Below are positions 1 to 64,000 of a DNA stretch of 64,000 nucleotides, one piece after another. The notes under the pieces were generated by a model. It was not told the origin of the DNA, searched no databases, and saw nothing but the letters and a program-made list of their open reading frames with translations. The stretch's first letter is position 1. Each line of letters starts with the position of its first letter. The position numbers were made by a program, and so were the translations under genes. The DNA is from Dehalobacter sp. (GTDB lineage Bacteria > Bacillota > Desulfitobacteriia > Desulfitobacteriales > Syntrophobotulaceae): the NCBI GenBank assembly GCA_023667845.1, contig JAMPIU010000053.1, positions 1-64,000 of the forward strand, in the 5' to 3' direction.

Positions 1-94
<94 letters not shown>

Positions 95-361
95 AACTAT
101 TTACGGAGCTTGATTCAGCTCTTGTTTTACTAAAATTCATTGACGAGTCTAGCTTTTTAATTCATTCTTGTTGTTCAGTTTTCAATGACCTTTTGGCTCG
201 CTGTGTCCCGAGCGCTTAGTTATAATAACAAAGTTACCGGAACCTTTCAAGCATCTTAATCCCAGTTTAAACATCACTAGGTCAAGAATGCTTCGTTTTT
301 TCTACAAAATTCTACGAATATCTAAAGGATAATCATTTTCTTAATTAAATATTCATTTATA
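95..361 (-). promoter_or_regulatory. rRNA operon leader and promoter region
   Basis: No gene fits here. On the minus strand a promoter reads TTGAAA (245-250), a 17-bp spacer and TATTAT (222-227). Downstream lies TTGAAAACTGAACA (about 173-186), a sequence type common in Firmicute rRNA leaders and resembling antitermination/processing signals. A short hairpin, GAGCT (106-110) with AGCTC (117-121), precedes the mature 16S end and may belong to the processing stem. A second upstream TTGACC near 290 could be the -35 of another promoter, but I see no well-spaced -10 for it. Confidence 0.7.
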
Positions 362-1870
<1,509 letters not shown>

Positions 1871-1916
1871 TTATACCAAACGAGGCTATCCAACTAGTAC
1901 CCCGTAAACACTATCC

Positions 1917-1949
1917 AGCCCGTAACACCATCACGCGGTATTACGGGCT
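1917..1949 (-). terminator. Inverted repeat between greA and lysS
   Basis: AGCCCGTAA at 1917-1925 pairs perfectly with TTACGGGCT at 1941-1949, with extra ACC/GGT pairing inside. Neither side has a clear T-tract, so it is a weak or Rho-independent-like terminator at best, or an mRNA processing/stability hairpin between greA and lysS. Confidence 0.35.
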
Positions 1950-2019
1950 AAAATTCAGCTTCATTTTGTTGAAATGGACCATTGAACGAACAAATTTTTA
2001 ATAGAAAGCAGCAAATAAA

Positions 2020-2490
2020 CTAGCGGATATCTACAATTTCATAACGAAGCATTCCTGCCGGAACATTAACCTCAACAACGCTGCCTTTAATTTGTCCAAG
2101 AACAGCTTTGCCAACCGGTGATTCATTGGAAATTTTATTGACTGCCGGATCTGCCTCTGCCGAGCCGACGATGGTATACTCTTCTTCGTCCCCATATTCA
2201 ACATCTTTTAACAGTACTGTACTTCCTATGGCAACATGGTCTTTTTCATCATTGTCGTCAATGACTCTGGCATTTCTCAGCATTTTCTCGAGAGTAATGA
2301 TCCTGCCTTCGATAAAAGCCTGTTCATTTTTAGCATCTTCATATTCTGAGTTTTCGGATATATCTCCAAACTCAATGGCTTGTTTAATCCTTTCAGCAAC
2401 TTCTCTCCTTCTTTGGGTCTTTAGAATCTCCAGTTCTTCTTCCAGTTTCTTCAAACCATCAAGTGTTAAAATGACTTCTTTTTCGGGCAT
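2020..2490 (-). CDS. greA: Transcription elongation factor GreA
   Basis: Rescues backtracked RNA polymerase by stimulating its intrinsic transcript cleavage through the secondary channel. The 156 residues are standard for GreA: an N-terminal antiparallel coiled coil (about 1-75), with the acidic tip in the signature [13 protein letters not shown] (about 43-55) that places Asp/Glu near the active-site magnesium, then an FKBP-like C-terminal domain. The ATG at 2490 follows the strong site GGGAGGGG. It lies between dusB and lysS, a common clostridial arrangement, and about 190 bases separate it from lysS. Confidence 0.97.
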
Positions 2491-2674
2491 AAAAAATACC
2501 CCTCCCTCTTTCTCTTATGAGGTAATTTTTTTGAATCCTTTTATGTGAGACATTATATACACAAGTAAAATAAAATATACACTGTAAATCTCTTCCTAGC
2601 TTTTTAATACTCGTAATTATAAGGAACCTCCATTTTATTGTCAAGCAAATTTACTTAATATTTTGATAGCCGGA

Positions 2675-3652
2675 TCAATGGTCCGGGCATTCCATCGCGT
2701 AAATGCCTGAAAACAACGTCTTCATTTCCTGGTAACTTTTGATTTTCATGATCTGGTTCCGGTACTCTGCTGCTTTCCTCATACCCTTGATATACCAGGA
2801 AGCGTGTTTGCGGATCTCCTGTACGCCGGTTCTTTCGCCTTTATATTCAATAATCTTTTCAAAATGCTGAATAAGTATTCTAAGTTTTTCTCTATTGCCA
2901 GGTTCCTGTGGAAGTGTTTCCGTATCGAGATAATATTGGGATCTGCCAATCAGCCATGGATTTCCTAAAGCTCCCCTCGCTATCATGACTCCATCGCATC
3001 CGGTAAGCTGAATCATTTTCAGCGCATCTTCCGGAGATAGAACATCCCCATTCCCAATCACAGGTATGCCAATTCTTGCTTTAATTTTACTGATCCATTC
3101 CCAGTCAGCCTTGCCGGAATAATATTGTTCTCTGGTCCGGGCATGAACTGTCAGCATGCTGACTCCTGCCTGCTCTAACATTGGCGCCAGTTCAAGCGCA
3201 ACGATAGTGGAGCTATCCCATCCCAGGCGGATTTTAACGGTAACAGGAACCCTAACAGCCTTTACCACTTCGGAGACAATTTCTATCGCTAACGGAATGT
3301 TTCGAAGAAGGGATGCTCCTTCACCATTTTTCACAATCTTTGGTGTCGGACATCCCATATTAATGTCTATGATATCAGCTCCATATGTTTCAGCTATTTC
3401 AGCTGCTCTGGCCATTGGGACAGGTTCGGATCCAAAAAGCTGAACAATTCGGGGTTCTTCTTCTCCTTTTAGATCAAGCATTTTAAATGTCTTGGCATTA
3501 TGATGCAGCAGTGCTTTATCGCTGATCATTTCCGTTATGACGTATTTGCCGCCTGTGAGCCGGATGATTTCCCGAAAGGCCTTATCCGTTATCCCTGCCA
3601 TCGGGGCCATAAAAACAGGCTTATCTGACAAATAATACTTCCCTAATTTCAT
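2675..3652 (-). CDS. dusB: tRNA-dihydrouridine synthase (DusB/NifR3 family)
   Basis: FMN-dependent enzyme that reduces uridines to dihydrouridine in the tRNA D-loop. The 325-residue protein starts with the TIM-barrel flavin site MAPMAGITDKAFRE. It carries the catalytic-cysteine segment INMGCPTPKIVKNGEG around residue 100 and the phosphate-binding segment MIARGALGNPW, followed by a C-terminal helical RNA-binding domain. The start ATG is preceded by GAGGT. It lies 20 bases downstream of coaX and is probably co-transcribed. The coaX/dusB/lysS neighbourhood is the same as in B. subtilis (yacB...yacF-lysS). Confidence 0.95.
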   Translation of the reverse strand: MKLGKYYLSDKPVFMAPMAGITDKAFREIIRLTGGKYVITEMISDKALLHHNAKTFKMLDLKGEEEPRIVQLFGSEPVPMARAAEIAETYGADIIDINMGCPTPKIVKNGEGASLLRNIPLAIEIVSEVVKAVRVPVTVKIRLGWDSSTIVALELAPMLEQAGVSMLTVHARTREQYYSGKADWEWISKIKARIGIPVIGNGDVLSPEDALKMIQLTGCDGVMIARGALGNPWLIGRSQYYLDTETLPQEPGNREKLRILIQHFEKIIEYKGERTGVQEIRKHASWYIKGMRKAAEYRNQIMKIKSYQEMKTLFSGIYAMECPDH

Positions 3653-3672
3653 TTTTACCTCAATGTATATAA

Positions 3673-4440
3673 TTACCGTAAATTTCTTTCATAAATATAC
3701 AAAAGTCCTTCCAACGTTAAAAAAGGATCAATCATATCGATCATTTTGGAATCCCCGGCAATCAGTTCAGCCAGACCCCCGGTTGCAATAACTTTAATTT
3801 TTCCGCCAAGTTCTTTTTTCATCAGCTCGACAATACGGTCAATCTGCCCGCAAAATCCATGATATATTCCCGCTTGCATACCGTTGACTGTATTTTTGCC
3901 GATGACGTTTTTGGTCTTAATAATCTCTACTCTAGGCAATTTTGAAGCTTTTTGGTAGAGCGCCTCAGTGGAAATCCCGATTCCAGGTGCAATCGCGCCT
4001 CCTAAGTACTCTCCCTTTTCACTGACGGCGCAAAAAGTTGTTGCCGTACCAAAATCAACAATAACTAATGGCCCGCCATACTTGGTATAGGCAGCAACAG
4101 CGTTGACAATCCTGTCTGCACCGAGCTCCCTGGGATTATCAATATTAATGGAAATGCCCGTCTTCACGCCCGGGCCAACAATAATAGGGGTTACGCTGAA
4201 ATACTTTTTGATCATCTGTTCCAGCGCAGGCGTCACAGGCGGTACAACCGAAGAAATAATAGCCCCAGATATATTGCTGAAAGACCAATCGTGAAAACTA
4301 AATAAATTTTTAATTGTCGACGCATATTCATCCGATGTATTGTTTTTTTCCGTAGAAATTCTCCAGTAATGCATAAGCTCACGGTCCTGGTAAACACCAA
4401 GTACAATATTCGTATTCCCGATATCGATGACCAGAATCAT
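3673..4440 (-). CDS. coaX: Type III pantothenate kinase
   Basis: Phosphorylates pantothenate to 4'-phosphopantothenate, the committed step of CoA synthesis. The 255 residues are usual for CoaX. The N terminus [17 protein letters not shown] has the ASKHA phosphate-1 motif [18 protein letters not shown] is the pantothenate-binding and catalytic Asp region (about 105-116), and [10 protein letters not shown] is the phosphate-2 motif. GGAGGCGG precedes the ATG. It lies directly after the NAD biosynthesis genes and several kilobases from panC/panD, so a CoA/NAD cofactor cluster is likely. Confidence 0.96.
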
Positions 4441-4475
4441 TGTACCCGCCTCCTTTACAACCGGATAAGTGCAGA

Positions 4476-5354
4476 TTATATTTTTTCAGTAGAATGAAGG
4501 TGCTTCTGAATAGACGGTTTAAAATCATCAACGACCATTGAGAAATCAATCGCTTCGACCGAATGCGTAAGCCTGCCTACTGAAATAATGTCCACTCCTG
4601 TCTCGGCAATTTGACGCACTGTGTCTTCCCTAACTCCTCCAGACGCCTCTACGACAACCCGGTGGTTAATATACTGAACCGCTGTTTTCATATCCTGCAG
4701 GGACATATTATCAAGCATAATCACGTCAACGCCGCTCAGAACGGCTTCCCGTACCTGTTCCAGCGTTTCACATTCAACCTCTATTTTAACCATATGGCCA
4801 ACTTTTGTTTTAATTTTTTGAACAGCCTCAGCCAGATTTCCGATTGCGTCCAGATGATTATCCTTAAGCATAACGGCATCATACAAACCAAAACGGTGGT
4901 TCGTTCCTCCGCCGACCCTGACAGCGTATTTCTGCAAGTTTCTCATACCCGGCATCGTTTTGCGCGTATCTGTGACCTTAACGCCTAAATCAGATACAAG
5001 TTCGACAAATCTTCTTGTAATACTAGATATTCCTGAAAGATGCTGAATGAAATTAAGTACAGTTCTTTCAGCTTGAAGGATTCCTGCCAGTGAACCATTA
5101 ATTTTCATGATCAGGGTCCCTGGTCCGATACTGTCTCCGTCTTCAACCTGTATCTGAACGTCTAGGCACGGATCTATCTTCTTAAAAGTCATCTCAGCAA
5201 TAAAAAGGCCGCAGACAATCCCATGTGCTTTGGCATAGATTCTGGCTTCACTCTGGTAATCTTCAGGAATGATCAGCGTACTGATATCTCCGGTACCAAT
5301 ATCTTCTTTTAAAGCACGTTCAATCAATTCTTCATATTGAAACGTAGCGAACAT
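4476..5354 (-). CDS. nadC: Nicotinate-nucleotide pyrophosphorylase (quinolinate phosphoribosyltransferase)
   Basis: Converts quinolinate and PRPP to nicotinate mononucleotide with loss of CO2, the third step of de novo NAD synthesis. The 292-residue protein has the family signature [10 protein letters not shown] followed by [16 protein letters not shown] and AVMLKDNHL, the Arg/His/Lys quinolinate- and PRPP-binding residues, then EVECETLEQ and the C-terminal SVGRLTHS phosphate site. Its start overlaps the nadB end by 23 bases, with GGGGGAT as ribosome binding site inside nadB, so translation is coupled. Confidence 0.97.
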
Positions 5355-6945
5355 GATGATCCCCCTTCATATAGACAGAATGCTTTTGCCAGTATTCCTC
5401 CGCATTCGGGAAATCCCGTCGGAAATGACCCCCTCTGCTTTCTTCACGTGCCAAAGCAGCCTTGATAATCACCATTCCAATCGCAAGCATATTGCCAAGC
5501 TCGAGTTCCGGTACTTCAGAATGGGGGTTAAACCGTTCCATCAATTGATTTAATTCCGCCTGTGCCTGCCGCAAATGTTCTTCATCCCGAATGATTCCGA
5601 CTTTATCCCATAAAATATTCTGCAGTTCTTCTTTCAGAGTAGCCGGGTCTGCAGCGGAATCCCGGACATCACATTCACCGGGGTAGCCTTCATACGGCAA
5701 AACATCTTCCGGGTTGGGCATTTCGCCAATCTTCTGATTGATTGTATCAGAAATGGTTGAAGCAAATACTAATCCGTCCAACAAGGAGTTGCTGGCGAGC
5801 CTGTTGGCACCATGAACGCCATTACAGGCACATTCACCGCAAGCAAAAAGATTTGGCAAATTCGTTTCACCAAATTCATTGATGCGGACTCCGCCCATTA
5901 AGTAATGCGCAGCAGGGCCAACCGGTACTGGATCTGTAGAAATATCAACGCCATAATTCAGACAGGTTTTATAGATTCCTGGAAACCTTTGTTCGACTTT
6001 GGAGTGTCCCATCGGGCTGAAATCGAGATAGACCTGTCCTGTCTGCATCTGCTTCCAGATCTCCCTTGATACAACATCCCTCGGAGCAAGCTCTTTACCG
6101 GGAACACCCTCCATAAAACGTTCTCCACGTGAGTTCACCAGTACAGCTCCCTCTCCTCTGGCTGCCTCCGAAATTAAAAAATTGGGTGCTCCCGGTAGCA
6201 GCAGGGCCGTGGGATGGAATTGAATAAATTCCATATCCATAAGTTCGGCTCCTGCCCGATAAGCAGCAGCTATCCCGTCTCCTGTCGCAACCGCAGGATT
6301 GGTCGTATGCTTATACATCTGACCTGCACCGCCCGTGGCCAGGATAACGGCTTTAGCCAGCCATATTTCCATTGCCAAGGTAATATTGTTGAGCACCAGA
6401 GCTCCGCAGACCTCTGCTTTACTGTTCTTAACAAAGTCAATTAAATAATAGTTTTCTTTAACGGTAATCGGGCTGGAATGCACAACTTCTACCAGGGCAC
6501 GTTCTATTTCTCCGCCGGTGGCATCACCGTGAGCATGTAGTACCCTGCTTTTGCTATGGGCACCTTCCCGCGTAAAGTCCAGTTTATTATTGCTTTCATC
6601 AAATTTGGTGCCAAAATCAATCAGCTTACTGACACACTCCGGTCCTTTCTCAGCCAGGATCTTGACTGCTTTCAGGTTGCATAGCCCTGCTCCGGCTTTA
6701 ATGGTATCGCCATAGTGAAATTCAGGAGAGTCATCCTCATTAAGAGCAACGGCAATACCTCCCTGGGCATGCTCAGTGTTGCTTGCCATCACATCTTTCT
6801 TGGTCAGAACGGTTACTTCATATTTGGGACAAAGTTTGATTGCTGCAAACAATCCCGCAATTCCGCTTCCGAGAATAAGCACTTCGGTCTGAAAGATCTC
6901 AAGCTTATCCTTGTCCCAGGGAATCAGATATTCATTCTCATTCAT
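5332..6945 (-). CDS. nadB: L-aspartate oxidase
   Basis: FAD enzyme oxidising L-aspartate to iminosuccinate, which NadA uses. The 537 residues start with the FAD dinucleotide fold LILGSGIAGLFAAIKL (about 23-38). FIQFHPTAL and ARGEGAVLVNSRGERFM belong to the succinate dehydrogenase/fumarate reductase flavoprotein superfamily. AAHYLMGGV and the second FAD segment ACGECACNGVHGANRLASNSL follow. In an anaerobe the electron acceptor should be fumarate rather than oxygen (known for the family; not visible here). GAGGATGAG precedes the ATG. It lies between nadA and nadC in one operon. Confidence 0.97.
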   Translation of the reverse strand: MNENEYLIPWDKDKLEIFQTEVLILGSGIAGLFAAIKLCPKYEVTVLTKKDVMASNTEHAQGGIAVALNEDDSPEFHYGDTIKAGAGLCNLKAVKILAEKGPECVSKLIDFGTKFDESNNKLDFTREGAHSKSRVLHAHGDATGGEIERALVEVVHSSPITVKENYYLIDFVKNSKAEVCGALVLNNITLAMEIWLAKAVILATGGAGQMYKHTTNPAVATGDGIAAAYRAGAELMDMEFIQFHPTALLLPGAPNFLISEAARGEGAVLVNSRGERFMEGVPGKELAPRDVVSREIWKQMQTGQVYLDFSPMGHSKVEQRFPGIYKTCLNYGVDISTDPVPVGPAAHYLMGGVRINEFGETNLPNLFACGECACNGVHGANRLASNSLLDGLVFASTISDTINQKIGEMPNPEDVLPYEGYPGECDVRDSAADPATLKEELQNILWDKVGIIRDEEHLRQAQAELNQLMERFNPHSEVPELELGNMLAIGMVIIKAALAREESRGGHFRRDFPNAEEYWQKHSVYMKGDHHVRYVSI

Positions 6946-6977
6946 ATCTCTTACTCATCCTCAATGTTATATGTTCA

Positions 6978-7898
6978 TTATTGGACGGCCAGCATTCTTT
7001 CCAGCGCGCAGACCGCCTTCTCTCTGATTTCTTTTGACACAGTAACGACCGGTACCATGTTTGAAAGGGCATCCTTGACCTTCTGCAAGCTGATCTTTTT
7101 CATATTCGGGCAGATCATATATGCTGAAGCCATATAAAATTGTTTTCCAGGACAGCGTTTAGTAAGTTCATGCAAAATGCCACATTCCGTTCCAATAATA
7201 AATTCGGTGTCCGTCGAATCTTCTGCATACTTAATAATTCCGGCAGTAGAGCCAACATAATCGGCTTCCCGCCAGACTTCCTCGCGGCATTCAGGATGAA
7301 CCAGAACTTTTGCTCCCCGATGTTCCTCCCGCGCCTTTAAGATATCCTCCCTGGCGAGCCTATGATGGGTCGGACAGAATCCCGGCCACAGGTTAATCTT
7401 TCTGTTCGTTTTGGCTGCAATATATCCGCCGAGGTTGCCGTCAGGCACAAACAGGATCTCCTCTTTTCCAAGAGATTGAACAATTTTCTCTGCATTGGAT
7501 GATGTACAGCAAATATCGCTTTCGGCTTTCACCTCTGCGGATGAATTAACATAACAGACCACCTTTACACCGGGCAATTTGGCCTTCGCCTCTCTGAGCC
7601 GGTTTGCTTCGACCATGTCAGCCATTGGGCAGCCGGCCGAAGGTTCGGGAAGCAGGACAGTCTTCTCCGGGGATAGGATTGCAGCACTTTCTGCCATAAA
7701 ATGGACCCCGCAGAATACGATGACATCTGCATCTGTCCGGGCAGCCTGCTGGGCGAGCTGAAGTGAATCTCCGACAAAATCCGCAATATCCTGAATGTCC
7801 CCCGGCTGGTAATAATGGGCAAGAATTACCGCTTTTCTTTGCTTGCGCAGAGCATTTATATCATTGATCAGCTGATCTTTGCGTTCGCCATTATCCAT
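6978..7898 (-). CDS. nadA: Quinolinate synthase
   Basis: Condenses iminosuccinate with dihydroxyacetone phosphate to quinolinate using an oxygen-sensitive [4Fe-4S] cluster. The 306-residue protein has the expected AHYYQPGDIQDIADFVGDSL N-terminal signature and the three cluster cysteines in separate repeats (in GCPMAD, CCTSS/HPEC and KRCPGKQF contexts). It belongs to the shorter class typical of Clostridia. GAAAGGAGAGG lies upstream of the ATG at 7898. It leads the nadA-nadB-nadC set, 32 bases before nadB. Confidence 0.96.
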   Translation of the reverse strand: MDNGERKDQLINDINALRKQRKAVILAHYYQPGDIQDIADFVGDSLQLAQQAARTDADVIVFCGVHFMAESAAILSPEKTVLLPEPSAGCPMADMVEANRLREAKAKLPGVKVVCYVNSSAEVKAESDICCTSSNAEKIVQSLGKEEILFVPDGNLGGYIAAKTNRKINLWPGFCPTHHRLAREDILKAREEHRGAKVLVHPECREEVWREADYVGSTAGIIKYAEDSTDTEFIIGTECGILHELTKRCPGKQFYMASAYMICPNMKKISLQKVKDALSNMVPVVTVSKEIREKAVCALERMLAVQ

Positions 7899-7960
7899 TT
7901 ATCAGCCTCTCCTTTCGCTCGTAGACCTTTTTCTAATTCTATTCTTCGACATAAAATGTG

Positions 7961-8344
7961 TCAAGCCTGTACGCCGTGCACTTCAACATCATCGATTCTG
8001 GCCGGCTGGTTCTTTTCGTCGACAAAAACAATTTTCGGTGTATATCCTTTGCTTTCTTCATCGGAAAACAGCCCATAGGAAATAATAATCACCTGATCCC
8101 CGACCTGGACCAGCCTGGCTGCTGCTCCATTTAGACAGATTATTCCGGAATTCTCCTCTCCTGGAATAACATACGTTTCCAGCCTTGCTCCATTATTCAG
8201 GTTAACGACCTGAACTTTCTCATTTTCCAGAATATCGGCCTGCTCCATCAGGCTGCGGTCTATCGTTATGCTTCCCACATAATTCAGGTTGGCTTCAGTA
8301 ACCCTGGCTTTATGGATCTTTGATTTCATCATATTTCTGAACAT
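7961..8344 (-). CDS. panD: Aspartate 1-decarboxylase
   Basis: Pyruvoyl enzyme making beta-alanine from aspartate for pantothenate synthesis. The 127-residue proenzyme contains the self-cleavage site NYVGSITID: cleavage between Gly and Ser gives the pyruvoyl group. Family members usually start at the internal [11 protein letters not shown], but GGAGGTGTG at good spacing supports the upstream ATG at 8344. It lies 6 bases after panC, whose last codons overlap the ribosome binding site, so the two are coupled. Confidence 0.96.
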
Positions 8345-8350
8345 TTTTTC

Positions 8351-9214
8351 TCACACCTCCACGACAATATTATCAATCAAGCGCGTTGTGCCAAAACGTA
8401 CGGCAAGAGCAATCACAACAGGGCAGTCAATACTGTCGACAGCTGCAAGATTGTCCGCTTTTCTTATTTCTACATAATCAATTTTCCCGTTTGATTCACT
8501 GCTTATTCTCTGTCTGATCTCTTCTCTGACAACTTCAGCGCAGGTCTCACCTTCAATAATTCGTGCCTCCGCTTCCTGCAATGAACGGAACAACACCGGG
8601 GCTTGCCTCCGGTCTTCACTGCTCAAATAAGCGTTTCTGGAACTCTTGGCGAGTCCATCGCTTTCTCGGACCGTCGGGAAGGCCACGATTTTAACAGAGC
8701 TATTTAAATCTTTTGTCATTTGTTTGATGACAGCAACCTGCTGGTAATCTTTTAAGCCAAAATAGGCTTCATCAGGTTGAATAATATTAAAAAGTTTTGT
8801 CACAACAGTTGCTACTCCCTGAAAGTGTCCCTGACGGCTGGCTCCGCAGAGGACCTCGGTGATCTGGTATACCTGAACTGCCGTAAGGCTTTTTCCGTCC
8901 GGATACATTTCCGCGACCGAAGGAGCAAATAACAAGTCTACTCCTGCCTGTTCGGCGAGTCCCGAATCCCTGGCAAGATCACGCGGATATTTCTCATAAT
9001 CCTCATTGGGACCAAACTGTAAGGGATTCACAAATATACTCATCACAATATAGGTTTTTTTGTGATTCGGATCCTGATTTCTGGCTATTTTGACCATGGA
9101 CAGATGGCCTTCATGCAAGAAGCCCATCGTGGGTACAAGGACAACAGCTTTTCCCTGCTGTTTGGCTGATGCTATTTTTTCTCTTGTTTCAGCTATTTTT
9201 TCGGCAATGATCAT
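8351..9214 (-). CDS. panC: Pantothenate synthetase (pantoate--beta-alanine ligase)
   Basis: ATP-dependent condensation of pantoate with beta-alanine. The 287 residues carry the nucleotidyltransferase HIGH-like motif in VPTMGFLHEGHLSMVKIA (about 27-44), NPLQFGPNEDYEKYPR, LFNIIQPDEAYFGLKDYQQ and the KMSKS-type SRNAYLS. The ATG start overlaps the stop of the DUF2520 gene (ATGA). No panB is present in the window, so ketopantoate hydroxymethyltransferase must be encoded elsewhere. Confidence 0.97.
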   Translation of the reverse strand: MIIAEKIAETREKIASAKQQGKAVVLVPTMGFLHEGHLSMVKIARNQDPNHKKTYIVMSIFVNPLQFGPNEDYEKYPRDLARDSGLAEQAGVDLLFAPSVAEMYPDGKSLTAVQVYQITEVLCGASRQGHFQGVATVVTKLFNIIQPDEAYFGLKDYQQVAVIKQMTKDLNSSVKIVAFPTVRESDGLAKSSRNAYLSSEDRRQAPVLFRSLQEAEARIIEGETCAEVVREEIRQRISSESNGKIDYVEIRKADNLAAVDSIDCPVVIALAVRFGTTRLIDNIVVEV

Positions 9215-10119
9215 TGCTTTGTTTCCTTTCCTAAGTCATTCAAAAGTTCTTCCAGGTCATTTAAACCTTCTGGGTGATAGGATACCCTATCCAACAGTTT
9301 TTTTTCTTTTCCCAATTCCAAGGCCAACTTCCCAAGCTCTCTGTAGACCGTCCTCATCTCTTCAGGCATGCTCTGGAGATGTCTTGCGACCACTCCGGCA
9401 TCTCCCCTGGCAATTGGCCCTGTAAGCGCCCCAGGCAGCCCCAGTTTGTCTATATTCCGGCAGGACCCGTCTAACAGCGGCAATAAGGCAGCCAAGGCGT
9501 CTTCGCGCTCTATTCCGGCTTGCTCAAATAGTTTGACTGCCAGTAGGACCAGCGAAACAAGATAGTTTGAGACAACAACTGCTCCGGCATGATACAGGCT
9601 TTTTTTCATCGGATTAATTTTTAGCGGGATTCCGCCTAATAACATAACCAGTTTCTCCCCTTGGCGCTCAACCTCCGGACTGCTGCCTTCTATGCCAAAA
9701 TAGGTTCCCTTCATGACGGAAACCGCGGTATCAATATTTGCAAAGGCCTGCAGTGGATGCAGAGACAGGTAGCCGACAGGCAGTACAGGATCCTGACACA
9801 TGACCCCCGAAGGTAAAGACCCTGAGCAGTGGATCCAGATTTGACCTGGTTTAATATCCCTCTCCTGAGAAAGTCTGGCTGCTGCTTCTTCAATGTTGCA
9901 ATCCTGAGTCGTAATAAAAATCAGATCTGACTCCATCACAAGCTGCCTCAATCCAAGCTGCTCTTTTGGCAAGTATCTCCGAAAATGATCATATGACCTT
10001 TTGCCGCGGGTATGGACTCCGATACACTCCAGCCCTGCTTTCTCCAACAGAATCGCCAGAGATGTCCCGACCACGCCAGTTCCGATGATTCCAAATTTTA
10101 TCGTATTTTCTGACAACAA
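9211..10119 (-). CDS. Rossmann-fold DUF2520 protein, candidate ketopantoate reductase substitute
   Basis: A 302-residue NAD(P)-binding protein. The N terminus has the dinucleotide motif GIIGTGVVGTSLA (about residues 10-22). The first half resembles ProC/PanE-type reductases (IHCSGSLPSG; GYLSLHPLQAFAN), and the second half is the helical DUF2520 dimerisation/substrate domain (AGAVVVSNYLVSLV; GPIARGD). It starts at a TTG codon directly after a strong hairpin and is translationally coupled to panC. The family is uncharacterised as far as I know. Leading a panC-panD operon suggests it supplies pantoate by reducing ketopantoate in place of PanE or IlvC, but this is inference from context. A role with another 2-oxo acid or imine is possible. 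Confidence 0.75.
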   Translation of the reverse strand: MLSENTIKFGIIGTGVVGTSLAILLEKAGLECIGVHTRGKRSYDHFRRYLPKEQLGLRQLVMESDLIFITTQDCNIEEAAARLSQERDIKPGQIWIHCSGSLPSGVMCQDPVLPVGYLSLHPLQAFANIDTAVSVMKGTYFGIEGSSPEVERQGEKLVMLLGGIPLKINPMKKSLYHAGAVVVSNYLVSLVLLAVKLFEQAGIEREDALAALLPLLDGSCRNIDKLGLPGALTGPIARGDAGVVARHLQSMPEEMRTVYRELGKLALELGKEKKLLDRVSYHPEGLNDLEELLNDLGKETKQ

Positions 10120-10364
10120 AAATACACCTCACATGGTGAAGGTGTATTGTTATAAACGAATTCAACAACTACCCTGCCTTCACCGTCCCAGTAGTAATAA
10201 TCCAAGCGGTTGATGCACGATCCGATCAGTCATAAAAAATAGCCGAACTGCTACGGTACAACCCTATACAGATGTCGTCTGCAGCTTACTCTTTAGTATA
10301 TGATAAAGAAGAGAAATAATAAAGAAAAATAATTTTACTTAACACGTATTGATCTTATTTATAC
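10120..10364 (-). promoter_or_regulatory. Structured leader of the DUF2520-panC-panD operon
   Basis: About 245 bases with no gene. On the minus strand three elements stand out. First, AGCTGC and GCAGTT can pair across 10245-10286. Second, a short stem GTAGC/GCTAT (10239-10254) is followed by six T. Third, a strong hairpin at 10121-10148 (AATACACCT with AGGTGTATT plus inner CAC/GTG, one bulge) contains the GAGGTG ribosome binding site of the TTG start at 10119. A buried ribosome binding site before a pantothenate operon suggests translational control. The pan RNA motif known upstream of panB/panC genes is a candidate identity, but I cannot confirm it by eye. Confidence 0.5.
10234..10254 (-). 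terminator. Possible terminator of folP-folB-folK
   Basis: On the minus strand GTAGC-AGTTCG-GCTAT forms a 5-bp stem followed by TTTTTT. It lies about 110 bases after folK and before the panC operon. The stem is short, so efficiency is uncertain. Confidence 0.4.
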
Positions 10365-10835
10365 CTATATTTTAATTTTTTTAATAAGTCCTTCGCCTTG
10401 AACAGTTCCGATTACTCTTCCTGACTGCAGAATATAATCCGGTGCTATTTCTCTTAGCGGAGCCAGTACGAACTCTCTTTGTTCCATAAAGGGATGTGGA
10501 ATTGTCAGTTTTTCAGTCTGAATCACGTAATCCTGATAGGAAAGAATATCGATATCAATGGTGCGCGGCCCCCAATGAGTCAGTCGTTTTCTTCCTAGAG
10601 ACATTTCAATTTGCTGGCAGACCTCAAGCAGTTCGTAAGGATCCAGCTCCGTTTCAATGCCAATGGCCATATTCAGGAAAGGTGACTGGTCAACATTGCC
10701 CCAGGGTTCAGTCTCATAGAGGCTGGAAATACGCTGAATCATAATCCCTGAAGTATCCATCAACATATTGAGTGCCCGATCCAAATATTCCTTGCGGTCT
10801 CCTTCATTGCTCCCCAAACTTAAAAATGCTCTCAT
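10365..10835 (-). CDS. folK: 2-amino-4-hydroxy-6-hydroxymethyldihydropteridine pyrophosphokinase
   Basis: Transfers pyrophosphate from ATP to 6-hydroxymethyl-dihydropterin, the step before FolP. The 156-residue protein opens with LSLGSNEGDRKEYL and has the substrate loop WGNVDQSPFLNM and the signature HWGPRTIDIDIL containing the two metal-binding Asp residues, then HPFMEQREFVLAPL. It overlaps folB by 32 bases, so the folP-folB-folK order is tightly packed, as in B. subtilis. It is the last gene of the folate set. Confidence 0.96.
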   Translation of the reverse strand: MRAFLSLGSNEGDRKEYLDRALNMLMDTSGIMIQRISSLYETEPWGNVDQSPFLNMAIGIETELDPYELLEVCQQIEMSLGRKRLTHWGPRTIDIDILSYQDYVIQTEKLTIPHPFMEQREFVLAPLREIAPDYILQSGRVIGTVQGEGLIKKIKI

Positions 10836-11199
10836 CTTTTTTCTCCCGTATGATTTCTACGGATATATCCTTAAGAATTCCGGAAACCGGGGCATTTGGC
10901 TTATGTACCTCTACCCGGACGCCTGAACAGCAAAATCCGGTTGTAATTTCCAAGGCTATTTTTTCGGCAAGTGTTTCAATCAGCTGATAACGCTGATCAA
11001 GGACACAATTTTTGACTACTTGATAGACTTCAGCATAATTGACAGTCTCCACCAGATTGTCCTGCATACTGACCGGTTTTTTCAGGAAGATGTCCACGTC
11101 AATCAGAAATCTTTGGCCAAGAACCCGCTCCTCCTCCATCACCCCATGGTAAGCATAAAACTCCATACCACGCAGGTGAATGACATCACTTTCCTTCAT
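10804..11199 (-). CDS. folB: Dihydroneopterin aldolase
   Basis: Cleaves dihydroneopterin to hydroxymethyl-dihydropterin and glycolaldehyde. The 131 residues show the family pattern LRGMEFYAYHGVMEEERVLG with the conserved Tyr/His/Glu, DVDIFL, and ETLAEKIA around residue 75, containing the active-site Glu. The C-terminal VEVHKPNAPV includes the catalytic Lys. It overlaps folP by 14 bases upstream and folK by 32 bases downstream. For folate supply this anaerobe also needs folE and pab genes, which are not in the window. Confidence 0.95.
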   Translation of the reverse strand: MKESDVIHLRGMEFYAYHGVMEEERVLGQRFLIDVDIFLKKPVSMQDNLVETVNYAEVYQVVKNCVLDQRYQLIETLAEKIALEITTGFCCSGVRVEVHKPNAPVSGILKDISVEIIREKKDESIFKFGEQ

Positions 11200-12409
11200 A
11201 ATCTTCTCCTCTTTTTCGACGTATCACTAGGTCAGTGATAAGCGCAGCCTTTTTGTTTTCGGGAACATCATGCACACGCAGAATATCTGCTCCGGCAACA
11301 ATTCCGAGCGTCCCCAGAGCAATCGTCGGTTCGAGCCTTTGATCAACCGGAAGGTTCAAGGTCCGTCCAATCACGGATTTGCGGGATACTCCCAAAAGAA
11401 GAGGACACCCTAGCGATTTGAATTCTTCCATCCGGCTTAAGACTTCCATATTCTGTTCCGGTGTTTTTCCAAACCCAATTCCGGGATCGACAATAATTTG
11501 ATTCTGCGTCAATCCGCAGTCTAGAGCCATTTCAATGCTACGCTCCAGGAATGACAATATTTCACCCATCATATTCTTATATTCTGTATGATCCTGATTA
11601 TGCATTATCACGACCGGAGCTTGATATTCTGCAATAACGCGGGCCATTTCAGGATCTTTCTGCAAACCCCAGATATCATTAATGATATGGGCCCCCAACC
11701 GCAAAGACTTGGCTGCAACAGCTGCTTTTTGGGTATCAATCGATATTGGAACCGGACTGACCGGAATAAGAGCTTTAAGTACCGGTTCAAGTCTTGCCCA
11801 CTCTTCTTCGGCACTGATCCCCCCATATCCCGGGCGGGTGGACTCTCCACCAATATCAAGCATATCAGCACCGTCGGCAACCATTTTTTCCGCCTGCTTT
11901 AAAGCATTTTCGATATTGTCAAATTTTCCGCCGTCGGAAAAAGAATCCGGCGTTACGTTTAATATTCCCATGATCAGAGTCTTTTGACCCCAAATGAGAT
12001 TTTTTCCCCTGCAATCGATGGTTCCGGCCGGAGGTTCCTCCAAATAGGCCATTAGCTTGCGTAAGGACTGAGCGAGGGACTGGAACTCCGCGGACATCGT
12101 CGCCAGTTTGTCCGCAAGTTTGGTTAACTGCTTATAGTTACCAAGAAGTAATACATCGCCTTCCGGTGATCCGCTGTCGAGCAAATCTTTATGGACAGCT
12201 GCATCCCCACCTAAGGAGAGCATTTCCTGTTTCAGAATCAAAGCTACCGGAGCTGGTACATTCTCCAGCTTGATCGGTTTGGTCAAAGCCTTGCCATTCA
12301 TATATGGAAGACCACCAAGATCAACGCCAACCTGGCTGAGGGCTCTTTCAGCCTGCAGCAGGCTATCTATTTTGAGCCATCGCAAATTGTACGCCTTCAA
12401 ATCCTTCAC
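11186..12409 (-). CDS. folP: Dihydropteroate synthase with N-terminal extension
   Basis: Joins p-aminobenzoate to hydroxymethyl-dihydropterin pyrophosphate. At 407 residues it is longer than the usual 270-285, because about 135 residues without a catalytic motif precede the TIM barrel. Such long forms occur in several Clostridia. The barrel carries the pterin-site signatures GILNVTPDSFSDGG, DIGGESTRPG, DPGIGFGKT and GVSRKSVIGR, so the enzyme looks intact. The start is uncertain: the GTG at 12409 abuts its GGAG, while a TTG at 12400 has better spacing. It leads the overlapping folP-folB-folK operon. Confidence 0.95.
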   Translation of the reverse strand: MKDLKAYNLRWLKIDSLLQAERALSQVGVDLGGLPYMNGKALTKPIKLENVPAPVALILKQEMLSLGGDAAVHKDLLDSGSPEGDVLLLGNYKQLTKLADKLATMSAEFQSLAQSLRKLMAYLEEPPAGTIDCRGKNLIWGQKTLIMGILNVTPDSFSDGGKFDNIENALKQAEKMVADGADMLDIGGESTRPGYGGISAEEEWARLEPVLKALIPVSPVPISIDTQKAAVAAKSLRLGAHIINDIWGLQKDPEMARVIAEYQAPVVIMHNQDHTEYKNMMGEILSFLERSIEMALDCGLTQNQIIVDPGIGFGKTPEQNMEVLSRMEEFKSLGCPLLLGVSRKSVIGRTLNLPVDQRLEPTIALGTLGIVAGADILRVHDVPENKKAALITDLVIRRKRGEDYEGK

Positions 12410-12464
12410 TCCTTTTCCGCCTTAATTAATGAATTCATTTTTCAGGCGCTCACCTGTTATCAGG

Positions 12465-13169
12465 TTATCCCTTCTTTACCTCCGAAGCGTACTCGAAGGT
12501 ATAGCTTCCTTTAAAGGATGGAATTGTCACCGTTTCGCGGGTTATTTCAACTTTTCTGCCAAATTGTTTCAAATCAATCGCGACCATATTCGTCAAATAG
12601 TCGAGTAGATCATCCTGCTTGCCAATAGCCAGGATTTCATACGTGGTTCCGCCAATCCTGCTGATCGGAACTGAATTCACCAGGATTGTCGCTGTCCCGC
12701 TGATAACAATCGAAGTCGAAGCAACAATCCGCTGACCATTAATGCTGATCGCTTCTGCTCCTGCCAGTCGCAGGACATTCACGATCCCGCGCAGCTCATC
12801 CGTACTCAGTGGAATAACTGCATCAGTATCCGGACCGCTGTCTTTGACAATCATCTTAACCCCAGATCCGGTAACAGCGATGGTTCCGTCAGCGATTTTA
12901 AGCTGATCCAGTCTTGCCTTAAGATAGGGATTCTCACTGTTTCTATTCCTATATTTTTCCAGCTCTGCAGATATTCGATTATATTCTTCCTGCAAAGAAT
13001 TGTTTTCATCCTGCAAGGTTTTCATCACTGTATCGGTCTGCTCAACTCTTTGCTGCTGAATTTTTTCCGCACTGTCCACTTCTCTTTGCGCCTGGAACTG
13101 AAGGGAAATCAAAAAGCCAATCGCTACGGCAGCAATCGTCGCAACTGTTATGACATGTTTGTTTATCAA
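12465..13169 (-). CDS. DUF881 membrane-anchored protein
   Basis: A 234-residue protein with one N-terminal membrane segment (about residues 5-24, VITVATIAAVAIGFLISLQF), an outside coiled coil (about 35-80) and a DUF881 domain (GTIAVTGSGVKMIVKD; LRLAGAEAISINGQRIV). This is the YlxW/YlxX-type family found next to division or sporulation genes in Firmicutes; the molecular role is unknown. A TTG start follows GGAGGG. It is 2 bases from a paralogous DUF881 gene upstream, so the two arose by tandem duplication and probably act together. Confidence 0.85.
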   Translation of the reverse strand: MINKHVITVATIAAVAIGFLISLQFQAQREVDSAEKIQQQRVEQTDTVMKTLQDENNSLQEEYNRISAELEKYRNRNSENPYLKARLDQLKIADGTIAVTGSGVKMIVKDSGPDTDAVIPLSTDELRGIVNVLRLAGAEAISINGQRIVASTSIVISGTATILVNSVPISRIGGTTYEILAIGKQDDLLDYLTNMVAIDLKQFGRKVEITRETVTIPSFKGSYTFEYASEVKKG

Positions 13170-13171
13170 GT

Positions 13172-13885
13172 CTAACCCTCCTTGACAGGCTGTGCATACT
13201 TATAACTGTACTGATTAGCAGCAGGCACTGTGACAGATCCCTTAGGTATTTCCAGTTTACGGGTTATGCCGTATTGTTGCTGATATTCCCCGAGCATGTC
13301 CCATACGTAAAACTGAAGAGCCGACTTTAAGTTATCCTGATTGCCGATCGCCACGATGTTATACGGTGGCATCTGTCTTGTGTTGTTGATCTTAATATAA
13401 GAACCGCTGCAGAATATTTCTGTATTAGAAGTAATCCGCTGGTCATTAATCGAAATGGCCTCAGCCCCACCGTTCCACAGTGCATTGACGATTGCCCGCA
13501 AGTATTCCTCATGGATATAATAATTCCCAATGCTTCCATTACTTGTACTTCGCTTCTGATCAGAATCATCCAGAACGATCATAATGCCCGGGCCACTGAG
13601 GGACACAAGCCCTGCACTGATCTTCGCCTTCTCCAATTGTTCGGAAGCCAGGGCCGCAGCGCTTTCCCCCGCCTGATACTTCGTCAATTCTTCCAGCAGT
13701 TTGTCATTTTCTCCGGCCAATTGTTCATTCTCCATCTCCAGCTGAAGAAGACTCGGGAGATTTTTCTCCTGTGAAGAAGCATTTTGATCAGCCATATAGG
13801 ATTTAATAACAATTACAAGAAAAACACCGATCAGCAGCATCCCCACACTGATCATCATCCATGCCATTTTCTTTTTATCCTGCAT
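13172..13885 (-). CDS. DUF881 membrane-anchored protein
   Basis: Paralogue of the next gene, with the same plan: an N-terminal membrane helix (MMISVGMLLIGVFLVIVI), a coiled coil rich in Glu/Leu (about 45-75), then DUF881 (GLVSLSGPGIMIVLDDSD; NALWNGGAEAISINDQRI). I place the start at the ATG at 13885, preceded by GGGGTG at 6 bases, rather than the GTG three codons upstream. Function unknown. The pair sits between ndk and folP, a position not used in B. subtilis. Confidence 0.83.
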   Translation of the reverse strand: MQDKKKMAWMMISVGMLLIGVFLVIVIKSYMADQNASSQEKNLPSLLQLEMENEQLAGENDKLLEELTKYQAGESAAALASEQLEKAKISAGLVSLSGPGIMIVLDDSDQKRSTSNGSIGNYYIHEEYLRAIVNALWNGGAEAISINDQRITSNTEIFCSGSYIKINNTRQMPPYNIVAIGNQDNLKSALQFYVWDMLGEYQQQYGITRKLEIPKGSVTVPAANQYSYKYAQPVKEG

Positions 13886-13963
13886 CTGATTCACCCCGGC
13901 TTATTCTGACATATAAAACAAAACTTGGTTCAGAAAGTACTTTGAGTTTTTCTGACAGACTGT

Positions 13964-13989
13964 AAAAAGGACACCCGAATGGGTGTCCT
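13964..13989 (-). terminator. Terminator of ndk
   Basis: On the minus strand AGGACACCC-ATTC-GGGTGTCCT forms a perfect 9-bp stem with a 4-base loop followed by TTTTT. It begins 6 bases after the ndk stop codon. Confidence 0.9.
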
Positions 13990-13994
13990 TGTAT

Positions 13995-14444
13995 TTACTC
14001 GCTAAGCCACTCTTCACCGGCTTTAGTATAACTAAGAATTTCTGCCAGTTTGAAGTACAAGGAAATTTCCCTCTCGGCACTTTCCACAGAATCTGAGCCA
14101 TGGATGACGTTTCTGCTGATGTCCATCGCATAGGCGCCCCTGATAGAACCAGGGTTGGCATTTGCAGGATTGGTCGCCCCCATCATTTCTCTAGCTATAG
14201 CGACTACATTCTTGCCTTCCCAGACCATCGCCACAACCGGCGAGGACATAATATACTGAACGGTAGGTTCAAAAAAACCTTTACCCTTATGTTCCTTATA
14301 GTGTTCTTCCGCCAAGGCTCTGTCTACCTGGATCAACTTTAAGCCAACAAGCTTAAATCCTTTCTTTTCAAATCTGCCAATCACTTCACCAACCAGACCT
14401 CTTTGAATGGCGTCCGGTTTAAGCATAAGAAAAGTTCTTTCCAC
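13995..14444 (-). CDS. ndk: Nucleoside-diphosphate kinase
   Basis: Exchanges gamma-phosphates among nucleoside di- and triphosphates through a phospho-histidine. The 149 residues are full length: [22 protein letters not shown] at the start, and the active-site signature [12 protein letters not shown] with the catalytic His near 117. The start codon is GTG after GGAGGATTCCC. It has its own terminator and probably forms a single-gene unit between ftsH and the DUF881 pair. Confidence 0.96.
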
Positions 14445-14510
14445 GGGAATCCTCCTTAAATGTCTATTATAAGATATTTTGAGCTCATCTGAGCAAGTAT
14501 CTTGTCAACC

Positions 14511-16403
14511 TTAAGCGTTTTCACTTTCTTCTTTTGGTTCATTATTTTCCGTACTGTCACCGTTTACGGACAGAGGCGTGTCATAAGGATCACCTATGCG
14601 TGACTCATCATATTTGGCAATGATATCCTGGAAAGAGTCTGCCTCCAGCGTTTCATTGACCATCAGTGCCTGAGCAATCGCATGCAGAATCTCAATTTTC
14701 TCTGAAATGATATCCTGTGCCTTCTGATAAGATTCATCAATGATACGGCGCACCTCATGATCAATCGCCTGGGCTACAGATTCACTGTAATTACGGTCAC
14801 GCGCAATATCACGTCCCAGGAAAACCTGTTCTTCTTTATGGCCGAAAGTTACCGGTCCGAGCTCTTCCGACATCCCGAGTTCGGTAATCATTTTTCTTAC
14901 GATGCCTGTCGCACGTTCCAGGTCGTTGGAAGCACCGGTACTGATCTCATGCAAAACCAGGGCTTCAGCTACTCTGCCACCCAAAAGCATGGTGACCTGG
15001 TCAAGCAGCTGGGACTTCGTCATATAGTTGCGGTCCTCTTTCGGCAGCAGCAGCGTATAGCCTCCTGCCCGGCCTCTTGGTATAATCGAAACCTTATGCA
15101 GGGGATCCGTATGCGGAAGGTATTCTCCCAGAAGCGCATGGCCGGCTTCATGGTAAGAAACCAGTTTCTTTTCAAAATCACTGATCACCCGGCTTTTCTT
15201 TTCCGGACCGGCAATGACTCTTTCAATCGAATCTTCCAGCGCCTTCATATCGACTTTCTTCTCATTACGCCGCGCTGAGAGCAAAGCAGCTTCATTGACC
15301 AGATTGGCAAGATCAGCCCCTGTAAAGCCGGGGGTTCTGCGCGCTAAAACTTCAAGGTTAACATCCGAAGCTAACGGTTTACCCTTGACATGGACCATCA
15401 GAATTTCCTCTCTTCCTTTGATATCCGGGAGAGTGACAACAATCTGTCTGTCAAAACGCCCAGGACGGAGAAGAGCCGGATCCAGGATATCCGAACGGTT
15501 GGTCGCAGCAATGACGATGACACCTTCGTTACCGTTAAATCCGTCCATTTCGACCAGAAGCTGATTTAGGGTCTGCTCGCGCTCATCATGGCCGCCGCCC
15601 AAGCCGGCACCGCGCTGACGTCCCACAGCATCAATTTCATCGATAAAAACGATACAGGGGGAATTCTTTTTAGCCTGTTCAAAAAGATCTCTCACCCTTG
15701 AAGCTCCAACGCCAACAAACATTTCCACAAAATCGGAACCGCTGATGCTGAAGAACGGAACTCCGGCTTCTCCGGAAACGGCTTTCGCCAACAAAGTTTT
15801 TCCGGTTCCGGGAGGGCCAAAAAGGAGTACCCCTTTCGGAATCTTAGCTCCAATCTCATTAAATTTTTTCGGTGATTTCAGAAATTCTACGATTTCTTCC
15901 AATTCTTCCTTAACTTCATCTGCGCCTGCAACATCTTTAAACGTATATTTGTGTTCATCTGTTACCAACCGTGCCCTACTTTTGCCAAATTGCATGACTT
16001 TGCTTCCGCCGCCTTGGGTTTGCTGCATCATGTAGAAGAACAACCCAAAAATAAACAGGAACATCAGGAGGGTCGGCAGGACAGAAACCCACCACGGTAC
16101 AGTGGCCGGAGGCTCAAATGTAAGGTTGATATTCTGTTTTTCCATTTGATCCAGAAGGGTTTGATCTCCTGAGGGACCGGCGACTTCGTAGATCTTGCTG
16201 TCTTTCATGGTAACGGTATAGACGTAGTATTTATCATTGACCTGAACGGAAACATCACTGACACCGCCCGAAGCAATAGCCTGCTTAAAAGCATTATATT
16301 TTAGACTGGTATCCTTTGCTTCAGGAGGATTTGCCCATTTGATAAGCAAAACTGCAAGAAGAATAATCAACAAATAGATCGCGACATTTTTTAGTATTTT
16401 CAA
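14511..16403 (-). CDS. ftsH: ATP-dependent zinc metalloprotease FtsH
   Basis: Membrane-bound AAA+ protease that degrades misfolded membrane proteins and regulators. The 630 residues show a first membrane helix (about 5-24), an extracytoplasmic loop and a second helix (about 105-126). The AAA domain has Walker [14 protein letters not shown], Walker [14 protein letters not shown] and the second region of homology [19 protein letters not shown]. The zinc site HEAGH is near 425, and the C terminus is acidic ([12 protein letters not shown]). It lies downstream of tilS, as in B. subtilis, but hpt, normally between them, is absent. Confidence 0.97.
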
Positions 16404-16537
16404 TCCGGAGATCCTCCTCTCATTGATGGAAACATATTGTCAATACTTAACGTACATTATTCGGACGTTTGAAAAACTATGAGATATTATATCATGTGGT
16501 TTCCTATTTTACAATCAATCCAAAATAGTAGAAAACC

Positions 16538-17947
16538 TTATATTTCAGCCGCAACCAAATACAGTCTGGAAGATTGCGGACCAGCCGGCAAAAGGCTGTC
16601 TCCCCTGCATACACCTGGGATCCAGACGACGAGATCGCCAAAAGCAAAAAACAGAATCTTATCACGTTCCCCAGCAGGAATATCTTTGTCCTGAAAAACC
16701 TTTTTAATTGCTTTATGCCCTAAATTCTTAAAATAAATACGGTCTCCGGCCTGTCTCGTCCTACATACCAAAGGCTTAGTCTGAACAGACATTTGGCTCC
16801 GATCAAGCTCGGTACTCCACAAAACATGCTGTTCTTCCGGATAGAAATCAAAAATTCCCACCTGTACTTTTAACTCCGTAATTTTATTCCAAACGTTCAA
16901 AGCAAGGGGTAACTTGACAAAAAGCGGGAACTCTTCAATTCTATCTTTCCCGGAAATATACTCTTTTGATTCTCGCTCTACGTTAAAAAAGAAAAGGCCT
17001 TGCTTGACAACTTCTACCTTAAAACCTTGAAGATCCTGACGCCATCCGGTCTGTTGCCCCTTTTGCATCCAACGCTTAACAAATTTAAACGCTGGCCCTC
17101 TTGTTTCTCCCGATACCTGCGAAGCCGCTTTCCTGAGCAGGCGGGAAAGGATTGCCTCCGGTTCTTTCCAGGCTTCGTGCGAAAGCAGGACTCCGGTATG
17201 ATCTGCCCGGAGACAGTACCTGGGCCACAAAGCTTCCGTCTGGGCACAAATATATTCTTCGTCCCAGCGCAGCAGTTCCGCTGTTCGTCCCAAAGCATCG
17301 GTAATCCTCTGATTATATTTGCTTTCCAGTTCAGGAATTAGCTCGAGTCTGATCCTATTCCTGTAATAGTCCGTTTCCAGATTGCTCTTGTCAATTGAAT
17401 AGGGAAGATTTTGAACTTTGCAGTATTCCAGGATTTCTTCTTTTGTTACCGAAAGAAGTGGACGGATGATTTTGTCTTTAACAGGATAAATGCCTGCGAG
17501 TCCTGTTGTTCCGCTTCCTCTTAAGAGACGGTAGAGAACAGTTTCCGCCTGATCTCCCAAATGGTGGGCAGTGGCCAGTAAATCACAGCCCCACGCTTCC
17601 ATGTCTTCCTTCCAGCGAGCATAGCGCCATTCCCTTGATGCTTCCTGAAAACTTTGGCGGCATGCTGAAGCGTTACGTTTCGCATCAAATTCATGCAAAA
17701 TAAATCCTGCTTTCCATTCCCCAGCAAGATTCTTAACAAGCTCCGCTTCCTCTTCGGCTTCTCTCCTGACCTTATGATTGACATGCGTAATAACAAAAGA
17801 AATATTCTTATCTTGATTTTCGCACGAATAGCGGTAAATGACATGAGCCAGGGCCACCGAGTCCGGTCCTCCCGAAACAGCTACAAGCACCTTGGACTGA
17901 GACGGAATTTGTTGCGGCAATACCTCCGAGCTCAAGCTTTCATACAT
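16538..17947 (-). CDS. tilS: tRNA(Ile)-lysidine synthase
   Basis: Converts the wobble cytidine of tRNA-Ile(CAU) to lysidine, changing codon and amino-acid identity; essential. The 469-residue product has the PP-loop VAVSGGPDSVALAH (about 22-35), the HHLGDQAETVLYRLLRGSG segment typical of TilS, and a C-terminal substrate domain with RQAGDRI. The ATG at 17947 follows GGAGAAAATA. It lies between spoIIE and ftsH, as in B. subtilis, without the usual hpt gene. Length matches the Bacillus enzyme. Confidence 0.95.
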   Translation of the reverse strand: MYESLSSEVLPQQIPSQSKVLVAVSGGPDSVALAHVIYRYSCENQDKNISFVITHVNHKVRREAEEEAELVKNLAGEWKAGFILHEFDAKRNASACRQSFQEASREWRYARWKEDMEAWGCDLLATAHHLGDQAETVLYRLLRGSGTTGLAGIYPVKDKIIRPLLSVTKEEILEYCKVQNLPYSIDKSNLETDYYRNRIRLELIPELESKYNQRITDALGRTAELLRWDEEYICAQTEALWPRYCLRADHTGVLLSHEAWKEPEAILSRLLRKAASQVSGETRGPAFKFVKRWMQKGQQTGWRQDLQGFKVEVVKQGLFFFNVERESKEYISGKDRIEEFPLFVKLPLALNVWNKITELKVQVGIFDFYPEEQHVLWSTELDRSQMSVQTKPLVCRTRQAGDRIYFKNLGHKAIKKVFQDKDIPAGERDKILFFAFGDLVVWIPGVCRGDSLLPAGPQSSRLYLVAAEI

Positions 17948-18076
17948 TATTTTCTCCGTAGCCTTCCTAAAAATCGTATTAATACTATTCTCTCCAGATT
18001 TTGCCGATTTGTCAAAGCATTCCTATTTTTATTTTTAATATAAAGGTTAAATCTTAACAACAGCTTAAAACCGGGT

Positions 18077-20200
18077 TTAATTTTTGGCATCGTTTCCGGC
18101 CAAGTCCTTCCTCTTCACAACCAGGACAACCCCGTCATCCTCCAGACAGTCCCCGGACAGTCTTCGTGCTTCTTTGACAATACTATCGGCCAGATCCTGT
18201 GAAGACAAACTTCTGTTGTTCTTCAGATATTCTTTGAGCCAATCGTCCTTTCTTTTAGCTACATCCAAGATTCCGTCTGTTACGATGACAAGCGTCTCGC
18301 CTTTAAAAGGAATATCAATCGCCGGGATATCAATATCGTTCAATATACCAGCCGGCAGACTTGATGTTTTTACTGCATCTACTTTGTTTCTGCTGATGAT
18401 ATAGGTCGGTGCTGCTCCAATTTTAATCAACCTGGCTTGATCTGCCTCGATATTCAACACGGCCATATCGACGGTGACAAAGCTCTCTTCCGGAGAACGT
18501 AAAACCAGGATTGAATTAAGCGCTTTGATGGCACTCTCCGGTTCAAATCCAGTACTTAGAAGCTGTTCCAGTATTGTAAGTGCCGCTGAACTCATCCTGG
18601 CCGCCTCTTCCCCTGCGCCCATACCGTCACAGATAATCAGCGCATTTTTGGATGAAGATAACGAAACCGAACTAAAGTTATCGCCGCTTATGCCATTACC
18701 GGTTTTAATAAAAGAGCCGATGCCCAGATCTAAAACCAGTTTATGCTTGCGGGACCAGACCAGAGGTTTTCCGTCTTCGTGATTATGCTGAGAATGAAGC
18801 TCCTGGGCGAGGTGCCCGATCACCTGAGATACACTTCTGTACTGGCCAGCTAAGGCTTCTTTGTTTATGGCCAGACGTTTTTGCCAAACCTCTTTGTCTT
18901 TTTCCTGCTCCAGAATAAATTGAGCCGCTAGCATGACTTCTTCAAGTTTACTGCATTTTCCCCATTCGTCAGGCACTTTCTCCTGATTGATTTGATCTGA
19001 AGCTTCACCGGTTTGGTTTCTTTGAATTCTTTTCTCTTCATAGGCAAACAAGTCATACATAAAATGATAGGTTTGGTGAAAATCCTGCTGCCAGCAATAA
19101 TTTGAATCCGGGCAATGCCGGCATATCTTATCCACCAGGTTATTCATCATTTCCGGTACTTCCGGCTGCAGCCTGGATTCAAGTCCTGCCGCCTGGAAAC
19201 CATAAGCAAGCTGATCAAATAGGTCGCCAACAGTTTTGACTTTACTTACTGTTGTTTCGATTTCTGGCATTACTTTATTCTTCAGAAAAAATTTTTCATG
19301 TTTTCCGGGTAATAAGAAAAACATAAGAAGCGCAAGCGCGGACGAATAAAGATGAGAAGTCAAAAATGTCTCATTGACAAAAAAAGAGGCCATCAAAATA
19401 GAGGCGCTGTAGGCAGCCGCAACTCCCATCTTGCCAAAACGAGTAAACCCTCCGCACATAAACCCGAGTAAGCTGTAGAGTCCCGCATCAATCAGGTTAT
19501 CGATTCCAAGATTCCATTTTAACAAAAAGCCTAAAATTGCTCCGACACCTGCAGCTGAACCGGCTCCGTATTTATAGGCCACAAAAAGCAGAAAGAACCC
19601 CAGAAATGTGATTTGTAAATTGATTTTCCCAAAAGCGAGCCCTTGTAAGCCGCTTAAGCAGACTGCCAGAACTAAAATCCACACCATACCTTGTTCGCCC
19701 TTGAAATTGCCCTTCATAAGGCTTTCCTTATGAAGAAACGCAAAGAAAAAAATAATTGAAAAGCCTGCGGCAATAATACTTTGGACCATTACCAGCAAGA
19801 TAGACTCCACTCCGAAGCCATTGGTAAACCTTGATACGCCTAATCCGGGCAGTAAGGTTCCAAGTGCCGTAAGCACGGCGAGAAGAAGTATTTTTCCCTT
19901 GCTCTCTTTGATCATCTGAACTGCCAGAACACCTAGAACCGCGCTCGGCATAACTTCCAGAAACACTGAAAAATCCTGGACAGATACCAGACCGACCGTG
20001 ATTCCGGTAAGACCCGGCAGAATCCATTTTTTCATATTCATGCTGAGAACTGCAAGATAGGCAATAGCAAATGGATAAATACCCAATAGGTTTGCCCGGG
20101 CTGTTAAAAAACCTCCGATAACAATTAGACATTGTATTCCCAGCGAGTCAGAAAATCGGTTAATGATTTTTTCCGCTTTGAGTGTTGCCCATTCAGCCAT
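18077..20200 (-). CDS. spoIIE: Stage II sporulation protein E (PP2C phosphatase)
   Basis: Membrane serine phosphatase that dephosphorylates SpoIIAA to release sigma-F in the forespore and also acts at the polar septum. From the ATG at 20200 (after GAGGTGG; an upstream in-frame ATG has no such site) it has 707 residues, shorter than the 827 of B. subtilis. About ten hydrophobic segments fill residues 20-305, a cysteine-bearing middle region follows (CRHCPDSNYC), and the PP2C domain (about 480-700) has the metal-binding ICDGMGAGEEAARMS and TDGILD. It stands alone between divIC and tilS. Confidence 0.95.
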   Translation of the reverse strand: MAEWATLKAEKIINRFSDSLGIQCLIVIGGFLTARANLLGIYPFAIAYLAVLSMNMKKWILPGLTGITVGLVSVQDFSVFLEVMPSAVLGVLAVQMIKESKGKILLLAVLTALGTLLPGLGVSRFTNGFGVESILLVMVQSIIAAGFSIIFFFAFLHKESLMKGNFKGEQGMVWILVLAVCLSGLQGLAFGKINLQITFLGFFLLFVAYKYGAGSAAGVGAILGFLLKWNLGIDNLIDAGLYSLLGFMCGGFTRFGKMGVAAAYSASILMASFFVNETFLTSHLYSSALALLMFFLLPGKHEKFFLKNKVMPEIETTVSKVKTVGDLFDQLAYGFQAAGLESRLQPEVPEMMNNLVDKICRHCPDSNYCWQQDFHQTYHFMYDLFAYEEKRIQRNQTGEASDQINQEKVPDEWGKCSKLEEVMLAAQFILEQEKDKEVWQKRLAINKEALAGQYRSVSQVIGHLAQELHSQHNHEDGKPLVWSRKHKLVLDLGIGSFIKTGNGISGDNFSSVSLSSSKNALIICDGMGAGEEAARMSSAALTILEQLLSTGFEPESAIKALNSILVLRSPEESFVTVDMAVLNIEADQARLIKIGAAPTYIISRNKVDAVKTSSLPAGILNDIDIPAIDIPFKGETLVIVTDGILDVAKRKDDWLKEYLKNNRSLSSQDLADSIVKEARRLSGDCLEDDGVVLVVKRKDLAGNDAKN

Positions 20201-20368
20201 AATGCCACCTCTTCCACTTAATGGAATTATTATAGCTGATGGTGGCCGCGAAGCTTGTCTAATTCGGGAATCTCCATTGGCAATCATTTTTCTTGCTTCA
20301 GCAAAAAAACTATTGACATTGTATCATATACGAATATCACCGCCCAATTGACATGATATTACCTGATC

Positions 20369-20420
20369 AAAAAGCGCTGCCGTTAACAAATTAAAAATAA
20401 TTCGTTGTGCGGCAGCGCTT
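20369..20420 (-). terminator. Terminator after divIC
   Basis: AAGCGCTGCCG (20372-20382) pairs with CGGCAGCGCTT (20410-20420), and the loop contains a second near-perfect pairing (AACAAATT/AATTCGTT). On the minus strand TTTTT follows. It lies 25 bases after the divIC stop and separates that operon from spoIIE. Confidence 0.85.
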
Positions 20421-20445
20421 ATCAAATACACTTATCATTTATAGA

Positions 20446-20757
20446 TTAATTTTCCGACTCTTTGGGAGCTATTAAAATTTCTCCTTTACGAACCAGTCCA
20501 AGTTTTTCTCTGGCTAATTGTTCCACATAACTCGGGGTATTTAACTTCTCTATTTCCTCATGCAATTGACCATTTTGAGCAATAATCTGAAGCTTTTTAC
20601 TCTCGAGCTCTGCTTTTTGCTGCTCAATGGAACGATCCAACTGAAGCAGCTGATAGGACCAGCTTCCGCCTAACATCAAAGCAATCCCCAAAACAATTAC
20701 GAATATTGGGTTTATCTTTTTTATTCTCTTTCTTGTATGCTTTTTGCTATTTCTCAT
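20446..20757 (-). CDS. divIC: Septum formation initiator DivIC/FtsB family protein
   Basis: Bitopic division protein that acts with FtsL and DivIB in the divisome. About 103 residues from the ATG at 20757. Four codons upstream are alternative ATGs, but their GGAGG abuts the codon, so I prefer 20757, with some doubt. A basic cytoplasmic tail (KKHTRKRIKK) is followed by a membrane helix (PIFVIVLGIALMLGG) and an outside coiled coil (about 38-75), ending with the family motif ARENLGLV-like AREKLGLVRKGE. It overlaps the HTH gene upstream and follows yabQ, as in B. subtilis. Confidence 0.88.
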   Translation of the reverse strand: MRNSKKHTRKRIKKINPIFVIVLGIALMLGGSWSYQLLQLDRSIEQQKAELESKKLQIIAQNGQLHEEIEKLNTPSYVEQLAREKLGLVRKGEILIAPKESEN

Positions 20758-20986
20758 TTTCCTCATCATCCTCCAGTGGATAATTCAGCCCTAATTCATG
20801 ATCCTGGATGATTCCGATGATCTGATATCCTTTGGTCTTGGCCCTTGCGAGCATGGTTGAAACAGAACTGCCGCTTATCCCCAAAACCTTGGCGATATCC
20901 TCGCTGGAACGCCCGCTTTCTTTAAGCATGACAGCTTGTCTCTCCCGGAAACTCAGTTTTTCCAATCCTCGTATTTCCCAGTGCAA
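20747..20986 (-). CDS. Small sigma-70 region 4-like HTH protein
   Basis: A 79-residue protein that is almost entirely one helix-turn-helix of the sigma region 4/LuxR type: LSFRERQAVMLKESGRSSEDIAKVLGISGSSVSTMLARAKTKG in pieces at residues 11-54, followed by an acidic tail (LEDDEENEK). It has no region 2, so it cannot be a complete sigma factor. The start is a TTG with a mediocre AAGAAG site. It overlaps divIC by 11-23 bases and follows yabQ, so it is in the sporulation/division operon. A DNA-binding regulator or anti-sigma-type partner is plausible. I do not know a named homologue. Confidence 0.7.
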   Translation of the reverse strand: MHWEIRGLEKLSFRERQAVMLKESGRSSEDIAKVLGISGSSVSTMLARAKTKGYQIIGIIQDHELGLNYPLEDDEENEK

Positions 20987-21123
20987 AATCTTCTTTTCCT
21001 TATTGTCAATTTACCAACAAAGACAAAACTTCATCTACATACCAGCTACATATTCTGTACAAATCAACTACAAAAATATTATAAGTATAGTTATTATATA
21101 ATTAAAGCTAGTCAAAATCAATA

Positions 21124-21576
21124 CTATTTGCTTTTTTTGATCAAAGTATTCCGGCTTATCGCTTCACCGATCCGATACAGAAGCATCCCCAGCCAGCGCA
21201 GAATGCCATAGGGAATCCGCATCATTCCGGCAATTCCGATGTAAACGCCCCGCAAAAACGCCTGGATAAGCTTTCTGATGAATTGGCTAACGTAACGGAT
21301 CAAGCGAAATAACACATCAAAAAATTTTTTAACATATCGGCTAAAAATCGCAATATAGAGCAAAAGACCCAGCAAACTTCCCAGAAACAGATAAAAACGA
21401 AATTCAAGGTAATTTGCTTTTTGCGCAAAGTAAAAAATAATTCCAAGCGCAGCAACAGAGAAAAGCAAATCTCCCAAAAACGTCTGTATCTTTGTTAGGC
21501 CCAAATGCCAGCGTAACATTCGGTAAAAATCAAAACATATCCCAACAAGTAATCCACTTAGGACAATGCTAATCAA
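21124..21576 (-). CDS. yabQ: Spore cortex biosynthesis protein YabQ
   Basis: Integral membrane protein needed for spore cortex formation in the mother cell. The 150-residue product has an N-terminal hydrophobic segment (MISIVLSGLLVGICFDFYR), two more helices (about 35-52 and 62-80), then a basic amphipathic tail ending KKSK. FDFYRMLRWHLGL is the family hallmark. It follows yabP by about 40 bases and precedes the HTH gene and divIC, matching the yabP-yabQ-divIC order of B. subtilis. Confidence 0.9.
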   Translation of the reverse strand: MISIVLSGLLVGICFDFYRMLRWHLGLTKIQTFLGDLLFSVAALGIIFYFAQKANYLEFRFYLFLGSLLGLLLYIAIFSRYVKKFFDVLFRLIRYVSQFIRKLIQAFLRGVYIGIAGMMRIPYGILRWLGMLLYRIGEAISRNTLIKKSK

Positions 21577-21618
21577 AACAGCAAACTCGCTAATCCCGAT
21601 TTCGCCCCCTTCAAAAGG

Positions 21619-21897
21619 CTATTTGAAAATTTTTTCCCATACTCCTTTGGAGGATTCTCCAGATCCACTCGCAGCATAAGTCAGCATGTCAATTTGGCCT
21701 TCAATCTCCAGCTCTGATTGTTCGAGGTTAAGATTGTTTACACCCAGGTCCCGCCCCTTAATCGTTACCCTACCTTTTGTGGTATCCAGCGTAATCTCTT
21801 TGGGGTCGAACGATTTTACCTTTTTTACCCCTGAAACCGTCAGCAGTTTTCTGTCTTTGATAACAATCTTATGCTCAATTTCCCGTTGGCCTGTCAT
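21619..21897 (-). CDS. yabP: Spore protein YabP
   Basis: Small protein required for sporulation at the coat/cortex stage in B. subtilis. The 92 residues carry the YabP/YqfC fold: REIEHKIVIKDRKLLTVSGVKKVKSFDPKEITLDTTKGRVTIKGRDL is split over residues 5-55, then NLNLEQSELEIEG. The ATG at 21897 has GGGGGG six bases upstream; the ATG two codons earlier abuts that site. The ribosome binding site lies in the 3' arm of a hairpin between rqcP and this gene. Confidence 0.92.
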   Translation of the reverse strand: MTGQREIEHKIVIKDRKLLTVSGVKKVKSFDPKEITLDTTKGRVTIKGRDLGVNNLNLEQSELEIEGQIDMLTYAASGSGESSKGVWEKIFK

Positions 21898-21903
21898 TTC
21901 CAT

Positions 21904-21950
21904 CCCCCCAAAGCCCTTTCTGAATAAATACTTATTCAGAAAGTCGGGGG
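21904..21950 (-). promoter_or_regulatory. Hairpin covering the yabP ribosome binding site
   Basis: TTTCTGAATAA (21917-21927) and TTATTCAGAAA (21932-21942) pair perfectly around a 4-base loop. Outside them CCCCC and GGGGG (21904-21909 with 21946-21950) can extend the stem, and the minus-strand G-run is the yabP ribosome binding site. No T-run follows, so control of translation or mRNA processing is more likely than termination. Confidence 0.5.
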
Positions 21951-21958
21951 TTTAGACA

Positions 21959-22222
21959 TCATTTTTTTTCATCTTTAATCAGCTGATAGAGTGTCTCAGC
22001 TTCTTCCGCCTTGGCACTTGGTGGCGTCGACAGCACCTTGACCTCAAGGATATGATTCCGCATATCAATGCAAATAATGTCTCCAGGCTTTACTTCTGCC
22101 GAAGGTTTGGCAACTCTGCCATTAACACTGACTTTTTCGCCTCCACAGACATCCTTGGCCACAGTTCTCCTTTTGATAAGCCTTGATACCTTAAGATATT
22201 TGTCCAGTCTCAAACAAAACAA
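21959..22222 (-). CDS. rqcP: RNA-binding S4 domain protein RqcP (YabO/Hsp15 family)
   Basis: The 87 residues are an S4 RNA-binding domain: MFCLRLDKYLKVSRLIKRRTVAKDVC, then GGEKVSVNGRVAKPSAEVKPGDII. In B. subtilis RqcP (YabO) binds stalled 50S subunits and helps RqcH add alanine tails in ribosome quality control. Gene order mazG-rqcP-yabP matches yabN-yabO-yabP. A terminator separates it from the HU gene upstream. Confidence 0.93.
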   Translation of the reverse strand: MFCLRLDKYLKVSRLIKRRTVAKDVCGGEKVSVNGRVAKPSAEVKPGDIICIDMRNHILEVKVLSTPPSAKAEEAETLYQLIKDEKK

Positions 22223-22244
22223 CTCCTTATTTTGAAATGCATCT

Positions 22245-22277
22245 TAAAAAACCAGGCTCAAAAAGAACCTGGTTTTT
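22245..22277 (-). terminator. Terminator of the HU gene
   Basis: On the minus strand AAAAACCAGG pairs with CCTGGTTTTT around an 11-base loop and is followed by T. It lies about 35 bases after the hup stop and just before rqcP. Confidence 0.85.
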
Positions 22278-22312
22278 CGCAATCAAGCTATGAACTTAAA
22301 AAATTCAAGAAC

Positions 22313-22585
22313 TTACTGTACTGACTCTTTTAAAGCTTTTCCTGCCTTAAAGCCAGGTACTTTGCATGCGGGAATGACAATTTCCTCTTTTGTCTGAGGA
22401 TTTCTACCGACACGCTCTTCTCTTTTCTTAACCTCAAATGTACCAAAACCAACTAATTGGACTTTCTCACCACTTGCCATTGCTTGACTGATTGTGTCAA
22501 AGACTGCGGCTACCGCTTTTTCGGCATCCTTCTTGGTGAATTCGGTCTTTTCTGCTACTGCAGCAACGAGTTCCGCTTTATTCAA
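22313..22585 (-). CDS. hup: DNA-binding protein HU
   Basis: Histone-like nucleoid protein that bends DNA. From the TTG at 22585, with GGGAGG eight bases upstream, the product has 90 residues, exactly the HU length; the longer open frame from 22600 would put the ribosome binding site inside the gene. [13 protein letters not shown], the signature [21 protein letters not shown] (in two parts) and [11 protein letters not shown] are all present. It sits between mazG and rqcP, where some Clostridia but not B. subtilis keep an HU gene. Confidence 0.95.
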
Positions 22586-22669
22586 AAGTCTCCCTCCCAA
22601 TAATAAACTAATAGCCTCTATATTCGCTATGAAACTGCATTCTCCTTCTTGGAAATGCTAAAATAAACC

Positions 22670-23839
22670 TCAAACCCCAGTTTTTTCTTCACTTTTTACC
22701 ACTTCCCAGAAAAAATTCATGTTTTCCATGCTCATTCCTCCTCTGTTAGGTCCTTCCAAATCTATTTTGTGCATCATTTTATAAAATCTTTGTTGAAATT
22801 TCTTCGTCCCCTGCCGCAGGGCTTCTTCAGCGTTTATTCCGAGAAAGCGCGACAGATTAACAATAGAAAAGAGCAAATCGCCTAGTTCTTCTTCTATTCT
22901 TGGACTTTTTCCCACTTCCTTTTCAAGCTCAGCGAGCTCTTCATAGATTTTAGAAAGGGGGCCCCGGTGATCCTCCCAGTCAAAACCGGCTTTAGAAGCC
23001 TTTTTTTGAGTCTTTTCAGCGAATTGCAGCGCTGGAAGCCCTCCTGGAATATCAAAGAAATTCCTTTCCGTTTCTTTTTCCGGACTTTGGGATGTCAGCT
23101 TTTCCATTTTTTTAATTTCATCCCAGTTTACCAGAACTTCCTGGCTTGATGCTACTTCAACTGACCCAAAAACATGAGGATGCCGGCGTATCAGTTTATC
23201 CGAAATGCCCTTTATGACATCGTTCAGGCTGAATCGCCCGGATTCCTCTGCAATGCGGGAATGGAACACGACTTGTAATAATAAGTCTCCCAATTCCTCA
23301 CATAAATTATTCATATTTTTGGAATCAATTGCATCCAACACTTCATAGGCCTCTTCAATCAGGTATTTCTTCAGCGACTCATGATCCTGCTCCTTATCCC
23401 AAGGACACCCCCAAGCAGAACGCAATTCGGCCATAATTGCAGTGAGCCTTTCCAGCCGGTCACTATTTTCCCTGATCATTGTCGCCTTCAGAGTAAAAGA
23501 GGTTCCAAGCCTTTGGTAAAGTCCGGCTGTGATCCTGCCTTCCGCGATTGGGAAACCCGGCAAAGCGAGTGTTATTTGCTTCTTACCGGACACCGTCATA
23601 ACCTTTTCTGCAATCAAATCGAGTCCTGTGTCTAGGTCTAAAAGGATATTTTCCGTTTTTTCTGCTGCTGCGAATATTTCCTGGCACGGAAAACCCTCCC
23701 GAATCAGATCTGAAGCTGCCGGATGTTCGGCATTCCACAGGAATATCAGATCTGAACCTTTCAATAATTTATAGGCGGCAAGAGACAAAGAATCAAGTCC
23801 TTGGTCTCCGAGGCCCAGAATATTTAATATCGGGTTCAC
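22670..23839 (-). CDS. mazG: Nucleoside triphosphate pyrophosphohydrolase MazG with short N-terminal methylase-like domain
   Basis: Hydrolyses NTPs/dNTPs to the monophosphate and pyrophosphate (housecleaning). In the 389 residues two MazG modules are seen: the first (about 133-235) with CPWDKEQDHESLKKYLIEEAYE, EELGDLLLQVVFH and RRHPHVFG, the second (about 270-385) with EELGDLLFSIVNLSR. The N terminus (1-125) matches the tetrapyrrole methylase domain of B. subtilis YabN in its first strand (ILGLGDQGLDSLSLAAYK) but is about 100 residues shorter. A GTG start follows GGAGG. It heads the HU-rqcP-yabP side of the cluster. Confidence 0.93.
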   Translation of the reverse strand: MNPILNILGLGDQGLDSLSLAAYKLLKGSDLIFLWNAEHPAASDLIREGFPCQEIFAAAEKTENILLDLDTGLDLIAEKVMTVSGKKQITLALPGFPIAEGRITAGLYQRLGTSFTLKATMIRENSDRLERLTAIMAELRSAWGCPWDKEQDHESLKKYLIEEAYEVLDAIDSKNMNNLCEELGDLLLQVVFHSRIAEESGRFSLNDVIKGISDKLIRRHPHVFGSVEVASSQEVLVNWDEIKKMEKLTSQSPEKETERNFFDIPGGLPALQFAEKTQKKASKAGFDWEDHRGPLSKIYEELAELEKEVGKSPRIEEELGDLLFSIVNLSRFLGINAEEALRQGTKKFQQRFYKMMHKIDLEGPNRGGMSMENMNFFWEVVKSEEKTGV

Positions 23840-23879
23840 TTGCTTTCCTCCTGTTTTATATTAAGGTTGACAAGGCACT

Positions 23880-24006
23880 CGTTGCTTGTCCAATAATACT
23901 ATAAATGGCAGGAAGATCTTTGGCAAGCATCTCGGGACGCCTCCTTGGTACTTACCCCAACTGGACTTTCACCAATTAGGTAATGCGCGCTTATCTGAGC
24001 ACGCAC
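23880..24006 (-). other. Structured non-coding segment upstream of mazG
   Basis: No open frame. The minus strand starts GTGCGTGCTC and contains the hairpin AATTGG-TGAAAGT-CCAGTT, then TTGG...CCAA, and ends with GACAAG...CTTGTC just before the mazG ribosome binding site. GGTGAAAGTCC together with a GTGCG start resembles the 5' end of a bacterial group II intron, but no intron protein or domain V is present. It could be a relic, or an unrelated mazG leader RNA. Confidence 0.35.
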
Positions 24007-24010
24007 CATT

Positions 24011-24047
24011 AAGAAAAGGACTGTCAACATGCTGTTAACAGTCCTTT
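24011..24047 (-). terminator. Terminator of spoVT
   Basis: AAAGGACTGT (24015-24024) pairs with ACAGTCCTTT (24038-24047) with further AACA/TGTT pairing inside. TTTTCTT follows on the minus strand. It lies 27 bases after the spoVT stop. Confidence 0.85.
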
Positions 24048-24073
24048 CAATTTTTATTCTTTGCATTTAAACA

Positions 24074-24622
24074 TTACTGTTCCATTTGTTTGGCTAAAAA
24101 GCCCGCTGCAGTTTCAGCAAGTTTGATTTCCAAATCTCCCATCTTGATGTTCGGTTCTTTGGACATGAGTACGACTACCCCAATTGGATCACCTTCAGCA
24201 ATAATCGGTGCAATGACCTGATTTGTTGCTTTGACTTTTTCCTCTCCTTCCGTTTCTTTCAAAACAGAAGATTCTCCCGTATTGTAAATGGTTCTCCTTT
24301 CTTCCATGGCCTGCTCGGCTACAGCACCAAGAGATTTGTTTAGGTAGTCTTTCTTGGAAGCCCCTGACACCGCGATGATGACATCTCTATCTCCGATACA
24401 GGCAATGTGTCCTGTTGATTCAAATAAAGAATCCGCATATTCTTTGGCGAAGTCTCCCAACTCACCAATGGGCGAATACTTCTTTAGTATCACTTCCCCT
24501 TCTCTGTCCACAAAAATCTCCAGTGGATCTCCTTCTCTTATCCGCAAAGTCCGCCGGATTTCCTTGGGAATAACTACTCGGCCAAGATCATCTATTCTTC
24601 TGACAATTCCGGTTGCTTTCAT
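24074..24622 (-). CDS. spoVT: Stage V sporulation protein T (AbrB-type regulator)
   Basis: Forespore transcription regulator that adjusts sigma-G genes. In the 182 residues the N-terminal AbrB swapped-hairpin DNA-binding domain is clear (MKATGIVRRIDDLGRVVIPKEIRRTLRIREGDPLEI over residues 1-36), followed by a GAF-like domain (about 55-180; HIACIGDRDVIIAVSG, GDPIGVVVLMSKEP). It lies between mfd/prsA and mazG, as in B. subtilis, and ends with its own terminator. Confidence 0.96.
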   Translation of the reverse strand: MKATGIVRRIDDLGRVVIPKEIRRTLRIREGDPLEIFVDREGEVILKKYSPIGELGDFAKEYADSLFESTGHIACIGDRDVIIAVSGASKKDYLNKSLGAVAEQAMEERRTIYNTGESSVLKETEGEEKVKATNQVIAPIIAEGDPIGVVVLMSKEPNIKMGDLEIKLAETAAGFLAKQMEQ

Positions 24623-24786
24623 TAAGTTCTCCCTCCTTTTTCCAAAGCGACTAATTCAATCTTAGTATATATCTTGAACTGCTTTATTATTCATATTTTT
24701 CCATACACGCAAAAAAGAATAATCCGGGATTACCGATCTGTCTTGTGCTAAAATATTCTTGGTCTGTTGCAGACTTACGAATAAAT

Positions 24787-24827
24787 AAATAGAGGAGTAA
24801 CAAAAACTGAAGTTTTGTTACTCCCTC
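24787..24827 (-). terminator. Terminator of the PrsA-like gene
   Basis: GAGGAGTAACAAAA (24792-24805) pairs with TTTTGTTACTCCCTC (24813-24827); on the minus strand a T-rich tail (TATTTATTTATT) follows. It lies about 35 bases after the stop of the foldase gene. Confidence 0.88.
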
Positions 24828-24860
24828 TTATGGTTTGATTAGATTAAACAATCCTATTGC

Positions 24861-25805
24861 TTATTTAGCAGTTGTATCTGCCGGTTTCAATTCTTCGGCG
24901 TATTCGACTTCAGCCGCTTGTCTAAGTTCCGAATAATAGCTTGATACTTTCAGATTTTTGGCATTTTCGAGAGCATCTTCCTGAACGCTTGCTTTAACTT
25001 TTTCAAAGTCAGGCACAACAGCCTCTTTATGGTCTTCAACCAGAATGACATGGTAGCCATATTTCGTCTTAACCGGTGCTTCTGAAATGGTTCCTACCTT
25101 TTGGCTGAAAGCAGCCTCTTCAAATTCAGTCACCATTTCTCCGTGGGAAAAATAACCGAGATCCCCGCCTGAATCCTTACTGCCGGTGTCTGTAGAATAT
25201 TCCTTGGCCAGTTCGGAAAAATCTTTACCATCCTTATACTCCTGGATTACTTTATTGGCTTCCGCTTCAGTCGCAACCAAAACGTGGCTGGCCTTGACCT
25301 GTTCATCCTGTCCACCAAAATCGGAGTAATGCGATTCAAAATACTGCTGGACTTCCTGATCCGAAACTGTCACATCTTTACCAACGTAATACGAAAAAGC
25401 ATAAAAATTGGCCACTTCTTCTTCGGTCATCGCCTGTTCTTTCAGAAAACTTGCGTAATCCTGATTGGTCAGCGTACTTTTGAGCTCATCTATTTTCTTT
25501 GTAACTTCTGGATTGGTTGTATCCCATTTATTCTTCTCAACTTCCTGTCGAATTAATTCTGTCATAATAATATTTTCGAGGACGGAACTTTTGATGCTTT
25601 CCAGACTGGCCTTGCCCTCATCCGTGCTAAAGTCCATACCCTGCTTCTCATAATAGGTTTTGCTGGCATTTAACTTTTCTTCATAAGTCGTCATGGGGAT
25701 ACTTTGCTTATTCACTTTAACTGCAAATTCCTGTTTGGCGCAGCCATTGAGCATAAGCAGCGAAGCAAGCAGCATGATGATCATTGTTATTGTTATTTTT
25801 TTCAT
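24861..25805 (-). CDS. Peptidyl-prolyl isomerase lipoprotein (PrsA/SurA-type foldase)
   Basis: Extracytoplasmic parvulin foldase. The 314-residue precursor has a lipoprotein signal (KKITITMIIMLLASLLMLNGC, lipobox LNGC with Cys22 as the lipidated residue), an N-terminal SurA-like helical chaperone region (about 30-155), the parvulin domain (about 165-262: KASHVLVATEAEANKV, DLGYFSHGEMVTEFEEAAF, VKTKYGYHVILV) and a charged tail. It lies between spoVT and mfd. Such genes are often annotated prsA; clients and role in sporulation are not visible. Confidence 0.9.
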   Translation of the reverse strand: MKKITITMIIMLLASLLMLNGCAKQEFAVKVNKQSIPMTTYEEKLNASKTYYEKQGMDFSTDEGKASLESIKSSVLENIIMTELIRQEVEKNKWDTTNPEVTKKIDELKSTLTNQDYASFLKEQAMTEEEVANFYAFSYYVGKDVTVSDQEVQQYFESHYSDFGGQDEQVKASHVLVATEAEANKVIQEYKDGKDFSELAKEYSTDTGSKDSGGDLGYFSHGEMVTEFEEAAFSQKVGTISEAPVKTKYGYHVILVEDHKEAVVPDFEKVKASVQEDALENAKNLKVSSYYSELRQAAEVEYAEELKPADTTAK

Positions 25806-25868
25806 TAATCCCTATCTCCCTTTCGCTCGGATGAAGTCATTATACCAAGTTACGATTTATTAAGCAAT

Positions 25869-28800
25869 TTAAACTGTACCGGATACGGTCCTGGCAACTG
25901 CTGCCGGATGCATCACATATTCCTCTAAAATATCAAATAATTTAAATATGGCTTTAAAGATATCTTCTATACTCGAAACCCTAAGCCGCAGATTCAATTC
26001 AAGATTACCTTGTTCCCCAGCTGCAAATGACAACGGGTAAGAAAATTTTGCGGCAATACTCATCAGCTGTTCTCCGGATATTTCGGGATCAGCGGCAAAC
26101 CGCAGGGAGATATTCTGTTTATGCTGAACAACCTGTTCGAGACCCAGTTGTTTGGCTTTCATTCTTATCCTGATAATTTTAGCCAGGTTTTCAACTTCAT
26201 CGGGCGGGTTTCCAAATCTGTCCACCAGTTCATCCAGAAAGTCACTTAAGTGTTCTTCACTAGAAATGCCGAGCATTCTCTGGTAAAGCGTAGCCTTAAT
26301 CTGCTTATCCACGATATATTCATCAGGAAGGAGCGCCTTGACCTGAATATCTATGACTGGCTCAGCGACTTCTTCCACTGTTTCACCACGTAATTGCTGA
26401 ACTGCCTCTTTCAGCATCTTGACATAAAGGCTGAAGCCAATGCTTGCAAGATGCCCATGCTGCTCCCCCCCGATAAAATTGCCTGCTCCTCTTATTTCCA
26501 AATCACGCATGGCAATCTTGAAACCGGAACCAAATTCAGTGAATTCCCTGATTGTAGTCAGCCTCTTTTCTGCTTCTTCTGTCAGAATTTTTTGCGGTTG
26601 GTATAAAAAGTAGGCATACGCTTTCCGGTTTGACCTGCCCACCCTGCCCCTGAGCTGATAAAGCTGGCTCAGGCCAAATTTGTCCGCTCCATCGACAATA
26701 AGTGTATTGACGTTCGGCATATCCAAACCTGTTTCGATGATGGTAGTGCAAATTAGAATATCTTTCTCTTTTTCCAAAAAGGAAATCATTTCTTTCTCGA
26801 GTTGGGTTTCACTCATCTGCCCATGCACAACCCCACAACGGGCTTCCGGGATAATCAAATTCAGCAGTCTGACCACTCTATCCAGTGTCTCAACCCGGTT
26901 ATGGACAAAAAACACCTGGCCCCCCCTGTATAATTCTCTGCGTATTGCATCTCTTACCAGATCCGCATTAAATTCGGCAACAAATGTTTGAACAGGGAAC
27001 CTATCTTCCGGAGGCGTCATGATAACGCTCATATCTCTTAAGCCAACTAGAGACATATGCAGGGTTCTGGGAATCGGCGTAGCTGAAAGAGTTAAAACAT
27101 CCACATTGGTCTTCAGGGTTTTGATCTTTTCTTTGTGAGCAACACCAAAACGCTGCTCTTCATCGACAACAAGCAGACCCAGGTCCTTGAAGCTAACCCC
27201 TTCCGATAGGAGACGGTGGGTACCGACCACGATATCAAGCGATCCGTCCTTCAGACTCTGAATGATCTGCTTCTGTTCCTTGGCTGTGCGAAAACGGCTT
27301 AGCATTTCGATTTTTACAGGATAATCCATAAAGCGTTCTCTAAACGTATTATAATGCTGCTGGGCGAGGATGGTCGTCGGTACCATGACTGCAACCTGCT
27401 TGCCGCTGATTACCGCCTTAAATGCGGCTCTCAGAGCAACTTCAGTTTTACCGTACCCCACATCCCCGCATAGAAGCCGGTCCATCGGCCGGGACTTCAT
27501 CATATCGTTCTTGACCTCCATAATACTCTGCAACTGGTCTGGTGTTTCTTCATATGGAAAGCGGTCTTCAAACTCTTTCTGCCAGTAGCTGTCTTCCGGA
27601 TAAGCAAATCCCACAGCCCCTTCCCTTTTCGCATAAAGCTCAAGCAAATTGATGGCCATCTCTTTAACAGCACCCTGTGCCCTGGCTTTCGCCTTGTTCC
27701 ATTCATTGCCGTTCAGTTTGTTCAGCTTGGGTGTGCTTGATTCTTCTGTTCCGAGGTATTTCTGCAGCAGCTGCAGCTGATCAAGCGGCACATACAGTTT
27801 ATCTTCACCGGCATAACGAATCGCAAAATAATCCTTTTCAATACCATCGACCTCAATGGTTTCAATTCCGGTAAACTTGCCGATTCCATGGTAAAAGTGC
27901 ACAACGTAATCACCTGGTTTAAGGTCGCTGAAAGAAAGAATATCTGTTTCTTTTGGGCTTTTTTTGGGTTTTGCCTGGTGTTTTCGTTCTCTTCGGTATA
28001 TCTCTGATTCTGAAAAAATAACCATTTTGCTTACAGGCAGTTCAAAGCCTTGGTTGATCGAAAGCGGATAAATATAAACGCCGCCCTGGTTGATCGGATC
28101 TTCCATCCTGACCAGACTGGCATTAATGCTTCTGTCCTTTAACCCTTGCCCAAGCCGCTGAGATTGTTCCTCGTTCCCTGCAAAAAGTGCAATCACGTAT
28201 CCGATGGACTTCCACCGCTGGATCTCTTCCACCAGGATTGAAGTCTTACCATACCCGGCTAAAGGGCGGGCAATCATGTTCGTCACTCTTTTAGGGTCAA
28301 ACCCGGGTATTTCCCGCAATAAATTCGACAGGCCCAGCAAAGGACGCTTTCCGCTGGCGAGCAAATCTTCAAAGCTGATAAATAAATGATCGGGATTAAC
28401 AAACTCTTCTCCCTTTTCTAGGTTGTCCGTAAATTCAGTAAGACGCTGATTGGACTGAAAATCCAGCTGCTCCTTAAGCCGGAGCGGTTCATCGAGAAAT
28501 ACAAGACAATCGTGATCGAGCCATTCAAAGAAAGGAACATACTCTTCGGACAGCAGACTCAGGTAAGGATAAATGCTTTCATCAAGAATTCCCGTGTTCA
28601 GCCGGTTTTCAAGATATTCTACTTTTTTATGAAGTCTCTTAACAGCTTCTACCCGATCCAGCCGCTGTAAACGACCGACGGCTTTGCGGGCTCTGGCTTT
28701 GATTTCCCCTTTCAGATCCTGCTGCCTTTTGGTATCAATAACATACTCCTGAACAGGAACAATAAGGACCTCAGAAATACTTTCCAGCGATTTTTGGGTC

Positions 28801-29438
28801 TCCAAATCAAATACCCGGATAGAATCTACTTCCTCATCAAAAAATTCTATCCTGACAGGATCTCTGTCATGTGGTGCAATATCGAGAATCCCACCGCGCA
28901 AAGCAAACTGGCCTCTGCCCTCAATGGTTTCTTCACGTTCATAGCCGGCCTCTACCAATAAGCGCATAAGGTCAGAAACTGCATACTGTTCCCCGACCTT
29001 AAAAAGGATACAATGTATCAGCCACTTTTCCGGGCGAATTAGTTTCCTCATGATCGCCTGGACGGGCGCAACGACAATTGTTTCGCTGTCTGTTTCCCGG
29101 TTGAATGGGAGCAGGGTGCTCAGGACCCGGATTCTCTCTGCCGTAATTTCGTGACTTCTGCTGAAAACTTCAAACGGAAGCCACTCTGTTGTCGGGAAAA
29201 GCATAATATTTTTTCCCGGAAGCCATGCCTCCAGATCTCTTGCCCATTTTTGGGCTTGTTCATCTGTATAGGTGATGATCAGAGCCTGCTGCTTCAGCAA
29301 GGAGACCTGGGCTGCAAACGCAGCTTTTTCGCTGCCGGTTATTTGGTAAATCATTTGCGGGGACTCTTTTCTGCTTAAGGCAGCGCTTATTTCCCCAATA
29401 TCCAAACCTTTGTACAAAAAATCATTAATCGTAGGCAT
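25869..29438 (-). CDS. mfd: Transcription-repair coupling factor
   Basis: ATP-dependent translocase that removes stalled RNA polymerase and recruits UvrA. From the ATG at 29438, with GGAGGG eight bases upstream, it has 1189 residues; a longer open frame to 29591 lacks this support and runs into fin. The N-terminal UvrB-like domains are followed by the RNA polymerase-interaction domain with [20 protein letters not shown] (about 510-530). The RecG-like motor has [33 protein letters not shown]-like [10 protein letters not shown] and [15 protein letters not shown], and the C terminus is the D7 domain. The order pth-fin-mfd is as in B. subtilis. Confidence 0.97.
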
Positions 29439-29536
29439 CTGCTGCCCTCCTGCAAAAAGTGGCTCATTCCTTATCATATCTCTGGTCAGGATAGAAAATA
29501 CCTGTTTTCCGAGTATTCGGGTTGAGCAAACCATAT

Positions 29537-29713
29537 TTACTGATAGTACGTCACTCCGCTGATATCCAGTTCCCTCATGCATTTTGAGCAAAGTGTATAG
29601 GCAACATTGCCTTTAATTTCAATAGAAAAATCCATCCTGAGTGGCCTGGTGTCATCCATCTCCAGTTCACCAACGATGGTATCACAGCAACGGCATATTT
29701 TCAGCATATACAT
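29537..29713 (-). CDS. fin: Anti-sigma-F factor Fin family protein
   Basis: A 58-residue zinc-ribbon-like protein with paired cysteines CRCC (residues 7-10) and CSKC (about 42-45). In B. subtilis Fin (YabK) is made in the forespore, binds sigma-F and helps the switch to sigma-G. Gene order pth-fin-mfd is identical, which is the main support, since sequence identity is low outside the cysteines. The ATG at 29713 follows AGGAGGTG; an open frame upstream to 29758 would place that site within the gene. Confidence 0.85.
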   Translation of the reverse strand: MYMLKICRCCDTIVGELEMDDTRPLRMDFSIEIKGNVAYTLCSKCMRELDISGVTYYQ

Positions 29714-29779
29714 AGGATAAAACACCTCCTGAGTAATATGCTTGCCTATCCAATCCAAGGTTATACGCTTCAGCTTTAT

Positions 29780-30352
29780 TTAAAGTGACTGTTTCTCCTG
29801 GTTAAATAGATTCATGGCCTCATCCCCGTGGCCCTCTATCCACAATCCCACAGCACGCTGTGCCCTGTCCAGGGTACCATCCAACACTGCTTTTTCCTCT
29901 TTGGCAAACGTTGAGAGTACATGGTTAACCACATCAAATTCTGCCTTTGGTCTTCCAACGCCGATTTTAAGACGCCAGAAATCCTGTGACCCCAATTCCG
30001 CAATGATGGATTTCAGTCCGTTGTGTCCCCCTGCACTCCCTTTGGACCTTAATCGTATCCTGCCGAGGGGGAGATCCATATCATCATGGACCACCAATAT
30101 ATTCTGCGTATTTATTTTATAATAACTTATCAGTTCCCCAACGGCTAAACCGCTTAGATTCATATAGGTAATTGGCTTCAGAAAGAATATCCGCTCATCT
30201 TTGTTTCTTATTTCAGCCACTTTGCCGCGAAAATCATTACGGAAAGACAATCCTTCCTGAGCAGCAATTCTGTCCAATAGCATGAACCCTGCATTATGTT
30301 TTGTCTCGCTATATTTAACTCCCGGATTCCCGAGACCGATTACAGCCCTCAT
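29780..30352 (-). CDS. pth: Peptidyl-tRNA hydrolase
   Basis: Releases tRNA from peptidyl-tRNAs that drop off ribosomes; known as spoVC in B. subtilis. The 190 residues have VIGLGNPGVKYSETKHNAGFMLLD with the catalytic His (about 20), ITYMNLSGLAVGEL, the second signature LVVHDDMDLPLGRIRLRSKGSAGGHNGLKSI in parts (about 88-118), and LKIGVGRP. It is probably the first gene of the pth-fin-mfd unit, as the upstream 200 bases hold a divergent promoter region. Confidence 0.97.
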   Translation of the reverse strand: MRAVIGLGNPGVKYSETKHNAGFMLLDRIAAQEGLSFRNDFRGKVAEIRNKDERIFFLKPITYMNLSGLAVGELISYYKINTQNILVVHDDMDLPLGRIRLRSKGSAGGHNGLKSIIAELGSQDFWRLKIGVGRPKAEFDVVNHVLSTFAKEEKAVLDGTLDRAQRAVGLWIEGHGDEAMNLFNQEKQSL

Positions 30353-30554
30353 AAATTCTCCTTATCGGCATATCGTTTAAGTCCTAAGCATAAATTGAAT
30401 AGACAGAACAGCATCAATCAAGGATTAATTTTATATAGATTATTTTTTTGAAAACTTGGCTGGCGCCAAGCTTTGGCGGTAGCCTTAGTTGCACTTAGAT
30501 CTATCGGAAAGCTGTTAGCATTTTCCTGATAGACTTTAAAAAGGAGGGAATCCT

Positions 30555-31313
30555 ATGCTGCCCAGTAAAAAAATTTTATCCCTGCCGATTATTTCTCTAA
30601 AAGAAGGCCAACAAATCGGGTTTGTGCGCAATATCGTCATTGACCCGAAAGCCAAAGCTGTTGCCGCATTGATGGTCGACCCCAAGGGGTTCTTCAAAGA
30701 ACAGCGTATTATTCCTTATAACAGGGTTGTCAGCATTGGTGAAAACGTCATCACCGTCAGCACTGAGAATCAGGCGGAAAAAGCCACAAATTTACCTGAT
30801 ATTTTAGAACTTCTCAAAGAAAAAACGGCGATCATTGGAACAAAAGTCATTACTGCCAGCGGCAAAACCCTCGGTATCATTGAAGAGTTCTATATCGATA
30901 CCGAAAATGGCATGATATCAAGTCTTGATATCTCCGGAGGTAAAATAGAGGGTCTTTTCAAGGGAAAAGCCAGCTTGAAAGCGGACGATATTCTTACCAT
31001 CGGTTCCGATGTCGTCGTGGTGGTCAAAGGCTGTGAAGAAAGACTTGAACTTTTTACGAAAGGCATCAATGATAATGTCAAATCCATGATCCAGGTTGCT
31101 TCCCAAAAGGCAAGCCGAAAAAGTCAGGATCTGAACAGATTCTGGAAAAAGAATAAGGACGCTGAAACAAACGAAGATTTCCCGGATGATACAGACAAGC
31201 CAATTCAACCTGTCACAGCAGAAATCAGCACGTCTGTTACGGATAATTTCTGCGAGGGGCAGAATGAAGAAGCCACCAATGCAGACAAGGGTCCCAAAGA
31301 CGGCCTTATCTGA
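30555..31313 (+). CDS. PRC-barrel domain protein
   Basis: A 252-residue protein with two PRC-barrel beta domains: residues 5-75 (ISLKEGQQIGFVRNIVIDPKAKAVAALMV in two pieces) and about 90-160 (GTKVITASGKTLGIIEEFYIDTENG), followed by a charged, low-complexity C-terminal tail (about 175-252). No signal peptide or membrane segment. PRC-barrel proteins occur in photosynthetic reaction centres, RimM and sporulation proteins of the YlmC/YmxH type; the partner is unknown here. It is the only plus-strand gene in a 43-kb minus-strand block, with its own ribosome binding site AAGGAGGG. Confidence 0.85.
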   Translation: MLPSKKILSLPIISLKEGQQIGFVRNIVIDPKAKAVAALMVDPKGFFKEQRIIPYNRVVSIGENVITVSTENQAEKATNLPDILELLKEKTAIIGTKVITASGKTLGIIEEFYIDTENGMISSLDISGGKIEGLFKGKASLKADDILTIGSDVVVVVKGCEERLELFTKGINDNVKSMIQVASQKASRKSQDLNRFWKKNKDAETNEDFPDDTDKPIQPVTAEISTSVTDNFCEGQNEEATNADKGPKDGLI

Positions 31314-31326
31314 GTGCTCTGAAGAA

Positions 31327-32268
31327 CTAACTGAATAATTTACTGACGGATAAATCCTCATGGATTCTAACGATAGCTTCTCCCAATAAAGGAGCAACAG
31401 AAAGCACTTTAATCTTATCAATCTTCTTTTCCGGGGTTAAAGGAATGGTATTTGTTACGACAAATTCTTTAATAACGGATTTTTCGAGAATGCCGATAGC
31501 AGGACCAGATAATACCGGGTGCGTACAGCAGGCATAGACCTCTTTGGCTCCTTTTTCCATCAGTACAGCTGCAGCCTGGGTAATCGTACCGCCGGTATCT
31601 GTGATATCGTCAATAAGTACTGCTATTTTTCCCTGCAGGTCACCGATGACATGCATTATTTTTGATACATTCGGTTCAGGCCGACGTTTATCCACAATTG
31701 CGAGCGATGCCCCGATTCGTTCCGCAAAATTCCTGGCCCTGCCGACTCCTCCGATATCAGGTGATACAACGCAAATATCTTCGAGTTTCTTCTCCATAAA
31801 ATATTCCGCGAGGATCGGTACTCCGGGGAGATGATCAACTGGAATGTCGAAAAATCCCTGAATTGCAGGTGCATGAAGATCCATAGCCACCAGACGATCC
31901 GCTCCAGCAGTCGTTATAAGATTGGCCATGAGTTTCGCCGTAATCGGTTCCCTGGCCTTTGTCTTCCTTTCCTGTCTGGCATAGCCGTAATAGGGGACCA
32001 CTGCCGTAATCCGATAGGCTGACGCTCTCCGCAAGGCATCAATAAGGATTAACAGTTCCATAATACTATCGTTGGTTGGCGCGCAGGTCGGCTGAACAAC
32101 AAACACATCGGCACCCCTTACGCTTTCATCAATTCCGATGTTGATTTCGCCGTCCATAAATGTTTTGACATTGGCAACCCCCATGGAAATGCCAAGATAA
32201 TCGGCAATCTCCTGCGCGAGTTCCCTATTTGCGTTTCCGCAAAAAATTTTAAGTTCTTTCGTAGCCAT
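31327..32268 (-). CDS. prs: Ribose-phosphate pyrophosphokinase
   Basis: Makes PRPP from ribose 5-phosphate and ATP, feeding purine, pyrimidine, NAD, His and Trp synthesis. The ATG at 32268 follows AGGGGGA at 6 bases and gives 313 residues, the normal class I length; the longer open frame upstream overlaps glmU and is not real. [17 protein letters not shown], the class signature [32 protein letters not shown] and the PRPP loop [13 protein letters not shown] are present. It lies 10 bases after glmU, as in B. subtilis. Confidence 0.97.
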
Positions 32269-32278
32269 AATTTTCCCC

Positions 32279-33640
32279 CTACTTTTTCTTGGCCGAGTGC
32301 CAATTTTCAATAATTCGCTGTTGTGATCTTTCGATCGCCAGAGCCTGACCAGGAACATCTTTCGTAATTGTTGACCCGGCGCCGATGACTGCTTCTTTGC
32401 CGATGGATACCGGAGCAACAAAGTTTGTATTGCTGCCGACAAAAACACGGTCTTCAATAATGGTCTGATGCTTATTCTCACCATCATAGTTGCAGGTAAT
32501 CGTTCCGGCACCTATGTTCACATTTTTGCCCAATCTGGAATCACCAATATAGCTCAGGTGAGGGACTTTGGTTCCCTCTTCAATGATGCTGTTTTTAATT
32601 TCTACGAAATCACCAACTTTAACCTCTTTACCCAAAACCGTTCCGGGTCTCAGGTAAGCATACGGTCCCACAAGGCAATTCTCTCCGATCACTGCGTCTC
32701 GCGCAACAGAGTGCTCGATTTGACATCCCTTCTGACAAACACAGTTGATCAGTGTTGTCGAGGGGCCAATGTTCGCGCCTTCTTCAATCCTGGTATTTCC
32801 TTTAATTATCGTAAAAGGATTAAGGATGACGTCCTTCCCAAGAACAACTTCCGCATCTATAAAAACCGATGGAGGATTGATGATCGTTACTCCCTCCATC
32901 ATCCAGTATTTTCTGATTCGATCATACAAGATATCCTCGGCTTCAGCCAGCTGAACCCGATTATTAATGCCTAAAGCTTCTGACGGGTCGTTCGTACAAA
33001 AGACCTCAATTTTTTGACCGGACGAAAGTAGGATATCAAAGACATCAGTGAGATAATACTCGCCCTGGGCATTTTTAGGCGTAATCTTCTGAAGCGCAAA
33101 TTTCAAGGCTGCTCCGTTGAAACAATAGGTGCCTGTATTGATCTCCTTAATCCCTTTTTGCAAAGCATCTGCATCTTTTTCTTCGATAATGCCTTGAAAA
33201 ACATTGTTCTCTTTCAATATCCTTCCATAACCAGAAGGATTCTCCATGATTGCCGTGAGTACTGTGGCTGAAGAGCCCGTCTTTTGGTGAATCTCCATTA
33301 ATGACTGAAGCGTATGCCCCGCTAAAAGCGGCTGATCCCCGCTTAAGACCAGAATGCTACTGTCTTCATCGACCAATGGCAATACCTGCATCATGGCGTG
33401 ACCTGTACCCAATTGTTCTTCCTGAACAACCACCCTGGTTCGTTCCCCAAGGTGTTCCGACAACATTTCGCGGCCATGACCGACAATCGTAATGACATCA
33501 TTAATTCCCGGTTTTGCAACCTTCTCCAGAACGTGGTCAATCAGCGGACGGCCAGCCAGAGTGTGCATCACTTTCGGTAATTCCGATTTCATACGGGTAC
33601 CTTTTCCCGCAGCCAAAATGACTGCTGTAAAATGAGACAT
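32279..33640 (-). CDS. glmU: Bifunctional N-acetylglucosamine-1-phosphate uridyltransferase / glucosamine-1-phosphate acetyltransferase
   Basis: Makes UDP-GlcNAc for peptidoglycan. The 453-residue enzyme has the N-terminal uridyltransferase with [20 protein letters not shown] and [19 protein letters not shown] as linker, and the C-terminal left-handed beta-helix acetyltransferase (about 250-450) with [23 protein letters not shown] (in parts), [25 protein letters not shown] and [12 protein letters not shown]. It is upstream of prs and downstream of spoVG, the B. subtilis order. Confidence 0.97.
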
Positions 33641-33822
33641 TTCCTTATTTATCCTCCAAAGTGATCAAGTACCTTATCAACCTTAAAATATCCTATAATG
33701 GATGAGCAGATACTCGCATAGTCGTACTTCATTATTATAACGAATTATTGCCAAGAATAAAAAGAAATTACAGATATTTTTTTGTATTCCGCCTATATTA
33801 TTGCAGTTTTATTTAATATGAT

Positions 33823-33852
33823 AAAAAAGAGACCTCTCAAATGATGGTCTCT
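33823..33852 (-). terminator. Terminator of spoVG
   Basis: On the minus strand AGAGACC pairs with GGTCTCT (7 bp, 11-base loop) and is followed by TTTTTT. It lies about 20 bases after the spoVG stop. The remaining bases up to the glmU start (33641-33822) are AT-rich and probably hold the glmU-prs promoter, which I could not pin down. Confidence 0.85.
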
Positions 33853-33870
33853 CCTCAGCAAAATCAAATA

Positions 33871-34128
33871 TTATTCAATGCCCTTTCCGTATTCTTCTAG
33901 TACCTTAGTCTGGATTTTTTCTCTTGCCGCAGATGAAATCGGGTGGGCAATATCGCGAAAATCGCCTTCCGGGGTCTTTCGACTGGGCATCGCCACAAAT
34001 AAACCATTCGTCCCTTCAACCACTTTTACATCGTGAACAACAAACTCGTTGTCAAATGTAACCGATACGACTGCTTTCATCTTGCCTTCGGCATTTACCT
34101 TTCGGACTCTGACGTCAGTAATCTCCAT
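33871..34128 (-). CDS. spoVG: Septation/sporulation regulator SpoVG
   Basis: Small nucleic-acid-binding regulator affecting septation, capsule and sporulation in Firmicutes. From the ATG at 34128 (GGTGGTG upstream; the ATG five codons earlier lies inside that site) the product has 85 residues: [35 protein letters not shown], and [21 protein letters not shown] in two parts. It lies between purR and glmU; the yabJ gene found between purR and spoVG in B. subtilis is absent. Confidence 0.96.
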
Positions 34129-34240
34129 GCTGAGAATCACCACCCTTCTCTTTCGCCTCCAGAAAAATCTTCTTTTTTTATTCTCTATTTGGCAAAAAAC
34201 TCCTTCTTTTTAGCAAAAAAAATTTCCAATTCAAAATATT

Positions 34241-35053
34241 CTACATCATTTTTGGGTCATTTGCCTTGACAAACGTCCTGCCTTTTGAAGAATCTATTTC
34301 CAGCTGCAGAAGAGCAAGGTAGTCTTCGACTAGCCTTGAGTTATTCCAGAGTGTATCTTCCATCAAAATGCCAAGGCCTACGACTTTGGCATCAAATTCC
34401 TGCATAAGGTCGATCAGCCCTTTGGCTGTGCCCCCGGCTTTAATGAAATCATCAATGATCAGCACTTTTTTCCCGGTACCCAAAGCCTTGCGGGTTAAAG
34501 ACATGGTCTGAATTCTTTTGGAGGAACCGGATATGTAATTAATACTAACCGAAGAACCTTCCGTCACCTTATTGCCATGCTGCACCACAACAGCAGGTAC
34601 ACCCAGCGCATCAGCAGTCATCAGGGCCAGCGGAATTCCTTTTGTTTCAATCGTTATCACGGCTTCAGGACTTCTTTTCCGAAAAACGCTCGCAAAAATA
34701 AGCCCTAATTTCCTGGCAATGATCGGATTATAGAGAATATCAGACATATAAAGAAATCCGCCAGGAAGCGTTCTGTCGCCCGCATTTAAATTTCCGGCAA
34801 GAGATGTCAGGAAGTTTTTTGCTTCTTCTCTGCCGATTCCGGGCAAATACTTGACACCTCCGGCCGCCCCTGAAATTGTATCCAAATTGCCCTTGTCCGT
34901 GAGCGTTAAACTTTCTTTAATCGCGACCAGGTCTTCACTGATGGTCGATCTCGCAGTGTCAAAACGGTCGGCAAAAAAACCCAAAGTCAAAAGCTCATTC
35001 GGGTGGGAAATCAGGATTTCTGTTAACGCAATCATTCTTTCAATTCTTTTCAT
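34241..35053 (-). CDS. purR: Pur operon repressor PurR
   Basis: PRPP-responsive repressor of purine genes. The 270-residue protein has an N-terminal winged helix (about 1-70; FFADRFDTARSTISEDLVAI) joined to a phosphoribosyltransferase-like domain with the PRPP loop VLIIDDFIKAGGTAKGLI (about 200-217). Other type I PRTase motifs are degenerate, as expected for the repressor. The ribosome binding site is weak (AGAGATGA). Gene order ispE-purR-spoVG is as in B. subtilis, apart from the intervening GntR gene. Confidence 0.95.
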   Translation of the reverse strand: MKRIERMIALTEILISHPNELLTLGFFADRFDTARSTISEDLVAIKESLTLTDKGNLDTISGAAGGVKYLPGIGREEAKNFLTSLAGNLNAGDRTLPGGFLYMSDILYNPIIARKLGLIFASVFRKRSPEAVITIETKGIPLALMTADALGVPAVVVQHGNKVTEGSSVSINYISGSSKRIQTMSLTRKALGTGKKVLIIDDFIKAGGTAKGLIDLMQEFDAKVVGLGILMEDTLWNNSRLVEDYLALLQLEIDSSKGRTFVKANDPKMM

Positions 35054-35100
35054 GCAATCATCTCTTTTATTTCATCTCATAAAACACTATGCAGGAACTG

Positions 35101-35790
35101 TTATTCGCTTTTGCGGCTCGACGACATACCCCTTAAAGCTTCAAACATGACATTCCCGGCATTTTCAATATGTGCCGCTGCAAGCTTTTGCGCTTCTTCC
35201 ACATCATGCCTTGCCACAGCATCAATGATCGCCCGGTGTTCCTGAATCGTATTTTTAACCCTTCCCGGAACTGCCAAAGATGTTGTCCGGAACCGCTGTG
35301 TCTGCTCTTTCAGGTTCGCAAGAATCTGAATCAGCCTCTCATTCCTGCTTGCCTTATACAAAAGAGCGTGGAAGTCTATATCGGACTGGACAATAACATC
35401 CAGAGAATCAGGCATTTTTTCATAATATAAAATCCGTTCCATCTCGTCAATTTCTTCTTCTGTAATCTTCTCGGCGGCGAGTCCTGCTGCCAGTCCTTCC
35501 AGGGCTGCGCGAATTTCAAATACGTCTTTAACATCCTTATGAGAGACCCCTGCCACATAAGCGCCCCTTCGCGGAACCATGACCACGAAGCCCTCCAGTT
35601 CAAGTTTGCGGATCGCTTCTCTTACAGGTGTACGGCTTACGCCCATTTCTTCTGCCAGCTGGATTTCCATCAAGCGTTCTCCTGGCTCCAGGACTCCACT
35701 GACGATAGCCTCCCGTAGGGCCTCAAGCACAATTTCCCTCAGAGGTTTATAACTATCAAGTTTTACCGGTACTAAACGTCTTTCCACCAA
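35101..35790 (-). CDS. GntR-family transcriptional regulator, FadR subfamily
   Basis: A 229-residue regulator: N-terminal winged HTH (about 12-80) with LREAIVSGVLEPGERLMEIQLAEEMGVSRTPVREAIRKLE in two pieces, then an all-helical FCD ligand domain (about 90-215) with the metal-binding Asp/His pattern (DIDFHALLYKAS; EHRAIIDAVARHD). Ligand unknown. Members are usually metabolite-responsive repressors. It overlaps ispE by 19 bases, so it is expressed with ispE although no substrate link is apparent. It is inserted between ispE and purR, which are adjacent in B. subtilis. Confidence 0.9.
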   Translation of the reverse strand: MVERRLVPVKLDSYKPLREIVLEALREAIVSGVLEPGERLMEIQLAEEMGVSRTPVREAIRKLELEGFVVMVPRRGAYVAGVSHKDVKDVFEIRAALEGLAAGLAAEKITEEEIDEMERILYYEKMPDSLDVIVQSDIDFHALLYKASRNERLIQILANLKEQTQRFRTTSLAVPGRVKNTIQEHRAIIDAVARHDVEEAQKLAAAHIENAGNVMFEALRGMSSSRKSE

Positions 35791-36701
35791 AAATCACTCC
35801 TTTTCTCCAGATTAATATTTCGAGAACCAATCGTTTTTACTAACCAGGTTTGATGATAACCCTTCTCAGCCAGAACCTTGCGCATCTTTTCCCCCTGACT
35901 ATAATCCTTTACGATTCCGAACATTGTAGACCCGCTTCCGGACATCAGAGCTCCAAGGCAGCCTCCTTCCAGCAACAGCCGTTTTAAGACAGAAATCTTA
36001 GGGACAAGATCAAAAACAATATTCTCCAGATCATTAGAAAGCATTCTGCCAATCGTATCGATCCTGGCAGCACTTAGAACACTCACCCATCTTTGTTGAT
36101 TGAGCTTCGAAAACTCAGCGCGTTTATCAAACAATCGATATGCATCTGCAGTGCTTACCCCCTGCTCCGGTTTAACCAGGATGATATCCATCTCGGGTGC
36201 CGGGGGGAGTTCTTGGAGTTCAGAACCGGTCCCTTCCCCCCATGCTGTTCCTCCAAGCAGACAAAATGCCGTATCCGAACCACATTGTTTAGCCAGCCCC
36301 ACTAAATGTTCATAGGAGAAAGGATTTGACAGTAGCCTGTTCAATCCTATAAGAACAGCTGCGGCATCACTGCTTCCCCCGGCAAGCCCCGCCTGCAACG
36401 GAATATGTTTTTCGATCTTAATCTCAACTCCGGGAATGGCACCTGACGTCCTGGTCTTATATTCATCCAGAAAAAGCCCGGCAGCCTGATAAGCGAGATT
36501 TTTTTCGCCGCTTAATTCGCCGCAAAGGCAAGATATCCCGCCACCTTGAAGTGTGATCTCAACCCGGTCAAACAGAGACACAGATTGAAAGACCGTTTCA
36601 AGACTATGATATCCGTCAGCCCTGATATCATTGACAGCCAGCGCAAGGTTTATCTTGGCCGGTGCCAAAACAACCACAGAATTTTCTTTCATATTTACCA
36701 A
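35772..36701 (-). CDS. ispE: 4-diphosphocytidyl-2-C-methyl-D-erythritol kinase
   Basis: ATP-dependent kinase of the MEP isoprenoid pathway. In the 309 residues the GHMP kinase motifs are APAKINLALAVNDIRADGYH near the N terminus, the ATP loop IPLQAGLAGGSSDAAAVL (about 103-120) and LMSGSGSTMFGIV near 270. The start is either the TTG at 36701 with AAAGG at good spacing or the ATG at 36692; I keep the former. Order as in B. subtilis between the yabG side and purR. Confidence 0.95.
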   Translation of the reverse strand: MVNMKENSVVVLAPAKINLALAVNDIRADGYHSLETVFQSVSLFDRVEITLQGGGISCLCGELSGEKNLAYQAAGLFLDEYKTRTSGAIPGVEIKIEKHIPLQAGLAGGSSDAAAVLIGLNRLLSNPFSYEHLVGLAKQCGSDTAFCLLGGTAWGEGTGSELQELPPAPEMDIILVKPEQGVSTADAYRLFDKRAEFSKLNQQRWVSVLSAARIDTIGRMLSNDLENIVFDLVPKISVLKRLLLEGGCLGALMSGSGSTMFGIVKDYSQGEKMRKVLAEKGYHQTWLVKTIGSRNINLEKRSDFWWKDV

Positions 36702-36780
36702 GTTCTTTTACCTTTGATACGATAGAATTATTTTCCTAATATTATAGCGTATTACACCCTCATCCTGCCAGAAAAATATT

Positions 36781-39411
36781 CTAATCCGCCAAATTTCTTA
36801 TTTCCGGCAGGATTAAATTGAGGTGATCATTAATGATTTTTCTTAACGGCTCTGCTTTTTCATAAAAGATCACAACAATATCTCCTTCTCTGGCTTTTGC
36901 CAGAGCTTCGCGCAAGGCTTCCTCTTCCTTAAGAATGATCTTTATTGAACTTGCCTTTTTCCCTTCCCTTAAAGCCTCTTCATAGATCATATGCGCAATT
37001 TCTCCTGATTTTCTGCCTCGCAGATCTGCATCTTCCTTAATATACAGTAGATCAAATCCTGCGGCAGCTTCCCTGGCAAATTGTTTTACTGTGGTGTCGC
37101 TTCTGTCACCGGGCAAGCCGATACACCCTACAATCCTCTTGTGCCCAATCGTCTGAAGTGTTTGGACAACCTCTTTAATACCGGCGGGGTTATGACCGTA
37201 ATCCAGAATTACCTTAAAGCCATCCATTTCATAATATTCGAGCCTTCCCTGATTATCTTCAGGATTTTGCCCAAAGCCGCTTACCGCCCTCCTGATTTGC
37301 GGAGCAGTATATCCCAAAGCGTAGCAAGCTGCAACAGCTGCCAGGACATTTTGAACATTATGCCTCGCTTTTCCTCCCCAGGTAATCGGGATTTTGTTCA
37401 GGTTACAAACAGTTGAGCCGCAGGTCCCCTGGTAAATCCATATCTTCTTCTGATCTGCGACCACGGCAACCCCTCCAAACGCCAGGTGTTTACAGATTCT
37501 TCTGTTTTGGATTTCGGTACTAAAGTAAATAACATGGCCACTGGCTTTTTGGTCCAGGTTCACAACCTGAGGATCATCCGCATTTAGAATGGCAAAACCA
37601 TGCTTTTGTACTCTTTCAGCAACCAGACTCTTCACCTTGCTCAAATCCTCAATAGTATCAATACCGTATTGACCGAGATGATCCTCAGAAATATTTGTGA
37701 TAATCGCGACATCCGCATAATCATAACCGAGACCCGCCCGTAAAATCCCCCCTCTGGCTGTTTCCAGGACTGCAACTTGGACATCGGGGTGTCTCAGGAC
37801 AGTCCTGGCACTGGCAGGTCCGCTGTGGTCACCCTTGCTGAGCAGTCTGTCATTAATATAGATTCCTTCCGTGGAAGTCATCCCTACTGTTAACTGCTGT
37901 TTCCGGAGCATTTTACTTAAAAGACGGACGACAGTTGTCTTGCCATTGGTTCCTGTCACCGAGACAATAGGGATTCTGCCGTTTCCATGCGGAAAGAGGA
38001 TATTGACAATATCCCTGCCGATATTCCTGCTTTGGCCGGCACTGGGCAGCAAATGCATCCTTAAACCCGGAGCTGCATTGACCTCAATAATTCTGCCATC
38101 CTGCTCCCGGTAAGAACGCCTGATATCTTCCAGAATAAAGTCTATCCCGGCAATATCGAGTCCCAGTACGCTTGCTGCATAAACAGCCAGCTCAGCATTA
38201 TCCCTGTGCACCAAATCTGTCACGTCCACTGCCGTTGATCCGGTACTGAGGTTCGCACTTTGCCGGAGTACGACTTTTTCTCCAAGATGTGGAACAGATT
38301 TCAGCGAAAATCCCTGCCGGCTGAGATCTAAAATAAGAACGGGATCAACCGCGATTTTTGATAAATATTTTTCATGCCCCGTTCCCCTTAGAGGATTATT
38401 ATTTTCCTGTTCGATCAGCTCTTCAATGCTCGATTTGCCGTTTCCGGCAACTATCGGCGGTCTTCTCCTGGCCGCCGCCACCAATTTGCCCCCAACAACA
38501 AGAAGCCGGTAGTTGTTTCCTTTGATGTATTCTTCGATAATCACCTTTGTGCTGTAGATCTGCGCCAGGCGGCAGGCTTTAACAATCTCACTTTCCTTCG
38601 TTAAATTGAGAGATACACCTTTCCCCTGATTGCCCATACAAGGCTTGACAACCACACTGCCGTCAAATTGTCGGAACAGCTTCAGAATCTCCTCTTCCGA
38701 AGAAGCAATCTTTCCGCGTGGAACCGGTATGGCAGATTCACTGAGTATTAGCCGCGTAAGCTGTTTGTCTGCTGCAATATCTGTTCCGATGCAGCTCGTT
38801 CCACTTGTCATCGCCGCCTGTATTCTTTTTTGCAGACGGCCATAGCCAAGCTGATAAAGATTCCCATCCCCGAGCTTATCGTAAGGAATACCTCTGTCAA
38901 GGCAAGCCTGAAGAATGGCTTGCGTGGACGGCCCAGGCATATACGCTGAACGAAGTTTTTTTAATTGAGCGACCAACGGCTCAGCATTCGGCTCTTCCCC
39001 ATAGCGCAGCCGGTTGAGAAAACCGGCTGCAGCATAAAGTGCCTCAATCGCTGCTTCCTTGCATTCATATTCATAGATCACCTCATATTCTTCCATTTCT
39101 TCAACCAGAATACGCGTTTTGCCGTAACGGCTTTTTTCTCCGGCTAAAGTCAGTAATTCTATACTGACATGCTCCAATACATGTCCAGGCAATGTTCCTT
39201 CTTCCAGTCTTTCAACAAACCCTCCGGGTTTTCCACGGGAACAGGTATGGTCGGCAAGTGAAGGTAGCGCCTTTAACAATCTTTGATTGAAATCGCCAAG
39301 CTCATGGGTCATTTTCCCCTGCCATTCGGCAATACTGACGATTCCGCGGATCACGGGCCTGTAACTGAAAAAGTTTGCACCTTCAATTGCTTTCACCTGA
39401 TGTATCTTCAT
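36781..39411 (-). CDS. cphA: Cyanophycin synthetase
   Basis: Polymerises aspartate and arginine into cyanophycin, a nitrogen reserve. The 876 residues match the family: an N-terminal domain (1-160), an ATP-grasp domain (about 215-470; VVKPCMGNQGKGVSLNL, VIIEEYIKGNNYRLLVV, IIEVNAAPGLRMHL) that adds Asp, and a C-terminal Mur ligase-like domain (about 485-876) with the P-loop VTGTNGKTTVVRLL and DYGHNPAGI that adds Arg. Its ATG overlaps the cphB stop by 4 bases. Present in the sporulation cluster beside yabG; cyanophycin is implicated in spore assembly in some Clostridium species. Confidence 0.96.
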   Translation of the reverse strand: MKIHQVKAIEGANFFSYRPVIRGIVSIAEWQGKMTHELGDFNQRLLKALPSLADHTCSRGKPGGFVERLEEGTLPGHVLEHVSIELLTLAGEKSRYGKTRILVEEMEEYEVIYEYECKEAAIEALYAAAGFLNRLRYGEEPNAEPLVAQLKKLRSAYMPGPSTQAILQACLDRGIPYDKLGDGNLYQLGYGRLQKRIQAAMTSGTSCIGTDIAADKQLTRLILSESAIPVPRGKIASSEEEILKLFRQFDGSVVVKPCMGNQGKGVSLNLTKESEIVKACRLAQIYSTKVIIEEYIKGNNYRLLVVGGKLVAAARRRPPIVAGNGKSSIEELIEQENNNPLRGTGHEKYLSKIAVDPVLILDLSRQGFSLKSVPHLGEKVVLRQSANLSTGSTAVDVTDLVHRDNAELAVYAASVLGLDIAGIDFILEDIRRSYREQDGRIIEVNAAPGLRMHLLPSAGQSRNIGRDIVNILFPHGNGRIPIVSVTGTNGKTTVVRLLSKMLRKQQLTVGMTSTEGIYINDRLLSKGDHSGPASARTVLRHPDVQVAVLETARGGILRAGLGYDYADVAIITNISEDHLGQYGIDTIEDLSKVKSLVAERVQKHGFAILNADDPQVVNLDQKASGHVIYFSTEIQNRRICKHLAFGGVAVVADQKKIWIYQGTCGSTVCNLNKIPITWGGKARHNVQNVLAAVAACYALGYTAPQIRRAVSGFGQNPEDNQGRLEYYEMDGFKVILDYGHNPAGIKEVVQTLQTIGHKRIVGCIGLPGDRSDTTVKQFAREAAAGFDLLYIKEDADLRGRKSGEIAHMIYEEALREGKKASSIKIILKEEEALREALAKAREGDIVVIFYEKAEPLRKIINDHLNLILPEIRNLAD

Positions 39412-40283
39412 GAAGATGTAGCCTCCTGTTTCATTTCCTTTTTAGACAGCTCCGAATGATTCATACTGAATCCTTCAGCCTCACTCAGAAAGCTGGTCCG
39501 TTCAGTAATATTAAATCTCCAGCCTTCACTCAAAACGTGTACTTTGACCGGGGCAAGGGCCAGAGGCTTCCCATTATTTAAGTCGTCCACATTACTGATC
39601 ACTGCACATGAAGCATCGGCAATAAGTACTGTTCCGCGCCCGATCACCCGAAAGGTCCCGTCTTTTCTGATATGGACAGATGTATCTTCATCAATTCCCA
39701 TTCCTAAAAAGTACGGATTTAAAGAGACAGCCGTCATTAGCCGTCCAATCCTTCCTCTTTGGGCAAAATGCTGGTCAATAATGACACCCTTCAAAAGTCC
39801 TAGTCCGGGGGCCATCTGAATTAAGTCTTCACCAGGCGTATCTCCCTGTCCGCCGATAATCATTGTATCAGACATTACGGATGCTCCGGCACTGGTCCCT
39901 CCGATAATAACCCCTTGCTCATACAGATGCTGCAAGGCCATACCCATTGCAGTCCCGCCGATCATCGCTGTGATCCTGAGCTGGTCCCCCCCTGTAAAGA
40001 AAATACCGCTGGCTTGAACGATCTTTTCAATATTTTCACCTGCATTGGCATACGCTCTGTCTTGAATGGCAATCACGTCTATATTTGAGCAGCCAAACCT
40101 CATAAAAAGGTCTCTATAAATGATCCCCGCCTGCTCCCCGTCCTCTGAAGCTGCAGTAATCACACATATCCTGGATCTTTTTTCTCCTGCCTCGCGGTAA
40201 TAATATTTTAAAATTTTACAGTCTTTTTCCTTGTCTTCTGCTCCGCCGATAATAAGCAGATTTCCCATAATATGCTCGGTCAT
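39408..40283 (-). CDS. cphB: Cyanophycinase
   Basis: Serine peptidase of family S51 that cuts cyanophycin to beta-Asp-Arg dipeptides. The 291 residues include LLIIGGAEDKEKD, FFTGGDQLRI and the nucleophile elbow GGTSAGASVMSD with the catalytic Ser (about 135), then QMAPGLGLLKGVIIDQHFAQRGR. No signal peptide, so it acts in the cytoplasm on stored polymer. It is upstream of, and translationally coupled to, cphA, with GGAGGGATG before its ATG. Confidence 0.95.
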   Translation of the reverse strand: MTEHIMGNLLIIGGAEDKEKDCKILKYYYREAGEKRSRICVITAASEDGEQAGIIYRDLFMRFGCSNIDVIAIQDRAYANAGENIEKIVQASGIFFTGGDQLRITAMIGGTAMGMALQHLYEQGVIIGGTSAGASVMSDTMIIGGQGDTPGEDLIQMAPGLGLLKGVIIDQHFAQRGRIGRLMTAVSLNPYFLGMGIDEDTSVHIRKDGTFRVIGRGTVLIADASCAVISNVDDLNNGKPLALAPVKVHVLSEGWRFNITERTSFLSEAEGFSMNHSELSKKEMKQEATSS

Positions 40284-40352
40284 AGCATCCCTCCGAGCTT
40301 AATTTGTGGAAATCTGCGTAAATTATTCCTAAACTTGTATTTTATTCATGGA

Positions 40353-41180
40353 TCAATGCTCTACTTTGGGGTAACCTCTTCTGAGCTGTCCTCTTGTTTC
40401 AATTCCGCCTACACCGTCTACACCCGTAACTGTATGCCGAATAATATCTTTGAGAGAAACGGTACGGTCAATTGGCGTATAGGCAATGCTTTCCACCAGA
40501 AACACAGGGTCTAAGGCATGAATCAGCATTCGCCTTGGCGAAGAGGCAAAGTTTGCACCGGCTTCAATAATTGCTTCGAAATTAGACTGGCATCCGCCTG
40601 CAAAGATAACCAACTGATCTTTATTCGGCTGAATTCGCCTTGCTTCTGTAACGGACTGCACAAAATGGCCCGAGCTCCGGTAGCTGTCCAGACTTTTCAA
40701 ATTACTCTTCCCTTTAAGCAAAGAGTCATGACCTGTCAAAACCAGAATATCCGCCGGATAATCTCGCAAAGACCCGGCAATTGCCTTGGGCTGTTCCGCT
40801 TCCGATTTACAAATTCCTTTGGCCTGAAGTCCCAATTGTCTATACGTTTTTAGACAATGATCCAAATATTCCTGATCTCCGTCCAAATGAAGAATTTTGC
40901 CCGGTATTTCAAAGTACTCTTCTTCAACGTTGAATTTGCGGTCGTAGACAACCTTACGGAATTTTTTATAAACTTCCTGAGAATCGGCCAGCTGATAATG
41001 GACAATTTGCTTATCATCCTTGAAAATAAGGTCATCGACATCGGCGTCGGCGATTAATCGGTAATTGAGCCCACCGAGTACTGCCGTTACTTTCTTGCGC
41101 CTTTTATTCAGGGCCAGTATTTTTAGAAATAAATCCTGGTTATAAGAAAGGCGGGCCACAATATCTCCTGTCTTAAACAT
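40353..41180 (-). CDS. yabG: Sporulation-specific peptidase YabG
   Basis: Cysteine-type protease of spore coat proteins, made in the mother cell. From the ATG at 41180, preceded by GGAGGG, it has 275 residues. The N-terminal KTGDIVARLSYNQDLFLKIL, the central DILVLTGHDSLLKG, the segment QLVIFAGGCQSNFEAIIEAGANFASSP (in parts, with Cys and His context typical of the family) and a C terminus with GVGGIETRGQLRRG are characteristic. It lies between rsmA and the cyanophycin genes; in B. subtilis ksgA-yabG are adjacent. Confidence 0.94.
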   Translation of the reverse strand: MFKTGDIVARLSYNQDLFLKILALNKRRKKVTAVLGGLNYRLIADADVDDLIFKDDKQIVHYQLADSQEVYKKFRKVVYDRKFNVEEEYFEIPGKILHLDGDQEYLDHCLKTYRQLGLQAKGICKSEAEQPKAIAGSLRDYPADILVLTGHDSLLKGKSNLKSLDSYRSSGHFVQSVTEARRIQPNKDQLVIFAGGCQSNFEAIIEAGANFASSPRRMLIHALDPVFLVESIAYTPIDRTVSLKDIIRHTVTGVDGVGGIETRGQLRRGYPKVEH

Positions 41181-41259
41181 GTCTAACCCTCCTGCTCTTC
41201 GCAAACTCCTTTAAAAATAGCCGCATCTATATTTTCTGATTTACTCTATTTTATGACAT

Positions 41260-41287
41260 AAAAAAATACCGGTTCCCAAACCGGTAT
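41260..41287 (-). terminator. Terminator of rnmV-rsmA
   Basis: On the minus strand ATACCGGTT-TGGG-AACCGGTAT forms a perfect 9-bp stem followed by seven T. It begins 8 bases after the rsmA stop. Confidence 0.92.
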
Positions 41288-41295
41288 CCTTAGAA

Positions 41296-42150
41296 TCAAT
41301 TTCTTTGCGCCTCCCAGACGACTACAATCTTCTGATAATCAAGTATCCCGACATCTTCAGCCCTGAGCTTCGGGTCTACTCCTGCAGCCTTGAGTATCTC
41401 CGCAGTTTGCTCTTTGGGTAAGGAGAGTCCGCTGGAAAGCGTATTCAGCAGCATCTTCCTTCGCTGCGCAAAAGCCGCCCGCACAACCTTGAAAAAGACG
41501 TCTCTCTTTTCCAATGAGAATCCTGGATATGGCCGGATATCCAGTCTTAGCACCGTCGATGTGACCTTCGGCTGAGGCCAGAAGGCCGAAGGGGGAACAT
41601 CGAACAGCCTTTTGACCTCGGCTGATAACTGAACGGCAATCGATAATATCCCATAATCCCTTCCCCCGGGCAGGGCACACATTCGGTCGGCAACTTCTTT
41701 CTGGACCATTACGGTCATGCCCTGCAGCGATTCCGCTTGGTCAAGAAAATGCATCAGTAGCGGATTTGTGATGTAGTATGGGAGATTGCCAATCAGCCAG
41801 CCTTTTTCCTGTCCCCAGAGATTGGCTAGTTTAAGCTTCAGGGCATCCATATGCAGCAGAACAAACGGGTAGGCGTTTAATTCTCTTTGGAGCAGCTCAA
41901 CCTTTTCCTTATCAAGTTCTACCGCCCACATTTTAGGGTATTTCGGGGCAAGCATCCTTGTAAGTGCGCCCGGTCCCGGTCCAATCTCGACCAGCGGCAG
42001 ATCGGTCCGGGGCACGCCCTCCTGTACAATTCTTTCAATAATACTGTCATCAACTAAAAAATTCTGACCCAAAGATTTTTTGGCCCGGACGCCATGGCGT
42101 ACAACTCTGCGGATATAGGACGTCGTATCTTCCCATCTTGCTTCCGTCAC
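41296..42150 (-). CDS. rsmA: 16S rRNA (adenine1518/1519-N6)-dimethyltransferase
   Basis: KsgA enzyme that dimethylates two adjacent adenosines in helix 45 of 16S rRNA during 30S maturation. In the 284 residues the SAM-binding motif LVEIGPGPGALTRMLA (about 53-68), the N-terminal KKSLGQNFLVDD and the catalytic NLPYYITNPLLM (about 120-131) are clear, followed by a helical C-terminal domain. It begins right at the end of rnmV, so the two are co-transcribed as in B. subtilis. Confidence 0.97.
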   Translation of the reverse strand: MTEARWEDTTSYIRRVVRHGVRAKKSLGQNFLVDDSIIERIVQEGVPRTDLPLVEIGPGPGALTRMLAPKYPKMWAVELDKEKVELLQRELNAYPFVLLHMDALKLKLANLWGQEKGWLIGNLPYYITNPLLMHFLDQAESLQGMTVMVQKEVADRMCALPGGRDYGILSIAVQLSAEVKRLFDVPPSAFWPQPKVTSTVLRLDIRPYPGFSLEKRDVFFKVVRAAFAQRRKMLLNTLSSGLSLPKEQTAEILKAAGVDPKLRAEDVGILDYQKIVVVWEAQRN

Positions 42151-42774
42151 TTACTTTCCATTCCCTTCCATCTGCTTTACTGCGGAATAAAATTCGTCTT
42201 TGGTTATCCCAAAACGGTTGACGCGAAATAAAAATTGCTTGGCGTTGGTATCCCCAATCCCCAAAATTCTCCCGAGCCGGGACCGTCTTGCAGCCGAACA
42301 GCTTTGCCCAACCAGGCCGCTTTGCCGCAAATCAGCCATTACTACCGCCTCAGTATTCATCTTCTCAGCAATTTTCACTCCATCGTTGCTGTCCATATTC
42401 GAAATCTTTACTTCGAGTATTTTGGAAAACGCTTTCCTGATCTCCTCCGAAGAAACGTTTTCCAGGCCAATATCATGATCTTTCGGATTGCGGGCTACCT
42501 CGACAGAAAGATAAACATGCCTGGCTTTCGGGATCCGTTTATTGATCCGCTCCCGAATCTGTTTTCCGGCAAAATCAGGGTCCGTACAGACAATAACGCC
42601 GCGTCTCTCTGCCATCTCCGCAATATACTCCAGCTTTTGTTCGGTCAATCCAAACCCCTCCGTCCAGATGACGTCAACTTTGCCCAGGGCACGTCTGACT
42701 GCATGCGCATCGTTTTTTCCTTCGACCACGATCAGCGGCTCATAATCAAGACCCGTATTTGTGTTGAAATTCAT
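42151..42774 (-). CDS. rnmV: Ribonuclease M5
   Basis: Toprim nuclease maturing 5S rRNA. The 207-residue protein has the Toprim domain at the N terminus (LIVVEGKNDAHAVRRAL with the catalytic Glu; VIVCTDPDFAGKQIRERI with the metal-binding Asp pair) and a C-terminal DUF4093 domain (about 125-207; GRILGIGDTNAKQFLFRVNRFGIT). The gene touches the rsmA start and follows an AlbA_2-type gene by one base. Order rnmV-ksgA as in B. subtilis. Confidence 0.95.
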   Translation of the reverse strand: MNFNTNTGLDYEPLIVVEGKNDAHAVRRALGKVDVIWTEGFGLTEQKLEYIAEMAERRGVIVCTDPDFAGKQIRERINKRIPKARHVYLSVEVARNPKDHDIGLENVSSEEIRKAFSKILEVKISNMDSNDGVKIAEKMNTEAVVMADLRQSGLVGQSCSAARRSRLGRILGIGDTNAKQFLFRVNRFGITKDEFYSAVKQMEGNGK

Positions 42775-42775
42775 T

Positions 42776-43447
42776 TCATTCTCCTTTAGCTTGCAGCGAC
42801 AAAAGCTTATCTATCTTCTTATCAATAGCCACTATTTTTCCCAGGCTGTTTTGATTGCTCTCAATGGCAGCTTCAATCTGCAGTACTTTGCGTCTGAGCT
42901 CGTTTAAGGCATTCTGAAGCAGTGTGTCCGAAGCCAGAATATCTTTCCCCAGTTCTTTCGTTGCTTCGCGAAAGCGGTTAAAAAATGTTTCGCTTTGTTT
43001 TTCGATGTAAAGAGTCAGCAGCCTTCCGGGAAGCAGCGTGTTGGTCCGGCCGTCCCCTCTGATCTTGTATGTGCCCCCAGCCGTGCAGTGCGGCTTTTCT
43101 TTACCGGAGGGAATCTCAATTCGATAGATTGGTTTTCTGGCATAGTTTTCTATTATTATAGCGACTTCAACGGGCGGAACACAACTCTCCGCTTTACTTA
43201 AAATAAAGAGTCTTTCCTTGTCACCAACCGGACAGCCTATAATTCTACCTTTCTGCATGCTGTTTTTATCTTCAATCTCACCCACGCCAGCTAAAATGGT
43301 TCCTCCATTTTCTGAATTCGCAAATGCTACTAAATCTGTGGCTTGAATGCCTTTAACTGTCATTTTGAAATCCGCATCGAAACCTTCCTGTTTGACCAGC
43401 AGCTGTTTTGTTTTGCTGGAAATCGTCATATATAGATCTTTTTCCAT
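42776..43447 (-). CDS. AlbA_2 (Schlafen-type) domain protein
   Basis: A 223-residue protein with an N-terminal AlbA_2 putative DNA-binding domain (about 15-145): FDADFKMTVKG, LVAFANSENGGTILAGVGE, IYRIEIPSGKEKPHCT and GGTYKIRGDGRTN follow the family pattern. The C terminus (about 160-220) is a predicted coiled coil (LRRKVLQIEAAIESNQ). There is no ATPase or NTPase domain. Proteins of this type are often annotated as ATP-binding by transfer from larger Schlafen relatives. Coupled to rnmV (1-base gap); GAGG precedes the ATG. Biological role not known. Confidence 0.8.
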   Translation of the reverse strand: MEKDLYMTISSKTKQLLVKQEGFDADFKMTVKGIQATDLVAFANSENGGTILAGVGEIEDKNSMQKGRIIGCPVGDKERLFILSKAESCVPPVEVAIIIENYARKPIYRIEIPSGKEKPHCTAGGTYKIRGDGRTNTLLPGRLLTLYIEKQSETFFNRFREATKELGKDILASDTLLQNALNELRRKVLQIEAAIESNQNSLGKIVAIDKKIDKLLSLQAKGE

Positions 43448-43533
43448 AAAAACCTCATGATAGGATATTTTCCTATTCTATCATAACCAATCATCAAACA
43501 AAAAATCACTCCAAAGAACCGCATCAGGAAGAT

Positions 43534-43564
43534 TGAAAACAAAAGGAGGAACGTATCCTTTTGT
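43534..43564 (-). terminator. Terminator of the two-P-loop ATPase gene
   Basis: ACAAAAGGA (43539-43547) pairs with TCCTTTTGT (43556-43564). On the minus strand GTTTTC follows. It lies just after the stop of the ATPase gene. Confidence 0.75.
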
Positions 43565-43585
43565 CCCCCCTCTCCGCGGTATGTC

Positions 43586-44707
43586 TTAATGCAGTTGTTT
43601 TTCTGCTGCGCAGGCCTCACTGTCCACAATATCCAAAATCCTGCTCAAGATCTCCTCGTATTTTTCTTCGACAGCCTTAAAATTCATATACGGCACATAA
43701 TATTGCTCCAAAGCATCGTGCTCCTGTTTGACCTGGTGAATACAGTCCATTCCGCTGAGCATAAGATGACCAAACAAATCCAGGTCACTGTTCCGTTCCT
43801 GTGTCAGTGATAAAGAAAGCTCTGTATGGACATGCCTGTTCAGGTTAACGGACTCTTGATGATTGTTTCGGAAATATTCGCTCGACGTCAGGGCGACCTG
43901 CAGTTCTTTGATCACAATCGTTCCGATCTTGGAAGGGATCAGCGGTAAGTGATAGATTTCTACATCAAAACCATTTTCCATGGCCTTAGCGGCAATTTTC
44001 TCCATAAAAACGGATCTTCCTGTACCCATCTCGCCTTCCAGATAAACAATTTCCCGGATTTCCTGCAGAATAGAATCTGTAAAATCAACAAAACCTTCCG
44101 GTGTATACGCACAGGAAAACAGATGTCTGGCCACGCCGGTCCTACAGGAGCTTTCCGCCATGTACACACCCTCAAATATTTTCTTTGCCAAACGCGATGT
44201 TTCCATATTCAACGCAAAAAAATCCATAGACTGCCTGGTTATGGCCATCATATTCTCCGCGACAGCTCTGGCTGCACTTAACAAACGGTAAGCCCTGGCA
44301 AACAGACGGCTGACTTCATTCGTTGAAGCGATAATATGTTTTACATTGTGCTGTATGGCATCCGTATCCCAGAATTCTCCCAGATTGATGATTTCATCCA
44401 GACCTCCAGGATACTTCGGATCCACAATATGCGGTGCAGTTCCATCAACCATCACAACCCCGGCATCCACAACTGCTATTCCGTCCAGGGAGTGATGATC
44501 GGAAGAGCAGTGGTGGAATTCCACATCATAACCCATTTCTGCCATTCTGTTCCCAATTTTTTTCATCAACGTTGATTTTCCGACACCAGGTCCTCCTTTG
44601 AGCACAAAAATCCGTTTCGTACCTTTTTCCAGCAGAAACGAATAGTACGAAAAAAATCCCTCTGAGGTATTTCCGCCCGGAAATACATGTTTCATGTTTC
44701 CTTTCAT
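43586..44707 (-). CDS. ATPase with duplicated P-loop domains (PRK06851-type)
   Basis: A 373-residue cytoplasmic protein built from two similar NTPase halves. The first has a normal Walker A GGPGVGKS (38-45) and EFHHCSSDHHSLDG; the second (from about 205) has a degenerate loop GEMGTGRSVF where Arg replaces the Walker Lys, followed by DVEIYHLPLIPSKIGTIVI. The start is the ATG at 44707 after GAGGAG; a TTG six codons upstream lacks spacing. This family is widespread in spore-forming Clostridia and Bacilli but has no proven function that I know. It is flanked by a divergent region on one side and a terminator on the other. Confidence 0.8.
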   Translation of the reverse strand: MKGNMKHVFPGGNTSEGFFSYYSFLLEKGTKRIFVLKGGPGVGKSTLMKKIGNRMAEMGYDVEFHHCSSDHHSLDGIAVVDAGVVMVDGTAPHIVDPKYPGGLDEIINLGEFWDTDAIQHNVKHIIASTNEVSRLFARAYRLLSAARAVAENMMAITRQSMDFFALNMETSRLAKKIFEGVYMAESSCRTGVARHLFSCAYTPEGFVDFTDSILQEIREIVYLEGEMGTGRSVFMEKIAAKAMENGFDVEIYHLPLIPSKIGTIVIKELQVALTSSEYFRNNHQESVNLNRHVHTELSLSLTQERNSDLDLFGHLMLSGMDCIHQVKQEHDALEQYYVPYMNFKAVEEKYEEILSRILDIVDSEACAAEKQLH

Positions 44708-45014
44708 TTTACCGACACTCCTCAATGAATAATATGTTCACGCTTCATTTTATTGCCTGTTGCCTTAAAAGGTTCAATTGATGGTTCAGGGCAGTTCAGG
44801 AAAAAAAGTTTGACAAATCTCATTGATTTATTTCCCTTATTAATAAGGATTGTCGTTTCTTCGACTATTTTCATGCAGATATGCATGTTAATTACCACTA
44901 AAATCATTCAGCCGCTTGTTGCATTATTCCAGTTTCCAGCTTATAATCAAAATGTCTTTGGACGTTTGTCTGAGCATGGCATTTGTGATCTGCTGAGGGA
45001 GGGGAGATTTTCGC
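44708..45014. promoter_or_regulatory. Divergent intergenic region with a 14-bp palindrome
   Basis: About 300 bases between the ATPase gene (minus) and the antitoxin-like gene (plus), with no convincing gene. It contains the perfect palindrome CCTTATT/AATAAGG at 44835-44848, preceded at 44812 by TTGACA on the plus strand. A clear -10 at the right distance is missing. The palindrome could be an operator for either gene. Confidence 0.4.
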
Positions 45015-45362
45015 ATGGATTTGCGCCGGGTATTTGACTGTATGATTTCCGTTTCGGAGTTAGGCCGCGGACAAGCTTCAAAAGTTATTCAGGCCGTTGA
45101 AGATGAAGGCAATCCCTATATCATCGTCAAAAATAATAAACCCCAGGCTGTCATCATCTCCATCCATGAATATTCGGAACTAATGCGCATCCGAGATATG
45201 GTCGCCTCTGGTCAGAATATCAGTTCTCCGCTCTATTCGCCCCATTTCCAGGATAATTATGCCTCCCTGAAAACAAATGCTCTTTCTGACGATGAAATCA
45301 ATATTTTCCTTGAAAGTGAAGACCTCGAAGGCCTGGATCTTGAAAGCGAATCAAATGACTAA
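45015..45362 (+). CDS. Phd/YefM-type antitoxin-like protein, no toxin partner
   Basis: A 115-residue protein. Residues 8-60 match the Phd/YefM antitoxin fold (CMISVSELGRGQASKVIQ; PYIIVKNNKPQAVIISIHEYSEL). The C-terminal 55 residues are acidic and Ser/Glu-rich, longer than the toxin-binding tail of typical Phd proteins. GGAGGGGAG lies eight bases before the ATG. No Doc or RelE/YoeB-type toxin is next to it: iorA follows after 220 bases. It may be an orphan antitoxin or a DNA-binding regulator that reuses the fold. Confidence 0.75.
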   Translation: MDLRRVFDCMISVSELGRGQASKVIQAVEDEGNPYIIVKNNKPQAVIISIHEYSELMRIRDMVASGQNISSPLYSPHFQDNYASLKTNALSDDEINIFLESEDLEGLDLESESND

Positions 45363-45469
45363 ATGACGAACCAATAAATTTGATTCCTATATATAAATTG
45401 AACAGTTATATAAATTATAACAGTTTGGCAATCATCCAGATATTTTCAAAAAAATAGCTTGGATTTTGC

Positions 45470-45499
45470 TTGAACTGTTTTCTTTATTCATACTATAAT
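45470..45499 (+). promoter_or_regulatory. Promoter of iorAB
   Basis: TTGAAC (45470-45475), an 18-bp spacer and a consensus TATAAT (45494-45499), about 80 bases before the iorA start. The rest of 45363-45569 is AT-rich without a gene. Confidence 0.75.
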
Positions 45500-45581
45500 G
45501 AATCTTATATCACCGAAAACAACCTATAACATTTGATGATATCTTATAAATGCAGATCTAAAATTTGAGAGGATGGAGACA

Positions 45582-47345
45582 ATGAAAAAGCTTCTGACAG
45601 GCAACGAAGCGATTGCAAGAGGTGCCTGGGAAGCCGGAGTTGTAGTATGCACGGCTTATCCAGGAACCCCCAGTACGGAAATTACAGAAAACGCAGCAAA
45701 ATATGATGAGATGTATGCGGAATGGTCCCCGAACGAAAAAGTAGCACTCGAAGTTGGTTTGGGTGCTGCGATTGCCGGCGGAAGAGCGCTTGTCTCCATG
45801 AAACATGTTGGGGTAAACGTAGCAGCAGATCCCTTGTTTACACTTTCGTATACCGGTGTTAACGGTGGACTGGTACTTGTATCTGCTGACGATCCGGGCA
45901 TGCATAGTTCTCAAAATGAACAGGATAACCGTCATTTTGGACGGGCAGCAAAAATTCCGGTACTAGAGCCGGCCAACAGCCAGGAGGCCAAAGATTTTAC
46001 CAAATTGGCTTTTGACATCAGCGAGATGTTTGATACTCCGGTTATGCTCAGAACGACAACACGGGTGGCACATTCCCAGTCCCTGGTCGAACTTGCTGAC
46101 CGTGAGGAGAAAGGAATCAAGGAATATCAGAAAAATCCTTCCAAATATGTGATGATTCCCGCAAATGCCCGTCATCGCCATGTAGTTGTTGAGGATAGGC
46201 TGATAAAACTAAAAAACTACGCTGAAAGTACCGATTTAAACCGTGTTGAATGGAACGATACAAAAATCGGAGTAATTACCAGCGGCGTAACCTACCAGTA
46301 TGTCAAAGAAATTTTACCGGAAGTTTCAATCTTAAAACTTGGCATGACCTTCCCGCTGCCCCAAAAAATGATTATGGACTTTGCGGACAAAGTAGATCAG
46401 TTATATATTGTCGAAGAATTGGAACCTTTTATCGAAGAGTATGTAAGATCCTGGGGTCTTGATGTTCATGGCAAGGATACTTTTCCGCTGATCGGAGAAT
46501 TACTGCCGGAAACGATTGCCGCCAAAATGGTACAGACGCTTGGGGACTGTTCTCCCCGCGAGACGGCCGAACCAGATCAACTGCAATATGAAGTTCCTCC
46601 GCGTCCTCCTGTCCTATGTCCCGGCTGTCCGCACAGAGGTCTTTTCTATGTACTTAATAAGCTTAAAGTCACTGTCGCCGGTGACATCGGTTGTTATACG
46701 CTTGGCTGCCTTGCTCCGCTTAAAGCCATTGACACGACCATTTGTATGGGAGCAAGCATCGGTACTGCTATTGGTATGGAGAAAGCCAGAGGTAAGGATT
46801 TTGCACGCAGCCTGGTCGCTGTGATTGGAGATTCTACTTTCATTCATTCGGGAATAACTGCACTTGTTGACGTTGTCTACAATAAAGCAACAACAACGAC
46901 AATTATTCTGGATAACCGCATCACGGCAATGACCGGCCACCAACATAACCCGACGACCGGGTTTACAGTTAAAGGAGAGCCTACCAAAGAAATTGATCTC
47001 GTCCTTCTGGCCAAGGCCGTCGGCGTAGAACGGGTACGGGTTGTTGACCCGTTTGAGCTGGAGGGGCTAGAAAAAATTGTCGGAGAAGAACTGGCTGCAG
47101 AAGAGCCTTCAGTCATAATCACCCAACGGAATTGCGCCCTGATCGATAAAAGCAGGAATAACCCTTATAGCGTATCCCCGGGAGCTTGTACCGGCTGTCT
47201 ACGCTGCCTTAAGTTAGGCTGTCCCTGTATTGCCAAGGAAGGGAAAAAAGTCAGGATCAATCTTGCCCAGTGTGTAGGCTGCGGGCTTTGTGCCACCGTC
47301 TGCCCCAGCGAAGCAATGAGGAAAGAAGGTAGCGCCAATGACTGA
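45582..47345 (+). CDS. iorA: Indolepyruvate:ferredoxin oxidoreductase, alpha subunit
   Basis: Oxidatively decarboxylates aryl pyruvates from aromatic amino acids to aryl-acetyl-CoA, reducing ferredoxin; reversible in some anaerobes. The 587-residue subunit starts MKKLLTGNEAIARGAWEAG and has the pyruvate-ferredoxin oxidoreductase N-terminal domain (AYPGTPSTEI; SMKHVGVNVAADP), the thiamine-pyrophosphate domain with CPGCPHRGLFY and GDIGCYTLG, and a C-terminal 2x[4Fe-4S] ferredoxin (CTGCLRCLKLGCPC; CVGCGLCATVCP). The ATG at 45582 has GAGAGGA at better spacing than the ATG three codons earlier. It overlaps iorB by 8 bases. Confidence 0.96.
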   Translation: MKKLLTGNEAIARGAWEAGVVVCTAYPGTPSTEITENAAKYDEMYAEWSPNEKVALEVGLGAAIAGGRALVSMKHVGVNVAADPLFTLSYTGVNGGLVLVSADDPGMHSSQNEQDNRHFGRAAKIPVLEPANSQEAKDFTKLAFDISEMFDTPVMLRTTTRVAHSQSLVELADREEKGIKEYQKNPSKYVMIPANARHRHVVVEDRLIKLKNYAESTDLNRVEWNDTKIGVITSGVTYQYVKEILPEVSILKLGMTFPLPQKMIMDFADKVDQLYIVEELEPFIEEYVRSWGLDVHGKDTFPLIGELLPETIAAKMVQTLGDCSPRETAEPDQLQYEVPPRPPVLCPGCPHRGLFYVLNKLKVTVAGDIGCYTLGCLAPLKAIDTTICMGASIGTAIGMEKARGKDFARSLVAVIGDSTFIHSGITALVDVVYNKATTTTIILDNRITAMTGHQHNPTTGFTVKGEPTKEIDLVLLAKAVGVERVRVVDPFELEGLEKIVGEELAAEEPSVIITQRNCALIDKSRNNPYSVSPGACTGCLRCLKLGCPCIAKEGKKVRINLAQCVGCGLCATVCPSEAMRKEGSAND

Positions 47346-47922
47346 TATCACGAATATTCTTATTGTTGGAGTAGGGGGACAGGGAACAATCCTTGCAAGC
47401 AGAGTACTGGCGGGCGCCGTCCAAATGACCGGCCAGGACGTTAAGGTCTCGGAGATTCACGGGATGGCTCAGCGGGGCGGGAGTGTGGTTACCCAGGTAA
47501 GATACGGCAAAGAAGTCGCCTCCCCGATCATTCCTGAAGGTGAAGCGGATATTATACTCGCTTTTGAGAAGCTGGAGGCTCTCCGCTGGCTGCCCTATCT
47601 GAAAAAGGATGGCAGCATCTTAATTAATGACCAAAGGATCGATCCTATGCCGGTAGTCGTCGGAGCAGCGCAATATCCTTCCGATGTGTTGGATATTATT
47701 AAAAAAGAACGTAAAGAAGTTTTCATCATCAACGGACTCGAAAAGGCTGTCGAAGCTGGTAACGCTAAAGCAGTCAACGTTGTTTTGCTGGGATTGCTGG
47801 CCAGATGCCTGAAGATCGACAAGCAAACTTGGCTTGATGTTATCCGGGAAACAGTCCCCTCCAAACTGCTTGAGGTCAATCTGAAAGCTTTTGAAGAGGG
47901 CTGGAACAGTTTTGACCGCTGA
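47338..47922 (+). CDS. iorB: Indolepyruvate:ferredoxin oxidoreductase, beta subunit
   Basis: Gamma-domain-like partner of IorA. The 194 residues carry ILIVGVGGQGTILASRVLAGA at the N terminus and EIHGMAQRGGSVVTQVRYG, both typical of the POR gamma fold, then ILAFEKLEALRWLPYLKKDG. The start overlaps the end of iorA, so stoichiometric coupling is likely. A strong terminator follows 34 bases after the stop; the two genes form a complete unit. Confidence 0.96.
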   Translation: MTDITNILIVGVGGQGTILASRVLAGAVQMTGQDVKVSEIHGMAQRGGSVVTQVRYGKEVASPIIPEGEADIILAFEKLEALRWLPYLKKDGSILINDQRIDPMPVVVGAAQYPSDVLDIIKKERKEVFIINGLEKAVEAGNAKAVNVVLLGLLARCLKIDKQTWLDVIRETVPSKLLEVNLKAFEEGWNSFDR

Positions 47923-47955
47923 GTTGTATCTCTGTACAAAAAAATGACCGATAGG

Positions 47956-47994
47956 ATACTGCTAATAGTGTTATGCTATTGGCAGTATTTTTTT
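47956..47994 (+). terminator. Terminator of iorAB
   Basis: ATACTGCTAATAG (47956-47968) pairs with CTATTGGCAGTAT (47976-47988) over 13 bp with one G-U, with a 7-base loop and seven T after it. Confidence 0.95.
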
Positions 47995-48053
47995 AGGCTC
48001 TATGTCAAATGTTGGGGTGAACCCCAAAACAAGAGTAACTCTAAACCAATATG

Positions 48054-48091
48054 ATGCTGCTAATGGTTTTTGACTGTTATCAGCATTTTTT
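48054..48091 (+). terminator. Second terminator-like hairpin after iorAB
   Basis: ATGCTG...TAA pairs with TTA...CAGCAT, followed by six T (48086-48091). It resembles the hairpin at 47956. Between the two lies a small hairpin TTGGGG-TGAA-CCCCAA (about 48012-48027). With the next entry this makes 47,950-48,212 an unusual series of inverted repeats. Confidence 0.55.
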
Positions 48092-48105
48092 GAGCTAGGC
48101 TAAGG

Positions 48106-48212
48106 TTGACGACATGGTGCCATCCTCTTTTCGGCTGTTGTGCCATCCATGGCACAAACAGTCGCGTTCCGCATCCGAGCTCCACTTGGCGCGAACAGTA
48201 CCATGTCGTTAA
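48106..48212. repeat. 107-bp palindromic three-stem element
   Basis: TTGACGACATGGT (48106-48118) is the inverted repeat of ACCATGTCGTTAA (48200-48212), 12 of 13 identical and the odd pair still G-U in RNA. Inside are two hairpins: CTG-TTGTGCC with GGCACAA-A-CAG (48135-48161, loop ATCCAT) and TCGCG with CGCGA (48162-48194). GTGCCATCC also occurs twice. The element has no open frame of its own. It could be a MITE-like or palindromic repeat, or a small structured RNA. I see no target-site duplication. Confidence 0.6.
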
Positions 48213-48296
48213 TATCTCGTTCATTAAGCCATCATCTAGAGAATGTGGGATTCTCATACGAAAAAAGGGGACAGCACGACTTTATCGAACATATGT

Positions 48297-48325
48297 TTGC
48301 TTTATTCATTATCCTGTGCTAGAAT
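48297..48325 (+). promoter_or_regulatory. Promoter of the radical-SAM repair genes
   Basis: TTGCTT (48297-48302), 17-bp spacer, TAGAAT (48320-48325), directly before the GGGTGAT ribosome binding site and start of the radical-SAM gene. This leaves a very short leader. Confidence 0.6.
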
Positions 48326-48342
48326 TAATTTGGGTGATGAGC

Positions 48343-49569
48343 ATGGGTACTCTGGAAAAACTTGCAGTCCTCGCTGATGGAGCCAAGTATGATGTCTCTT
48401 GTGCGTCAAGCGGGGTAAATAAGCATAATCAAGGCGGTATCGGCAACTCCAAATCATTTGGCATTTGCCATACCTGGTCTGCTGATGGCCGCTGTGTTTC
48501 GCTTTTAAAGATTCTCCTGACCAACTACTGCATCTATAACTGCAATTACTGCGTCAACCGCAATCAGAATGATATCCCGCGAGCCAGTTTCACGCCAAGG
48601 GAAGTTGCCGACCTGACGATTCAATTCTACAGGCGGAATTATATTGAAGGTCTTTTTTTGAGCTCGGGTATTGAGCGCAGTCCAAATCATACCATGGAAA
48701 GGATTTATCAGGTTCTTGACATTCTGAGGCATGAATATCACTTTTACGGATATATACACGTCAAAGTGATTCCCGGCGCCGATCCGGCACTGGTCAACAA
48801 GACCGGATTGCTCGCCGACAGGATGAGCATTAATATTGAACAGCCTACAGAGCAGAGCCTCAAACTCCTGGCCCCGCAAAAGACACTGCCCGTCCTATTT
48901 GCGCCGATGAATCAAATTCATCATCAGATGACGCAAAACGCTTCCGAAAGAAAGATTTTCCGGCACGTCCAAAAATTTGTTCCAGCAGGACAGTCGACCC
49001 AGATGATTGTCGGGGCAAGCAAAGACAGCGACCTTTCCATTATTAAAGCCACAGAAACCCTTTACAACCGTTTTCAGTTGAAAAGAGTCTATTACTCGGC
49101 CTATGTTCCCGTTAATGAGGGCCCAAATCTTCCTGCTCTTTCCACTTCTCCGCCTTTGCTTAGAGAACACCGGCTCTATCAGGCGGACTGGCTGCTGAGA
49201 TTTTACAGCTTTAAAGCGGATGAAATCGTCAATGAACAGAGTCCGTTTTTGGATACCGATTTTGATCCCAAAATTTCCTGGGCGCTTCGAAACATGCAGT
49301 TATTTCCTCTAGAAATCAACCAAGCCTCTTATGAAGAGCTGCTTCGAATTCCTGGCGTAGGCGTGACTTCCGCCCAGAGAATCATTCGGCAGCGCAGGCT
49401 GGGTAATATTTCTTATAATCATCTTAAAAAAATGGGGGTGGTTCTTAAGCGCGCTAAATATTTTATCACGTGTCAGGGCTGTTATTACGGAGGCATCCCT
49501 GCAGAAAGTGCCTTGGTGCGCCAGGCCCTGACACCTGTGGCCAAACCCGTTCAGCTATGTTTGTTTTGA
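48343..49569 (+). CDS. Putative DNA modification/repair radical-SAM protein (TIGR03916 type)
   Basis: A 408-residue radical-SAM enzyme. The cluster motif is C63-x3-C67-x2-C70 (LLTNYCIYNCNYC), preceded by three further cysteines (20, 42, 51) in a conserved-looking N terminus. SSGIERSPNHTMERI and RMSINIEQPTEQSLKLL belong to the SAM barrel. A helix-hairpin-helix (NQASYEELLRIPGVGVTSAQ) near the C terminus suggests DNA binding, and CQGCYYGG follows. Family knowledge: it is co-encoded with a DUF4130 protein or fused uracil-DNA glycosylase and thought to act on DNA; the reaction is unproven. The open frame extends upstream to 48106 through the palindromic element; GGGTGAT and the promoter support 48343. 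Confidence 0.88.
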   Translation: MGTLEKLAVLADGAKYDVSCASSGVNKHNQGGIGNSKSFGICHTWSADGRCVSLLKILLTNYCIYNCNYCVNRNQNDIPRASFTPREVADLTIQFYRRNYIEGLFLSSGIERSPNHTMERIYQVLDILRHEYHFYGYIHVKVIPGADPALVNKTGLLADRMSINIEQPTEQSLKLLAPQKTLPVLFAPMNQIHHQMTQNASERKIFRHVQKFVPAGQSTQMIVGASKDSDLSIIKATETLYNRFQLKRVYYSAYVPVNEGPNLPALSTSPPLLREHRLYQADWLLRFYSFKADEIVNEQSPFLDTDFDPKISWALRNMQLFPLEINQASYEELLRIPGVGVTSAQRIIRQRRLGNISYNHLKKMGVVLKRAKYFITCQGCYYGGIPAESALVRQALTPVAKPVQLCLF

Positions 49570-49648
49570 TTTATCCTGTAAACATATATGATCATTTTAG
49601 GGTTGACAAGGTTCTAGGAGTCTTCCGAAGAATGAGGGACTGTTGAAA

Positions 49649-50392
49649 ATGGATTATTTATATGACGGAAGCTTTGACGGTTTACTGACTTCAATATATT
49701 ACAGCTATTATGAACAAAAAGCCCATGGAATCTATCCTGAAGCTTCGTATCAGTTCAATATGTTCACGCCATCTACTGTTATCCAAAGTGATCCTGTGCT
49801 TGCTGCCAGGGTTTATGATGCGATAGACAGAAAAATTTCTGTCTACTCCTTAATGCAGATCTATTATGTATACCTCTCGAACAATCCCGCCAAAGAAAAC
49901 CTTATCTTAAAATACCTTCAGCTCGGCTTTCAATTAGGTCCGAAAATTGACAGCATTCATTCTCATCCCGAGGTATTGCCGATCCGGCAAACAGCCAAGA
50001 AAGTATCTTTTGAAGCAGAACGCTTTTTAGGGCTGCTTCGCTTTACGGATACCGGCAGTTATCTTTATGCGGTTCTGGAGCCGGATCATAATATATTAAT
50101 TCTTCTGGCCGACCATTTTGCTGACAGGCTAGCAGGCGAACGTTTCATTATTCATGACAAAAAAAGAAATCTTGCGATTATCTGCAATAAAAAAGAATGG
50201 TACCTTTCCGATTCCTCCGAGGAAGCAGCCATTCCTGATTCAGAGACAGAACAATTTTACCAAGAGCTCTGGGCTAAATATTTTACCCGTATCAGCATCG
50301 AAAACCGCAAAAATAAAAAGCTCCAATCCCATTTTGTCCCCCAGCGCTATCGGCATAACCTGGTAGAATTTCGAAAATCGGAGCTGCTTTAG
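49649..50392 (+). CDS. TIGR03915/DUF4130-family DNA metabolism protein
   Basis: A 247-residue partner of the upstream radical-SAM protein. It begins DYLYDGSFDGLLTSIYYSYY, a family hallmark, and ends with the DUF4130 signature HFVPQRYRHNLVEF. In other bacteria DUF4130 is fused to a uracil-DNA glycosylase-like domain; here that domain is absent, so the pair is the two-gene form. The ATG at 49649 (GAGGG ten bases upstream) is preferred over the TTG two codons before. Its stop overlaps the stop of the convergent metalloprotease gene by 4 bases. Function unproven; DNA repair is the likely field. Confidence 0.85.
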   Translation: MDYLYDGSFDGLLTSIYYSYYEQKAHGIYPEASYQFNMFTPSTVIQSDPVLAARVYDAIDRKISVYSLMQIYYVYLSNNPAKENLILKYLQLGFQLGPKIDSIHSHPEVLPIRQTAKKVSFEAERFLGLLRFTDTGSYLYAVLEPDHNILILLADHFADRLAGERFIIHDKKRNLAIICNKKEWYLSDSSEEAAIPDSETEQFYQELWAKYFTRISIENRKNKKLQSHFVPQRYRHNLVEFRKSELL

Positions 50393-51123
50393 TCCCATCC
50401 GTCCATCAATTCATTACAATGTTCTTTCAACCAGTTTTTCCACTTCTTATAGTCCGGCAGAATTTGTTCCACGAATGCCCAAAATTCCTTGGAATGGTTC
50501 ATGTACTTAAGATGGGCTAATTCGTGAATAATCACATAAGCCGCAACCTGGTTCGGTGCCATGATAATGCGCCAATTTAAGTTGATGTATCCTTTGCTTG
50601 AACAGCTTCCCCATTTTGTTTTTTGATCCTTAATTCTAAGTTTTTGATAGATAATATCCAGCTGTCTGGCATAATACTCAACCTGTTCAGGAAGAAGCTT
50701 TTGGGCCTGTCGGATATACCATTCTTCCAGTATCTTTTTGGTTGATTGACTTTTTTTCTCTTTTGATAACCCCGGTGGAACGGTTACAACGATCCTGCTT
50801 CCAATAAACGATGCTGAGGAGCTTCCGGGTCCGGCCTTTTCCTCGATCAGCAGAGGATAATGCCTGCCCCTGTACAGTAGTTTTTCACCTGAAACATATT
50901 CCTTCGCAGCAGTTTCCCCTGCTGCTGAATTTTGTTTTTCGATGTACTTCAATATCAGGTCTTTATTGTTTTCCAGATATCGTCTGGCCTGGGTGAAAGT
51001 AACTTCGGCAGGAACAGAAACCTTTAACTTCTGATGTTTGATGGTAACAATCAATCTTTTTGCTTTGCTGCTTTTTCGAAGCTCGTATTCAATTTGCCTT
51101 TTGCCTATACGAAGGTATTCCAT
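50389..51123 (-). CDS. YgjP-type M48-related metallopeptidase
   Basis: A cytoplasmic metal-dependent protease-like protein of about 244 residues (DUF45 family). The zinc motif is HELAHLKYMNHSKEFW, an HExxH with a downstream His, near residue 205; KWGSCSSKGYINLNWRI is the other conserved block. The N terminus has the basic KRQIEYELRKSSKAKRLIVTI. The start could be the ATG at 51123 or the GTG at 51135. Substrate unknown. Such genes are often linked to restriction systems, but none is nearby; it stands convergent to the DNA-repair pair. Confidence 0.87.
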   Translation of the reverse strand: MEYLRIGKRQIEYELRKSSKAKRLIVTIKHQKLKVSVPAEVTFTQARRYLENNKDLILKYIEKQNSAAGETAAKEYVSGEKLLYRGRHYPLLIEEKAGPGSSSASFIGSRIVVTVPPGLSKEKKSQSTKKILEEWYIRQAQKLLPEQVEYYARQLDIIYQKLRIKDQKTKWGSCSSKGYINLNWRIIMAPNQVAAYVIIHELAHLKYMNHSKEFWAFVEQILPDYKKWKNWLKEHCNELMDGWD

Positions 51124-51279
51124 TTTGCCTTCCACTTTACTCCCGAAAATAATGATATTGCCCTGTGCAAAAAATCGAGCAAGACTATTTTACTACGATT
51201 AAGGGAAAAAAAGAAACCTTTACGCCAATAAATATTATCTGAATATATCTTTTATTTGTATTTTTCGTTCATAATCCCG

Positions 51280-52797
51280 TCATACCGTCCGATAGGTTGC
51301 CTGGCTGACTGCCACTTTCCACCCGCTCAGGTATTGTTGGCGCTCAGATTCGGTGATGTTCGAAGCAAAAATAAGGCGCCCTTTACTAAGGTCTTTCAGC
51401 TCTTCCTTGTCCTTCCAGTATCCGGTTGCCAAACCTGCCAGATATGCTGCTCCCAAAGCCGTAACCTCACAAATTTCTGACCGTTCAACCGGAATACCGC
51501 TGAGATCCGCCTGAAACTGCAGCAGGAAATTATTATCAGCTGCACCGCCGTCTACTTTCAAGGCCTTAAGAGGGATATCGGCATCCTTAGCCATTGCCGT
51601 AAGAACATCATTTGTCTGATAAGCAATGCTCTCCAGCGCGGCTCTTACAAGGTGGAAACGGTTTGCGCCCCGGGTAAGTCCGGTCACTATGCCGCGGGCA
51701 TGCATATCCCAGTATGGTGCGCCGAGTCCGACGAAGGCCGGAACAATATAGACATCGTTCGTATCTTTGACCTGAGTTGCATAATACTCGCTTTCGGCAG
51801 AAGTTTTCAGCAATCCAAGTTCATCACGAAGCCACTGAATGACTGCTCCGCCAATAAACACACTGCCTTCCAGCGCATATTCCACCTCGTTGTCAATTCC
51901 CCAGGCAATTGTCGTCAGCAATTTATTTTGAGACCGGATCATATTTCTACCGGTATGCATCAGGATAAAACAACCCGTACCGTAGGTATTTTTGACCATT
52001 CCTTCTGTAAAGCAGGCCTGCCCAAAAAGTGCGGCCTGCTGATCACCGGCTATGCCAGCTATCGGTATTTCAGCTCCAAATATCGAAGAATCTGTTACAC
52101 CGTAACAGTGGCTGCTCGGACAGACTTCCGCCAGCAGTGGTCTGGGGATATCCAAATAAGATAATATTTTGTCATCCCACGCTAGTTCCCTGATATTATA
52201 GAGCATGGTCCGGGAGGCATTGCTGTAATCCGTAATATGCAGCCGGCCTTTGGTAAGATTCCAGACGAGCCAGCTGTCAATTGTGCCAAAAAGCAAATCC
52301 TCTTTTTCGGCCATCGCCTGACCATCCGGGATATGATCCAGGATCCAGCGAATTTTCGTTCCGGAAAAATAAGCATCCGCAACAAGGCCGGTCGCATCTG
52401 AAATATACTCGTTCAAGGTACCGTTCAGTATCTGCTCGCAAAGTTCCGTCGTTCTACGGCATTGCCAGACAATCGCATGATAGACAGGTTTGCCGGTAAA
52501 ACGGTTCCAAACCACAGTCGTCTCCCTTTGATTTGCTATCCCTAGCCCAACAATATCATCCGGATTTATGTTCGTCTGATCCAGAACCTCTCTGATAGCA
52601 GCCAGCTGGGTGTCCCAGATTTCCAAAGGATCATGTTCAACCCACCCCGGGAACGGATAAATCTGGGCAAACTCTTTTTGGGCTTTACCTACGATCATTC
52701 CTTCATGGTTAAAAATGACAGCCCGTGAGCTTGTTGTCCCCTGATCGCGCAATAATATATTTTTGAACCATTTGTGTTCCTCCATTAACCAGTTCAT
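51280..52797 (-). CDS. glpK: Glycerol kinase, 5' frameshift suspected
   Basis: Phosphorylates glycerol to glycerol 3-phosphate. The body is a near-complete FGGY kinase: [71 protein letters not shown] and [15 protein letters not shown] are all present, about 490 residues after DQG. The first residues do not fit: the proper start, ATG at 52771 with GGAGG upstream, reads MVQKYIIA and then shifts frame after GCGC, two bases short of the expected LDQGTT. The open frame uses an upstream ATG that lacks a ribosome binding site. No glpF or glpD nearby. Possibly a pseudogene or an assembly error. Confidence 0.85.
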
Positions 52798-52948
52798 TAA
52801 TGAGCCAAAGCCCGAATACTTTTCGCAAATAATTTTATTATACTATAATTAATGAGAAAACAGGCCAAAATAGTTCCAATCAGTACCCGATTAAGCTGAA
52901 TAGATGAACACGGCAACCAGAATTATCTGAGGAAAGAAGTGTCAGACT

Positions 52949-53650
52949 ATGCAAAACTGGCAGGAAAAAGCAGCCATACTCGTTGATGAGCATGTAGCTC
53001 CTCAAGGAGTTCATGACAAACGCATCCTGGACGCCATTAAAAAAATCCCCAGACATTTGTTCATTCCTGAAGATTTATGGCCCTACAGTTATGATGATGA
53101 ACCGCTTCCGATCGGAGAGAAGCAGACGATCTCTCAGCCCTTTATTGTCGCTAAAATGACCGAGCTATTGGCTTTGGAACCTGGTGACAAAGTCCTTGAA
53201 ATAGGTACGGGTTCCGGCTATCAGTCTGCTTTGCTGGCCGAGATGGGTATGGCCGTGACAACCATCGAAAGAATCGAAGCACTCGCCCTTAAAGTTCGAG
53301 TATTATTTGAACAGCTGAACTATCCAATCTGCAGTATCATTGCCGACGGCCGAAACGGTTATGAACCAAATGCACCGTACCGGGGAATCCTCGTAACGGC
53401 AGCAACACCGGTCATTGGACCTTGCTGGCTTGAACAGCTCGATGTCGACGGAAAAATCGTTGTCCCGCTTGAAGCCGGCGAAGGGCTAGCCTGTCAGCGT
53501 TTGCTGGTCAGACAAAAGACCAATACAAATCCGGAAGGCTATATTGACAGCTGGGATGACTACTGCCGCTTTGTACCGCTGCTCTCTGGGACAGCAGCGG
53601 GAACAAAAGAAACGCTCCCATGTCCCCGCTCGTCTATTTCCCGTACTTAA
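52949..53650 (+). CDS. pcm: Protein-L-isoaspartate O-methyltransferase
   Basis: Repairs isoaspartyl residues in aged proteins using SAM. The 233-residue protein has the family segments [12 protein letters not shown]-like [40 protein letters not shown], the SAM loop [19 protein letters not shown] (about 84-102), and [10 protein letters not shown]. It is a stand-alone gene between glpK and queF; AGGAAAGAAG precedes the ATG. The last 17 bases overlap the end of queF on the other strand, and the C-terminal 20 residues are atypical. Confidence 0.93.
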
Positions 53651-54098
53651 GCAGCCTCTTCACGGCAAATTCTACCCATTTGCTATCCGGCTGTCCATAA
53701 TTGCTGTAAGGATGAATGGAGATCCCTCCTCTGGGGCTGAATTCTCCTATAACTTCGATATATCTAGGTTCAAGTAGCCGGATCAGGTCCTTCATGATGA
53801 TGTTGACAACATCTTCGTGGAAACCTCCATGGTTGCGGAAACTGAAAAGATATAGCTTCAACGATTTGCTTTCTACCAATTTTTGATCCGGAATGTAATT
53901 GATAATCATCGTTCCAAAATCCGGCTGGCCGGTAATCGGACACAGGCTGGTAAATTCAGGGCAATTTAAGCGGACAAAATAATTATTATCGGGATACTTG
54001 TTTGCAAAACTCTCCAGTATGTCCGGATCATAATCAAAAACATAGCGTGTTTGTCCCGATCCCAGAAGTGACAGGTCCTCAGTTTCCTTGTTTTTCAT
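53634..54098 (-). CDS. queF: NADPH-dependent 7-cyano-7-deazaguanine reductase
   Basis: Reduces preQ0 to preQ1 in queuosine tRNA synthesis. The 154-residue unimodular (YkvM) form has the substrate thioimide site in [18 protein letters not shown] (catalytic Cys about 51), the QueF motif [24 protein letters not shown], and [16 protein letters not shown]. The start lies inside the end of the transporter gene (20-base overlap). The rest of the preQ0 pathway (queC, queD, queE, folE) is not here. Confidence 0.95.
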
Positions 54099-54627
54099 TT
54101 ACGGTAACCTCCCAACGGTTCTTAATCATAAACAGAATGCTTATTCCGAGCACTTGCATCAGACTCTTAACAGCAAACTGCCCGAGTACTGCATTCGGTA
54201 CAAAATCCCAGATCAGGATGCCTGAAATAAGCGGGGACAGACCGATTAATATAAAGACTAAACTATCGAGAAAACTGCTGACAATCCCGCTCGCAAACAC
54301 TTTACGCAGGAAAGAGCCTTTAAGCCTCGTATAAATTTCCGTATCTGCCGATTCCGATATCAAAAAGGAAATGGCTGAAGCCAAGGTAATGGTCAAAGTA
54401 TCTCCAAGAAGTTTGGAGGAAACAGCCGATAGGACAAGAGCCGTGGTAATCGCCAGATAAGCAGCTTTTCGCCCGTACTTGCGCTGAATAATGTCCCTAA
54501 GTACCAACGTCACCCCGATCAGCCAGCTTCCGTAAGGAATTAAAAACGGTCCTATCTGCAAAGGTGCCAGCGCTGCAGTAATAATATTCGCAATAATGAT
54601 GGCAGCTAAATAAAGAATAAGCAACAT
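54079..54627 (-). CDS. Queuosine precursor transporter (VUT/YhhQ family)
   Basis: Membrane protein of 182 residues with about five to six hydrophobic helices: [90 protein letters not shown] and the last helix. [13 protein letters not shown] and [14 protein letters not shown] are family marks (YhhQ/QPTR). The start is ATG 54627 after AGGAGA; the open frame to 54708 overlaps the terminator and has no such site. Coupled to queF, so it probably imports preQ0 or preQ1. Confidence 0.88.
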
Positions 54628-54690
54628 TATTTTTCTCCTAATAATAAATAATGACCCAAAGATTTGCCACTCCTTGCCGTCCATGGATGT

Positions 54691-54719
54691 TAAAAATAAA
54701 AAGGGCATGTAACTGCCCT
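54691..54719 (-). terminator. Terminator upstream of the queuosine genes
   Basis: On the minus strand AGGGCA-GTTACA-TGCCCT is followed by TTTTTATTTTT. A longer hairpin AAAACTA...TAGTTTT (54720-54750) directly precedes it. It ends the GntR/UTRA transcript or attenuates the transporter-queF genes. It does not match the preQ1-I consensus by eye. Confidence 0.75.
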
Positions 54720-54797
54720 AAAACTACCAGACGATAGCTTCCCTAGTTTTGTTTAGAGACAGGATGGATGACGAACTGTCTTATTAAGTTAAATGGT

Positions 54798-55511
54798 CTA
54801 TTCCATATCGGTAAACGGCCAGGATGCGGATAGCTTGCAGCTGTCTCCTCGATAATAAGTAATACCCAGCCCGATTGGCTTATCCTGTGTATTAAACAGT
54901 CTTTGCTCAACAACCAAAAGTGGGAGAGCATTGTACAGGGACAGGTATTTTGATATTTTTTCATCAGGCATTTGGGCAGAAATTGTTAATTCTTTCTTAA
55001 TCGCAAACAGAGAAGTATACCGAGAAACAATTTCCGGGAAAGTATTGTATTTGATTTCTTTTTCAACGATAGGCATTCCCTTGTAGTAAATCAGGTATTT
55101 TTCATCATACGCGACTGCTTCTCCATTGCTGCAATGGATCCGTTTAACCATAATTATTTTTTTGCTTTGGGGTATATTCAGACTGTCAATGAGTCTTGGT
55201 GTCGGCAGGATAATTTTAACTTCAATCAGCTTGGTCGTATCGATGGTGTTAATCAGATTTGCCATCTCGTTGTAATATAAGATGTATTTCTTGGAATCCG
55301 GTTCATTCACAAAGCTACCCTTGCCAGGGATAGAGGTGATATATCCCTCATTCACTAAGATTGCCAGACCCTTGCGGACCGTCATCCGGCTCACGCCATA
55401 GGTATCACACAATGAATTTTCTGAAGGGATCGCATCTCCCGGCTTCAAAACACCCTCTTTGATTTTTTTCTTTATCTCTTCAATAATATGTTGATAGATT
55501 GGTAATTCCAT
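54798..55511 (-). CDS. GntR-family regulator with UTRA domain
   Basis: A 237-residue regulator: N-terminal winged HTH (about 1-68, IYQHIIEEIKKKIKEGVLKPGDAIPSENSLCDTYGVSRMTVRKGLAILVNEGYI in segments) and a C-terminal UTRA effector domain (about 85-230; MVKRIHCSNGEAVAYDEKYLI, TYYRGDSCKLSASW). The ATG at 55511 follows GAGGAG. It follows the corrinoid-activator gene by 101 bases on the same strand and faces the Wood-Ljungdahl genes. UTRA regulators often bind TGTATATACA-type palindromes, and such sites sit at 57644 and 63925, so it may repress the C1 genes. The ligand is unknown. Confidence 0.9.
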   Translation of the reverse strand: MELPIYQHIIEEIKKKIKEGVLKPGDAIPSENSLCDTYGVSRMTVRKGLAILVNEGYITSIPGKGSFVNEPDSKKYILYYNEMANLINTIDTTKLIEVKIILPTPRLIDSLNIPQSKKIIMVKRIHCSNGEAVAYDEKYLIYYKGMPIVEKEIKYNTFPEIVSRYTSLFAIKKELTISAQMPDEKISKYLSLYNALPLLVVEQRLFNTQDKPIGLGITYYRGDSCKLSASWPFTDME

Positions 55512-55612
55512 CTTCTTACTCCTCGGCAATTATTTAGTTATCATATATTATACATAGGAACAGATTAATAAATCCATCAATATTTTTTAAGCCACTAACT
55601 TATTTACTTTCT

Positions 55613-57406
55613 TCAAAAACCTGTATTCTGCAGATATTCCTGTTGAAAAGCAGGATTTGCCGCCAGGTCAAAATGGGTTACCTTTGCCAATAATATCAAA
55701 GTATTCATCCGTATATTTCTGGACAGTAGAAAATTCAATGCTCCGGCTCCTGCCGCATTGCCTATGGACCGGATGGGTACATTCGAAAAATCGGGAAACA
55801 GACCGAGTACCTGAGCACTTGGAGCGTCAATATAGTTGCCGAAGGCCCCGGCAATCAGAATTTCCTCGAGATCTTCTCCTTTCAGCCCATATTCTTTCAT
55901 TAATAGCATACATCCTGTATAAATGGCGCTTTTGGCTAGCTGTACAGCACGAATATCCTTTTGGCTGATGTAAATTCGGTCGTTATCACCGGACTGTCCC
56001 TCATCCATCAGGTAGAAAACGCTGACCCCGTCAATTTTTGCCAGATAATCAGCAAATCTTTGATTTTCCGGCCGGCAAATTTTTAAATATTTGTCGGGAG
56101 GCAGCAGTCTGCCTTCTTTACTGATCAGCTCGGCTTTCAACATTTCAGCAACTGCATCAACGATACCGGAGCCACAAATCCCTTTGGGCTGTTCTCCGCC
56201 AATCACTTTTAATTTAATTTTACCTTCCGACAGTTTTACCCGTTCGATGGCTCCGTTTGTTCCACGCATTCCAAAGCGGATCGTTGCTCCTTCGAGGGCC
56301 GGTCCGGCAGCAGTTGAAGTGGCTAGCCACTTCTTCTCGTTCCCCAATAAAATTTCGCCGTTTGTTCCAAGATCAATAATCAATCTGTTCCCTTGACGTT
56401 CCCCTTCAGGCAAAGCCAGTAGGACAGCCAAAGTGTCCGCTCCGACGAAGCCCCCGATCAAAGGTAAAAAATCAATAATGGCATTGGGATGAATGTTAAG
56501 GCTCAACTCCCGTGCTGTTGTTAACACTTCACTTAAAATCGTATTGGTGTAAGGCGTCCTGCCAAGAGATCCAGGATACAAACCTAAAAAGAGGTGCTGC
56601 ATGGCACTGTTGCCGCAAATCACCATCGTATAGATATTTTCAGCGCTGATCTGGTTTTGCTGTATCGCTTCCAGAATCAGGGTGTTAATGGTCTCTACTA
56701 CTTTACGCTGAAGAATTTTTAGCCCTTCAGGATTATTTATCGCCGCCATAATGCGGGATATAACATCCGCACCTTCCGTAATCTGACCGTTTAAGCCGGA
56801 ATATACCCCTACTTTTTTGCCGCTATTAAGGTCATATAAGTAGGCCACAACTGAGGTACTCCCAAGGTCAACGGCAAATCCATAATTGCTGGCTGAGGTG
56901 TCGCCCTGCTCAATATCAAGCAGCTGTTCGTCTCTTAAGACCAAAGTAATGCCTGTCATTTCCTGTTTCTGCATCAGCAGTGATAATTTTTGCAGAAGGC
57001 ATAAAGCTGGCGTATTAATCCGGAATGGAACCGTGGCTTGAATATGTTCCCAGTCCCCGTAATAGAACGGAGTTCTTAGAAACTTCTTATCGATAAAGAT
57101 CTTTTTAACTGGCGGATCGATGTTTAGCTCTGTTTCAATACGATCTGTTAAAATTGAGGCTTCATGTTTATAGTCTTCATATTTAAGATAAACGATCAAG
57201 CCGTCGCTTACTGGTTCCTGACACGCCAATACTTCCTGCCGTATGCCGTCCCTTTCTATTTCAACTGTGCATTTTTTACATGTACCTTTTCCTCCGCATA
57301 CAAGATCAAGTGGATATCCAAGGCCTGAACAGGCAGCAGCGACCGTGTCATTCTCCTGGCATAAGATTTCTTTATTCTGGCTTGGAAATAGAACTTTTTT
57401 CATCAT
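55613..57406 (-). CDS. Corrinoid-enzyme reductive activator (2Fe-2S ferredoxin plus ASKHA domain)
   Basis: ATP-dependent activator of the RACE/RamA-AcsV kind, which re-reduces cob(II)alamin in corrinoid methyl-transfer proteins. The 597-residue product has an N-terminal [2Fe-2S] domain (C-x5-C-x2-C: DLVCGGKGTCKKC, plus ACQEP), then a linker. The C-terminal DUF4445 ASKHA domain (about 175-590) has YGFAVDLGSTSVVAYLYDL, LIIDLGTNGEILLG and GICGSGIVDAVAEML. The start is ATG 57406 after AAAGGAA. It lies upstream of the GntR/UTRA gene and divergent from the metF-metV gene, so the partner is likely the acetyl-CoA-pathway corrinoid protein; an O-demethylase partner is also possible. Confidence 0.87.
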   Translation of the reverse strand: MMKKVLFPSQNKEILCQENDTVAAACSGLGYPLDLVCGGKGTCKKCTVEIERDGIRQEVLACQEPVSDGLIVYLKYEDYKHEASILTDRIETELNIDPPVKKIFIDKKFLRTPFYYGDWEHIQATVPFRINTPALCLLQKLSLLMQKQEMTGITLVLRDEQLLDIEQGDTSASNYGFAVDLGSTSVVAYLYDLNSGKKVGVYSGLNGQITEGADVISRIMAAINNPEGLKILQRKVVETINTLILEAIQQNQISAENIYTMVICGNSAMQHLFLGLYPGSLGRTPYTNTILSEVLTTARELSLNIHPNAIIDFLPLIGGFVGADTLAVLLALPEGERQGNRLIIDLGTNGEILLGNEKKWLATSTAAGPALEGATIRFGMRGTNGAIERVKLSEGKIKLKVIGGEQPKGICGSGIVDAVAEMLKAELISKEGRLLPPDKYLKICRPENQRFADYLAKIDGVSVFYLMDEGQSGDNDRIYISQKDIRAVQLAKSAIYTGCMLLMKEYGLKGEDLEEILIAGAFGNYIDAPSAQVLGLFPDFSNVPIRSIGNAAGAGALNFLLSRNIRMNTLILLAKVTHFDLAANPAFQQEYLQNTGF

Positions 57407-57492
57407 ATTGTTTTCCTTTCTGTTATAATAAAACCTGCCATTTTCAGCGAAGGACAACCGTCTTTTTCCAAAAAAACATTCTAACATATCAT

Positions 57493-57522
57493 ATTATAAA
57501 ACGTAACTTTCCTTAATTACAA
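57493..57522 (-). promoter_or_regulatory. Promoter of the activator gene
   Basis: On the minus strand TTGTAA (57517-57522), an 18-bp spacer and TATAAT (57493-57498), about 90 bases before the activator start. Confidence 0.6.
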
Positions 57523-57597
57523 GTCGGTAGTTTCAGGCTATTGTCGAAATAGAAATTATTTTCTAAAAAATCTCTTATTTTTTGTCTTTTAAATATA

Positions 57598-57654
57598 TTG
57601 ACTATTGAAAATTCGGATGATATATTAAAGTAAGCAAAACACCTGTATATACAA
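57598..57654 (+). promoter_or_regulatory. Promoter and putative GntR/UTRA operator of the metF-metV gene
   Basis: TTGACT (57598-57603), 17-bp spacer, TATATT (57621-57626). Fourteen bases on lies ACCTGTATATACAA (57641-57654), whose core TGTATATACA is a perfect palindrome. A second half-like AGTATACAT follows. The site sits just after the expected transcription start, a place suited to repression. The identical 14-mer occurs before the acsE-like gene at 63922. Confidence 0.7.
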
Positions 57655-57750
57655 TAGTATACATTATTTGGACGCAATTATCTCTTTTTATTTTCTTTAT
57701 TTTTTATTTTCATGTTAGACTTTTGAGAATAATTGGAAAGGGGGATACTT

Positions 57751-59313
57751 ATGGAGAACGCTTTTCGTAAAGCAATACAGGACAACAATGAGTTTATTGT
57801 AACATGGGAACTCGTACCCGGCCGCGGCTCTAAAGAAGTTTCTCAGGAAAAAGCGCTTCAATTGGCGGAGCAGACTGCTAAAGGGAAAAAGATCCATGCT
57901 GTTAGTCTGACTGACAACCCGGGTGGAAGTGTCGGCATTAATCCTGAGGGCATTGGCAGGGAAATCAAAAGTCTGGGCATCGATGCAATTATTCACGTTG
58001 CCTGCAAGGACAAAAACCGCACACAACTGGAAAGCCAGCTTTTTTCCCTGGAACGTTCGGGACTCCATAACTTACTGGTACTGACCGGCGACTATGATCC
58101 AGGTAATTTCTTCGGACGGCCCAAACCGGTTTTTGACCTTGATTCCACTCAGCTCTTGGCCTTTATCACCAAGATGAATGACGGGTTGGAACTTCCCACA
58201 GTTAGAGGTGTCAATAAACTTCAGCCAACCCATCTGTTTGCGGGTGCTGCTGTTTCACCTTTTAAAGCCACCGAAGCCGAGCAGATGCTCCAGTACACCA
58301 AGCTCAAAAAGAAGATCGAGAATGGTGCTCAGTTCATTATACCCCAAGTTGGCTACGATGTCAGAAAGTACCACGAACTCTATCAATTTGTGAAGCACAA
58401 TAACCTGCCCGGGTGTCTGATGGGAAATATTTACCTGCTGACTTATGGTGCTGCCAAAGCGATGAGTATGAATAAAGTCCCCGGATGTGTTGTTACGGAC
58501 AAGCTTGTTGCTGAACTGGAACAGGAAAAACAAAGCAGCGACAAGGGTGTTGCCGCCATGCTCGATAGGGCAGCGAAACTCTTTGCTATCCTGAAAGGTA
58601 TGGGCTACAAAGGCGTTCATCTCGGCGGGCATAATACGACGTATGAACAAGTTGAATATATTATTGACCGTGGAAACGAATTGACCGCCAACTGGCAGGA
58701 TTATATTCGGGAGTTTGACTATCCTCAAAAAAACGGTTTCTATGTTTACGCCAAAGATGAAAAGACCGGCTTGAATACTGCTCAAAAATCCAATGACTAC
58801 AACAATTATGAGAAGAGCTTTGATTTGAATTATAAGATGTCTAGAGTTGTTCACAAGATGATGTTTGAACCTAACAAAGGAATGTTCGGCTTTATGCGCG
58901 GATTTTGTCATGCCATAAAGGATTCTGCGCTGGAAAAACCTTTCCACGGCATTGAGCATCTCGCCAAATCCTGCATGTACAATTGCCAGGACTGCGGTGA
59001 CTGTGCGCTGATCGATGTAGCCTATGTCTGTCCAATGGGCAACTGTCCCAAGAACCAACGGAACGGCCCATGTGAAGGAAGCTACAACGGCTGGTGTGAA
59101 GTGTATCCGGACAAGCAAAAGTGCATCTGGGTCAAAGCCTATTACCGCTTAAAAGGCTATTCTGAGGAAGAAAAGCTGAATTCCTATCATGTGAGCCCTT
59201 ACAATTGGGAAAAACAGCATACTTCAGGCTGGATAAACTTTTTTGAAGGCCAGGACCACTCTGCGGAAAGACTTGGCATTAAACCTAGAACAAAGTCCAA
59301 AGAAAAAGAATAA
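57751..59313 (+). CDS. Methylenetetrahydrofolate reductase fused to MetV-type C-terminal domain
   Basis: Reduces methylene-THF to methyl-THF in the methyl branch of the Wood-Ljungdahl pathway. The 520-residue protein joins a MetF-like TIM barrel (about 1-300; Glu20 in TWELVPG and Asp114 in LTGD match the catalytic Glu and Asp of E. coli MetF) to a MetV/MTHFR_C-type domain (about 390-490) with nine cysteines at 408, 412, 415, 418, 427, 432, 441, 449 and 458, able to hold metal or Fe-S centres. In acetogens such as Acetobacterium MetF and MetV are separate; here they are one chain. The start at 57751 follows AAGGGGG. It is first in the C1 set. Confidence 0.88.
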   Translation: MENAFRKAIQDNNEFIVTWELVPGRGSKEVSQEKALQLAEQTAKGKKIHAVSLTDNPGGSVGINPEGIGREIKSLGIDAIIHVACKDKNRTQLESQLFSLERSGLHNLLVLTGDYDPGNFFGRPKPVFDLDSTQLLAFITKMNDGLELPTVRGVNKLQPTHLFAGAAVSPFKATEAEQMLQYTKLKKKIENGAQFIIPQVGYDVRKYHELYQFVKHNNLPGCLMGNIYLLTYGAAKAMSMNKVPGCVVTDKLVAELEQEKQSSDKGVAAMLDRAAKLFAILKGMGYKGVHLGGHNTTYEQVEYIIDRGNELTANWQDYIREFDYPQKNGFYVYAKDEKTGLNTAQKSNDYNNYEKSFDLNYKMSRVVHKMMFEPNKGMFGFMRGFCHAIKDSALEKPFHGIEHLAKSCMYNCQDCGDCALIDVAYVCPMGNCPKNQRNGPCEGSYNGWCEVYPDKQKCIWVKAYYRLKGYSEEEKLNSYHVSPYNWEKQHTSGWINFFEGQDHSAERLGIKPRTKSKEKE

Positions 59314-59410
59314 AGTGCTTCAGTTTAAAGGCATTCAGTCTTTGTAACCGTCCTTTAAACCTTATGACCTTTTAAATCAGTCCAAATACACTTATAATAG
59401 GGGTAGGAGA

Positions 59411-60316
59411 ATGGAAAAAATGTTTAAAACTCCTTCAGAGATTACTGAGGGATTTGTAGAATATGGAAAGAATAAAACGAATTCTTCTATATTGAAATTG
59501 CTGCTGTTGGCAATACTAGCGGGAGCCTTTATTGCCTTCGCGGCGGAAGGCTCTAATACTGCCATTCACACCATCACTTCTGTTGGCTTAGGCAAAGCAC
59601 TCGCTGGTGCCTTATTTGCCACAGGACTGATGATGGTGGTTATCACCGGAGCTGAATTATTCACCGGAAACACCCTGATTGTGGTATCTTGTATGGAAAA
59701 GGAATCAAGATGGCTAAAGATGCTGCGTAATTGGACGATTGTCTATATCGGGAACTTTATTGGTTCCATGCTTGTCGTCTTGTTTATCCTTTACTCCGGC
59801 CAGTTTGACTTTTCCTCAGGTCTACTCGGAGGGTTTACAATCAAAGTCGCCGCATATAAGACGGGCCTGACTTTCCCGAAAGCTTTCTTCATGGGAATCT
59901 TGTGTAACTGGCTGGTTTGTATGGCTGTTTGGATGGCGAATGCCGCCAAGGATATCACCGGTAAACTTCTTGCTATCTTTTTTCCGATCTGGCTGTTCAT
60001 TACTTCTGGTTTTGAACACTGTGTTGCCAATATGTATTACATTCCTGCCGGCATTCTTGCCAAAGCCAACCCGACCTGGGTGGCCCAGGCTGCAACGCTC
60101 GGTGTAACACCTGAAAAACTTGCTCACCTTAACTGGGGAACGTTTGTCGTGAATAACCTTATTCCTGTTACGCTCGGAAATATCGTTGGCGGAAGCATAT
60201 TTGTCGGACTTATTTACTGGCTGAGCTTCATGTACAAAAAGAAATCCACTACTGTTTTGGATGTAGACCATCTTGTTCAGAAAAAATTTGATAGTGCTTA
60301 CGTAAAATCTAAATAA
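59411..60316 (+). CDS. Formate/nitrite-family channel
   Basis: Membrane channel of the FNT family (FocA/FdhC/NirC); position before fhs points to formate. The 301 residues form six membrane segments. ILAGAFIAFAAEGSNTAI, GALFATGLMMVVITGAELFTGNTLIV with the family motif AELFTGN (about 77-83), LVCMAVWMAN, WLFITSGFEHCVANMYYIPAGIL with the FEHCVANM signature, and NNLIPVTLGNIVGGSIFVGLIYW are visible. AGGAG precedes the ATG. It lies 97 bases after the reductase gene and 42 before fhs. Confidence 0.93.
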   Translation: MEKMFKTPSEITEGFVEYGKNKTNSSILKLLLLAILAGAFIAFAAEGSNTAIHTITSVGLGKALAGALFATGLMMVVITGAELFTGNTLIVVSCMEKESRWLKMLRNWTIVYIGNFIGSMLVVLFILYSGQFDFSSGLLGGFTIKVAAYKTGLTFPKAFFMGILCNWLVCMAVWMANAAKDITGKLLAIFFPIWLFITSGFEHCVANMYYIPAGILAKANPTWVAQAATLGVTPEKLAHLNWGTFVVNNLIPVTLGNIVGGSIFVGLIYWLSFMYKKKSTTVLDVDHLVQKKFDSAYVKSK

Positions 60317-60358
60317 AGTTAAGCAAAATGTCCATAATTAAAAAAAGGGGGAAAACCA

Positions 60359-62035
60359 ATGGCTTTCAAAAGTGATATTGAAATCGCCCAGGAATCAACC
60401 ATGCTGCCTGTATTAGATGTAGCAAAAGAACTCGGAATCCCCGAGGATTATCTGGAATCCTATGGCAAATACAAAGCCAAGGTCGACTACAACTTATTAA
60501 ATCAAAAAGCGGACACACCGAATGGCAAACTGATTCTTGTTACTGCCATCAACCCGACTCCTGCCGGAGAAGGTAAAACTACGACATCCGTCGGTTTAGG
60601 AGATGCTCTCCATTATCTCGGCAAAAAAACTGTCATTGCACTACGCGAACCATCCTTAGGCCCTGTATTTGGTGTCAAAGGTGGCGCCGCTGGCGGCGGT
60701 TATGCTCAGGTCGTACCAATGGAAGATATCAACCTTCACTTCACAGGTGATTTTCATGCCATCGGTGCTGCCAACAACCTGATTGCAGCGATGCTCGACA
60801 ACCATATCCAACAAGGCAACGCGCTGGATATCGATGTCCGTAGAATTACTTGGAAAAGATGCATGGATATGAATGACCGCCAGCTCCGCTTCATTGTCAA
60901 CGGACTTGGCGGCAAAGCCAATGGCACTCCGAGAGAAGACGGCTTTGACATCACGGTTGCTTCTGAAATCATGGCGATCATGTGCCTATCCAGCGATATT
61001 GACGACTTCAAAGCAAGAGTTGAGAGAATCATTGTCGCCTACAACAGAAGCGGTGAACCCGTAACTGCCGGTCAACTGAAGTGTCAAGGTGCTGTTGGTG
61101 CCCTGATGAAAGATGCTTTAAAACCGAACCTTGTACAAACTCTTGAACATACACCAGCTTTCATTCACGGCGGACCGTTCGCGAACATTGCTCACGGCTG
61201 CAACAGTGTTATGGCGACCAAGATGGCTTTAAAACTTGGCGACTATGTTGTAACCGAAGCTGGATTCGGTGCTGACCTCGGCGCTGAGAAATTTATTGAC
61301 ATTAAATGTCGTTTAAGTGGCCTGCGTCCGGAAGCCGTTGTTATTGTTGCAACCGTTCGCGCGCTCAAATCCCATGGCGGCGTAGCCAAAGCTGATCTCA
61401 ACAAAGAAAACCTGGATGCCCTCAAAAAAGGCTTGCCGAACCTCTTAAAACACGTCGAAAACGTCACCATCAACTTTGGTCTGCCTGCCGTTGTTGCGAT
61501 CAACAAGTTCCCAACCGACAGCGAAGCTGAACTGGCAATGATTGAAGACGAGTGCAAGAAACTCGGCGTTAATGTAGCCCTTTCCGAAGTTTGGGAAAAA
61601 GGCGGCCCTGGTGGTGCGAAACTGGCTGAAGAAGTCCTTCGCATCATTGACAGCCCGAAAAACTTTAACTTTGCTTATGACATCAACATGGGCCTCAAAG
61701 ACAAGATTACCGCAATTGCCACCAAGATCTATGGTGCAGACGGTGTTGACTTCATTGGCAGCAGCTCCGCAGATATTGAGAATATCGAAAAAATCGGCTA
61801 TCGTGATGTTCCGGTCTGTATGGCGAAGACCCAGTATTCCTTGTCTGATGACCAGAAGAAACTGGGACGTCCATCAGGCTTCAGAATCTCGATCCGTGGC
61901 GTGAAGATTTCTGCTGGTGCAGGCTTTGCCGTTGCACTTACCGGAGACATCATGACCATGCCCGGCCTGCCGAAAGTACCGTCTGCTGAAAACATTGACG
62001 TAGACAGCACCGGTAAGATTTCCGGCTTATTCTAA
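60359..62035 (+). CDS. fhs: Formate--tetrahydrofolate ligase
   Basis: Joins formate to THF with ATP, the entry of the methyl branch. The 558 residues are full length: [21 protein letters not shown], the nucleotide loop [19 protein letters not shown] (about 64-82), [35 protein letters not shown] in parts (about 97-133), [24 protein letters not shown] and the C-terminal [20 protein letters not shown]. Good ribosome binding site AGGGGGAA. Downstream of the formate channel; followed by a 253-base gap before fchA. Confidence 0.98.
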
Positions 62036-62297
62036 GATAAAGTTTAATATTGTTTCCAATAAGAATGAGATGGCAGCTTCGTACTACCATCTCATTCTAT
62101 AAATGCTCTTAATCTTTATTCACTGACGTTGTCTATGTATTACACAGACTAGTTTCTAGAACTAGATACCAGAATTTAAGCTTTGAGTATTTTGTAGAAT
62201 ACTTGTCTTAAGATGACATGACTATGGGATCGCTATATATTGGTTGCTCACGCAATAATTTAGTAGCAAAAAAAATTAAGAACAGGAGATGAATATT
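62036..62297 (+). promoter_or_regulatory. fhs-fchA intergenic region with inverted repeats
   Basis: Holds a strong inverted repeat AGAATGAGATGG (62062-62073) with CCATCTCATTCT (62087-62098). Without a T-tract it is more likely an mRNA-stabilising or processing hairpin than a full terminator. CTAGTT-TCT-AGAACTAG and AGTATT...AATACT follow. No confident promoter for fchA; transcription may continue from fhs. Confidence 0.5.
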
Positions 62298-62930
62298 ATG
62301 TTGAAAAAGAGCTGTATTGAATTTGTAAACGCTCTGTCTTCCAAAGAGCCGATTCCTGGCGGCGGCGGTGCTTCTGCTTATGTTGGCTCCATCGGCATGG
62401 CGCTGGGTGTCATGGTAGGAAGTTTAACTGTCGGCAAGAAGAAATATGCTGATGTTGAAGCCGATGTACTCGTCCTGATGGAAAAAGGCCAGAAGATCAT
62501 TGAAAAACTGCAGGTTCTGGTCAAAGAAGATGCTGATGCTTTCTATCCGCTTTCCCAGGCTTACGGACTGCCTAAAAATACTGAAGAAGAAATCCGGGCC
62601 AAAGAAGAAACCTTGCAGGCCGCTTTGGTTAAAGCAACACTTGTACCGCTCGATATTGCCAGATGCTGCGCTGACGGCATCAATCTTCAGGAAGAATTCG
62701 CTCAGAAAGGCACCCGTATTGCGATTAGCGACGTCGGTGTCGGCGTAACCTTCCTGAAAGCTGCGCTCGAAGGTGCCAAACTGAATGTCTTAATCAACAC
62801 CCAGATCATGAAAGATCAGGTTCTAAAACAGAAAATTGAGACTGAACTGAATGAACTTGTCACCACATATACCGCCAAAGCCGACCGCATCTTTGCGGAA
62901 GTTCAGAATGCAATCACAGGAGGTAAATAA
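62298..62930 (+). CDS. fchA: Methenyltetrahydrofolate cyclohydrolase (FTCD_C family)
   Basis: Cyclises formyl-THF to methenyl-THF. The 210-residue protein is the FTCD C-terminal helical family: CIEFVNALSSKEPIPGGGGASAYVGSIGMALGVMVGSLTVGKKKY in segments (residues 5-50), and a C-terminal helix bundle. The ATG at 62298 has AGGAGA at 8-9 bases; the ATG three codons before is too close. It lies 5 bases from folD. As the FolD next door lacks cyclohydrolase residues, this enzyme probably carries the step alone. Confidence 0.92.
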   Translation: MLKKSCIEFVNALSSKEPIPGGGGASAYVGSIGMALGVMVGSLTVGKKKYADVEADVLVLMEKGQKIIEKLQVLVKEDADAFYPLSQAYGLPKNTEEEIRAKEETLQAALVKATLVPLDIARCCADGINLQEEFAQKGTRIAISDVGVGVTFLKAALEGAKLNVLINTQIMKDQVLKQKIETELNELVTTYTAKADRIFAEVQNAITGGK

Positions 62931-62935
62931 GCAGC

Positions 62936-63784
62936 ATGACTCAGATTCTTAACGCTAAACCCGTTGTTCAGGCCATGAAAGAAAACCTCCAGCAGGAAGT
63001 TGCGGCTTTAAAAGCTGAAGGCATCAACCCGACCTTAGGCATCATTCGCGTCGGCAGCCGTCCGGACGACGTTTACTATGAAAACAACATTATTAAAAAC
63101 TGCGATAATCTTGGCATTGCAACCAAGACCTATCCTTTGGACTTAAATATCAGCATGGAAGAATTCACAAAAGTCATGACGGGGGTCAACAATGACAGTA
63201 CCGTTCATGGCATCATGCTGTTCCGTCCGCTACCGAAACAGCTGGACGAAGAAGTCATCAAGCACCTGATCTCGGCAGATAAAGACATTGACTGCATGAA
63301 TCCGCTGAATCTGGCCAAAGTATTTGAAGGCGATATGAGCGGACTCCTGCCCTGCACGCCCGCAGCATGTATGGAAACCTTGAGCCATTACGGCTACAAT
63401 CTTAGCGGCGCGAATGTAGTGGTCATGGGAAGAAGCCTCGTTGTCGGCAAACCGCTGGCCATGATGCTCTTAAAAGAAAATGCGACCGTGACGATGTGCC
63501 ATTCCAAGACCAAAGATATGGCCGGAATTGCGAAGAAAGCGGACATCATCATTGCTGCGATGGGCAGAGCCAAAATGATCGATGACAAATACGTATCCGA
63601 AAACACCGTTGTCATCGACGTTGGCATCAACGATGCCGGAGACGGCAAGATGTGCGGGGATGTCGATTATGATGCAGTCGTGGACAAAGTCAGTGCGATC
63701 ACCCCTGTACCGGGCGGCGTAGGTTCGATTACCACCGCGATTTTGATGAAAAACTGTCTGCGGGCAGCCAGAAAAAAACACTGA
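62936..63784 (+). CDS. folD: FolD-type methylenetetrahydrofolate dehydrogenase, cyclohydrolase residues changed
   Basis: Interconverts methenyl- and methylene-THF with a pyridine nucleotide. The 282 residues follow FolD: a Rossmann segment VVVMGRSLVVGKPLAMMLL (about 160-178), GDVDYDAV, ITPVPGGVGSIT. In the catalytic cleft, ungapped alignment to E. coli FolD gives Ile52 at the catalytic Lys and Phe96 at the Gln of GILVQLPLP, while the Tyr (48), Lys54 and Asp119 remain. In human and other FolD enzymes these Lys and Gln are required for cyclohydrolase but not dehydrogenase activity, so this copy is probably monofunctional. It follows fchA by 5 bases. Confidence 0.92.
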   Translation: MTQILNAKPVVQAMKENLQQEVAALKAEGINPTLGIIRVGSRPDDVYYENNIIKNCDNLGIATKTYPLDLNISMEEFTKVMTGVNNDSTVHGIMLFRPLPKQLDEEVIKHLISADKDIDCMNPLNLAKVFEGDMSGLLPCTPAACMETLSHYGYNLSGANVVVMGRSLVVGKPLAMMLLKENATVTMCHSKTKDMAGIAKKADIIIAAMGRAKMIDDKYVSENTVVIDVGINDAGDGKMCGDVDYDAVVDKVSAITPVPGGVGSITTAILMKNCLRAARKKH

Positions 63785-63882
63785 TAAACCTTGTTGACCC
63801 AGCAATCTAAATAGTCTATGAAAGATAAAATATTTAGGATACTTTTATTTTTAGAATATAGCGTACTTTGTCGAAAAAGATA

Positions 63883-63935
63883 TTGACCATATGTAGAAAC
63901 AATGTTAAACTCTAAGCGTATACCTGTATATACAA
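63883..63935 (+). promoter_or_regulatory. Promoter and putative GntR/UTRA operator of the acsE-like gene
   Basis: TTGACC (63883-63888), 17-bp spacer, TAAACT (63906-63911), then ACCTGTATATACAA (63922-63935) ten bases downstream. Same order and the identical 14-mer as before the metF-metV gene. The remaining 63785-63882 shows no gene. Confidence 0.7.
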
Positions 63936-63961
63936 ATTTCATGAAGGAGTGAATTTGATAG

Positions 63962-64000
63962 ATGATTATTATTGGTGAAAAAATCAATGGTACAATCCCT
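63962..64000 (+). CDS. acsE: Methyltetrahydrofolate:corrinoid methyltransferase, AcsE type (start only)
   Basis: Only the first 13 codons are in the window, reading MIIIGEKINGTIP, the standard N terminus of methyl-THF:corrinoid/iron-sulfur protein methyltransferases (AcsE) and relatives. The ATG at 63962 is preceded by GGAG at a longish 12 bases, and a stop lies directly before it, so no earlier start exists. A glycine-betaine or O-demethylase-type methyltransferase with the same N terminus cannot be excluded. Position after fhs-fchA-folD favours the acetyl-CoA pathway. Confidence 0.75.
   Translation, partial: MIIIGEKINGTIP

Follow-up and report, generated by a model that had tools for sequence, protein, structure and literature searches.

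We find that a FolD protein encoded in the genome of Dehalobacter sp. carries hydrophobic residues in place of both the catalytic Lys and the catalytic Gln of bifunctional FolDs, that its gene adjoins fchA in a Wood–Ljungdahl gene cluster, and that losses of this kind are tied to fchA across Bacillota genomes. The most probable reading of these sequences (about 0.87) is that the protein is a monofunctional 5,10-methylene-THF dehydrogenase of the Wood–Ljungdahl methyl branch, with FchA supplying the cyclohydrolase. The stretch analysed, hereafter the window, comprises 64,000 nucleotides (contig JAMPIU010000053.1, positions 1 to 64,000 of the forward strand).

Active-site residues of the variant FolD

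The variant folD gene (62936..63784, + strand) is a full-length open reading frame with an ATG start. Its 282–amino acid product, a predicted 5,10-methylene-THF dehydrogenase whose modeled structure resembles E. coli FolD, exceeds the gathering cut-offs for both FolD domains in a profile search (PF00763, 103.1 bits; PF02882, 204.4 bits). An AlphaFold model built from 24 sequences has the ordinary FolD fold (mean pLDDT 94.9) and matches most solved FolD/MTHFD structures over its full length (Z 36 to 40). None of the NCBIfam cut-offs for bifunctional FolD was reached among the 25 matches listed, the best being PRK14172 (289.8 bits versus a cut-off of 392).

Alignment of the window FolD with the C. 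jejuni and human proteins is ungapped across YxxxK and GILVQLPLP. Thus, Ile52 (codon ATT, 63089..63091, + strand) occupies the position of the catalytic Lys, and Phe96 (codon TTC, 63221..63223, + strand) that of the catalytic Gln, in a motif that reads GIMLFRPLP. Both substitutions had been proposed in the first-pass annotation, as had the retention of Tyr48 and Asp119, and the residue read-out (Tyr48, Ile52, Lys54, Phe96, and Asp119) agrees on every count: two hallmarks of bifunctional FolDs are missing, while the substrate-binding and nucleotide-binding residues are kept. Sequencing error was ruled out as the source of Ile52 and Phe96, since the FolDs of four congeners (83 to 99% identity) carry the same pairing of Ile or Val with Phe. 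All four congeners lack a canonical FolD, and the variant is their only one. A cofactor switch was also rejected, as residues 165–167 and 189–192 match those of ordinary FolDs. Of the purposes earlier suggested for a split, cofactor use is not supported, given these usual nucleotide-binding residues, and neither is separate control of flux.

Comparison across FolD classes reveals further changes around the active site. Position 45, equivalent to human Ser49, is Asp in the window FolD (codon GAC, 63068..63070, + strand), whereas Ser is found in 99% of canonical FolDs and in 100% of those in which Gln is replaced by Glu. Position 97, equivalent to human Leu101, is Arg (codon CGT, 63224..63226, + strand); Leu stands here in 87% of canonical FolDs and Arg in 69% of FolDs with both residues hydrophobic, a class in which Arg38 occurs in 83%. 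The human Ser49 and Leu101 positions are active-site members according to the literature. In addition, Thr267 is found where the human enzyme has Val280, a residue lining the Lys pocket. Because Asp45, Arg97, and Thr267 differ too, the pocket is reshaped and not simply short of two residues.

Published mutants bear on the premise, put forward in the first-pass annotation, that Lys and Gln are needed for the cyclohydrolase but not for the dehydrogenase activity of the human and yeast enzymes. The E. coli K54N enzyme fits it, having undetectable cyclohydrolase and ~19% dehydrogenase activity; Q98H does not, as dehydrogenase falls to ~8% and cyclohydrolase to ~1% (PMC5688156), and so Gln matters to both reactions. 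In Bombyx MTHFD, moreover, K53A and Q97A retained cyclohydrolase (PMC6443876), a result possibly affected by spontaneous substrate hydrolysis. By analogy, then, the E. coli mutants support a loss of cyclohydrolase activity, and the Bombyx mutants dissent. Because E. coli Q98H loses most of its dehydrogenase activity, natural Gln-lacking FolDs must compensate, and dehydrogenase activity in the window FolD would rest on compensating changes.

The fchA–folD gene cluster

Directly upstream lies fchA (62289..62930, + strand), which encodes a predicted methenyl-THF cyclohydrolase of the FTCD_C family (PF04961, 212.6 bits) and is the only PF04961 gene in the genome. The sequence places 5 bases (62931..62935, + strand) between its stop and the start of folD, the distance given in the first-pass annotation, and a GGAGG ribosome-binding-like site for folD sits within the 3' end of fchA. 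The closest solved structure to the window FchA is 7vg4, a methenyltetrahydrofolate cyclohydrolase (E = 4e-39). The window protein's full-length match to the NCBIfam FchA equivalog scores 190.9 bits, under the 275-bit cut-off; it is thus named FchA here on the basis of similarity and context.

The cluster starts with a methylene-THF reductase carrying a C-terminal PF12225 domain (57751..59313, + strand; PF02219 and PF12225), a MetF-MetV-like fusion in a single protein. This is followed by a FocA-like formate/nitrite channel (59411..60316, + strand; PF01226, with TIGR00790 above cut-off) and by fhs, encoding formate-THF ligase (60359..62035, + strand; NF010030, 931 bits, above cut-off). Downstream of folD, and mostly past the window, are genes for a pterin-binding methyltransferase-like protein, an amidohydrolase, CO dehydrogenase, a MinD/CooC-like ATPase, two CdhD-type (corrinoid protein) subunits, a second pterin-binding methyltransferase, acetyl-CoA synthase, and a RACo protein; those for CO dehydrogenase, corrinoid protein, methyltransferase, and acsB fall within 14 kb of folD. 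Thus, fchA and folD belong to a complete Wood–Ljungdahl cluster, and the organism is, judged by gene content, an acetogen. A second RACo-type corrinoid activator (55613-57487, − strand), with RACo middle and C-terminal domains, is divergent from the metF-like gene and is additional to the RACo beside acsB.

In the mechanism that we favor, Fhs would convert formate to 10-formyl-THF, from which FchA would form 5,10-methenyl-THF. FolD, probably co-translated with FchA, would then use NAD(P)H to yield methylene-THF, and the MetF-like protein would supply methyl-THF for acetyl-CoA synthase. This direction of flux, together with the loss of cyclohydrolase and the retention of dehydrogenase activity, is what we infer from residues and gene content. 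FolD and FchA might also form a physical pair that passes on methenyl-THF, with the FolD pocket (Asp45, Ile52, Phe96, Arg97, and Thr267) tuned for reduction, although we think this unlikely. If they did, the two-residue signature would mark coupled split enzymes in at least 31 sampled Bacillota families, where they are now annotated as bifunctional.

Residue loss and fchA across Bacillota

We read FolD positions 52 and 96 in each sequence from an evenly drawn sample of 179 Bacillota genomes, classed the FolDs among those of the Asp119 type, and scored fchA as present where PF04961 reached at least 100 bits. All 59 genomes that have only Lys- or Gln-lacking Asp119-type FolDs carry PF04961, in contrast to 31 of the 111 that have a canonical FolD and no variant (Fisher P = 5e-23, kinship ignored); some of these 31 may be non-FchA, because PF04961 also covers formimino-THF cyclodeaminase. 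A survey of relatives had been proposed in the first-pass annotation as a check on its split of the bifunctional step. Such a split is likely on these data, in that residue loss tracks fchA.

The losses are of two main types, together spanning 31 families. Either both residues are hydrophobic, as in the window (Ile, Ala, Leu, Val, or Met with Phe, Met, or Leu; 17 families), or Lys is kept and Gln is replaced by Glu (14 families). Rarer Asp119-type forms (Ile/Gln, Gln/Gln, and Gln/His) were found only with fchA. Among named GTDB genomes, PF04961 is present in 33 of 35 with a variant FolD versus 1 of 6 with a canonical one, and the two variant genomes without it are metagenome-assembled, with folD on contigs of 5 to 6.5 kb. 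The genes are also neighbors. In a count to which close relatives of the window contribute, no more than 650 bases separate folD from fchA for 34 of the 44 hydrophobic-type genes and for 41 of the 50 genes of the Gln-to-Glu type, versus 0 of 118 canonical genes.

Some FolDs in the survey deserve separate description. The Gln-to-Glu FolDs (L061–L076; also L173 and L195) have fchA nearby and have Thr267, and mostly Ser264, in common with the window class. Two related genomes hold both split types together, one Ile/Phe and one Lys/Glu (L052/L282 in G032; L053/L283 in G031). There are also FolD-like paralogs with KDVEG in place of KDVDG, often without the catalytic Lys and several as tandem pairs (L220/L245, L228/L231, L218/L230, L222/L249, L251, L255, and L257; genomes G065, G105, G170, G194, G133, G141, and G092). 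These are possibly another dehydrogenase-only or heteromeric form.

On a FolD tree built with the trait columns removed, 4 changes are needed for canonical versus lost states and 6 for three states. Of the hydrophobic FolDs, one small group is nested inside the Gln-to-Glu clade and another branches from among the canonical FolDs. The Lys/Gln loss thus arose more than once, but only a small number of times; the genome counts therefore overstate the independent events, and the canonical/lost contrast has few phylogenetically independent pairs.

We considered whether the variant is a marker of acetogens that serves acetogenesis as such, and is no companion of FchA. Indeed, acsB is enriched among variant genomes, being found in 20 of 30 with the hydrophobic type and 14 of 28 with the Gln-to-Glu type, versus 20 of 111 with canonical FolD. 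It is, however, neither necessary nor sufficient: 24 variant genomes lack acsB and 20 acsB genomes have only canonical FolD, whereas fchA occurs in every variant genome of the 179-genome sample. We rejected acetogenesis as the driver, and this explanation is highly improbable. Possession of fhs does not discriminate, because 167 of the 179 genomes have it, and it was likewise rejected. It is also very unlikely, although slightly less so, that the window FolD is still bifunctional, with Arg97, Arg38, or Lys54 replacing the lost Lys in proton transfer and FchA as an auxiliary. The frequent gain of Arg97 and Arg38 in the hydrophobic class speaks for such a replacement, as does the cyclohydrolase activity kept by Bombyx K53A, but whole sub-groups without Lys and Gln have Ala, Ser, Met, or Leu in place of Arg97. 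Arg is, moreover, too basic to act as an unprotonated amine. That is the role proposed for human Lys56 (PMC3368264), for which Arg is thus unfit. Continued bifunctionality would also leave the tie between FolD loss and fchA unexplained.

The search for a second folD, also advised in the first-pass annotation, found one: a canonical gene, with Lys and Gln, on a 20-kb contig of the same assembly (G000:C134, L278, 1-20000). Its presence counts against reading the window FolD and FchA as a monofunctional pair, and raises the alternative that the variant is decaying or repurposed while the canonical FolD does the housekeeping. This is the least probable of the explanations considered, given that the variant is the sole FolD of the four congeners, is well conserved within the genus, and is located in the acetogenesis cluster. 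Contig C134 has nothing colinear in those congeners and encodes one serine-recombinase-like and one integrase-like protein (read from translations), and is therefore either a contaminant or an island specific to this strain. The contamination estimate for the assembly is 3.73%. The G+C content of C134 equals that of the window (0.443), and in tetranucleotide composition it correlates with the window at 0.90, versus 0.97 to 0.98 for overlapping or neighboring stretches of the window's own contig and 0.91 to 0.93 for congener regions. Besides folD, it carries isocitrate/isopropylmalate dehydrogenase-like and alcohol and aldehyde dehydrogenase-like genes. Whichever C134 is, the genus runs on the variant FolD.

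Consequences and known systems

Our results offer a simple rule, that a FolD without Lys or without Gln calls for a search for fchA, and it proved right for all 59 of the sampled genomes with only such FolDs. Automatic annotation labels such FolDs "bifunctional"; as a result, metabolic models of acetogens and clostridia credit FolD with a step that it probably cannot perform and count FchA as redundant. The rule also predicts which FolDs would by nature be insensitive to carolacton: binding of this natural product needs the Lys, and E. coli FolD loses its sensitivity with the K54N change (PMC5688156).

The window FolD matches E. coli FolD (1b0a) over the full length of the fold (281 residues, Z 38.0, rmsd 1.6) and conserves the equivalents of its Tyr50 and Asp121; the E. 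coli enzyme is bifunctional and, unlike the window protein, possesses both catalytic residues, Lys54 and Gln98. The NAD-dependent yeast MTD1 (1edz), described as monofunctional, shares the fold (Z 28.8) and also lacks cyclohydrolase activity, but is only 22% identical to the window FolD. Because the latter is far closer to bifunctional FolDs, its loss is separate from that of MTD1.

The division of dehydrogenase and cyclohydrolase is not new, acetogen and clostridial enzymes having been described as separate proteins decades ago. The FolD of Clostridium perfringens is reportedly a dehydrogenase only, with cyclohydrolase activity from a separate FchA (said to be the work of Aluri et al. 2016); the resemblance to the window reportedly extends to the presence of Fhs. 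A cyclohydrolase of Clostridium formicoaceticum was reportedly described by Clark and Ljungdahl in 1982. A later account (PMC6443876) terms monofunctional the Peptostreptococcus productus enzyme, an NADP-dependent dehydrogenase (Wohlfarth 1991). As in the window, these acetogens place the two steps on separate proteins; in contrast, that work is biochemistry in other organisms, without a residue-level basis. A search of the open-access literature found no paper tying Lys/Gln loss to fchA. To these systems our analysis adds that the split appears to be widespread and recognizable from two residues.
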